From the IMG/VR virus record IMGVR_UViG_3300025127_000171, positions 1 to 29,894 of that record: a stretch of 29,894 nt of DNA. The stretch is one strand, 5' to 3'. The notes beneath the pieces were generated by a model, which did no database searches, had not been told where the DNA came from, and saw only the letters and a list, made by a program, of their open reading frames with translations. A program made the position numbers and the translations under genes. The DNA comes from a virus. Below, piece after piece: positions 1 to 29,894 of this stretch; the first letter of the stretch is position 1, and each line of letters opens with the position of its first letter.

Positions 1-323
1 GTTCTGAGTTTGCTCCACAAAGTCCTTTACTTGATGATGACGATGCTCTTGAAGCATTATGGAAGAAAGAATTATCTCTTGCTGAGATAGTTGCTCCTGA
101 ACAATTCAAGTCATATGATGATCTTAAAAGAAGATTGAACTATGTTCTTGGTAATACAGCACCTCGTCAAGACGCAGAAGTTGAAGACGAAGTAGAAATT
201 ATTGAAAGAGAAAGAGCAGAACAAGAAGTTACTGCTGCTGCTGACTCAACATCAAGATCAGTTACTGCTGATGCAGATGAAGATGATGCTCTTTCATACT
301 TTGCTAAGTTAGCAGAAGAGTAA
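1..323 (+). CDS. 32: gp32 single-stranded DNA-binding protein, C-terminal part (5' truncated by window)
   Basis: The reading frame is open from base 3 to the TAA at 321-323 and has no start in the window, so this is the 3' end of a longer gene. The visible residues resemble the C-terminal part of T4 gp32. A helical stretch of the form SYDDLKRRLNYVLGNTA aligns with the T4 segment that ends in VMGTA, and it is followed by a strongly acidic tail (many Asp/Glu) ending DDALSYFAKLAEE. In T4-type SSB proteins this acidic tail contacts the replication and recombination proteins, while the missing upstream part carries the zinc and ssDNA-binding core. The gene converges on gp53: the two stop codons are adjacent (321-323 and 324-326). 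A hairpin plus T-run at 377-407, inside the opposing gp53 gene, is placed to end its transcript. Identification is from family similarity judged by eye. Confidence 0.8.
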   Translation, partial: SEFAPQSPLLDDDDALEALWKKELSLAEIVAPEQFKSYDDLKRRLNYVLGNTAPRQDAEVEDEVEIIERERAEQEVTAAADSTSRSVTADADEDDALSYFAKLAEE

Positions 324-977
324 TTAATTTGTTAGTTTAGTATTTTCTGTACGAATTAAATTATTACTTACAAACTGAGATGATCTCTTATAGGTCATCT
401 CTTTTTTCATGTCACTTAGAAATTGTTGTAGATAAGTTCTCCTTAAAATATTTATTGTTGACTTATTGATATTTTCTCTTACTTCGTATTCATAGTTCGT
501 AATACCGGTGATATTTGATGAAGTAGATGTCACATAAGAACCACTATCATAGTATTTAACTGAAAAATCAGGATCTACACGATTTCCTTTTGATATGATT
601 AGTCTATTTTGACTATCTCTAATTTCTTTTGTTTCATAGTGATGTATAAAATCTTTTTCATTACCATATTTTTCTAAAACAAAATCATAAAGATCTTTGC
701 TCGATAGTGGCCACTCGTTCCTTACATTTATAATACCTGCTGATAAAAGGACAACCCAATCTAGATCTGATTTTCCATATTCTTGTTGTGCAACCGTATC
801 AGGTCTTTCACCTTCGTTTACAATATACTTGTTAAACAGAGTAAATACATTTTTTAAATCATCACGTAGTTTCATTCTACGAAAAATGTTCTTAGCAGTT
901 ACATATTCAGTAACTGAAATACTATCCGCAAATGGTGATTGATATTCAAAATCTGGCAGTTCTCTAAAATAACTCAT
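324..977 (-). CDS. 53: gp53-like baseplate wedge protein
   Basis: 217 aa, against 196 aa for T4 gp53. The N-terminus has a short aromatic segment followed by a helical TEYVTAKNIFRRMKLRDDLKN region. Next comes the hallmark stretch around ERPDTVAQQEYGKSDLDWVVLL, equivalent to T4 RPEELANAIYGNPQLYWVLL. This LysM-like core is found in the wedge protein that helps close the six wedges around the hub. The C-terminal part is helical and basic (ILRRTYLQQFLSDMKKEM). The ATG overlaps the gp48 stop by one base (TAATG on the minus strand), so the two are translated as a coupled pair. The 3' end abuts the gp32 stop and carries the gp32 terminator hairpin in its antisense sequence, a constraint on codons near the C-terminus. 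Virion assembly protein, expected to be expressed late. Confidence 0.85.
   Translation of the reverse strand: MSYFRELPDFEYQSPFADSISVTEYVTAKNIFRRMKLRDDLKNVFTLFNKYIVNEGERPDTVAQQEYGKSDLDWVVLLSAGIINVRNEWPLSSKDLYDFVLEKYGNEKDFIHHYETKEIRDSQNRLIISKGNRVDPDFSVKYYDSGSYVTSTSSNITGITNYEYEVRENINKSTINILRRTYLQQFLSDMKKEMTYKRSSQFVSNNLIRTENTKLTN
377..407 (+). terminator. Rho-independent terminator for gp32, inside antisense gp53
   Basis: The arms GAGATGATCT (377-386) and AGGTCATCTC (392-401) form a 10-bp stem with one G-T wobble and a 5-nt loop. Six T residues follow (402-407). The T-run lies only on the + side, so the signal acts on rightward transcription from gp32. It sits about 55 bases beyond the gp32 stop, entirely within the 3' coding part of gp53 on the other strand. 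The stem has about five G-C pairs, so it may be only moderately strong. Confidence 0.6.
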
Positions 978-1879
978 TAGAATCCAACTCCTTCTTTACC
1001 TTCTTCAGAATCATAATCTTCAGCATAAACAGGATTTAATTCTTGGAAGGATAAATCAAGTTTCATATGAACTGGTGTTGTATCATCGTAAGTTGCATAT
1101 GTTCCTGCACCTGTGTAATTTATTGCCATGTTTAAAAGTGCCATAGGTTTGAACTTATGTAAGAAGTTATGATTTCTACGACCTGTTTTATAATTAAGTT
1201 GAAATACATTTGGTGAACGAAGAAATAAACCTGAGGTATTTCCACCATCTGATGATTTCTTTGCTTGCATATTTTGCTTAAATATTCTCAACATTCTTTT
1301 AATTGTATCACTCTCTCTTTCATCTCTTGGTGCTAAGTCAAATGTAAAACTAAATGACCTTAAGGTTACACCATTAAAGAGTAACTCCATATTTGGATTA
1401 ACAATTTGACCAGATGATCTTGCTAGAATTCCATCTAATGAAGTATTACCACCCAAAACATTTACTGCTTTTGATGCCATAAATGATGCCGCTAAGTCTC
1501 TTGATCCTTTGTCCTGTATTACATCTCCCATTCCTCCTGCAAACATTTTTGCTCCCTCTGTAACTCCCTTCACTAAATTGTCACTTTTCATTGCCTTCAT
1601 CGCTGCTCCCACACCTAAGGCAGCAATTCCATTTATACTATCATCACCCCAATTCACAGCATTTGAATCTTGAATGTTTTCGGGGATAGGTAAAAATATG
1701 AAACCTAAAGGATTTTCAATGTTTTCTTGCAATGCCTCAGTTGACGTACCAATCAAAACTGATTCACCACTGGTATCAAATCCAGGTGGTTGATACTCAA
1801 CAACTCTTATCTCCAAGTAGTCACTATCAGTGTCAATACGGGAATTAGGATATCTTAACGGCGAAAATTTCTTTGACAT
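977..1879 (-). CDS. 48: gp48-like baseplate tail-tube cap
   Basis: 300 aa; T4 gp48 is 364 aa. The middle is rich in Ala/Gly and Met (about residues 80-140). The C-terminal half has the tail-tube-type fold signature LRSFSFTFDLAPRDERES (compare T4 FTWDLTPRSTEDL). This leads into an Arg/Lys-rich stretch and a final beta region, NMAINYTGAGTYATY followed by LDLSFQELNPVYAEDY. In T4, gp48 sits on the hub and, with gp54, starts tail-tube polymerisation. The gene is the second-last of a four-gene minus-strand operon. Its stop overlaps the gp53 ATG, and nine bases separate it from the upstream 123-aa gene. A CTAAATAG box lies on the minus strand at 1900-1893, 13 bases before the ATG, partly over the end of the upstream gene. 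Assignment rests on the C-terminal motif and on its neighbours gp53 and gp4. Confidence 0.8.
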   Translation of the reverse strand: MSKKFSPLRYPNSRIDTDSDYLEIRVVEYQPPGFDTSGESVLIGTSTEALQENIENPLGFIFLPIPENIQDSNAVNWGDDSINGIAALGVGAAMKAMKSDNLVKGVTEGAKMFAGGMGDVIQDKGSRDLAASFMASKAVNVLGGNTSLDGILARSSGQIVNPNMELLFNGVTLRSFSFTFDLAPRDERESDTIKRMLRIFKQNMQAKKSSDGGNTSGLFLRSPNVFQLNYKTGRRNHNFLHKFKPMALLNMAINYTGAGTYATYDDTTPVHMKLDLSFQELNPVYAEDYDSEEGKEGVGF

Positions 1880-1888
1880 TATTGTTTT

Positions 1889-2260
1889 TTAACTATTTAG
1901 ACGGATATTACCAAAAGGAATCTCTCTGGCATCAGCGAGTTCATCAGAATTAATTTCATAGAGTCCACCAGCAATCTCATTCCATGTATATTTTCTCATT
2001 TGACCCCAATGAAAGTTGATACCTTTGAATCCCCATTCAAATACTTCAGTCACTGCGACAAGAGGATTTGAATCATAAGATATGTTAGGTGTTTTTGGTG
2101 AATATACAAAGGTATAATATTTACCAACCTCAGGAACCTTTCCTCCTTCAGTCAAGGTATCCATTAAATTTATCATAAGATCATCTGCACTCTCAGTGCC
2201 AATAACACTATCAACTATTGATCTTATACGATTATCATTGTCATCTGTTGGACGATTCAT
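1889..2260 (-). CDS. Small conserved-looking phage protein between gp4 and gp48, function unknown
   Basis: 123 aa, soluble, with no signal peptide or membrane segment. The N-terminal 40 residues are acidic and probably helical. The C-terminal part is an aromatic-rich beta-like region with the stretch KYYTFVYSPKTPNISYDSNP, then FEWGFKGINFHWGQMRKYTW, and ends AREIPFGNIRLNS. I do not recognise a named family with certainty. The repeated Trp/Phe/Tyr pattern suggests a small SH3-like or beta-barrel module, but this is inference. Its ATG overlaps the gp4 stop (ATGA, 2257-2260), and gp48 follows nine bases downstream, so it is co-translated with virion genes. A minor virion or tail-assembly role is the likeliest reading. 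Confidence 0.7.
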   Translation of the reverse strand: MNRPTDDNDNRIRSIVDSVIGTESADDLMINLMDTLTEGGKVPEVGKYYTFVYSPKTPNISYDSNPLVAVTEVFEWGFKGINFHWGQMRKYTWNEIAGGLYEINSDELADAREIPFGNIRLNS

Positions 2261-2694
2261 TTTTTAATTCCTAGTTCAACTTCAGTCATTACCTTAAATT
2301 CCCACATGCGATCAGCACAAAATTCTCTTGCTGCTTTCCATTTTGCCTGATTCTTAGCGTATTCGTATGCTTCACGAAGATAACTAGGTGTTTGACGCTT
2401 TGGTTTTTTAGGTGGTGCTGTTTGTTTTATTGGTTTAATTTCTATCAAATACTTTTTAACAGTATTTGATTCTTTCATTTTTATAAAGAAATCAGGAAAA
2501 TAGCGATGTATTCGATTATCAATCGGTGAGCGATATGGTAAACAAATTTCTTCACTTCCCCACTCTAATATATTTACATTACTGTCACAGAAAACCATAA
2601 ATTTTCTCTCCCATAGTGATCTGTAAATAATCTTTGTTGGGTCACCTTTGTATTTCTCTATATTTGATGGTTTATATTTACCTTTATAAGACAT
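2257..2694 (-). CDS. 4: gp4-like head-completion nuclease
   Basis: 145 aa, close to T4 gp4 (about 150 aa). The N-terminus (KGKYKPSNIEKYKGDPTKI, then YRSLWERKFMVFCD) matches the T4 head-completion protein pattern of a KYRGD-type segment followed by an RS.WE stretch. A PD-(D/E)xK nuclease arrangement is visible: Glu30 in SLWERKF, Asp68 in RYFPDFFIK, and Glu85-x-Lys87 in YLIEIKP. This is the TnsA/lambda-exonuclease-type core. In T4, gp4 with gp2 acts late, finishing the packaged head so that tails can join. It is the first gene of the minus-strand operon, and its ATG (2694-2692) forms one arm of the divergent symmetric start region. Its stop overlaps the next start. The C-terminal 30 residues are basic, as expected for DNA contact. 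Confidence 0.85.
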   Translation of the reverse strand: MSYKGKYKPSNIEKYKGDPTKIIYRSLWERKFMVFCDSNVNILEWGSEEICLPYRSPIDNRIHRYFPDFFIKMKESNTVKKYLIEIKPIKQTAPPKKPKRQTPSYLREAYEYAKNQAKWKAAREFCADRMWEFKVMTEVELGIKK

Positions 2695-2734
2695 CTAAAT
2701 AGTTAATAATACAGATATATAGAGTATTTAGATG
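2692..2734. promoter_or_regulatory. Symmetric divergent start/promoter region between gp4 and the tail-tube-fold gene
   Basis: The region is bounded by a perfect 10-bp inverted repeat, CATCTAAATA (2692-2701) and TATTTAGATG (2725-2734). It includes both start codons (minus ATG at 2694-2692, plus ATG at 2732-2734). CTAAATAG on + (2695-2702) lies 29 bases before the plus ATG, and CTAAATAC on minus (2731-2724) lies 29 bases before the minus ATG. Each could be a late-type -10 box resembling the T4 TATAAATA element. No sigma70 -35 box is evident. The late-promoter role is inference; the symmetry is seen directly. Confidence 0.5.
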
Positions 2735-3391
2735 GTCTCACCTAAAAAGATATCTGATTTCAAACCAATATTGACCAATGTGGCACAAACGTCGCATTAT
2801 CAAGTATTTTTTGATGGTTTGTCACCAGATTTATTTACATTTTTAGGACAAAAAAATGTGGATAGAAGATTTATAACTGAAAATTCAGGATTATTATGTA
2901 GTTCTGCTTCAATACCCGGCAGTGCGTTGGCAACGAGTGACATCTTCGGTAACTTTACTGGAGTTCAAGAAAAGTTTGCACATACAAGAATTTTTTCAGA
3001 GATATCATTAGAGTTTTATGTTGACAAAAATTATAAGATGATAAAGTTTTTTGAACATTGGATGGATTATATCTCAAGTGGATCTGAAAAAAGACGAATC
3101 ACTTCGTTTTCAAAAGCATCACCAGGATATTTCTATCGTATGAGATATCCAAGAGGAAACTCAGGTTATAAGTGCGACAAAACTAAAATTGTTAAGTTTA
3201 ATATTGACTATAAGAAAGAAATAGAGTATACTTTTATAGGTATGTTTCCAATTAATTTGGCATCCACTCCTGTTCAATATGGAAATTCAGATGTATTAAA
3301 GGTTAATTGTACTTTTAATTATGAGAGATACATCGCCGGTGAATCCACTAACCTTAGTATTAATAGAGGACAATCTGAAAATAATTCCTAA
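2732..3391 (+). CDS. Tail-tube-fold protein (gp54/gp19-like; probable tail-tube initiator)
   Basis: 219 aa. The pattern fits contractile-tail tube proteins. An N-terminal strand, HYQVFFDGL, is followed by the loop-strand segment LLCSSASIPGSAL, equivalent to T4 gp19 FQCKATALPAG. Next come a beta segment, ISLEFYVDKNYKMIKFFEHW (compare gp19 WTVTVMND...RQKFVDW), and a final strand set, EYTFIGMFPINLASTPVQY then VNCTFNYERYI (compare gp19 IKGLWPTNVGELQLDW then FEVTLALDYW). T4 gp19 is 163 aa and gp54 is 320 aa. This protein is intermediate and sits next to hub genes rather than with the sheath, which favours a gp54-like initiator over the major tube. It is the first gene of the plus-strand virion block, read from the divergent region, with a 33-base gap to gp26. 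Which of gp19 or gp54 it replaces is uncertain. Confidence 0.65.
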   Translation: MVSPKKISDFKPILTNVAQTSHYQVFFDGLSPDLFTFLGQKNVDRRFITENSGLLCSSASIPGSALATSDIFGNFTGVQEKFAHTRIFSEISLEFYVDKNYKMIKFFEHWMDYISSGSEKRRITSFSKASPGYFYRMRYPRGNSGYKCDKTKIVKFNIDYKKEIEYTFIGMFPINLASTPVQYGNSDVLKVNCTFNYERYIAGESTNLSINRGQSENNS

Positions 3392-3424
3392 AACCTGACT
3401 ATATAATATACTAAAAATAATATT

Positions 3425-4141
3425 ATGCCTTTACCAAAAATTGCAACCCCAACGTATGAATTGGTTTTACCCTCATCAAATCGTAAGATAAGATATCGTC
3501 CCTTCCTTGTTAAAGAAGAGAAACTTTTAATTATTGCGATGGAGTCTGAAGATCAGAAACAAATTACAAATGCAATTAAAACTGTGATTAGTAATTGTAT
3601 ATTAACTCGTGGAACAAAAGTTGAGAAATTGTCCACATTTGATATTGAATATCTATTTTTAAATATTCGTGGTAAATCTGTGGGTGAAAGTGTGGAAGTG
3701 ATAGTGACTTGTCCTGATGATAATGAAACCCAAGTTCCTGTTGTGATTGATTTAGATGCAATCAAAGTCCAAACTGATCCTGAACATAAAGTCGATATTA
3801 AACTTGATGATAAATTAAGTATGAAAATGAAATATCCATCTTTAGGTGAATTTGTTAAGAATAATTTTGACGTTGACAATATCGGAGTAACTGAATCATT
3901 TGATATGATTGCTGCTTGCGTAGATCAAATTTATAGTGACGAGGAATCTTGGACATCATCCGACTGCACAAAGAAAGAATTGGCAGAATTTATTGAGCAG
4001 TTGAGTTCAAAGCAATTTAAAGAAGTTGAAAAGTTTTTTGAAACGATGCCTAAACTCTCTCATACGGTGAAAGTTGTTAATCCAAAAACTAAGGTTGAGA
4101 ATAAAATAGTTTTAGAAGGGTTAGCATCTTTTTTCGAGTAG
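3425..4141 (+). CDS. 26: gp26-like baseplate hub / tail-assembly chaperone
   Basis: 238 aa; T4 gp26 is about 208 aa. The N-terminus PTYELVLPSSNRKIRYRPFLVKEEKLLIIAMES is the recognisable start of the T4 baseplate-hub gp26 family (strand pair, RPF, KEEK helix). It is followed by TVISNCIL and the helix/strand pair FDIEYLFLNIRGKSVGESVEV. In T4-like phages gp26 is needed for hub assembly. Its position directly before gp51 and tape-measure-like genes parallels the G/GT chaperones of lambdoid phages. The end of the gene is unusual: codons 236-237 are TTT TTC preceded by T, giving a T TTT TTC heptamer six bases before a hairpin, with the zero-frame stop TAG (4139-4141) inside the spacer. Ribosomes slipping -1 there would make a 298-residue gp26-gp51 fusion (see 4129-4170). 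The upstream gap 3392-3424 has a TATAAT at 3402-3407 but no matching -35. Confidence 0.85.
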   Translation: MPLPKIATPTYELVLPSSNRKIRYRPFLVKEEKLLIIAMESEDQKQITNAIKTVISNCILTRGTKVEKLSTFDIEYLFLNIRGKSVGESVEVIVTCPDDNETQVPVVIDLDAIKVQTDPEHKVDIKLDDKLSMKMKYPSLGEFVKNNFDVDNIGVTESFDMIAACVDQIYSDEESWTSSDCTKKELAEFIEQLSSKQFKEVEKFFETMPKLSHTVKVVNPKTKVENKIVLEGLASFFE

Positions 4142-4170
4142 GTATGGCGCATACTGATCTTGCGTCATAC
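4129..4170 (+). other. Predicted -1 programmed ribosomal frameshift signal joining gp26 to gp51
   Basis: The slippery heptamer T TTT TTC occupies 4129-4135 in the correct register (zero-frame codons TTT 4130-4132, TTC 4133-4135). A 6-base spacer (4136-4141) ends with the gp26 stop TAG. A 10-bp stem follows: GTATGGCGCA (4142-4151) pairs with TGCGTCATAC (4161-4170), with one G-T wobble and a 9-nt loop. After a -1 slip the frame reads CGA GTA GGT ATG and continues in gp51 to the TAG at 4318-4320. That gives 237 + 3 + 58 = 298 residues. The gp51 ATG (4144-4146) is buried in the stem and has no Shine-Dalgarno sequence in front. Function is inferred from the classical layout of such signals. Confidence 0.8.
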
Positions 4171-4320
4171 TTCAAGATTAATTTTGCCTTGATGCAACAC
4201 CATAAATACTCTTTGACAGAGATTGAAAATATGATTCCTTGGGAAAAAGATGTATATGTTGCTCTTTTAGAACAGTATATTGAAGAGGAAAATTTAAAAC
4301 AACAACAAAGTAATTCATAG
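4144..4320 (+). CDS. 51: gp51-like baseplate hub assembly factor (GT 'T-domain' type tail chaperone)
   Basis: 58 aa if started at ATG 4144. The sequence has an N-terminal helix (DLASYFKINFALMQHHKYS) and then LTEIENMIPWEKDVYVALLEQYIEEENL. This pattern, a 'sl.ei..M.pWE..vy..LL' helix, is typical of the small second-frame domain of phage tail-assembly chaperones and of short gp51-like proteins in marine T4-like phages; T4 gp51 itself is much longer. It lies in the -1 frame relative to gp26, beginning two bases after its stop. The start codon is inside a strong hairpin with no ribosome site, so production as the C-terminal part of a gp26 fusion looks more likely than free initiation. Its stop overlaps the next gene's GTG by one base (TAGTG). 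The proposed job is to hold and deliver the following tape-measure-like proteins during hub assembly. Confidence 0.75.
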   Translation: MAHTDLASYFKINFALMQHHKYSLTEIENMIPWEKDVYVALLEQYIEEENLKQQQSNS

Positions 4321-5855
4321 TGGCAAAACCATTACCCAAAATAAATCAGACAAATACATCTACGAAGATGTCGGGGAAGGCTAGTGCTGCTCCAAAAAGA
4401 AGAGGAAGACCAAAGAAGTTTCAGACACTTGCAGAGGTTGAGGCAGATATAAACGCTAGAGAATTAAAAAAAGTTCAAGAGAAATTAAGAAAAGAAAAAT
4501 TAAAAAAAAGAACGATAAATCCAAAGAAAGTTTTCGGAAAATCTGAAGTTACCAAGGTTGAACCTCAACAAAATATGGATTCAGTGTTGAAGTCCATTGC
4601 GAGTATTCAGGAGACAATAAAAAAATTACAATCTATCGTTATCACTGATGCAGAAGAAAAGAAAAAACAGCAAGCAAAAGAGAATCGTCAACAATTAATA
4701 GAAGGAGAAAACGAAAAAAGAAAAAAAAAGGAGGGATTATTAGAAAAGGTTCCAGAGAGATTGAAAACATCTCTACTTTCACCTATTAAGGCAGTTGGAG
4801 AACAAGCAAAAGGTATATTGTCTAGATTGATGGAGGCGTTTACGCTCATATTCACAGGATGGTTAGCAGATAAGGGACTTAAAGCAATCCAAGCATTTAT
4901 GGATGGTGATAAGGAAAAACTTAAGAGTATTGGAATGAATGTTCTTGCAGGTCTTGGTATCGTGGGTAGCGTATTCCTTGCTATGAATTTAGGTATGTTG
5001 GCGTTGCCAGCAATAATAGCAAAAGTGATTGGTGTGATAGCGACAGTTGGAGGAGCGATTATCGGATTCTTATTGTCACCGCCAGGTTTAATTACGTTAG
5101 CGATTGCTGCTGGCGTTGGTGCAGCGATACTGGGAATTAAAAAATTATTTCAACTAGGAAGAGGTGGTAAAGATGCCGAAGAAGCAAGACATAAGAACAA
5201 AATGATGCTAAGAGAGGCAGGTATAAAAGCATATAAAAAGGACGGAGCTCGTGTGATGCGTGATGGGAAGGAGGTATTTGTTAAGACTGAGGATTTGACT
5301 GAGGAAGAAAGATCTGCAAGAGAAGCATTTGAGATAGAACAGCAACGTATTAAGGATGTTACTAAGGAAAAAAATAAAGAGGTAAGGGGAACTTTTGATA
5401 GAGTAACAAATGAAAGGGAATCTATGGATAACCCTGAGTGGGCAAAAATTATGGCAGTTCAGGACTTGGATAAAAGAAGAAAATTAATAAAAGACTTTAG
5501 AAAAGAAACGCAACAAATAGTTAATGATGAGAAAAAACGCATTAAAGAGGAGGCAAAGGGAGTATATTCAGGTTCATCAAGTGAAGGAGGTGAGATAACA
5601 CCTACATCTTCAGATAATACTAAAATTAAATCAGTCTCATCAAGTGATGTAAAAATCTCCAGTTCGACTACAGAAAAGAATTTGGGAGAAATCAATACTG
5701 ATCCTAAAATAACAATTAATAATTTAGATCAAAAAACTCAAACTGACCAACCCCTAAAGTCTGGTGATCAAACGAATGTCCCTCTTATCGCATCATCAGA
5801 TGCAACTAATTTCTATTCAACATATTCTCAAACACAATATGGAGTGGTGGTATAA
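4320..5855 (+). CDS. Tape-measure-like baseplate hub protein A (gp29 position), with AT-hook-like N-terminus
   Basis: 511 aa with a GTG start overlapping the gp51 stop. Residues 1-140 are extremely Lys/Arg/Glu-rich and helical, with an RRGRPKK AT-hook-like motif at about residues 27-33. A hydrophobic helix, AFTLIFTGWLADKGLKAI, lies at about 173-190. A long Ala/Gly/Ile/Leu hydrophobic block (about 205-278) follows, then charged helical sequence and a Ser/Thr-rich C-terminus. Hydrophobic segments inside a long helical protein, placed straight after the G/GT-like chaperone pair and before gp27, are what is expected of a tape measure. T4 gp29 holds this position and is 590 aa. Direct similarity to gp29 is not obvious, so the assignment rests on context and composition. 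The next gene starts at the very next base and shares the same architecture. Confidence 0.6.
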   Translation: MAKPLPKINQTNTSTKMSGKASAAPKRRGRPKKFQTLAEVEADINARELKKVQEKLRKEKLKKRTINPKKVFGKSEVTKVEPQQNMDSVLKSIASIQETIKKLQSIVITDAEEKKKQQAKENRQQLIEGENEKRKKKEGLLEKVPERLKTSLLSPIKAVGEQAKGILSRLMEAFTLIFTGWLADKGLKAIQAFMDGDKEKLKSIGMNVLAGLGIVGSVFLAMNLGMLALPAIIAKVIGVIATVGGAIIGFLLSPPGLITLAIAAGVGAAILGIKKLFQLGRGGKDAEEARHKNKMMLREAGIKAYKKDGARVMRDGKEVFVKTEDLTEEERSAREAFEIEQQRIKDVTKEKNKEVRGTFDRVTNERESMDNPEWAKIMAVQDLDKRRKLIKDFRKETQQIVNDEKKRIKEEAKGVYSGSSSEGGEITPTSSDNTKIKSVSSSDVKISSSTTEKNLGEINTDPKITINNLDQKTQTDQPLKSGDQTNVPLIASSDATNFYSTYSQTQYGVVV

Positions 5856-7187
5856 ATGGCAATCGCAGCAGCAGCATTAAAATTAGGAACCATAATTGGA
5901 AAGGCAGGTGGAGCGATCGCGAAAGGTGGTAAGTTAGCGATGAAGAAAGGTGGTGCTGTATTAAAAAAATCAAAGAAAGTAGCAGGTAATGTTAAAAAGG
6001 CGGCAGTTAAAAAAAGAAAGATAAACAAAGACACCTTCATGTCAAAAGAAAAGACAAGAAAGAAAAAACTAGAACAAGATAAAAGAAGGCAAGAAGAGGA
6101 ATCATTAGAGCAGACAAAAAAATCAAAACAAAAACCCTCTGCAAAAAAAACCATGTCTAGGGGTGGTGGTATATTACAAAGATTAATTACGTTTATATCA
6201 ACTATTATTGTTGGTTGGGTGCTTGTTAATTTACCAAAAATTATTGATTCTGTTAAAGGAGTTATAAAAAAAATTAAAGGTATCTATGATAAAATAGTTG
6301 GATTTTTTGGATCTGTTGGAGAATTTTTCAGTGGTATAAAGGATTCTATTGGTGATGTAATTAATAAATTTAAGAATATTGATTTTTCTAAAATAGGGAA
6401 CAAAATAAAAGAGAAAATTAATGGATTGAAAGAGGGATTCACTAATATGATTGATAAAATAAAAGGTGGATTGAATATATTAAGAGGAAAGAAAAAAGAA
6501 GATCCTAATAAACTTGCAAAATCAGGATTTGCAGGTGACTCAAAGGCACAACAAGGTGATGCTCAGAAAAAAATAAGTGAAAGTGACAGCAAACTAAGCG
6601 AACTCAGCACTGAAACAGATACTTTATCAAAAGATACCAATACTTTGAGTACAGATTTTGATGATAATATATCAAAAGGAAAAGATGAGTTAAAAAAAGC
6701 TGGGTTAGATGCAAACTTTAAGACTGGTGATGAAAAAAAGGTAGTAAATCCAGAGAAAGTGATGAATAAGAAAACAAATTCTGAAAATGTAAGAGTGCAA
6801 GAGTTTAACAAAAAAAAGAAAGATATAAAAAATTCAAGTAAAGATGGTAATTCTACTATTCAAACATTAGATGGTAAAACATTTAAACCTGGCGATAAAG
6901 ATTATGCAGAGCAACTTAACAAAGCGAAGGGAACGGTTACAAATACTATGAAAAATTTAACTGCGGATGGTAGTAAATTTATTCAAAAAAGAAAAAATCC
7001 AAACCTAACTAGTTCTATAACACCTAAAACTATGAATAAAAATATAGTTGTTGATAATATCATAGCAAAACAACCTGTTGTTACAGGGCAATCTGGGGGT
7101 TCATCAGATTCAGGTTTGATTGTAATTGAAAAACAATTAAATAATACTATTAAGGAAAATCTTTTACTCGACGCAGCGTACACATAA
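5856..7187 (+). CDS. Tape-measure-like baseplate hub protein B
   Basis: 443 aa, very Lys-rich. The first 100 residues are a Gly/Ala/Lys stretch and then a highly basic region. A hydrophobic segment, LQRLITFISTIIVGWVLVNL, is at about residues 107-126. It is followed by amphipathic helical sequence with repeated Ile/Phe/Gly (about 127-210) and a polar, low-complexity Ser/Asp/Lys/Asn C-terminal half. The hydrophobic part lines up with protein A (L.RL....F..I..GW......K.I), suggesting an old duplication. ATG directly follows the previous stop, and its own stop overlaps the gp27-like ATG (TAATG), so both are translated in one operon with the hub. The likely role is a second hub or tape-measure component inside the tail tube. 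There is no motif for enzymatic activity. The call is based on composition, position and weak paralogy. Confidence 0.55.
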   Translation: MAIAAAALKLGTIIGKAGGAIAKGGKLAMKKGGAVLKKSKKVAGNVKKAAVKKRKINKDTFMSKEKTRKKKLEQDKRRQEEESLEQTKKSKQKPSAKKTMSRGGGILQRLITFISTIIVGWVLVNLPKIIDSVKGVIKKIKGIYDKIVGFFGSVGEFFSGIKDSIGDVINKFKNIDFSKIGNKIKEKINGLKEGFTNMIDKIKGGLNILRGKKKEDPNKLAKSGFAGDSKAQQGDAQKKISESDSKLSELSTETDTLSKDTNTLSTDFDDNISKGKDELKKAGLDANFKTGDEKKVVNPEKVMNKKTNSENVRVQEFNKKKKDIKNSSKDGNSTIQTLDGKTFKPGDKDYAEQLNKAKGTVTNTMKNLTADGSKFIQKRKNPNLTSSITPKTMNKNIVVDNIIAKQPVVTGQSGGSSDSGLIVIEKQLNNTIKENLLLDAAYT

Positions 7188-8491
7188 TGTCAGCATCAGA
7201 AGCATCACTTTACGAAGAATTAATTCTTGAATCAAACGATAGATCAAAGTCTGTTGATATCAAACTTGGTACAATAGCGATTGATTATTTTGAGGATTTA
7301 TTTTCTCCTACAATTACAGCAAAAGTAAGAGTTGTAAATACTGGTGATTCAGTTGCAGTTGAAGGAAAAAAAGAGAGACAGTCAATATATAATGGTCTAC
7401 CTCTTCGTGGTGGTGAAAGATTATCTATGAAAATTTTAGATCAGGGAAAAACTGGGAAAGGAGAAGAGAAAAAAGGACTTGATTTCTCTGATCCTGAGAG
7501 AAATTTATATGTATCATCTATAACTGATGTGATATCGGAATCACAACGTGAGAGTTTTCTGTTAAATCTTGTATCAAGAGAAGCAATAACAAATGAAACT
7601 ACAAGAGTTATAAAAAAATATTCGTCAAAGATAAGCACCTCTGTAAGGAGTATTTTAAAAAATGTTTTAGTAACCGATAATGATAGAATGGAGGTAGATG
7701 ATACAAGTAATGATTATAAATTCATAGGAAACTTGAGAAAACCATTTACCACATTAGTTTGGTTGGCATCAAAATCTGTTCCTAACAAATCAGGAGATAA
7801 GACTGCAGGATTTTTATTTTATCAAACTCAAGATGGTTTTAAATTTAAATCAATTGAAAATTTAACTCAACAAGAGTCAAAAGCAACATATACATATACA
7901 GAAATTAATCAAAGTTCAACCGAGACTAATAATGATTTTAGAATATTAAATTATGGATTTGATAAGAATCAAAATTTACTTGAAAAATTAAGATTAGGCA
8001 CATACTCCTCCGTCAGATTAACTTTCGACCCTCTAAATTTTCAAATGAAACAAAAAATATTTAAGTTTGACGAGGCAGGTATTGATAAATTGGGAAATAA
8101 AATTATTTTACCACAAATATCAGAAGATTCTGATTTATCTTTAAAGGATATACCAAGTCGTGCTTTTTCACAAGTCATAGATCGTGGTACGATTGATCCT
8201 GACGTATCCAAACAGGAAAATGCAGATCCAACAAAATATCAAGCACAGACAGCTATGAGATATAATATATTAGTAACACAATTAGCAAGTGTTGTTGTTC
8301 CTTGTAATACTGATCTTCGTGCCGGTGATATAATTACACTTAAATTTCCTAAGATTTCAAGAGAAGACTCTGAGAGATTTGACGAAGAGACGAGTGGTAA
8401 ATACATAATAAAGGAATTGTGTCATCACTTTGACCCTGATCGGTCTTTTACATCTATGAAATTAGTTAGAGATGCATTTGGAGAAACATGA
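7187..8491 (+). CDS. 27: gp27-like baseplate hub subunit
   Basis: 434 aa; T4 gp27 is 391 aa. The N-terminus ELILESNDRSKSVDIKLGTIAIDYFEDLFSP has the feature set of contractile-tail hub proteins: a strand, a 'di...i..i.yfEdlf.P' segment, then TITAKVRVVNTGD. The GLPLRGGERLSMKI turn follows at about residues 69-82. The C-terminal segment (DLRAGDIITLKFPKI, then SGKYIIKELCHHFDP) matches the final beta domain common to gp27/gpD-type hubs, where the 'G..i..... SG.Y.i....H' pattern is typical. In T4 the gp27 trimer forms the tube adaptor that carries the gp5 spike. Here the next gene starts inside this one (ATGA, 8488-8491) and encodes the gp5-like OB protein, keeping the T4 pairing. Hub assignment is confident as a fold class; exact one-to-one equivalence is inferred from order. 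Confidence 0.8.
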   Translation: MSASEASLYEELILESNDRSKSVDIKLGTIAIDYFEDLFSPTITAKVRVVNTGDSVAVEGKKERQSIYNGLPLRGGERLSMKILDQGKTGKGEEKKGLDFSDPERNLYVSSITDVISESQRESFLLNLVSREAITNETTRVIKKYSSKISTSVRSILKNVLVTDNDRMEVDDTSNDYKFIGNLRKPFTTLVWLASKSVPNKSGDKTAGFLFYQTQDGFKFKSIENLTQQESKATYTYTEINQSSTETNNDFRILNYGFDKNQNLLEKLRLGTYSSVRLTFDPLNFQMKQKIFKFDEAGIDKLGNKIILPQISEDSDLSLKDIPSRAFSQVIDRGTIDPDVSKQENADPTKYQAQTAMRYNILVTQLASVVVPCNTDLRAGDIITLKFPKISREDSERFDEETSGKYIIKELCHHFDPDRSFTSMKLVRDAFGET

Positions 8492-10788
8492 TAGACGAAT
8501 CACTAATTAAAAGTAATTTTATAGGAAGAGATAGTTTTCGTTGGTGGGTCGGACAGATCGCACCAATAGAATCTTCAGGTAAACAAACTAAAGGTGAAGG
8601 ATGGGGAAACCGTTATAAGGTTAGAATTCTTGGGTATCATCCTTTTAGTAAAGAAGAATTACCCGATGAAGATTTACCATTTGCGTCAGTGCTTCTTCCA
8701 CCTACTTCGGGTACAGGTAGTGCTAATTTTGTAACTGCGGTCAGGTTAAGACCAGGTGATGTAGTTATGGGATTTTTCCTAGATGGTGATAATGCACAGT
8801 TACCCATCATATTTGGAGCGTTTGGTAGAACAAAGGATGTTTCAAATGCTGCTGCATCAATAGGTTTCGCACCTTTTACTGGATACACGAGCAAGGTAAG
8901 ACCACCAGAGGGCACACTAGCAAAGACAGAGACAAATGAAAATGAGAAAGATAGTGCGAAATCTACAAGAAATGTTGATGAGAAAAAAATAGAGAATTTA
9001 AACAAACAAAAGGAAGAAGGTCAACCAGAAGAGATATCAACATCAAGCACACTAGGTGCAACATTAGTTCCTGCGAATGATTGTAGTGATAATTTTTTGA
9101 CAGAAATATCAGGAACATTAGATAATTTATTTGCTGCAGTTGAAAGTGGCACTGATTTTCTAGGTGATGTGGCAGAGGCAACTGCAAAGATTCAAAAATT
9201 AACGAATGGTCTTGTTTCAAATATGATGGGTAAATTATATGAAAAAATGGTGCCTGAACTTCAAGGTGGATTAGACTCACTTTATAATCAAGTATATGGA
9301 GTTACTTTAGCTGCAACTCAAAATGCTGGAATTGCAAAAAGAGCTGGTATTGCTGCACAGGAAGGAATGATACCTGGTGTTAAAGGTATGGAAGGTGTAA
9401 TTGATTGTTTACCAGGCAAAATTGTCTCAGGATTGGGCAAAACAATACAAGATTTACTTAATGATGCATTACTATCAGTCGCTAACAATGGTATTTGTGT
9501 TGCAGAGCAATTTGCATCATCATTATTAGACGGAATAATAAATCAAATTTCTTCAACTTTAGATGGAGTTTTAGATGGTCTTGCATCAATATTAGGACCC
9601 GCATTTAAAGTACAAGATGTATTAAGGAGTTCATCTGATTTATTCAAGTCAGCAGGTGCATTTATTGATTGTAATCAACAGAATAATAAATGTGCAGGTA
9701 AAGTTTTATCTCGCAAGTCAGGTGGAAATGCTAAAAAACCATTTGATGTGAATGGAGCATTAGATAATGTATTAGATAATTTAAATTCTAATTCAGGCGG
9801 CACTCCATTTATCAAACCAGATTGTGCAAATGTCGATTTCTGTGGACCTCCTGTTGTAAATATTTTTGGTGGAGATGGAATTGGCGGGGCAGGAAAGGCA
9901 ATTCTAGGTGGTATTGTTAGAAATACTGAGGGTTTATCTGATGTGACTGCTGATTTAAGTCGTACTGGAAGTGTGATCGGCGTGGAGATAACAGATCCTG
10001 GTGCAGGATATTTTACCTCACCACCATTAATAACATTTGAAGACCCTTGTAACTTAGGATATGGTGCTGTGGGTGAAGCAACCGTAGACTTTAATCCAGA
10101 TTCACCAACGTATGGTCAAATTGTTAATGTAAACATTCTTTCAGGTGGTGAGAATTATCCAACGTCTCCAAGTGACGATGGTGATGCGATCAACTCAGAT
10201 AATGTGCCTATTGGTGTTGTAGATACAATCATAATAAACACTGGGTTTGATTATGAGGATGCTGTGGTTACAGATGATAATAACATAGAGTATGATGTTG
10301 TTATACAGAATGGTAGAATTATTGACGCAAAACCACTAAATAATCTCAAAGTAGATAACCTTCCTATAATCACTATAACCTCTAAAACAGGCAGGAGTGC
10401 TGCAATTAGACCAATACTTGGTAGATTACCACTCACACCACAGGGTGAGATTGTTCAGGTGATTGATTGTATCAGTCCTAACATCAATAATATAGTCGGT
10501 TATATTAATGGTAAACCCTATACTGGTGCATATCATATTATGCCTAATGGTGTTAAAATGACGGGTGCAACACACTCAGAAAATGATGCTATAATATATG
10601 ATACACCCCAAGAGAGTTTTAGAACAGCAAGAACAGTTGGCACTGCGATGACAATGACAAGCACAACACCTACAACACAAGTACAAAGAATTGGTGAAAC
10701 AGGTATGACTGATACATCTGGATCATCATATACTCCACCAAGCAGTCCACCACCAAGCAGTCCACCCTCAGGTGGAGGAGGTTACTAA
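8488..10788 (+). CDS. 5: gp5-like spike-base protein: OB-fold, no lysozyme domain, Pro-rich C-terminus
   Basis: 766 aa. Residues 15-115 form a gp5-type OB domain: FRWWVGQIAP, NRYKVRILGYHP, DLPFASVLLPPTSG, LRPGDVVMGFFLDGD and LPIIFGAFGRT, matching T4 gp5 WFVGVV, GRVRVRVVGLHP, LPWMSVIQPIT, VYGHFLD and GIVLGTYG. The T4 lysozyme insert and beta-helix are missing. Instead there is a charged linker (about 120-185), a long helical region (about 190-400), and then beta modules with the GxGY signature VEITDPGAGYFTSPP (about 498-512). Near 675-700 is a His-containing segment with GAYHIMPNGVKMTGATHS. The end is PPSSPPPSSPPSGGGGY, coded by a perfect 15-base tandem repeat at 10735-10764. About ten cysteines are scattered through it, unusual for a virion protein. 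It overlaps gp27 by four bases, and its stop overlaps the needle gene's ATG. Confidence 0.75.
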   Translation: MIDESLIKSNFIGRDSFRWWVGQIAPIESSGKQTKGEGWGNRYKVRILGYHPFSKEELPDEDLPFASVLLPPTSGTGSANFVTAVRLRPGDVVMGFFLDGDNAQLPIIFGAFGRTKDVSNAAASIGFAPFTGYTSKVRPPEGTLAKTETNENEKDSAKSTRNVDEKKIENLNKQKEEGQPEEISTSSTLGATLVPANDCSDNFLTEISGTLDNLFAAVESGTDFLGDVAEATAKIQKLTNGLVSNMMGKLYEKMVPELQGGLDSLYNQVYGVTLAATQNAGIAKRAGIAAQEGMIPGVKGMEGVIDCLPGKIVSGLGKTIQDLLNDALLSVANNGICVAEQFASSLLDGIINQISSTLDGVLDGLASILGPAFKVQDVLRSSSDLFKSAGAFIDCNQQNNKCAGKVLSRKSGGNAKKPFDVNGALDNVLDNLNSNSGGTPFIKPDCANVDFCGPPVVNIFGGDGIGGAGKAILGGIVRNTEGLSDVTADLSRTGSVIGVEITDPGAGYFTSPPLITFEDPCNLGYGAVGEATVDFNPDSPTYGQIVNVNILSGGENYPTSPSDDGDAINSDNVPIGVVDTIIINTGFDYEDAVVTDDNNIEYDVVIQNGRIIDAKPLNNLKVDNLPIITITSKTGRSAAIRPILGRLPLTPQGEIVQVIDCISPNINNIVGYINGKPYTGAYHIMPNGVKMTGATHSENDAIIYDTPQESFRTARTVGTAMTMTSTTPTTQVQRIGETGMTDTSGSSYTPPSSPPPSSPPSGGGGY

Positions 10789-11324
10789 TGTCAGAAAGAC
10801 AAGACCAGAATCATGAACAAAGGATCATTGAAAGTTTCGGTCCTAAATTTAGAATAGATGTGAACAACCCACAAATGGGTGAAAAGGGAACAAATGTTTT
10901 CCTCCAATATGCGGTTACTGATGATAATTCAAGACAATTTACTGCTTTAGATGAATCAGGTAAATTTATGTGTCATAATGAGAAAGACATAGAAATTATA
11001 TCTGGTCGTAAAACAAAAAGTGATGTGGGTATTGAAATCGCAACACTGAAAGGGAGTATTGAGATAACTTGTCAGGGAGATGGTAATATTCTGATTAAAG
11101 GATCTAATGTAGTGGTTGAAGCAAGAGAGGATATATCTCTGAAGGCAGGTCGAAATATAAGTTTAAGTGCATCTCAAACTGTCAATCTTAGTGGTAATAA
11201 GGTACAGGCAAGTGGTCAAGGTGGAAATATTATGAAAGCAATCGGTCACGTTACTGGTAGTGTTGGAAGTTTTGTTCAGAGAGCGTTCAGCAGAACACAA
11301 GTTGGAGGAGATAAGTTAATCTAA
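10788..11324 (+). CDS. Beta-helical central spike needle (gp5 C-terminal-like)
   Basis: 178 aa. The N-terminal 80 residues resemble a spike adaptor (FGPKFRIDVNNPQMGEKGTNV). From about residue 85 to 140 the sequence becomes a regular alternation of short strands, as in IEITCQGDGNILIKG, NVVVEAREDISLKAGRNISL and SASQTVNLSGNKV. This valine/isoleucine-every-second-residue pattern is the signature of the triple-stranded beta-helix of T4 gp5C and of VgrG/gpV needles. The C-terminus (VGGDKLI) is short, with no PAAR-type Zn/Fe motif seen. The gene starts on the last base of the OB-fold gene, so base and needle, fused in T4 gp5, appear as two proteins here. Role: membrane-piercing tip of the tail, trimeric by analogy. 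Fold confidence is good; exact partner contacts are inferred. Confidence 0.75.
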   Translation: MSERQDQNHEQRIIESFGPKFRIDVNNPQMGEKGTNVFLQYAVTDDNSRQFTALDESGKFMCHNEKDIEIISGRKTKSDVGIEIATLKGSIEITCQGDGNILIKGSNVVVEAREDISLKAGRNISLSASQTVNLSGNKVQASGQGGNIMKAIGHVTGSVGSFVQRAFSRTQVGGDKLI

Positions 11325-13120
11325 TGGCAGAACAATACATTATTGGTAATAACGCTCAATTCAATGACAGTGTAGAGATACTTAAAGATTTAACTCTTTA
11401 TGGTGTTGTAGAGAATAGTACTGATTTTGCTGTCAAAATACAAGGTGATGAACAACTTCGCATTACGTCAGATGGTGTCGAATTTAAAGAATCATTATCT
11501 CATATTGGAGATACAGACACAAAGATTAAATTTGTAAATAATCAGATTAGTCTTGAAACTAATGGTTTTGAAAGAGTTATTGTAGATCCAAGTGGAAATT
11601 TAAACACAAGAGCAGATATAAGATTAAGAAGAACTTCTACTAATGATGGTGCATTATTTTTTGGAGATAGTAATAATAATTTTATTTTTGGATCTGACGC
11701 AGATGATGTTTTAACTTTTGCAACTGGGGGTACTGAAAGACTTCGTATCATATCTGGGGGAATGTTAATAAAAGGACATACTGAAAGTGCAGGTCAAATA
11801 GATACACAATTAAACCCACAGAATCAATTTCACGGGAATGATAGAAAAGGTGGTATAAGAATCACTGATTTTTCAGATAGTCAATTTCCAGCAAGTCTAC
11901 AGTTTGTAAAATCAAGAAATCCAACAATTGATCAAAATACCATACTGCAAGATGGTGATCAAATGGGATCAATATATTGGGGAGGAGCAAATGGAACCAA
12001 TTTTCAACCAGGAGCATTTTTATTAGCAAAAACGGATGGAACTGTAAGTTCAACTTCAATGCCTACCGCATTAAGTTTTGGCACAAATGAAGGTAATAGT
12101 TTAGTTGAAAGATTTCGCATAGATCCAGATGGAAGAGCAACATTTTTCGGGACAAATGAACAAGATATAATTCATATTTCTACTGGTAATGCTGCTGGTA
12201 ATACTTTCGCAAATATACGAGGAGATAATGAATCTGGTATTAGAATTAGAGGTGGTGGTAGTTATGATGGAGGCACAATTGAATTAGCTGCTGGATTACG
12301 TGATACAGATCCTGGTATTATTAAATTTAGCTCAGGAACAGGATCTACTACAGGTGAAAGAATGAGAATTCTATCCAATGGTCGAGTCCTTATAAACACA
12401 ACAAGTTCTATAAATTCACAGGCATATTTAGAAGTTCAAGGCGGAACAAGTAACGGTCAAACTAATTACATACAAACTTGGAAGGGGGATTCTGATAACC
12501 TCGCATTGAGAAATCAAGCTGCTGGAGATTATGAATTTACAAATTCTCAAGCAGGAAATCAAGTTGCCATATATGATGGCAGTGGTGGAGCGAGATTGGA
12601 GTATTATGATAATGGTAATTATATAGGAATAACTAATAATCTTGCAAGTTCCAACATAGCGCATGCAGCCACTACAACTGGTGGTGTTAATCTTAATATT
12701 AGTGGTAGTGGTAGTACTTTTGCCATAAGAAGAAGCTCCTCATCTCAAAGATATAAAGATAATATTAGAGAGTATGTTGGACTTGGAGTATCAGCGATCA
12801 AACAAATGATTCCAAAATTATGGGAGGATCATAACGAAGGATTTACAAAATTAGGATTCATTGCGGAGGATATACATAACATAGGATTAACTAACGCTGT
12901 AGAATATGAAGAATATGTAGGTGGAAGTGAGATAGGAATTGGTGTCACATATGGTGTTATGTATGGAAATGGAACAACGCCTGTTACAAAAACAGGAGAG
13001 GCATTAGATGACGAAGTTCTGGTTGTTGATGGCATAGACAATACTGCGATCATTGCTGAGTTAGTTGTTGCAGTTAAACAACTGACAGCAAGAATTGAAA
13101 CATTAGAATCTGGAGGTTAA
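11324..13120 (+). CDS. Tail fibre with C-terminal S74 intramolecular chaperone (598 aa)
   Basis: 598 aa. The body carries five scattered copies of a short fibre motif of the type 'ER.RI...G' (for example GDEQLRITSDG, GTERLRIISGG, GERMRILSNG) between beta-rich stretches. The C-terminal about 126 residues are a peptidase S74 domain. SSQRYKDNI gives the Ser473-x4-Lys478 pair in the position of the known Ser/Lys dyad; then come LGVSAIKQMIPKLWEDH, LGFIAEDIHNIGL, and a terminal coiled coil, AIIAELVVAVKQLTARIETL. S74 domains trimerise the fibre and then cut themselves off before the Ser, so the mature protein would be about 472 residues. The ATG overlaps the needle gene stop by one base. Likely a short or baseplate-proximal fibre, since it follows the spike genes directly. 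Confidence 0.8.
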   Translation: MAEQYIIGNNAQFNDSVEILKDLTLYGVVENSTDFAVKIQGDEQLRITSDGVEFKESLSHIGDTDTKIKFVNNQISLETNGFERVIVDPSGNLNTRADIRLRRTSTNDGALFFGDSNNNFIFGSDADDVLTFATGGTERLRIISGGMLIKGHTESAGQIDTQLNPQNQFHGNDRKGGIRITDFSDSQFPASLQFVKSRNPTIDQNTILQDGDQMGSIYWGGANGTNFQPGAFLLAKTDGTVSSTSMPTALSFGTNEGNSLVERFRIDPDGRATFFGTNEQDIIHISTGNAAGNTFANIRGDNESGIRIRGGGSYDGGTIELAAGLRDTDPGIIKFSSGTGSTTGERMRILSNGRVLINTTSSINSQAYLEVQGGTSNGQTNYIQTWKGDSDNLALRNQAAGDYEFTNSQAGNQVAIYDGSGGARLEYYDNGNYIGITNNLASSNIAHAATTTGGVNLNISGSGSTFAIRRSSSSQRYKDNIREYVGLGVSAIKQMIPKLWEDHNEGFTKLGFIAEDIHNIGLTNAVEYEEYVGGSEIGIGVTYGVMYGNGTTPVTKTGEALDDEVLVVDGIDNTAIIAELVVAVKQLTARIETLESGG

Positions 13121-13122
13121 TT

Positions 13123-13425
13123 ATGAATTACACATGGAAAGTGATAAGATGTTGGAGAAGATCAACAGATGGAATGATTTTTAAAGTTGAATATAAAGTT
13201 ATTGGAACTAAGGGTGATTTGAAAGTTTCAATGATGAATCAAATTAGATTTAGACAGTCTGACAATCCAATAGCTTATGCATCTGTGACAGAAGAAAATA
13301 TTGTTAGTTGGATAAAAGCAAAGTTAGGATCAACTAGAGAGAACAAGATATATGCTCTTTTGGTTAAAGAAATGACTGAAAAAGAAAGTAAACCCATCAC
13401 AAGTGGTGTTCCTTGGGAAAACTGA
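13123..13425 (+). CDS. Small protein between two fibre genes, function unknown
   Basis: 100 aa, soluble. The N-terminal half is an aromatic, beta-rich region (NYTWKVIRCWRRSTDGMIFKVEYKVIG). A helical C-terminal part (TEENIVSWIKAKLGSTRENKIYALLVKEM) follows, and the protein ends GVPWEN. Small proteins of this general look (a 'YTW.i' start and a PW. end) are frequent next to fibre genes in marine phages, but I cannot assign a function. It starts two bases after the fibre stop and is followed by a 52-base gap holding a CTAAATAG box, so it is the last gene of this translational cluster. A fibre-assembly or virion-decoration role is possible by position only. Confidence 0.75.
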   Translation: MNYTWKVIRCWRRSTDGMIFKVEYKVIGTKGDLKVSMMNQIRFRQSDNPIAYASVTEENIVSWIKAKLGSTRENKIYALLVKEMTEKESKPITSGVPWEN

Positions 13426-13437
13426 TTTTTTACCTAA

Positions 13438-13445
13438 CTAAATAG
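13438..13445 (+). promoter_or_regulatory. Possible late-promoter box (CTAAATAG) before the giant fibre gene
   Basis: This octamer lies in the 52-base gap before the 1947-aa fibre, 32 bases before its ATG. The same octamer occurs at 2695-2702 on + and at 1900-1893 on minus, each just ahead of a virion gene. It resembles the T4 late box TATAAATA with a C in front and a shifted A-tract. The following AAGAAG may serve as a weak ribosome site. The motif is short, so chance occurrence in AT-rich DNA cannot be excluded. Confidence 0.35.
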
Positions 13446-13477
13446 AACATAGAGAAATTTAAGAAGATTAGCATACC

Positions 13478-16400
13478 ATGCCACTGAATAAGTTAGATAA
13501 TTTCATAAAGAACACTGAGGGAAGAATCCTTTATGTGAGTCCGAGTGATCTAGATGCAACAGATAGCATAACAAACTCTGGTAATTCACTAGCAAGACCA
13601 TTTAAGACTTTACAGAGAGCACTGATAGAATCTGCAAGGTTTTCATATCAGACAGGGGATGGTAATGATTTAATTGAGAGAACAACTATACTTTTAATGC
13701 CAGGTGACCATGAGATTGACAACAGACCAGGTTTTTCAATTCAATCATCAGGTTCAGCGTATCAATTAGTTGATACAAATGGTGTTGTGCAAAGTAATGA
13801 TGCACTATTTCTTGATTTAAACAGCAACTTTGATTTATCTGATCCAAACAATATATCACATAAGTTTAATTCAGTTGAGGGTGGAGTCATAGTTCCTCGT
13901 GGTACCTCAGTAGTAGGACTTGACTTAAGAAAAACAAAGATAAGACCAAAATACGTTCCAAATCCAACTGATGATAATGTTCTTCCATCAGCAGTATTTC
14001 GTATTACTGGTACTTGTTATTTCTGGCAATTCTCTGTTTTTGATGGTAGAGGAGAGGTATACACAGATCCAACTGACTCAACAGGATCAAATAAAGCAAA
14101 TGCAACATTCTCTCATCATAAGTTAACAATATTTGAGTATGCAGATGGTGTTAATGTAACATCTACTGGTTTAACTGACTTACAAATGTATTACAGTAAG
14201 TTGTCTAACGCTTACAATGAATCATCAACTCGTCCGATCGCTACAACAGACAAGTTTCCAACTAATCCTCAGGGATTTGAACCCAAAAGACCAGAATTTG
14301 AAATTGTTGGAGCGTTTGCTGCAGATCCTATCGCAATCGATACAATACAAGCAGGAGATGGAATTGATTTAAGTAACGTAGTTACAGTTCGTACAAAGAA
14401 AGCACACAAGTTAACAACTGATACTCCGATTAAAATAGGTGGAGTTGACCCTCAGGCATATAATATCTCAACCCTTGTTGCCAGTGTAATTGATAATAAA
14501 ACATTTACATACTTACTTCCATCATTTGATCAAAATTTACAGACACCTGGTAATGCGACAGATGCAGATGTAACAATCGAAACTGATACAGTTTCGGGTG
14601 CTTCACCATACGTGTTTAATATATCCATGAGATCTGTTTATGGTTTAAACGGTATGAAAGCAGATGGTGCGAAGGCAACTGGTTTTAGATCAATGGTTGT
14701 TGCACAGTTCACTGGTGTGTCTCTTCAAAAAGATGATCGTGCATTTGTTAAGTATAATGAAACAAATCGTTCTTATGATGGTATTTCATTCACAAAAACT
14801 GATGGTGGTGCACTTGCAACTAAATCGTCATCAACAAACCCCGCAACAATTTATCATTTAGATCCAAAGGCAATCTATCGTAAAGGTTGGGAAAATTGTC
14901 ATATTACAATTTCAAATGATGCAATTATGCAAATTGTGTCTGTATTTGCGATTGGATATAATAAGCACTTTACTGCAATAAATGGTGGTGACGCTTCAAT
15001 TACCAACTCTAACTCAAACTTCGGACAATTAGCATTAGTTTCTGAAGGATTTAAAAAAGAGGCATTTGACAAGGACAATAAGGCATTTATAACAAATATT
15101 ATTACACCAAGAGCAATCTCATCAACAGAAGATAATATTGACTGGATTTCACTAGATGTAGGACTAACAACTTCAGTTGGTATTAGCACTCACTTATACT
15201 TATTTGGGTTTAATTCAAAAGATGTTAAACCTGCTGGAATTACACAAGGATTTAAAGTAGGTGCAAAAGTTAATGATAAACTATCAGTTATCATAGGAAC
15301 AGGCAAGACTTCAAGTATATTAATGACAGATGGAATTTCTAGTTCACTAAAAGAATTTACATCTGGTGCTCCTGTTAATAATACGTTTACAACAAGTGGA
15401 CATACACTCTTAAATGGTGAAAAGGTTATTATACAAAGTGGAAATGGAGATTTACCTGAAAATATCGAAAATAATGTAGTATACTATGCGATTACAAGTG
15501 AAGCAAACTCAGTTCGTTCTGATTCAGTAACTTTAGGTGCCTCACAACTTCAACTTGCTGGAACTGTTGCTGATGCTGCTGTTGGTTCACCTCTTAGTGT
15601 TTATGGTGGAAGTCAAATAAAGATACTAAGTAGAGTATCTGAAAAAAATGTAGGTGACCTTGGACATCCTGTCCAGTTTGATGAAACTAATAATAATTGG
15701 TTTGTTGTTTCAGAGTCATCAAATGAAATTTACAACACAATAAATTCATTGGGTGTTGCTGGAATGGGAGCAAGAACAGAACCTACATTTGTTAAGAGAA
15801 TTAATGACGCAAGAAAGATAGATGATAAAATTTATAAATTACGTGTCGTAATACCAAAAGAATTAGGTTCTTCTAAAAATGTTGAAAATGGATTTATTTT
15901 ACAACAGTCAAGCACAACTGGTGTAAGAACTGACGCTGATTTTAATAAGAAAAATGAAGATAATTTACCATCTCATATTCTTACAAAAGAGGATTATGAA
16001 TTTGATCGTAATCCAAGTTTCATAAGCACTTGTACATATTCAGCACCTGATGCTTCAATTAGAACTGAACTTCCACATAATCTAAAAGTTGGCGACTCCA
16101 TCATTATAAAAAATGTTACTGATAGCACCAACCCAGACATTAGTATAGTGGGTGCGGCAACAAGTGGTTACAATGGAACGTTTAATGTGAAATCTATTGT
16201 GAATGATTTGGAGTTCACATATGAGCCAGGTAGAAATCCTGGTGCATTCGCATTAAATGATTTTGATTCAAAAGCATCGGGTATCGCTACATCATCGAAC
16301 TTACCAAGATTTGAGAGAAATAATTTACAGTCAAACATTTATGCTTATCGTAATGAGAGAATTTCTGACTATAAAGAGAATGTTCAAGATGGTATATTCC

Positions 16401-19321
16401 ACATATACCCTCTTAACTCAGGTAATCCAATGTCAGAAGAATTTACTGACACTAAGTATGGACAAAATGTAACTGATTTATATCCACAGTTAGATCGTGA
16501 TAATCCAAATGACTCACCAAATGCCACAAAAACATTTGCAAATAGATTCCCATTAGGACAAGTTACAACAAATGATTTAAAGAAAAGTGTTACAAGAGAA
16601 ACCATAGACACTTTATTCACAGATCTTGGGATAGGTGTAAGTATAACCAATGTAACTCCTTTATCTGCTGGTATTTCAACTCTTACATTTTCAAGAGAAC
16701 ATGGTATATCTGGAATAACAACTGGAACACTATCAGGTGGTGCAGGTTATACAAATGGATCATATAGTAATGTCAAACTACTTCTTGGTTCAAATAGTGG
16801 AACATGGAAAGGTGCTACTGCAAACGTTATTGTAGGTAGTAACGCAATTACACACGCCGATATTGTTTCAAAAGGTTCAGGTTATTCAGGTGGTTCAACA
16901 CTATTTTTTGATGTGTCTGCAGTTTCAGGTTCATCAGATGCGACATTGACTGTATCAGCAAATAATTTAACATCAACTGATAACTATGTTCAAGTTGCTG
17001 GTATAGGAACAACTGCGGGTGGATATTTCCCAATTGTATCAATTCCATCAAAAAATGCTATTGCAATTGCACAAACAAGTAGCGATCCTGAGATAGTCCC
17101 ATTCCAATATGCCTTTACTGCTGGTCACACTGTTGCAATCGGAACTGCGGTGCTTCCATCTTTGACTACAGGTGTAACTACTATAACTTCATCAAGGGCA
17201 CATGGATTGGCAGCTGGTAACAGAGTGCAAATTGTAAGTTCTTCTGGGTCTGTACCATATTTAAATTATGGTGATTACATTGTCAAATCTGTTGTGGGTG
17301 TCACAACCTTCTCTGTGGGTGGTCAAGTAAAAGATCCAATTGGTGGCACATTATTGAGTGGTGGTACACCAAATGCAAGAGTTCTAAAGCATAGTTTATC
17401 AGCAAACGATGCATCTTCCGATGTCTCTGATGAAAATCTTAGTGTCCGTGGTTCACATTTATTTGATGACGAAATATTATACATTGATTCTTTCACATCA
17501 CAAACAGTTCTAAAAGTTAGTTTGCCAGGTTCCCTTGCTTCAATACCAACTCGTTTCCCATATGGTTGCTATATCCAAGTTGATGATGAGATCATGAGAG
17601 TCAGTAAGGCAACAATAACTGCTGACAATGAAATCACTGTGATAAGAGGTGCACTCGGAACAAGAGTTGAGAGTCATGTTGATGGATCACTAGCAAGAAA
17701 GATCAAACCAATCGCTGTTGAATTTAGAAGACCATCAGTGCTCAGAGCATCAGGACATACATTTGAATATCTTGGTTATGGTCCAGGTAACTACTCAACT
17801 GCACTACCACAATTACAAACAGTTTCGCTATCTGAACAAGAGGAGTTCTTGTCACAGGCACAGGAGAAATCAGCAGGTGCTGTTGTTTATACGGGTATGA
17901 ATGATAAGGGTGATTTCTACATCGGAAACCAGAAGAAATCATCATTAACTGGTGAAGAGACTACATTCGATACACCAGTGCCAACTGTAACTGGTGAAGA
18001 TCCATCAAGATTAAGTGTTGTATTTGATGAAGTTACTATCAAGGAAAGACTTATAGTTGAAGGTGGTGATTCTAGTCAGATATTATCACAGTTTGATGGT
18101 CCTGTCACATTTAATGAAGAGACAAGAATTAAGGATAAACTTGTTATTGAGGGCACTTTAAAGATAGAAAATGATGCAGCAGCAACAAGTCCAACTGATG
18201 CTTCACTTGTTCTAAGTGGTGGATTTGGTGTCAGTAAAAATTCACAATTTGCTGATGATGCTAAATTAATTTTTGGAAATGCTGGTGATTTAGAAATTGC
18301 ACATGAAACTATTATACAAAATCCAGATGCGAATGTCATCAGATCAAAGACAACAGGTGGAGTTGACAGAGATCTATTCTTACAGAGTAACAATCAAGTT
18401 CTAGTCACCAATACTACTGGTACTGTACAAAGTGCTATATTTCATGTAGGAGCTGGAGTTACTTTAAATCATGGTACATCCACAAAATTTGAAACAAATG
18501 TTGGAGGTATTACAATTACTGGTGGTGGTAATTTCTCTGGTATTGTTACTGCGACAGGATTTGATGGACCTTTAACTGGTATTGCAAACACTGCAAGCAC
18601 CGCAATCAATATAAGACTTGAAGATGAGACTACTGATACAACTTGTTTCCCAGTATTTACCAAAGATGCCACTGGGGATCGTCCACCAAAAACAGACTCA
18701 AGTAAGTTAACATATAACTCAAGCACTGGAAGATTAAATGCAACAACATTTGAAGGAGATCTTCAAGGTGATGTGACTGGTAACGCAGATACTGCTACTA
18801 ATGCAACAAATGCTGCGAATGCTTTTGTCAACGCAATTAGTGGAGGTTCTGGTCTTACTCGTTTCTTAACTTTTGTAGAGGGTTCAGCAGACGGAAATAA
18901 ACAATTGCAACTCGATGCGGATTTCTATGTTTTACCAAGAAGCACATCATCTAATTCCGATCTTTGTGTAAGAGGTGACATTATTGCATTTGCGGGAGCC
19001 GCGTCTGATGATAGATTAAAAACAAGCAAAGCATCGATACCTAATGCTCTAGATAAAGTTTTATCATTAAATGGATTTACCTTTGAGTGGAACGAATTAG
19101 GTTCTAGAATCATCGGTGATCCAGAAGGCACAAAGTCAGTTGGTATTTCTGCGCAAGAAACACAGGAAGTTGTACCTGAAGCAGTAAGAGAAATTATCAC
19201 TCCTGAAGGGGATGACTTCCTTTCTGTTAAGTATGAGAAATTAGTTCCATTACTCATTGAGGCAATAAAAGAACTTAATGGTAAGGTTGAAGATTTACAA
19301 CAACAACTCTTAGATAAATAA
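13478..19321 (+). CDS. Giant tail fibre/spike with beta-helix-like N-terminus and C-terminal S74 chaperone (1947 aa)
   Basis: 1947 aa, the largest gene here. The N-terminus has the pectate-lyase-like tailspike signature ILYVSPSD, LARPFKTLQRALIESARF and ERTTILLMPGDHEIDN, suggesting a parallel beta-helix. Long beta-rich stretches follow. GxGY modules occur at about residues 1083-1140 (GGAGYTNGS, KGSGYSGGS) and resemble those in the gp5-like protein. Closer to the end are trimeric fibre motifs (DGPVTFNEETRIKDKLVIEG; GDVTGNADTATNATNAANA). The C-terminal about 105 residues are peptidase S74: SDDRLKTSK with Ser1843 and Lys1848 as the dyad, NGFTFEWNELG, VGISAQETQEVVPEAV, YEKLVPLLIEAIKELNGKVEDL. Self-cleavage before Ser1843 would release the chaperone. 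The likely role is a long fibre or baseplate-attached spike, possibly with glycan-binding or cleaving surfaces; no catalytic residues can be pointed to. Confidence 0.8.
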   Translation: MPLNKLDNFIKNTEGRILYVSPSDLDATDSITNSGNSLARPFKTLQRALIESARFSYQTGDGNDLIERTTILLMPGDHEIDNRPGFSIQSSGSAYQLVDTNGVVQSNDALFLDLNSNFDLSDPNNISHKFNSVEGGVIVPRGTSVVGLDLRKTKIRPKYVPNPTDDNVLPSAVFRITGTCYFWQFSVFDGRGEVYTDPTDSTGSNKANATFSHHKLTIFEYADGVNVTSTGLTDLQMYYSKLSNAYNESSTRPIATTDKFPTNPQGFEPKRPEFEIVGAFAADPIAIDTIQAGDGIDLSNVVTVRTKKAHKLTTDTPIKIGGVDPQAYNISTLVASVIDNKTFTYLLPSFDQNLQTPGNATDADVTIETDTVSGASPYVFNISMRSVYGLNGMKADGAKATGFRSMVVAQFTGVSLQKDDRAFVKYNETNRSYDGISFTKTDGGALATKSSSTNPATIYHLDPKAIYRKGWENCHITISNDAIMQIVSVFAIGYNKHFTAINGGDASITNSNSNFGQLALVSEGFKKEAFDKDNKAFITNIITPRAISSTEDNIDWISLDVGLTTSVGISTHLYLFGFNSKDVKPAGITQGFKVGAKVNDKLSVIIGTGKTSSILMTDGISSSLKEFTSGAPVNNTFTTSGHTLLNGEKVIIQSGNGDLPENIENNVVYYAITSEANSVRSDSVTLGASQLQLAGTVADAAVGSPLSVYGGSQIKILSRVSEKNVGDLGHPVQFDETNNNWFVVSESSNEIYNTINSLGVAGMGARTEPTFVKRINDARKIDDKIYKLRVVIPKELGSSKNVENGFILQQSSTTGVRTDADFNKKNEDNLPSHILTKEDYEFDRNPSFISTCTYSAPDASIRTELPHNLKVGDSIIIKNVTDSTNPDISIVGAATSGYNGTFNVKSIVNDLEFTYEPGRNPGAFALNDFDSKASGIATSSNLPRFERNNLQSNIYAYRNERISDYKENVQDGIFHIYPLNSGNPMSEEFTDTKYGQNVTDLYPQLDRDNPNDSPNATKTFANRFPLGQVTTNDLKKSVTRETIDTLFTDLGIGVSITNVTPLSAGISTLTFSREHGISGITTGTLSGGAGYTNGSYSNVKLLLGSNSGTWKGATANVIVGSNAITHADIVSKGSGYSGGSTLFFDVSAVSGSSDATLTVSANNLTSTDNYVQVAGIGTTAGGYFPIVSIPSKNAIAIAQTSSDPEIVPFQYAFTAGHTVAIGTAVLPSLTTGVTTITSSRAHGLAAGNRVQIVSSSGSVPYLNYGDYIVKSVVGVTTFSVGGQVKDPIGGTLLSGGTPNARVLKHSLSANDASSDVSDENLSVRGSHLFDDEILYIDSFTSQTVLKVSLPGSLASIPTRFPYGCYIQVDDEIMRVSKATITADNEITVIRGALGTRVESHVDGSLARKIKPIAVEFRRPSVLRASGHTFEYLGYGPGNYSTALPQLQTVSLSEQEEFLSQAQEKSAGAVVYTGMNDKGDFYIGNQKKSSLTGEETTFDTPVPTVTGEDPSRLSVVFDEVTIKERLIVEGGDSSQILSQFDGPVTFNEETRIKDKLVIEGTLKIENDAAATSPTDASLVLSGGFGVSKNSQFADDAKLIFGNAGDLEIAHETIIQNPDANVIRSKTTGGVDRDLFLQSNNQVLVTNTTGTVQSAIFHVGAGVTLNHGTSTKFETNVGGITITGGGNFSGIVTATGFDGPLTGIANTASTAINIRLEDETTDTTCFPVFTKDATGDRPPKTDSSKLTYNSSTGRLNATTFEGDLQGDVTGNADTATNATNAANAFVNAISGGSGLTRFLTFVEGSADGNKQLQLDADFYVLPRSTSSNSDLCVRGDIIAFAGAASDDRLKTSKASIPNALDKVLSLNGFTFEWNELGSRIIGDPEGTKSVGISAQETQEVVPEAVREIITPEGDDFLSVKYEKLVPLLIEAIKELNGKVEDLQQQLLDK

Positions 19322-19334
19322 CTAAAAAAGTATA

Positions 19335-21551
19335 ATGGCAAATTTTTCGAAGTCATTTAATTTCAGAAATGGTGTACAGGTTGATAATGACAAGTTTATC
19401 GTAAAACCGTCAGGATTGGTTGGTATTGGAAGCACCTTGCCATCCCAATCTTTGGATGTTAAAGGTAATGTGAGAACAACAGGTGTAAGTAGTGCGAGTA
19501 ATATATTTGCTGGTATCGGTCTTACTGTTGGTACTGGATTAAAGCAAATAAATTTAGATGGTGCGACAGGGATAATTACTGCTGCTAATTATTTTGGTGA
19601 TGGATCAACGTTGACAAATATAGTTGCTATTGCGACTGCAGGATTTGAGGAGAGATCAGGAACATTATCAACCACATTTTCAGTTGGTATAGGAAGTCTT
19701 AACGTGGGTGCAGGAGGATCATTCCCTGACTTTGCCTTAGATGTTTTTGGTGATATGAGAGTCACAGGACCATCAACCTTTGTAGGATTAACAACTGTTC
19801 AAGGGGATGTCTTCGTAACACAATTAGGTGTGTCAGGTATTTCTACTTTAAAAAGTGGATTAATTATAAATGAGGGTGGAGCAACAATAGATCAAACAAA
19901 TGTAACAGGTGTATCTACATTTGGTGGTGCAGTAGATATAAATGCAGGATTAGATGTAGATGGTCAGGCAGATTTAGATGAAGTTGTAGTTGCTGGTGTT
20001 TCTACATTCTCTGCACTTGTAGATGTTAATAATCGTTTAGATGTAGTTGGTGGTGCCAATATAGATCAAGTAAATGTGTCAGGTGTATCTACATATGGTA
20101 GTGCAATAGATGCAAATGCAGGAGCAGATATATCAGGTGGTGAGACAGTTTTATCTTCTGCAACTGTAAGTGATTTAACAGATAATCGCATCGTTATTGC
20201 TGGAACATCAGGTGCACTTGAGGATAGTGGTAATTTGACATTTACTGGAACCCAGTTTACAGTAACAGGTGATGTAGCAATAAGTGGGGTTTCAACTTTA
20301 ACTGGCAATTTGCAAGTTGGATCGGGCGCAACTGTAGGGTTTGCAAAGTCTTTATCAATGTCTGATGGCGCACATGTTAATTTTGGAGATCAAGATGATT
20401 TAGTAATTCGTCATACAGGATCAAGAAGTGAAATATTAGAGAGAGGCACTGGTGGTTTAAAAATATTTACAGATGACTTAGAGTTTGCAAATGCATCTGG
20501 ACTTTCAACTTCTATAAAAGTGCATATGGGAAGTGCACCAGATGGTGAATTACAACTTTTCCGAGATGGAAATCAAAAATTTAACATAACTGGAGCAGGT
20601 GTTTCAGTTCTCAATACACTTTCACTTGCAGATCTTGACGGAGGAACAAATGGTTTATCCACACACACGGGAACATTAAGTTATGGTGAAGTTTTGGCTG
20701 CATACAGTGGAAGAAGATCTCTAGATTTAGCAAATAAGGACACTGGAAATCTGAACTTTTATCTGAATCTTGATGATATTACATTTAATGGTGTGAATCG
20801 CACTGGTGACTTTAATTGGATTAAAGGTTCTAGTGCTGCTCCATCAATGACATTGACAGGTATTGGTGGTTCACTAGGTATTGGAGTCACGCTTCCGACT
20901 GTTCAACTTGAGACATCTTTAGATGTTAAAATTGGACAAAATCTTACTGTAGAAGATAATTTAACAATAACAAGTGGTAATTTAACTATTTCGTCAGGAT
21001 CATTTTCTGGTGCAGTTACAGGTCCATTGTCAGGTGATGTAAACTCAACTGGTATCTCAACATTTACAGACTTAACTTCTAGTTCAACAATTCTTACAGG
21101 TGTTTCTACAATTAGTCGAATTGCGTTAAATGCAACTGAAATGATAACAGTTAGACCAGTTGGTGCTTCCTTTGAATCAGACACTATGTTTAATGCTAGT
21201 GCTGGAGGTAATAATTATTATCTAAGTAATGATGGTTTTGTAGGCATTCGCACTTCAGACAGGTTTAGTAATATATTTTTCAATGGGTCAAATGCAAATG
21301 CAGTATTTGGAGCATTTGGTGTTGGAACTTATGATCATTTCGAATCAACTCATGGACTCCGAGGTGCAGTTGACTTTGCAAGTGCAGGTGTATCAACTCA
21401 AAGATACATGGTGCCACCGAAGGTCACAACAACTCAAAGAAATGCTTTTTCTGGACTAGTTGAGGGTGCAATGATATATAATACAAGTAGTAATAGATTA
21501 GAAGTTTATACCCAAAATTCTGACTGGGTAGGAATCGCAACGTTACCATAA
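19335..21551 (+). CDS. Repeat-containing tail fibre (738 aa)
   Basis: 738 aa. The N-terminus FSKSFNFRNGVQVDNDKFIV then PSGLVGIGSTLPSQSLDVKG is a fibre-type attachment region. Residues 188-274 hold three tandem 29-residue repeats (TNVTGVSTFGGAVDINAGLD..., VVVAGVSTFSALVDVNNRLD..., VNVSGVSTYGSAIDANAGAD...), coded by 87-base units starting at 19896. A shorter degenerate copy precedes them. Further GVST and GDV motifs occur later. The C-terminus PPKVTTTQRNAF, EGAMIYNTSSNRLEVYT ends in WVGIATLP, a compact tip domain common in marine phage fibres. No S74 domain is present. The gene lies 13 bases after the giant fibre and one base before the adhesin. GATAAATA at 19313-19320 matches a T4-like late box but overlaps the upstream gene's end. 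Role: distal or middle long-tail-fibre segment. Confidence 0.75.
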   Translation: MANFSKSFNFRNGVQVDNDKFIVKPSGLVGIGSTLPSQSLDVKGNVRTTGVSSASNIFAGIGLTVGTGLKQINLDGATGIITAANYFGDGSTLTNIVAIATAGFEERSGTLSTTFSVGIGSLNVGAGGSFPDFALDVFGDMRVTGPSTFVGLTTVQGDVFVTQLGVSGISTLKSGLIINEGGATIDQTNVTGVSTFGGAVDINAGLDVDGQADLDEVVVAGVSTFSALVDVNNRLDVVGGANIDQVNVSGVSTYGSAIDANAGADISGGETVLSSATVSDLTDNRIVIAGTSGALEDSGNLTFTGTQFTVTGDVAISGVSTLTGNLQVGSGATVGFAKSLSMSDGAHVNFGDQDDLVIRHTGSRSEILERGTGGLKIFTDDLEFANASGLSTSIKVHMGSAPDGELQLFRDGNQKFNITGAGVSVLNTLSLADLDGGTNGLSTHTGTLSYGEVLAAYSGRRSLDLANKDTGNLNFYLNLDDITFNGVNRTGDFNWIKGSSAAPSMTLTGIGGSLGIGVTLPTVQLETSLDVKIGQNLTVEDNLTITSGNLTISSGSFSGAVTGPLSGDVNSTGISTFTDLTSSSTILTGVSTISRIALNATEMITVRPVGASFESDTMFNASAGGNNYYLSNDGFVGIRTSDRFSNIFFNGSNANAVFGAFGVGTYDHFESTHGLRGAVDFASAGVSTQRYMVPPKVTTTQRNAFSGLVEGAMIYNTSSNRLEVYTQNSDWVGIATLP
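19896..20156 (+). repeat. Three tandem 87-bp repeats in fibre gene
   Basis: The units are 19896-19982, 19983-20069 and 20070-20156. Each codes 29 residues with GVSTF/Y at positions 5-9 and a D(I/V/A)N segment at 14-16. The DNA is diverged (for example GGTGTATCTACAT versus GGTGTTTCTACAT), so the duplication is not recent. A partial, shorter unit (about 24 residues) lies just upstream. In-frame gain or loss of units would change fibre length by about 29 residues per step. Confidence 0.7.
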
Positions 21552-21552
21552 A

Positions 21553-22647
21553 ATGACAATACCAGTAAGTTCAGGCACAATAGCAGCAAGTCAAATTCGG
21601 ACAGAATTTGGTGCGTCGGGAAGTGGTAATCAAATTTCATTAGGAAATTATAGAGTTAGTTTCAATAATACAGCAGAAAGTGGATCTCTCTCTAATTTAC
21701 CACTAGACGAGGGAATTCCTCAAGGTAATAATCCAATTGCAATGTCTAACTTCTACAGCAAGTCTTTAAATATTGTTGTAGATGTACATTCAGGTGGAGA
21801 TCAGTATGGTGTAAATGCAAAGTCAAAATACAATGGTGCCAATACAGCAACAGTTATTGGTGGATTTAAGGGCAAACAAATATCAGGAAGTCGTATAATA
21901 ATCAATGTAAATAAAAGATTAGGTTCACATGCCCCTGCAGGTAATAGTGGTTTCAATAAAAGTGCGAACACACAGAATAGCAAGTGTGCATTGAGAACTG
22001 GAACTTGGGGTGGTTCTGCGAAAGTTGAGGTAAGATTTGGCAATAGTGCAAAATTATATGGTGCAGGTGGAAAAGGAGGTAATGGAAGTAATACTGATTC
22101 TGGAAGTGCGCCAAAAGGAGGAGATGGTGGTAGTGGTTTTGGAGTACAACATGCCGGTACACTGTTATATTTGTCATCTGGCACACAAATAAAACGTGGA
22201 TTTGGTGGCGGTGGCGGTGGTGGTCATGCAAATGAGACAAGTAAGAATAATAGAAGTGCCGCCGGTGGCGGTGGTGGTGGTGGTGCAGGATTTCCTGCTG
22301 GATTTAGGGGAAATGGGGGAACTGATGGTACCAATGGAAATGCTGGTAACTCAGGTAGTCTTACTAATCATGGTAATGGTGGTAATGGTGGTAATAATGA
22401 AAATGAAGCATTTGGAGGAAATGGAGGTCGTGGTGCAGACTCGGAGGCACCAACAGCACAAGCAGGAAATAGTGGTAATGGAGAAGGTGAAGGAGAATCA
22501 GAAGGAGGAGCAAGAGGCAATAATGGTACAGGAATAAGATCGACAGTCGGAGGTTCAGGAAATGGTAGTAATAGCACTTATCTTTTTGTCACTGGCAATA
22601 CTGGTACTGTTGATAATAAGAATAGTCCAGGTACAAATGTTACCTAA
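21553..22647 (+). CDS. Glycine-rich fibre-tip adhesin (gp38-like architecture)
   Basis: 364 aa. The N-terminus SSGTIAASQIRTEFG, ISLGNYR, LPLDEGIPQGNNPIAMSNFYSK is a fibre-attachment-type domain (about 1-75). A beta region follows (about 75-165). From about residue 170 to 340 the protein is dominated by Gly in GG.G runs separated by short variable loops, for example GAGGKGGNGSN, FGGGGGGGH, AAGGGGGGGAG and NGGNGGNNEN. This resembles the distal gp38 adhesins of T-even phages (such as S16), where polyglycine-II helices pack as a lattice and the loops between them bind the receptor. T-even gp38 is about 260 aa. It is the last gene of the virion block, directly after the 738-aa fibre. Inference: it sits at the fibre tip and sets host range. 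Direct homology to gp38 is not claimed. Confidence 0.7.
   Translation: MTIPVSSGTIAASQIRTEFGASGSGNQISLGNYRVSFNNTAESGSLSNLPLDEGIPQGNNPIAMSNFYSKSLNIVVDVHSGGDQYGVNAKSKYNGANTATVIGGFKGKQISGSRIIINVNKRLGSHAPAGNSGFNKSANTQNSKCALRTGTWGGSAKVEVRFGNSAKLYGAGGKGGNGSNTDSGSAPKGGDGGSGFGVQHAGTLLYLSSGTQIKRGFGGGGGGGHANETSKNNRSAAGGGGGGGAGFPAGFRGNGGTDGTNGNAGNSGSLTNHGNGGNGGNNENEAFGGNGGRGADSEAPTAQAGNSGNGEGEGESEGGARGNNGTGIRSTVGGSGNGSNSTYLFVTGNTGTVDNKNSPGTNVT
22204..22284 (+). repeat. GGN-type simple repeats in the adhesin gene
   Basis: Two G-rich tracts made of GGT/GGC triplets (about 22204-22224 and 22263-22284) share the core GGTGGCGGTGG and lie about 60 bases apart. A further GGTAATGGT-type tract lies at about 22371-22395. 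They code the polyglycine segments of the adhesin. Slippage or recombination between the two tracts would stay in frame if units of three bases were lost or gained. Confidence 0.6.
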
Positions 22648-22649
22648 AC

Positions 22650-22678
22650 TTTACAACTTAAGAAATATATACTATAAT
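22650..22678 (+). promoter_or_regulatory. Sigma70-type promoter before the oxygenase operon
   Basis: The -35 element TTTACA (22650-22655) is separated by 17 bases from a perfect -10 TATAAT (22673-22678). This leaves a leader of about 13 bases before the ATG at 22698. It lies in the only gap (50 bases) after the adhesin, so the six following overlapping genes can be transcribed apart from the virion block. No terminator is seen between the adhesin and this promoter, so read-through is also expected. Confidence 0.55.
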
Positions 22679-22697
22679 AGTAAAAACAGATATTGTC

Positions 22698-23045
22698 ATG
22701 AAAGGAATTTTCAAGATAAAAGAGTATTTTCCAGATACTGAGCAGATACTGGTTTCTTTTGCTAAATTACACTCTCCACAATCCATAGATAACTATGATT
22801 TTGGAATAGTTGATTTAGACAATTTAGATTTGTATGACAATTCTACATTTATTGACAGTTTACTAGATAATATTGGAGATCGTGCTATTATAGAACATGA
22901 AGAAACAGATCCTATTGTGAATCAAGCAGAAAAAATAAACATGGATGATGAGGTTAACATACCAGATTTAGTTGGAAGAGTTATAGAGTGTAGAAGTCAG
23001 ATCAAAAGATTCAAAAAATTAAAAATGAGAAAAATTGAATTATGA
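22698..23045 (+). CDS. Small acidic protein heading the oxygenase operon, function unknown
   Basis: 115 aa. The N-terminus KGIFKIKEYFPDTEQILVSFAKLHSPQSIDNY is followed by an acidic middle (IVDLDNLDLYDNSTFIDSLLDNIGDR). The C-terminus contains LVGRVIECRSQ and a basic end, FKKLKMRKIEL. The start 'GiF.Ik.YfPDt.qI.V.Fa.lhsP.sid.Y' looks like a short beta-hairpin plus ligand-type module, which I associate with small proteins beside fibre genes in marine T4-like phages. I know no assigned function. Its stop overlaps the next ATG (ATGA, 23042-23045), so translation is coupled to the oxygenase block. No enzyme motif is visible. Confidence 0.7.
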   Translation: MKGIFKIKEYFPDTEQILVSFAKLHSPQSIDNYDFGIVDLDNLDLYDNSTFIDSLLDNIGDRAIIEHEETDPIVNQAEKINMDDEVNIPDLVGRVIECRSQIKRFKKLKMRKIEL

Positions 23046-23524
23046 GTATTAGGAGATATATTAAAAAATGCGAGGAATTTAGAATTTGTGCCGCAAGAGG
23101 TGACAGAGCAGGTCTTGTGCTTCTTGAAAATACTGAAGAAACTGGTAAATCATTGTATACAATACAAGCAGAAGGTTCTGGTAGATTTTCTTCTATTTTT
23201 AATTCTGATTATATTGAGGGAAATGCTAACGGTGCTAACTTTGGATGTATGAAACCATATGCGGGAAAACATCTTATATTTGAATCCTATGAACCTTTCC
23301 TCCAGTATGGATTTAATGCCCTAAGTCCCAATCAAGATTGGGATGGTGAACTTGTAAAAGAATCATTTGATGGGGATGATAGAAGTTGGTTAATATGTTT
23401 TAAAGGTAATCCAATTATCAATGGTAAAGAATTGAAAATCATGGATTATGCAAAGTTAGAAAATAAATTCTATGATGTCAATTTAAATAATGCCATCGTA
23501 GGAGTATTTAAAAAATTATGGTAA
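23042..23524 (+). CDS. Unrecognised protein in the oxygenase operon, possibly a beta-barrel fold
   Basis: 160 aa, soluble, no membrane segment. Segments in order: RRYIKKCEEFRICAARGDR, a central part with GLVLLENTEETGKSLYTIQAEGSGRFS, then CMKPYAGKHLIFESYEPFLQ, SWLICFKGNPIINGKELKIM, and the end NNAIVGVFKKLW. The alternation of short strands and Gly turns would fit a cupin-like or other beta-barrel fold, but the usual cupin metal-binding His/Glu set is not obvious, so this is only a guess. It overlaps the upstream gene by four bases and the following oxygenase by seven. The context suggests it works with, or provides substrate to, the oxygenases. Confidence 0.65.
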   Translation: MSIRRYIKKCEEFRICAARGDRAGLVLLENTEETGKSLYTIQAEGSGRFSSIFNSDYIEGNANGANFGCMKPYAGKHLIFESYEPFLQYGFNALSPNQDWDGELVKESFDGDDRSWLICFKGNPIINGKELKIMDYAKLENKFYDVNLNNAIVGVFKKLW

Positions 23525-24075
23525 ACATTAATTTTGTTTCTATCTATGATAACGCATTGAGTGAAGAAGATTGTGAATTAATTATTGATGAGTTTGAAAA
23601 AAGTTCTAATAAATCACCGGGTTGGTGCGATGATGGTGTTCATGAAAATATTAAAAAATCTACAGATGTTACATACGATATAATGGATACTAATGATACT
23701 ACATTAATTATAGGCGCACGTTTAGAGGAGTATATGAAAAAATATATTGAAGAATATCCAGACGTGGATACAATGTTAAGATCGTGGTCATGTGTGAAAG
23801 GTTTTAATATACAAAAATATCAACCTAATGAAGGATTTTTTAAAAATCACTGCGAGAATTTGTGCAAAGATTCCTCGCATCGTGTTTTAGTTTGGATGTT
23901 CTATCTAAATACAGTACCTGATGGTGGCACGATATTCCCTACACTTGATATTAAAATTGAAGCAATCATGGGTAGGTTAGTAATCTGGCCAGCATATTGG
24001 ACTCATGTTCATAGAGGTGAGATTAGTAAATCTCACATTAAGTATGTTGCCACAGGTTGGCACTCGTATGATTAA
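23518..24075 (+). CDS. 2OG-Fe(II) oxygenase, prolyl-4-hydroxylase-like
   Basis: 185 aa. The metal site is visible as His111-x-Glu113 in GFFKNHCEN and the distal His165 in WTHVHRG. Lys175 in KYVATGW is in the place that binds 2-oxoglutarate. Between them lies the family stretch MFYLNTVPDGGTIFPT, then GRLVIWPAYWTHVHRG, characteristic of the P4H-like branch frequent in cyanophages. The first iron ligand set is HxE instead of the commoner HxD, which is tolerated in some relatives. The reaction expected is hydroxylation of a protein side chain or small molecule, using O2 and 2-oxoglutarate with release of succinate and CO2. It overlaps the upstream gene by seven bases. Substrate unknown; virion proteins with Pro- or Gly-rich segments are nearby candidates. 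Confidence 0.8.
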   Translation: MVNINFVSIYDNALSEEDCELIIDEFEKSSNKSPGWCDDGVHENIKKSTDVTYDIMDTNDTTLIIGARLEEYMKKYIEEYPDVDTMLRSWSCVKGFNIQKYQPNEGFFKNHCENLCKDSSHRVLVWMFYLNTVPDGGTIFPTLDIKIEAIMGRLVIWPAYWTHVHRGEISKSHIKYVATGWHSYD

Positions 24076-24076
24076 A

Positions 24077-24772
24077 ATGTCATTAAAAATAACAGACAAC
24101 GTAACCACAATCGAAAAAGAGGTTCAAGATGGTGATTTTGATTTAAATTTAAAAGATCACATATTACATCTACCATCTTTTATCAACCCTGATATTTGTC
24201 AAGATGTGGTGAAAAATTTAAAAAATACAGGACTTGACAAATCAGCACCGTATACTGATGGATTGCTAAATGATTATACAGATTCTTATTTTGACCCTAA
24301 TATACCTTCAATTTCACATATAAAAAATAAAGTGAGTAAAGATGCTCTAAATTTATACGCAGAAAAGGTAAGAGGGTATAATTGGTCTTATCATAAATCA
24401 GATAAATTTTTTGCCTCTGAAATGATAGTCAGAAGGTATAATGATAAATCAGAATTCAATTATCATTATGATGATATAGTAGGAGAAATATTCCCTCAAT
24501 GGTTTGTTAGAAGAAAGAATATATTAACGTGTAATGTATATTTGAATGATGATAATGAGTATGAGGGTGGTGATTTGCATTTTGCATCTTGTAATCTTTC
24601 ATTAAAACCAAAGATAGGTGATGTTGTTATTTCACCGTCTAATTGGATGTTCTTTCATAAAGTAAATGAAATCACATCTGGTGTGAGATACTCAGGTACA
24701 TATTGGTATTATTATGGGTCAGATAAAAAAGTAGCAAAACGAGCTAGTCATGACGAGAATTTTTTGAAATGA
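24077..24772 (+). CDS. 2OG-Fe(II) oxygenase (HxD...H...R)
   Basis: 231 aa from ATG 24077. An in-frame ATG at 24068 would add three residues, and one at 24005 would need a 71-base overlap with the upstream gene; the two nearer starts fit the spacing better. The iron ligands are His130-x-Asp132 in FNYHYDD and His194 in MFFHKV, and the 2-oxoglutarate Arg is Arg204 in SGVRYSGTYW. The stretch NVYLNDDNEYEGGDLHF followed by GDVVISPSNWMFFHKVNEITSGVRY is the textbook double-stranded beta-helix core of the 2OG-FeII_Oxy group. It is a separate lineage from the preceding P4H-like protein. Its stop overlaps the next ATG (ATGA, 24769-24772). The substrate is not deducible; an adjacent unknown gene may be a partner. 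Confidence 0.8.
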   Translation: MSLKITDNVTTIEKEVQDGDFDLNLKDHILHLPSFINPDICQDVVKNLKNTGLDKSAPYTDGLLNDYTDSYFDPNIPSISHIKNKVSKDALNLYAEKVRGYNWSYHKSDKFFASEMIVRRYNDKSEFNYHYDDIVGEIFPQWFVRRKNILTCNVYLNDDNEYEGGDLHFASCNLSLKPKIGDVVISPSNWMFFHKVNEITSGVRYSGTYWYYYGSDKKVAKRASHDENFLK

Positions 24773-25437
24773 TTAGATATACAATGTTAGAGACACAAAT
24801 ATCTGAAGGACATCATACATCCTGTCATTTTTGTTTTGATAAATTTGAGGGATCACTTGACAGAGGATTAGATTTATCAAAGTACGAACTTTCAATTACA
24901 GATCCAAGAACACATTTTCACGTTCACTATTTAAATCGTGATGGTGATTATATTGACAAAAAAGTTTTAGATGCGTACGATATAAATGTTGACTTTCCAG
25001 TTATATTTTTTGGAAGAGAGTTACCCTTTAGGGATGGATTTAGATGTGCATTTCATCTAAGCACTTTGAAAAAATTAAAGTCACCCTTCGTGAGAGATGT
25101 TGTCAAGATTATTAAATTATTTAAAGGAAATTTCATTGATGTTATACTTGCAAGTGAATTTACACAGGATGGTGTGATAAGAGACAGTCACATAAATATC
25201 GAGATTATTCCGCACATGAAAAATCACTACGAGATAAGTAAAATATTAGAAAAAAACTTTGAGTTGCCTAAACTAGATTACTTTATAGAAAGTTTTGATG
25301 ATTATAATGAGAAAGATTTTGCGTGGCATATTAAAATAAAGTTATTCCGATATTATAAGAAACCCTTAGTTAAATTTTACAAAACATATCCTAACAATCC
25401 GTACCTACAATATAAACATCATGATAAGCAAAACTGA
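24769..25437 (+). CDS. Unrecognised protein inside the oxygenase operon
   Basis: 222 aa, soluble, rich in aromatic residues, His and Lys. The first part has several His residues (EGHHTSCHFCFD; DPRTHFHVHYLNRDGDY). The middle has FPVIFFGRELPFRDGFRCAFHL and then helical KLKSPFVRDVVKIIKLFKGNFIDVILASEF. The C-terminal part is Lys/Tyr-rich. No HxD...H...R arrangement of the 2OG type can be followed with confidence, and no other known motif is seen. It overlaps the preceding oxygenase by four bases and the next by 17. The strict coupling suggests a shared pathway with the oxygenases, but no function is proposed. Confidence 0.65.
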   Translation: MIRYTMLETQISEGHHTSCHFCFDKFEGSLDRGLDLSKYELSITDPRTHFHVHYLNRDGDYIDKKVLDAYDINVDFPVIFFGRELPFRDGFRCAFHLSTLKKLKSPFVRDVVKIIKLFKGNFIDVILASEFTQDGVIRDSHINIEIIPHMKNHYEISKILEKNFELPKLDYFIESFDDYNEKDFAWHIKIKLFRYYKKPLVKFYKTYPNNPYLQYKHHDKQN

Positions 25438-25978
25438 TTTAAAAAATTTATACGAGTGGGCAAAGGATAAGGATTTTCCTATTAGAAAGACATCTGTATA
25501 TCCACAGTCAATATATAAAAAAAGTTCAAGTGGATATTATAAAAAATCTTATGGAACTGATAAAATTCATTCATATTCTAATAAAGAAATTTATAGTTTT
25601 CCTCTTAAGTTTGGTCGTAAGAAACCAATTATTCGTGAAAGTTTAATTCCATCAAATATTATCAATATATTAAGGAATGAAGAGATATTATATACAGTTG
25701 TCTCAATATTTCAGAGTGAAACTTTCTTAAAACCACATCGTGACCCACACATATATCAATTTCCATATAAGAGAATACAAATACCATTGGAGATACCAGA
25801 TAAAAATAAATGTTATATGGAATGGATTGATATTAAAGGTGGAAGAATAAATTGGGAAGAAGGTATACCACAAGTTTGTGATGTTATGCACCATACTCAT
25901 CAGGCATACAACAAATCAGATAAAGAAATGGTTATAATGATGATAGATGTAAAAATGGATACTGAGGTCGAGTTATGA
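25421..25978 (+). CDS. Aspartyl/asparaginyl beta-hydroxylase-like 2OG oxygenase
   Basis: 185 aa. The core resembles the Asp/Asn hydroxylase family. His106-x-Asp108 lies in FLKPHRDPHIYQFPYKRIQIPLEI, where 'lkpHrDp......R.hipLe.p' is typical. The distal metal His160 is in HHTHQAYNKSDKEMVIMMIDV, matching the usual 'H.aWN.s...R..l..Dv' segment, with Lys168 in place of the more usual Arg. A Trp/Glu segment, GGRINWEEGIP, precedes it. Family members hydroxylate Asp/Asn side chains in proteins, or related small molecules. It overlaps the upstream unknown by 17 bases and the next gene by four (ATGA). The N-terminal 65 residues are Lys/Tyr/Ser-rich and unassigned. Confidence 0.75.
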   Translation: MISKTDLKNLYEWAKDKDFPIRKTSVYPQSIYKKSSSGYYKKSYGTDKIHSYSNKEIYSFPLKFGRKKPIIRESLIPSNIINILRNEEILYTVVSIFQSETFLKPHRDPHIYQFPYKRIQIPLEIPDKNKCYMEWIDIKGGRINWEEGIPQVCDVMHHTHQAYNKSDKEMVIMMIDVKMDTEVEL

Positions 25979-26583
25979 AAATTGATTATAATGTGGAAAA
26001 TATTTTTCCTGTGCCAATACACATTATTGATATTGATAATTTCTCATCACTACAGAAAAAGTTAATTTATTTGGCATACAAAGAGGAAAAAAGAAGTCAG
26101 GGTCAGGGTAGAAAAGCATCAAACGTAGGTGGTTATCAATCATTTCCATTTCAACTACGAGAAAGAAATGATAAATTGAGTCAAGTTCTCTTGGGTATTT
26201 TAAGTAATCTACCTTGCTTTGAAGAATCAATTGAAATTGAGTCGAGTGCTTGGATAAACATTAATAAACCTGGTGACTCTAATCAAAATCATAATCACCC
26301 TGCTACAAATCTTGCAGGAGTTCTATGGATTAAGATACCTGAGAACTCTGGTAATATAAAATTTTTATCACCTTACAATTTCTCATCTTACGGTGAAATT
26401 CATTCTTATACAGAGGATTTTAAACTGATGACAAAATATTATTATGATTATGTTTTTGAACCAAAGGAAGGCAGTATGATAATTTTCCCTGCACATTTGA
26501 TTCATAAAGTAGAGGAAAATAAGTCTGATGAAGATAGAATATCTGTATCATTTAACATAGATTTGCATGGTTATCTTAGTTAA
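25975..26583 (+). CDS. 2OG-Fe(II) oxygenase of the TIGR02466/Oxy_5 type
   Basis: 202 aa. The family pattern is clear: SAWININKPGDSNQNHNHPATNLAGVLWIKIPENSGN in the middle (about 91-127), then GSMIIFPAHLIHKVEENKSDEDRISVSFNID at the end. The expected metal ligands are His106 and/or His108 with distal His177, and Arg188 for the co-substrate. This group uses an 'N.pG..n..H.Hp.s.lsGv.yi' signature that differs from the other three oxygenases of the operon. It is the last gene of the operon. Downstream is a 118-base gap with the next promoter and only a weak 5-bp hairpin (CATAC/GTATG, 26600-26613), so how transcription stops here is unclear. The substrate is unknown. Confidence 0.8.
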   Translation: MKIDYNVENIFPVPIHIIDIDNFSSLQKKLIYLAYKEEKRSQGQGRKASNVGGYQSFPFQLRERNDKLSQVLLGILSNLPCFEESIEIESSAWININKPGDSNQNHNHPATNLAGVLWIKIPENSGNIKFLSPYNFSSYGEIHSYTEDFKLMTKYYYDYVFEPKEGSMIIFPAHLIHKVEENKSDEDRISVSFNIDLHGYLS

Positions 26584-26650
26584 ATATTAAAATATTATAC
26601 ATACCTTTGTATGGTTTGTTCGTCAGATACTAGATTTTTTTAAAGGGATG

Positions 26651-26678
26651 TTGACAACCACGAAATTTATTGTATAAT
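26651..26678 (+). promoter_or_regulatory. Consensus sigma70 promoter before the ParB-like gene
   Basis: A perfect -35 TTGACA (26651-26656) and a perfect -10 TATAAT (26673-26678) are separated by 16 bases. Transcription would start near 26685, leaving a leader of about 17 bases before the ATG at 26702, with no clear Shine-Dalgarno sequence. It marks the change from virion and oxygenase genes to DNA-metabolism genes and would be used by host RNA polymerase early in infection. The rest of the 118-base gap holds only AT-rich sequence and a weak hairpin. Confidence 0.75.
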
Positions 26679-26701
26679 AGTAGTATAGTTAAAAAATTTT
26701 T

Positions 26702-27901
26702 ATGGAATCTTATATTGAGTCTGATTTTTCTGCAATAGATAATTCTTTAATAGGTAAAATTGATATGAGTAAAGTTGAAATTAACGAAAACTTATTATTT
26801 AATTCCGATCTACTAGAAAAATGTAGAATTTTCAGTCCACCAATAGCTCCAAGTTTGAAGGGATATGGAAAACTTGTTGAAGATCAACTTCAATTAATTG
26901 ACATGAGACAAGTTCATCCTGCTGGAAGAGAAATAAGAAATAAGAAGACAGGTGAAGTTTTACCAAAAGGATTTCAAGTAAGGACAGATATTACGATAGA
27001 TCATGGAAATCGTGATGCAATATTACAAGACATTGAGCAAAATGATTGGAACTCACATGCTAAACAGATAATATTATTTTTACTGCCAGATGAGTTTAAA
27101 TATTGGAAAGATGGTGTAGAGGTAATTTACGGTATATTAGATGGCAACCATAGATATGATGCTGCGAGTATGGCGGCACAGGAAAACATAATCGCTTGGT
27201 TAGTTGACATTCCGCTTAAGAAGTTAAGAAAATATGGTAATGCAGAAGCAAATCGTCAACAAAATTCATCAAAACCAAGATCAAATCAAGATATTGCAGA
27301 TTCAATAAAAATTGATTTAGATGATTCTACTACTCAACTATCTAAAGATGTCAAAAAGGCAGAGGATGATGATGAATTGGATGTAAGAGAAGTTTTAAGT
27401 AGAGAATTAGATGACTATCATGTGCATCCAAAAACAAAACATCCGATTATAAGAATTATTATTGATGAATCTAATATAGTTGTTGATAGAAAAGATTATG
27501 ATGCAAAAACAAGAGAATATTATGTGTCAGAATTTTGCACTTCATGGATTAAAGTCAAAGGAAAAGATTGGGATTATGAAACAACAGACGGAGTACGAGT
27601 TATTTTGATTGAAGCATCTGGTTCAAATGACCTGATAGTTTCAGGAAAAATTAGTAGGATGCAAAATTCAAATGTACCCATATCTATTTGTTTCTCTAAT
27701 GCAAAGGGTCAAAAGGTAACAAAAGATAATCGTGATAAAATTCGTAGACAATTTATGGAAAAGGTTTTCAAGAATATAAGAGTTATTGGAGAAGCAGATC
27801 AAAAATTATTCATAAAGAAAAATGGAGTTATCCCATCATTCGAGTGTCTTCCCGAACTAGCAGATGAACTTGAGACGAATAAACTAATCAGAGTAATTTA
27901 G
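26702..27901 (+). CDS. ParB-like (ParB/sulfiredoxin superfamily) DNA-associated protein
   Basis: 399 aa. The segment YGILDGNHRYDAASMAA (residues 143-159) is the ParB 'G.HR..Aa' box. It is preceded by LIDMRQVHPAGREIRN and DITIDHGNRDAIL, the order seen in ParB N-terminal domains. A helix-turn-helix-like stretch, RSNQDIADSIKIDLDD, lies at about 193-208. The C-terminal half (about 215-399) is unassigned, with PIIRIIIDES, an acidic region, and a Lys/Arg-rich segment KVTKDNRDKIRRQFMEK. Such proteins act as DNA-binding CTPases, nucleases or adaptors, and phage ParB-like genes often lie beside DNA methyltransferases. Here a nuclease and a methyltransferase follow at once. It has its own consensus promoter and is closed by a strong terminator. 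Its exact role is unclear. Confidence 0.7.
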   Translation: MESYIESDFSAIDNSLIGKIDMSKVEINENLLFNSDLLEKCRIFSPPIAPSLKGYGKLVEDQLQLIDMRQVHPAGREIRNKKTGEVLPKGFQVRTDITIDHGNRDAILQDIEQNDWNSHAKQIILFLLPDEFKYWKDGVEVIYGILDGNHRYDAASMAAQENIIAWLVDIPLKKLRKYGNAEANRQQNSSKPRSNQDIADSIKIDLDDSTTQLSKDVKKAEDDDELDVREVLSRELDDYHVHPKTKHPIIRIIIDESNIVVDRKDYDAKTREYYVSEFCTSWIKVKGKDWDYETTDGVRVILIEASGSNDLIVSGKISRMQNSNVPISICFSNAKGQKVTKDNRDKIRRQFMEKVFKNIRVIGEADQKLFIKKNGVIPSFECLPELADELETNKLIRVI

Positions 27902-27920
27902 ACAATTAAATAAGTGTCAC

Positions 27921-27947
27921 ATCCCTCTACACAGAGGGATTTTTTTT
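27921..27947 (+). terminator. Strong Rho-independent terminator after the ParB-like gene
   Basis: ATCCCTCT (27921-27928) and AGAGGGAT (27933-27940) form a perfect 8-bp stem with an ACAC loop. A run of eight T residues (27940-27947) follows. It lies 20 bases after the stop codon and directly in front of an extended -10 promoter, so it isolates the ParB-like gene from the nuclease gene. Confidence 0.9.
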
Positions 27948-27955
27948 GCTATAAT
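27947..27955 (+). promoter_or_regulatory. Extended -10 promoter (TGCTATAAT) for the nuclease-methyltransferase pair
   Basis: The sequence TGCTATAAT (27947-27955) is a perfect extended -10 element. No good -35 is present; the expected place is taken by the terminator hairpin. Transcription would start near 27962. An AGGAAC ribosome site lies about 9 bases before the ATG at 27986. An almost identical element (TGCTATGAT) precedes the helicase gene. Confidence 0.6.
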
Positions 27956-27985
27956 TAATTTGTACACACAACAGGAACGAACATC

Positions 27986-28525
27986 ATGTTAAATGAAATG
28001 TTTGCCGATGGTTCATTACAGAACTATATTAGCACAAATCTAGCAGACCCTTGGATTGACACACCTTTTGAAGGTTATGTCTATATGTCTCCAAAACAAA
28101 AAGGAGAGTTTGGAGAGAGATTTACGTCAAAATATTTAAAATTGTTAGGATTTGACGTAAAGAGAGCAAAGACATCTACAGCAGGTCATGACAGAATTGT
28201 CTCTAAAATACTAACTGAGATGAAATTTTCTCTTGCAACTAGAGATAAATCTAAAGGTGGTGTTATCTTTGATAAGTTTATTATCAATCATGTTTCATCT
28301 GGAAAAGATTGGGAGAGACTTATTTTTGTAGGCATCAATGAGAAGGAAGAGGACATGAGAGTTATCTGGTTCACTAAAGATGACTTCAATAATCATATTC
28401 AATCTGACAAATCACTTTTCAATGTTCAACAAGGTGGAAAGGGAGTTGGCAACGATGATTACATTTGCACAAAAGTTGAATCTCTGCTACAATGTGATTG
28501 GGTTAAGAGTATTAATTTATGGTAG
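27986..28525 (+). CDS. PD-(D/E)xK nuclease, probable restriction endonuclease of a phage R-M pair
   Basis: 179 aa. The region KQKGEFGERFTSKYLKLLGFDVKRAKTSTAGHDRIV then TEMKFSLATR shows the layout of a PD-(D/E)xK nuclease. A helix with Glu41/Glu44 is followed by Asp69 and then Glu78-x-Lys80 on the next strand. Such folds are common in Type II restriction enzymes and Holliday or repair nucleases. The C-terminal part is beta/alpha with Trp and Gly-rich segments (NVQQGGKGVGNDDYICTKV). It overlaps the methyltransferase gene by seven bases, so the two are translated together, which is the classic organisation of a restriction-modification pair. It is expressed from its own extended -10 promoter after a terminator. 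An alternative is a free-standing host-DNA-degrading nuclease protected by the methyltransferase. The recognition sequence cannot be predicted. Confidence 0.65.
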   Translation: MLNEMFADGSLQNYISTNLADPWIDTPFEGYVYMSPKQKGEFGERFTSKYLKLLGFDVKRAKTSTAGHDRIVSKILTEMKFSLATRDKSKGGVIFDKFIINHVSSGKDWERLIFVGINEKEEDMRVIWFTKDDFNNHIQSDKSLFNVQQGGKGVGNDDYICTKVESLLQCDWVKSINLW

Positions 28526-29241
28526 ATTTACGTTTGGGAGATTGTTTAGATATTCTCCCAACAATACCTGATAATAGTATTGATATGGTAATGGTTGATT
28601 TACCATACGGAACTACTGCTTGCAAGTGGGATAGTATCATCCCACTTGATTTTTTATGGGAACAATATAATCGTATTTGTGAAGATAATGCAGCGATGGT
28701 ATTTACCGCAGCACAACCTTTTACCACAATACTTGCATCATCTAATATACAGAACTTTAAGTATGAGTGGATATGGGAAAAACCACAGGGAACTAACCCT
28801 ATGAACGCTAAAGTGATGCCATTAAAATCACATGAAAATATATTAGTTTTTTATAGAAGTAAACCAACATATAATCCCCAAATGTGGTATTCTACACCTT
28901 ATAGTGGGTTTAGTTCTGATGTATCAAAGATAGGAGAAGTATATGGTAGTCAAAAATCAAAGCACAGAGATAATCCAGAGGGTTCTAGGTATCCTAAAAC
29001 AATATTAAAGTACAAACAAGAAAAAGGTTTACATCCAACACAAAAACCAGTAGGATTGATGGAGTATTTAATCAAAACTTATACAAATGAGGGAGATAGT
29101 GTTCTTGATAATACAATGGGGTCAGGAACTACAGGAGTTGCATGTGTTAATTGCAATCGTAACTTCACAGGTATCGAGTCGGACAAAAAATACTTTGACA
29201 TTGCAAAAGAAAGAATAGAAGTTGGAAAGTTACCAATTTAG
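28519..29241 (+). CDS. Beta-class DNA methyltransferase (N6-adenine or N4-cytosine)
   Basis: 240 aa. Catalytic motif IV DLPY is at residues 27-30 (MVDLPYGTTACKWD), near the N-terminus. The LHPTQKPVGLMEYLI segment is at 171-185, and the AdoMet-binding motif I DNTMGSGTTG is at 197-206. Motif IV before motif I is the beta-class order, and DLPY is compatible with N6-adenine or N4-cytosine methylation. The motif I variant DNTMGSGTT replaces the usual DPF.GSGTT. The gene overlaps the nuclease by seven bases (28519-28525). The size is typical of compact phage enzymes, with little room for a target-recognition domain (about residues 90-165). Likely role: protect phage DNA against the partner nuclease, or against host restriction. 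Confidence 0.8.
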   Translation: MVDLRLGDCLDILPTIPDNSIDMVMVDLPYGTTACKWDSIIPLDFLWEQYNRICEDNAAMVFTAAQPFTTILASSNIQNFKYEWIWEKPQGTNPMNAKVMPLKSHENILVFYRSKPTYNPQMWYSTPYSGFSSDVSKIGEVYGSQKSKHRDNPEGSRYPKTILKYKQEKGLHPTQKPVGLMEYLIKTYTNEGDSVLDNTMGSGTTGVACVNCNRNFTGIESDKKYFDIAKERIEVGKLPI

Positions 29242-29404
29242 AATGATGCAGAGGTCATAAACAGACGTAGAATTATGCGATTCTTACTTCTCTCACTTTG
29301 AGACAAATTGTTTCGTGTTAACGTGTGTCAGTTGACATAGTGACACATAGGGTTCCCCATTGATGTTTTTTGTGCTATGATATGTACATATCAATGAATT
29401 ATAC
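29242..29404 (+). promoter_or_regulatory. Control region of the helicase gene
   Basis: This 163-base gap holds an inverted repeat TGTGTCA/TGACACA (29324-29330 and 29341-29347, 10-base spacer). An extended -10 TGCTATGAT lies at 29373-29381, and a perfect 16-bp palindrome TGATATGTACATATCA at 29378-29393 overlaps the -10 and the expected start site. No -35 at the right distance is seen. A repressor or other dimeric regulator binding the palindrome is the simplest reading. No small gene or RNA is evident in the rest. Confidence 0.5.
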
Positions 29405-29894
29405 ATGCAACTAAGACCCCACCAAAAGCAAGCAATACAGGCAATGATTGACAATGACAAAGGTCAAGTCATCGTACCTACAGGTGGTGGTAAGACTATC
29501 TGTATGATACAGGATGCCAAGAGACAGTTTGAGAGTGAAGCATGTAGCACCATTGTGGTTGTTGCACCTCGTATTCTATTGGCAAACCAGTTGTCAGCAG
29601 AGTTTCTTGAGTTCATCACTAATGTCAAAGTGATGCACGTTCATAGTGGAGAGACACATCATTTCAGTTCAACTAAGGTTGATGCTATTAGAGAGTTCAA
29701 CTTCCACAATGCCAATGATGGTCACAACCAGTTGATATTCACAACATATCATTCACTACACAGAATCGCTGAGAGTAATATTGTTGTTGATACTATCTAC
29801 TTTGATGAAGCACACAACTCAGTTCAGAAAAACTTTTTCCCTGCTGTTGAGCATATATCAACCAGTATCTTTACCAGAGCATACTTCTTTACTG
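29405..29894 (+). CDS. DEAH-box SF2 helicase (3' truncated by window end)
   Basis: The first 163 codons are visible. The N-terminus MQLRPHQKQAIQAM is a Q-motif-like start. Walker A is PTGGGKT (residues 25-31), motif Ia lies in VVVAPRILLANQL (about 51-63), TTYHSL is at 113-118, and motif II DEAH is at 134-137. The window ends just where motif III would follow. This is the helicase arrangement of SF2 enzymes such as UvsW, RadD or the Type III restriction Res subunit; compact relatives are common in marine T4-like phages. Its role would be ATP-driven remodelling of DNA or RNA in replication or recombination. ATG 29405 is the first in-frame start, with no Shine-Dalgarno sequence. The palindrome at 29378-29393 lies just before it and may control it. 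The C-terminal domain is unseen, so the subfamily stays open. Confidence 0.8.
   Translation, partial: MQLRPHQKQAIQAMIDNDKGQVIVPTGGGKTICMIQDAKRQFESEACSTIVVVAPRILLANQLSAEFLEFITNVKVMHVHSGETHHFSSTKVDAIREFNFHNANDGHNQLIFTTYHSLHRIAESNIVVDTIYFDEAHNSVQKNFFPAVEHISTSIFTRAYFFT

Follow-up and report, generated by a model that had tools for sequence, protein, structure and literature searches.

The window analysed here, the whole 29,894-nucleotide stretch of the IMG/VR virus record IMGVR_UViG_3300025127_000171, carries downstream of a tail tube gene two reading frames, gp26 and gp51, whose junction has the layout of a candidate -1 frameshift site. The features of this region are the following:

2732-3391, + strand: tail tube protein, upstream of gp26 (Pfam Phage_TTP_2, E=1e-18; PHROG 45).
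3425-4141, + strand: gp26 zero-frame product, putative short tail assembly chaperone (TAC-N), assigned from Pfam, PHROG and AlphaFold.
4105-4320, + strand: open -1 frame; the codons from 4135 would form TAC-C, the domain at the C terminus of the fusion, with the stop TAG at 4318-4320.
4129-4135, + strand: candidate slippery heptamer T_TTT_TTC in the gp26 frame (T_TTT_TTC or T_TTT_TTA in 183/192 relatives).
4136-4141, + strand: 6-nt spacer GAGTAG, including the zero-frame stop TAG at 4139-4141.
4142-4170, + strand: putative stimulatory hairpin with a 10-bp stem and a 9-nt loop, seen in the fold, in covariation and as a structure peak over 77 junctions.
4144-4320, + strand: gp51 in its conventional annotation, which begins at an internal ATG (PHROG 634, E=6e-28; ATG absent in 69/144 relatives).
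4320-5855, + strand: 511-aa protein that has a GTG start and, in its centre, a hydrophobic block; tape-measure-like by position, with no Pfam or PHROG family match.
5856-7187, + strand: 443-aa protein, likewise tape-measure-like by position, that has a single hydrophobic segment and a weak PHROG tape-measure match (E=0.06).

The gp26 ORF encodes 238 aa, and its 3′ codons (TCT TTT TTC GAG TAG) place T_TTT_TTC in the zero frame. The hairpin begins 6 nt 3′ of the heptamer, stimulatory structures being expected at about 5-9 nt. Its arms, GTATGGCGCA (4142-4151) and TGCGTCATAC (4161-4170), form 10 bp including one G-U, and RNAfold gave -16.2 kcal/mol (z = -3.4), which was equalled by 1/200 shuffles. 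An earlier note on this DNA had described the heptamer, the spacer with the stop, the stem and the loop, and the description was correct base for base. Its claim that the -1 frame is open into gp51 was also borne out at the sequence level, the predicted read-through product being 298 aa long and including the peptide SFFRVGMAH. The heptamer by itself is unremarkable: TTTTTTC occurs 25 times on the two strands of the AT-rich window, compared with about 19 expected. What stands above chance is the register, the hairpin, the open -1 frame and chiefly the conservation. Composition alone was insufficient to exclude a chance heptamer, which was ruled out by conservation in relatives.

Relatives were gathered through gp26 protein similarity only (80 and 95 IMG/VR loci, plus annotated isolates). 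An in-frame T_TTT_TTC was found within the last gp26 codons at 176 of the 192 junctions and T_TTT_TTA at 7, the remainder being three Tevenvirinae, five Ackermannviridae or related Vibrio phages and one record with a run of five T. Among isolates beyond the 192, KVP40 and the Pseudomonas phage Astolliot also have T_TTT_TTC, and other last bases occur in Rhizobium phage P10VF (T_TTT_TTG), Pseudomonas phage pf16 (T_TTT_TTT) and Pseudoalteromonas phage XG4 (T_TTT_TTA). The P-site codon is TTT, preceded by a codon ending in T, in 169/169 distinct site-bearing gp26 genes; at the A site, 162 of these have TTC and 7 have TTA. In the alignment of junctions from marine T4-like phages, which had been proposed as a check, the heptamer type is invariant.

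Slippage of RNA polymerase on the T run could also produce the fusion, by a transcriptional frameshift, and the conservation of the run of six T speaks for it. Six T is, however, short for slippage by a bacterial RNA polymerase, the register (P-site TTT, A-site TTN) stays constant although the heptamer may end in any of C/A/G/T, and a structure at ribosomal distance would be left unexplained. We consider this origin highly improbable. An overlapping constraint acting without any frameshift, such as a need for the C-terminal Phe-Phe or a transcription attenuator hairpin, would agree with the conserved Phe-Phe of the protein and with the presence of the hairpin, but it is the codon choice that is fixed, not the residues alone. 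TTT makes up 69% of the Phe codons elsewhere in gp26, and both TTT and TTC occur at most of the other conserved Phe positions. Moreover, the TTC to TTA change at the A site alters the residue and retains the slipperiness of the heptamer, there is no T run immediately 3′ of the hairpin, and the -1 frame past the site is open and conserved. Such a constraint is scarcely credible as the whole explanation.

Some junctions depart from this pattern. In L192, a Menderavirus phage of Stenotrophomonas, the run (at about position 1751) has five T, not six, resulting in a +1 run-on of 280 aa. This is likely a homopolymer sequencing error, because two close relatives (L086 and L191) carry six T. The gp26 homologues of Ackermannviridae and related Vibrio phages (L089, L091, L092, L094 and L096) have a -1 frame C domain downstream, and their sites are N_NNT_TTC or N_NNT_TTT (G_GCT_TTC, A_CTT_TTT, A_CTT_TTC, G_GTT_TTC), with poor P-site re-pairing. 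It is possible that this group uses a degenerate or different shift site. L092 and L094 have no ATG at the gp26 stop. Scans of viral contigs with gp26 of SRB7757 and gp26 of Ackermannviridae as queries yielded no relatives.

Covariation of the hairpin was assessed in the 72 nearest distinct junctions, picked on gp26 protein similarity and not on pairing. In this set 82% of the stem cells pair; the figure is 76% for shuffles and 26-45% for slid registers. Both sides are changed in 39 cells, where shuffles give 14.6 (0/500). The clearest covarying pair, columns 21 and 35, is U-A, G-C or A-U; here the third codon position of Ala tracks the second position of Glu/Ala/Val in the -1 frame. Unrelated hairpins occupy the same location in other clades (GCCCUC/GAGGGC in the P-HM1 group, GAUGCAC/GUGCAUC in the S-H34 group). 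Over 77 non-redundant junctions, 38-nt windows offset from the heptamer by 0 to +5 nt had z-scores between -2.6 and -3.0, with the peak (mean z -3.0) at +3 to +5 nt past it; outside offsets 0 to +10, z was never below -0.9, and it was near zero at most of the other offsets. The expected conservation of the stem was found in most relatives, in the form of compensatory changes or of another hairpin in the same place. The hairpin is not universal, because in a minority (L023, L044, L087 and L172) it is weak or absent. A pseudoknot between the loop (GAUCU) and a downstream AGAUU was considered and rejected: its helix did not stand out clearly from shuffles (30/500), and it had full length in only 4 of 50 intact-stem sequences.

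The -1 frame was compared at 144 distinct junctions. Where the start of gp51 is annotated, 75 of them encode Met and the other 69 encode Leu or Phe; in 17, no ATG is found within the first 24 codons. On this comparison the gp51 ATG is dispensable. Immediately 5′ of this position the -1 frame reads FF-R-[IVL]-[ASG] almost throughout; its Arg is retained, whereas the overlapping zero-frame codon drifts among Gly, Ala, Val, Glu and others.

These data bear on the possibility that gp51 is a separate small gene, expressed by termination-reinitiation at the ATG 2 nt past the gp26 stop. The spacing (TAG-GT-ATG) is compatible with such coupling, and about half of the junctions (the 75 with Met) have an ATG at that place. 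The other 69 lack it, however, the 17 junctions mentioned above offer no early substitute, a Shine-Dalgarno 4-mer precedes 0/75 of the ATGs, the ATG sits in the stem, conserved -1 frame residues precede it, and the invariant heptamer is left unexplained. Termination-reinitiation is therefore improbable as the source of gp51. The earlier note had also pointed to the position of the ATG in the stem and to its missing ribosome site. The former stands, the ATG (4144-4146) falling within the 5′ arm; the latter is a weak argument, because a Shine-Dalgarno sequence is likewise absent from the start of gp26 itself.

Because the ATG is often lost and conserved -1 frame residues lie upstream of it, marine gp51 is, on sequence comparison, the C-terminal domain of a gp26-gp51 fusion and not a separate gene. 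In the window, gp51 as annotated (4144-4320) is more likely the C-terminal part of this predicted fusion, and restart at its ATG could at most add to the fusion output. On the comparative evidence, the gp26/gp51 junction is almost certainly a programmed -1 frameshift site.

The T-even phages (T6, Melville, EnA02 and Aeromonas phage 25) provide a natural comparison. Their gp26 is homologous to the marine short form, and their gp51 (249-250 aa) aligns along the marine fusion. In a six-sequence search, a profile of the marine fusion matched T-even gp26 over its N part only, ending at Phe-Phe (E about 1e-23), whereas T-even gp51, e.g. that of EnA02, was matched at positions 23-283 (E 1e-19). A profile of the C domain only matched T-even gp51 (E 4e-10 to 4e-9) and had no match to T-even gp26 in the same search. 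Unlike in the marine phages, gp26 and gp51 of T-even phages are two genes on opposite strands, and gp26 lacks the heptamer, ending GAA TTC TTT or GAA TTC TTC. To judge from this arrangement, T-even phages require no frameshift for gp51. Frameshifting in most of the sampled T4-like lineages and two separate genes in T-even phages would be two routes to the same pair of chaperones, one short and one long. The alignment agrees with the report that gp51 of cyanophages and marine vibriophages lacks the first ~200 residues (Sullivan et al. 2010, PMC3037559).

gp26 matches Pfam T4_baseplate (PF12322, E=2e-75) and PHROG 150, and membership in the gp26/gp51 family was supported by both PF12322 homology of gp26 and gp51 homology. 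The AlphaFold model of gp26 has a pLDDT of 87. In a PDB fold search with this model the highest-probability match was the HK97 chaperone 2OB9, which is non-significant (prob 0.66, E=0.73, 78 columns), and an HK97-like chaperone fold of the modelled gp26 is suggestive only; the gp26 sequence had no match among solved structures. We infer from the architecture and the T-even comparison that the gp26/gp51 products are tail assembly chaperones. This reading, already put forward in the earlier note, gains support from T-even gp51, which consists of a gp26-like part and the C domain, the HK97 fold match being weak. For the downstream genes, which the same note took to be tape-measure-like, position and hydrophobic segments fit and suggest that the 511-aa and 443-aa proteins may be tape measures. 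Neither protein had significant similarity to T-even gp29 (T6 gp29).

In the proposed mechanism most ribosomes would read gp26 to the TAG and release the 238-aa short chaperone. Some, aided by the hairpin that lies 6 nt downstream of U_UUU_UUC, would slip back one base on this heptamer and yield the 298-aa gp26-gp51 fusion. Acting together in tail tube assembly, the two forms would most likely coat and deliver the tape-measure protein of the gene just downstream, a role modelled on gpG/gpGT of lambda. We regard it as very probable that a programmed -1 frameshift generates short and fused chaperones, which most likely serve tape-measure delivery. The likeness to lambda lies in the short form accompanied by a -1 frameshifted long form, seen here at the sequence level, and in lambda these proteins are encoded between the tail tube and tape-measure genes. 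The lambda heptamer is G_GGA_AAG, not U_UUU_UUC, and the searches made revealed no protein sequence homology between gpG/gpGT and gp26/gp51.

The next gene begins with a GTG that shares a base with the stop of the -1 frame (TAGTG, 4318-4322), and similar overlaps or contacts were found in P-SSM2, P-HM1, KVP40 and other relatives. Because of this overlap, coupling of the next gene to frameshifted ribosomes suggests itself. That it is mainly these ribosomes that re-initiate at the GTG, setting the output of the tape-measure gene and tying it to the amount of long chaperone, is a tentative idea that we think rather unlikely to be correct.

An abstract on T4-like tail assembly chaperones is said to report conservation of frameshifting across several T4-like groups and to name genes 26 and 51 as those used by T4. 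As cited in PMC12846349 and PMC10274946, Vladimirov, Gautam and Davidson identified these chaperones in 2022 (Virology 566:9-15); the former refers to their work when stating that the TAC-N genes of T4-like phages carry slippery poly-T sequences, the latter (PRFect) for separate short and fused genes in some T4-like phages. To the extent that these citations represent it, the 2022 study concerns the same genes, gp26 and gp51, and the same pair of short and long chaperones. Frameshifted chaperones are thus, as so cited, already known in long-tailed phages, including some T4-like phages, and the earlier note, which was not aware of a description for marine T4-like phages, needs correcting in that frameshifting of T4-like tail chaperones was reported in 2022. 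We have not seen the hairpin covariation, the repeated loss of the gp51 ATG or the A/G/T forms of the heptamer stated elsewhere, the text of Vladimirov et al. 2022 lying outside this comparison.

The gp26/gp51 junction is a concrete and testable case of predicted frameshifting in abundant ocean phages. Many cyanophage and vibriophage records list gp51 as a separate gene or omit its annotation, and our data point instead to a domain at the C terminus of a frameshift product. In the public records of Sf-CH1b, S-CAM1 and ACG-2014i (L196, L197 and L098) the gp51 region is unannotated, and the -1 frame domain is intact.

Follow-up and report, generated by a model that had tools for sequence, protein, structure and literature searches.

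Three neighbouring genes of a T4-like phage are best explained as a phage-borne type II-like restriction-modification (R-M) system with TCGA as its site, a reading to which we assign, taken as a whole, a probability of roughly 0.78. An earlier note on this DNA had proposed a restriction-modification module with a ParB-like partner. The R-M pair is well supported by the predicted fold of the nuclease (R), by the adjacency of R or an unrelated protein, R', to the methyltransferase (M) in 80 of 80 M loci and by the distribution of TCGA in related phages, while the ParB-like protein is unlikely to be a required specificity or loading partner.

The whole stretch of DNA analysed here (the window) is an IMG/VR virus contig of 29,894 bases. 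The nearest named relatives, AG-345-E15 and Prochlorococcus phage P-SSM7, are both marine. Three genes are arranged head to tail on the plus strand between 26702 and 29241, encoding the ParB-like protein (26702..27901, 399 aa), R (27986..28525, 179 aa, a candidate TCGA endonuclease) and M (28519..29241, 240 aa, a putative TCGA methyltransferase); all three ORFs were confirmed. The bases 28519-28525 are common to R and M, and the seven-base overlap of a nuclease with a beta-class methyltransferase noticed earlier is borne out by these coordinates, the model of R and the PF01555 match of M. The promoter and terminator described for the ParB-like gene were also found. A perfect sigma-70-type promoter-like site, TTGACA-16-TATAAT, precedes the gene (26651..26678, plus strand); one perfect match was seen compared to 0.008 expected from mononucleotide shuffles of the region, whereas promoter-like sites overall (18 versus 16.2 expected) show no excess over chance. 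A terminator-like hairpin with a T-run (27921..27940, plus strand) closes the gene and is one of three such hairpins in the region (1.0 expected). The promoter-like site 5' of R (27926..27955, plus strand), with an extended -10 element (TG before TATAAT at 27950-27955), is a consensus match only. Downstream of M, the 5' part of a UvsW-type helicase gene (29405..29893, plus strand) continues beyond the window end; in relatives, the slot of R or of the R-M pair is often located beside such a helicase gene.

The AlphaFold2 model of R, built from 33 window and IMG/VR rows, has a pLDDT of 89.9. Foldseek returned nothing under E 0.001 with this model. A second structural aligner gave the restriction endonucleases Eco15I (Z 9.6) and NhoI (Z 9.3) as top matches, followed by the homing endonuclease I-Ssp6803I (Z 8.6) and the restriction endonuclease 3ndh (Z 8.1), and then by Holliday junction resolvases (Z up to 8.0), DpnI (6.8) and PvuII (6.7). 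D69 (28190-28192), E78 (28217-28219) and K80 (28223-28225, all plus strand) are invariant across 39 aligned rows, including two distant ones, and are the predicted catalytic residues. R confidently models as a PD-(D/E)xK restriction-type nuclease, and the structure prediction agrees here with what had been suggested for the 179-aa protein. By sequence, R corresponds to phrog_6927 (E 2e-74), which is listed as 'unknown function', and to the PADLOC profile REase_II PDLC03515 (E 5e-7), while it matched none of the Pfam and NCBIfam models and gave chance-level matches only among solved structures. A scan of genome contigs for bacterial relatives yielded one short, partial Pseudarthrobacter match, which was left unused.

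M scores 102.5 bits against PF01555 (cut-off 26.7), and its motifs follow the order IV-X-I of the beta class, with motif IV (DLPY) at 28597-28608 and motif I (DNTMGSGTTG) at 29107-29136 on the plus strand. The nearest solved structure by sequence is DpnA. Judged from its sequence, M is a beta-class N6/N4 DNA methyltransferase. A target site taken from the family was rejected, because phages also encode beta-class enzymes that recognise different sites; one of these, not necessarily close to M, is M.Phi145I with the site GGWGA (PMC4190342, in part). GATC had been suggested by D12 (Dam-type) methylases in the vicinity of certain R genes and was likewise rejected as the site: GATC is not avoided, and the R-free phage P-SSM4 has an annotated dam gene as well.

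From 124 relatives of R found in IMG/VR, 80 were kept; a close M lies beside R in 50 of these loci (R+M+) and is missing in 30 (R+M-). Relatives of M were searched separately, and among the best 80 of 429 all adjoin either R (68) or an unrelated protein, R' (12), which agrees with the co-occurrence expected of an R-M pair. The two genes overlap in 77 of these 80 loci and are within 30 bases of each other in the remaining three (R and R' pooled); the identical 7-base R/M overlap recurs in 56. The M-based and the R-based set are not separate, as 38 of the 80 M loci overlap the R set in sequence. R' is 193-195 aa long in the five cases measured and has no match in Pfam or PADLOC.

The site was approached through four-letter word counts, the expected numbers being derived from a Markov model of maximum order. 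TCGA was seen 13 times in the 30 R+M- loci compared to 353 expected and was completely absent from 25; the other five retain 2 to 4 copies, often clustered. The 50 R+M+ loci hold 308 TCGA (951 expected), with zero in six, and their average is below that of the controls (0.33 versus 0.65). As controls, 80 R-free loci were fetched via the helicase; 79 of them keep TCGA, and the exception (L197, 0 seen and 11.2 expected) is short. Relative to the controls, TCGA is the most depleted of the 136 distinct four-letter words (z -20.0), followed by CGCA (-8.2). After dereplication into 90% identity clusters, with clusters of an expectation below 5 dropped (one R+M-, no R+M+, four control), TCGA was zero in 8/9 R+M-, 3/30 R+M+ and 1/46 control clusters (Fisher, R+M- versus control 6.5e-8 and versus R+M+ 2.2e-5; the clusters are not fully independent).

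Longer sequences gave the same picture. Among carriers of R with no adjacent M, S-SSM4 has no TCGA (328 expected), and further contigs have 0/85 (G015), 0/53 (G020) and 0/29 (G025) seen and expected. Contig G017 holds three TCGA instead of 263, all within 861 bases, and a PF01555 methylase is absent across its 177,686 bases. The R+M+ phage P-SSM7 has 256 TCGA (337 expected), while two R+M+ contigs are intermediate (G005, 27/94; G010, 15/99). S-SSM6b carries R and is identical to S-SSM4 over 20 kb; S-SSM6a is R-free and has an observed/expected ratio (o/e) of 0.75, and both were isolated on WH8109. TCGA was also counted in 20- to 50-kb stretches of 15 R-free whole phages, plus ACG-2014a, which has a different annotated pair. 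TCGA is kept in all sampled phages except ACG-2014d (o/e 0.58 to 1.18), that is, in 14 of the 15 R-free ones. The loss of the site in carriers lacking M suggests that TCGA is the cutting site of R, and we infer that M protects TCGA, while phages lacking M survive by having purged it.

Several observations limit this pattern. ACG-2014f encodes R without a close M, yet has 335 of 418 expected TCGA. Its R is on a long branch (0.33) and has KFGVAIR for KFSLATR beside the active site, and a truncated N6-methylase-like ORF is located upstream; an altered R or the truncated methylase might account for the exception, as an explanation after the fact. A different methylase-like ORF follows R in three loci that are still without TCGA (L060, L064 and L067). 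A second P-SSM7-type methylase is also present in S-SSM4, where TCGA is not rescued. The distant relatives of R in S-BM3 and S-ShM2 (25-28% identical) have no associated TCGA loss. The R tree requires at least three changes of M presence and offers only three independent contrasts of M+ with M-, for which a sign test is not significant. Among the phages listed, no close R-free sister of G017 was found (query coverage at most 11%). Other palindromes, e.g. CCGG, are likewise missing from marine T4-like phages, both with and without R.

ACG-2014d, included as an R-free control, has no TCGA in 40 kb, and therefore its locus was searched. The slot directly after the helicase, occupied by R in S-SSM4, holds a different ORF of 198 aa in ACG-2014d, R'', with residues of the D...E[VI]K type (GRDA...EKE[VI]KPKN). 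In 28 IMG/VR relatives of R'', TCGA was seen once compared to 310 expected and was zero in 27; it was again the most depleted of the 136 words. TCGA was zero in 12 of 13 dereplicated clusters, four having been dropped for low expectation (Fisher, R'' versus control clusters, 1.5e-10, with clusters not fully independent). R'' was not found among the 80 R loci and is unmatched in Pfam and PADLOC. Its motif and the TCGA pattern point to R'' as a third candidate nuclease.

In the proposed mechanism, R would cut unmethylated TCGA, while M, expressed from one overlapping transcript with R, would methylate the TCGA of the phage, probably at adenine. R could be made early, because the incoming phage DNA would already have been methylated in the previous cell. 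The attack might be directed against the unmethylated host chromosome, for nucleotide supply and takeover, against unmethylated rival phages, or against both. Relatives lacking M would rely on R itself or on the unrelated R'', surviving because their genomes hold almost no TCGA. With the same R-M mechanism, the main role might be the exclusion of rival phages at co-infection rather than the destruction of host DNA, a serious possibility although we lean against it. R-free phages retain TCGA and would be sensitive, and a marseillevirus R-M system left host DNA undegraded with rival DNA cleavable (PMC7253447, in part). On the other hand, a TCGA nuclease could hardly spare the host unless host TCGA were methylated, because the host chromosome is in contact with the replicating phage DNA. 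Rapid breakdown of host DNA is described for the marine myoviruses Syn9 and P-HM2 (PMC7852597, in part); R would not be needed for this, since Syn9 is not among the R carriers listed.

That TCGA was lost for reasons unrelated to R, namely because the hosts restrict DNA at TCGA, with R as a passenger, is unlikely. Restriction by hosts would fit the absence of CCGG and other palindromes regardless of R as well as the residual TCGA depletion of R+M+ loci, but not the retention of TCGA in 79 of 80 R-free loci and 14 of 15 R-free phages, the fifteenth being ACG-2014d with R''. Nor does it agree with S-SSM6a and S-SSM6b, which have a common host strain yet are unlike in both R and TCGA, with the same association for two unrelated genes, R and R'', or with the lifting of the loss where M is present.

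The ParB-like protein is weakly matched by sequence (phrog_1033, E 0.074; TIGR00180, E 0.013), with chance-level matches only among solved structures. Its model is of low confidence overall (pLDDT 62); in this model, residues ~61-190 resemble Noc (Z 8.9) and ParB (Z 8.8) over 96-98 residues and, over a longer stretch, KorB (Z 7.8). A predicted N-terminal ParB/Noc/KorB-type domain is followed by a helical region, and G148, H150 and R151, in the place of a GxxR-type motif, are invariant in the alignment. The ParB-like assignment, weak by sequence, is supported by this predicted fold. Matches of the C-terminus to PD-(D/E)xK folds (Z 4 to 5.7) were discarded because of the low pLDDT and the lack of a conserved ExK. 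A DGNHR motif, which we took as a lead to the DndB/DGQHR family, had no counterpart in a DGQHR-type family among Pfam/NCBIfam matches at E 0.1. A single-protein query in viral contigs returned nothing; an alignment-based search found 14 IMG/VR loci, four of which end inside or shortly after the gene. The other ten all carry M, accompanied by R in nine and by R' in one (L227), and a distant copy (L030, 38%) is directly followed by another PF01555 methylase. Within the 80 R loci, a ParB-like match is present in only five, many loci being short upstream. The protein is an accessory to the R-M pair in some copies only, and most likely, as a guess, it binds DNA and regulates the operon in the manner of KorB or Noc. 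Of the partnership proposed in the earlier note, the linked neighbour is real (10/10 with M), while a subunit required for specificity or loading is quite improbable: its constant place next to M, and next to another methylase in L030, would suit such a role, yet most R-M loci lack it (a match in 5/80, many short upstream), and R-only phages purged TCGA without it.

Least probable of all is that M is an anti-restriction methylase adjoined by chance by a homing or recombination nuclease. The fold of R does match I-Ssp6803I (Z 8.6), a homing enzyme, as well as Holliday junction resolvases (Z up to 8.0). Yet the adjacency is conserved (77/80 overlapping, the rest within 30 bases, R and R' taken together), M is equally tied to the unrelated R', and a homing nuclease, which cuts rarely, would not drive the loss of a 4-base site.

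Beyond the window, we slightly favour a shared self/non-self code in marine T4-like phages, in which TCGA would be used by at least two and perhaps three unrelated nucleases (R, R'' and R') and immunity would come from M or from the near-total loss of TCGA from a genome of ~180 kb. TCGA is thereby proposed as a candidate specificity for phrog_6927, so far 'unknown', and for R' and R'', which are unmatched in Pfam and PADLOC, and loss of the site would be a second, methylation-free route by which a phage spares its own DNA. Palindrome avoidance in phages, usually credited to host restriction, may in part be a trace of weapons that the phages themselves carry. If this holds, the genome-wide loss of a short site would be a fingerprint of a phage's own nuclease, not of host restriction, and other purged sites, e.g. 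CCGG, may mark further undiscovered nucleases. Virus-borne R-M pairs are already known, as is an annotated pair in cyanophage ACG-2014a and relatives. In the literature searched, outside which most subscription papers lie, we found neither a published TCGA system of cyanophages nor an account of a phage nuclease whose site has vanished from the whole genomes of its M-less carriers, with the same seen again for a second, unrelated nuclease.

Compared to known systems, the pair resembles bacterial type II R-M in the small PD-(D/E)xK nuclease beside a beta-class methyltransferase and in the shared 4-base palindromic site proposed here. It differs in being carried by a T4-like phage with M-less relatives in site-purged genomes. 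The R-M systems of chloroviruses and marseilleviruses are also virus-borne pairs lying side by side, with host DNA recycling or rival exclusion as proposed roles; these viruses infect eukaryotes, however, the marseillevirus site is GATC, and site-purged nuclease-only relatives do not appear in the marseillevirus account (PMC7253447, in the part available). The ParB-like protein is predicted to resemble the CTP-dependent DNA clamps KorB, Noc and ParB in its N-terminal fold (low-confidence model, pLDDT 62), but has a divergent C-terminal part. The cyanophages ACG-2014a, S-RIM12 and S-MbCM100 carry an annotated 'restriction endonuclease' and 'DNA adenine methylase' pair, with an M that is 46% identical and a nuclease that has no match to R. 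In ACG-2014a, the pair occupies the same slot before a UvsW-type helicase and TCGA is kept; a relation of the ACG-2014a nuclease to R' was rejected by BLASTP. DenA and DenB of T4 are endonucleases that degrade host DNA, with the phage's own DNA told apart by modified cytosine. The system proposed here would likewise spare its own DNA and cut that of the host, but would rely on methylation or absence of TCGA for the distinction. Cyanomyoviruses are reported to lack denA, ndd and denB, and their host DNA degradation has been suggested to be less efficient or to proceed by an undescribed method (2010 review, PMC2984593, in part). The candidate TCGA nuclease would provide, in its carriers, a concrete and testable possible answer to how cyanomyoviruses degrade host DNA.

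The 177,686 bases of the long contig G017 contain the tetranucleotide TCGA only three times, and all three sites are confined to 861 bases (G017:70681-71542), which suggests that this DNA was acquired recently.

A hairpin with a 10-bp stem and a T-run is located within the start of the methyltransferase (M) gene (window 28623-28648) and is a possible internal attenuator. Upstream of the module, a series of genes encoding 2OG-Fe(II) oxygenase-type and aspartyl-hydroxylase-like proteins is found (window 23518-26583).

Other short sites are also missing or scarce among the marine T4-like phages sampled. CCGG is absent from most of them (P-SSM7, S-SSM4 and most controls), regardless of the presence of the nuclease (R), and neither GCGC nor CGCG occurs in P-SSM7, G005 and the stretches of P-RSM6. 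GATC is scarce in S-RIM8 (0.15), as is AGCT in P-RSM1 (0.06). Further phage nucleases may be behind the absence or scarcity of these sites.

Methylase-like ORFs other than M are encoded next to R in several loci. An N6-methylase-like ORF of 134 aa, apparently truncated, is located directly 5' of R in ACG-2014f (L082:5516-5920). In three further loci (L060, L064 and L067), R is followed by a methylase-like ORF of 281-326 aa, different from M; despite this ORF 3' of R, TCGA is absent there. ACG-2014a (KJ019163; L144:4394-5756) harbors an annotated restriction endonuclease and methylase in the slot that R and M occupy in relatives, and this nuclease is carried by 41 phage records, including one Mycoplasma phage.
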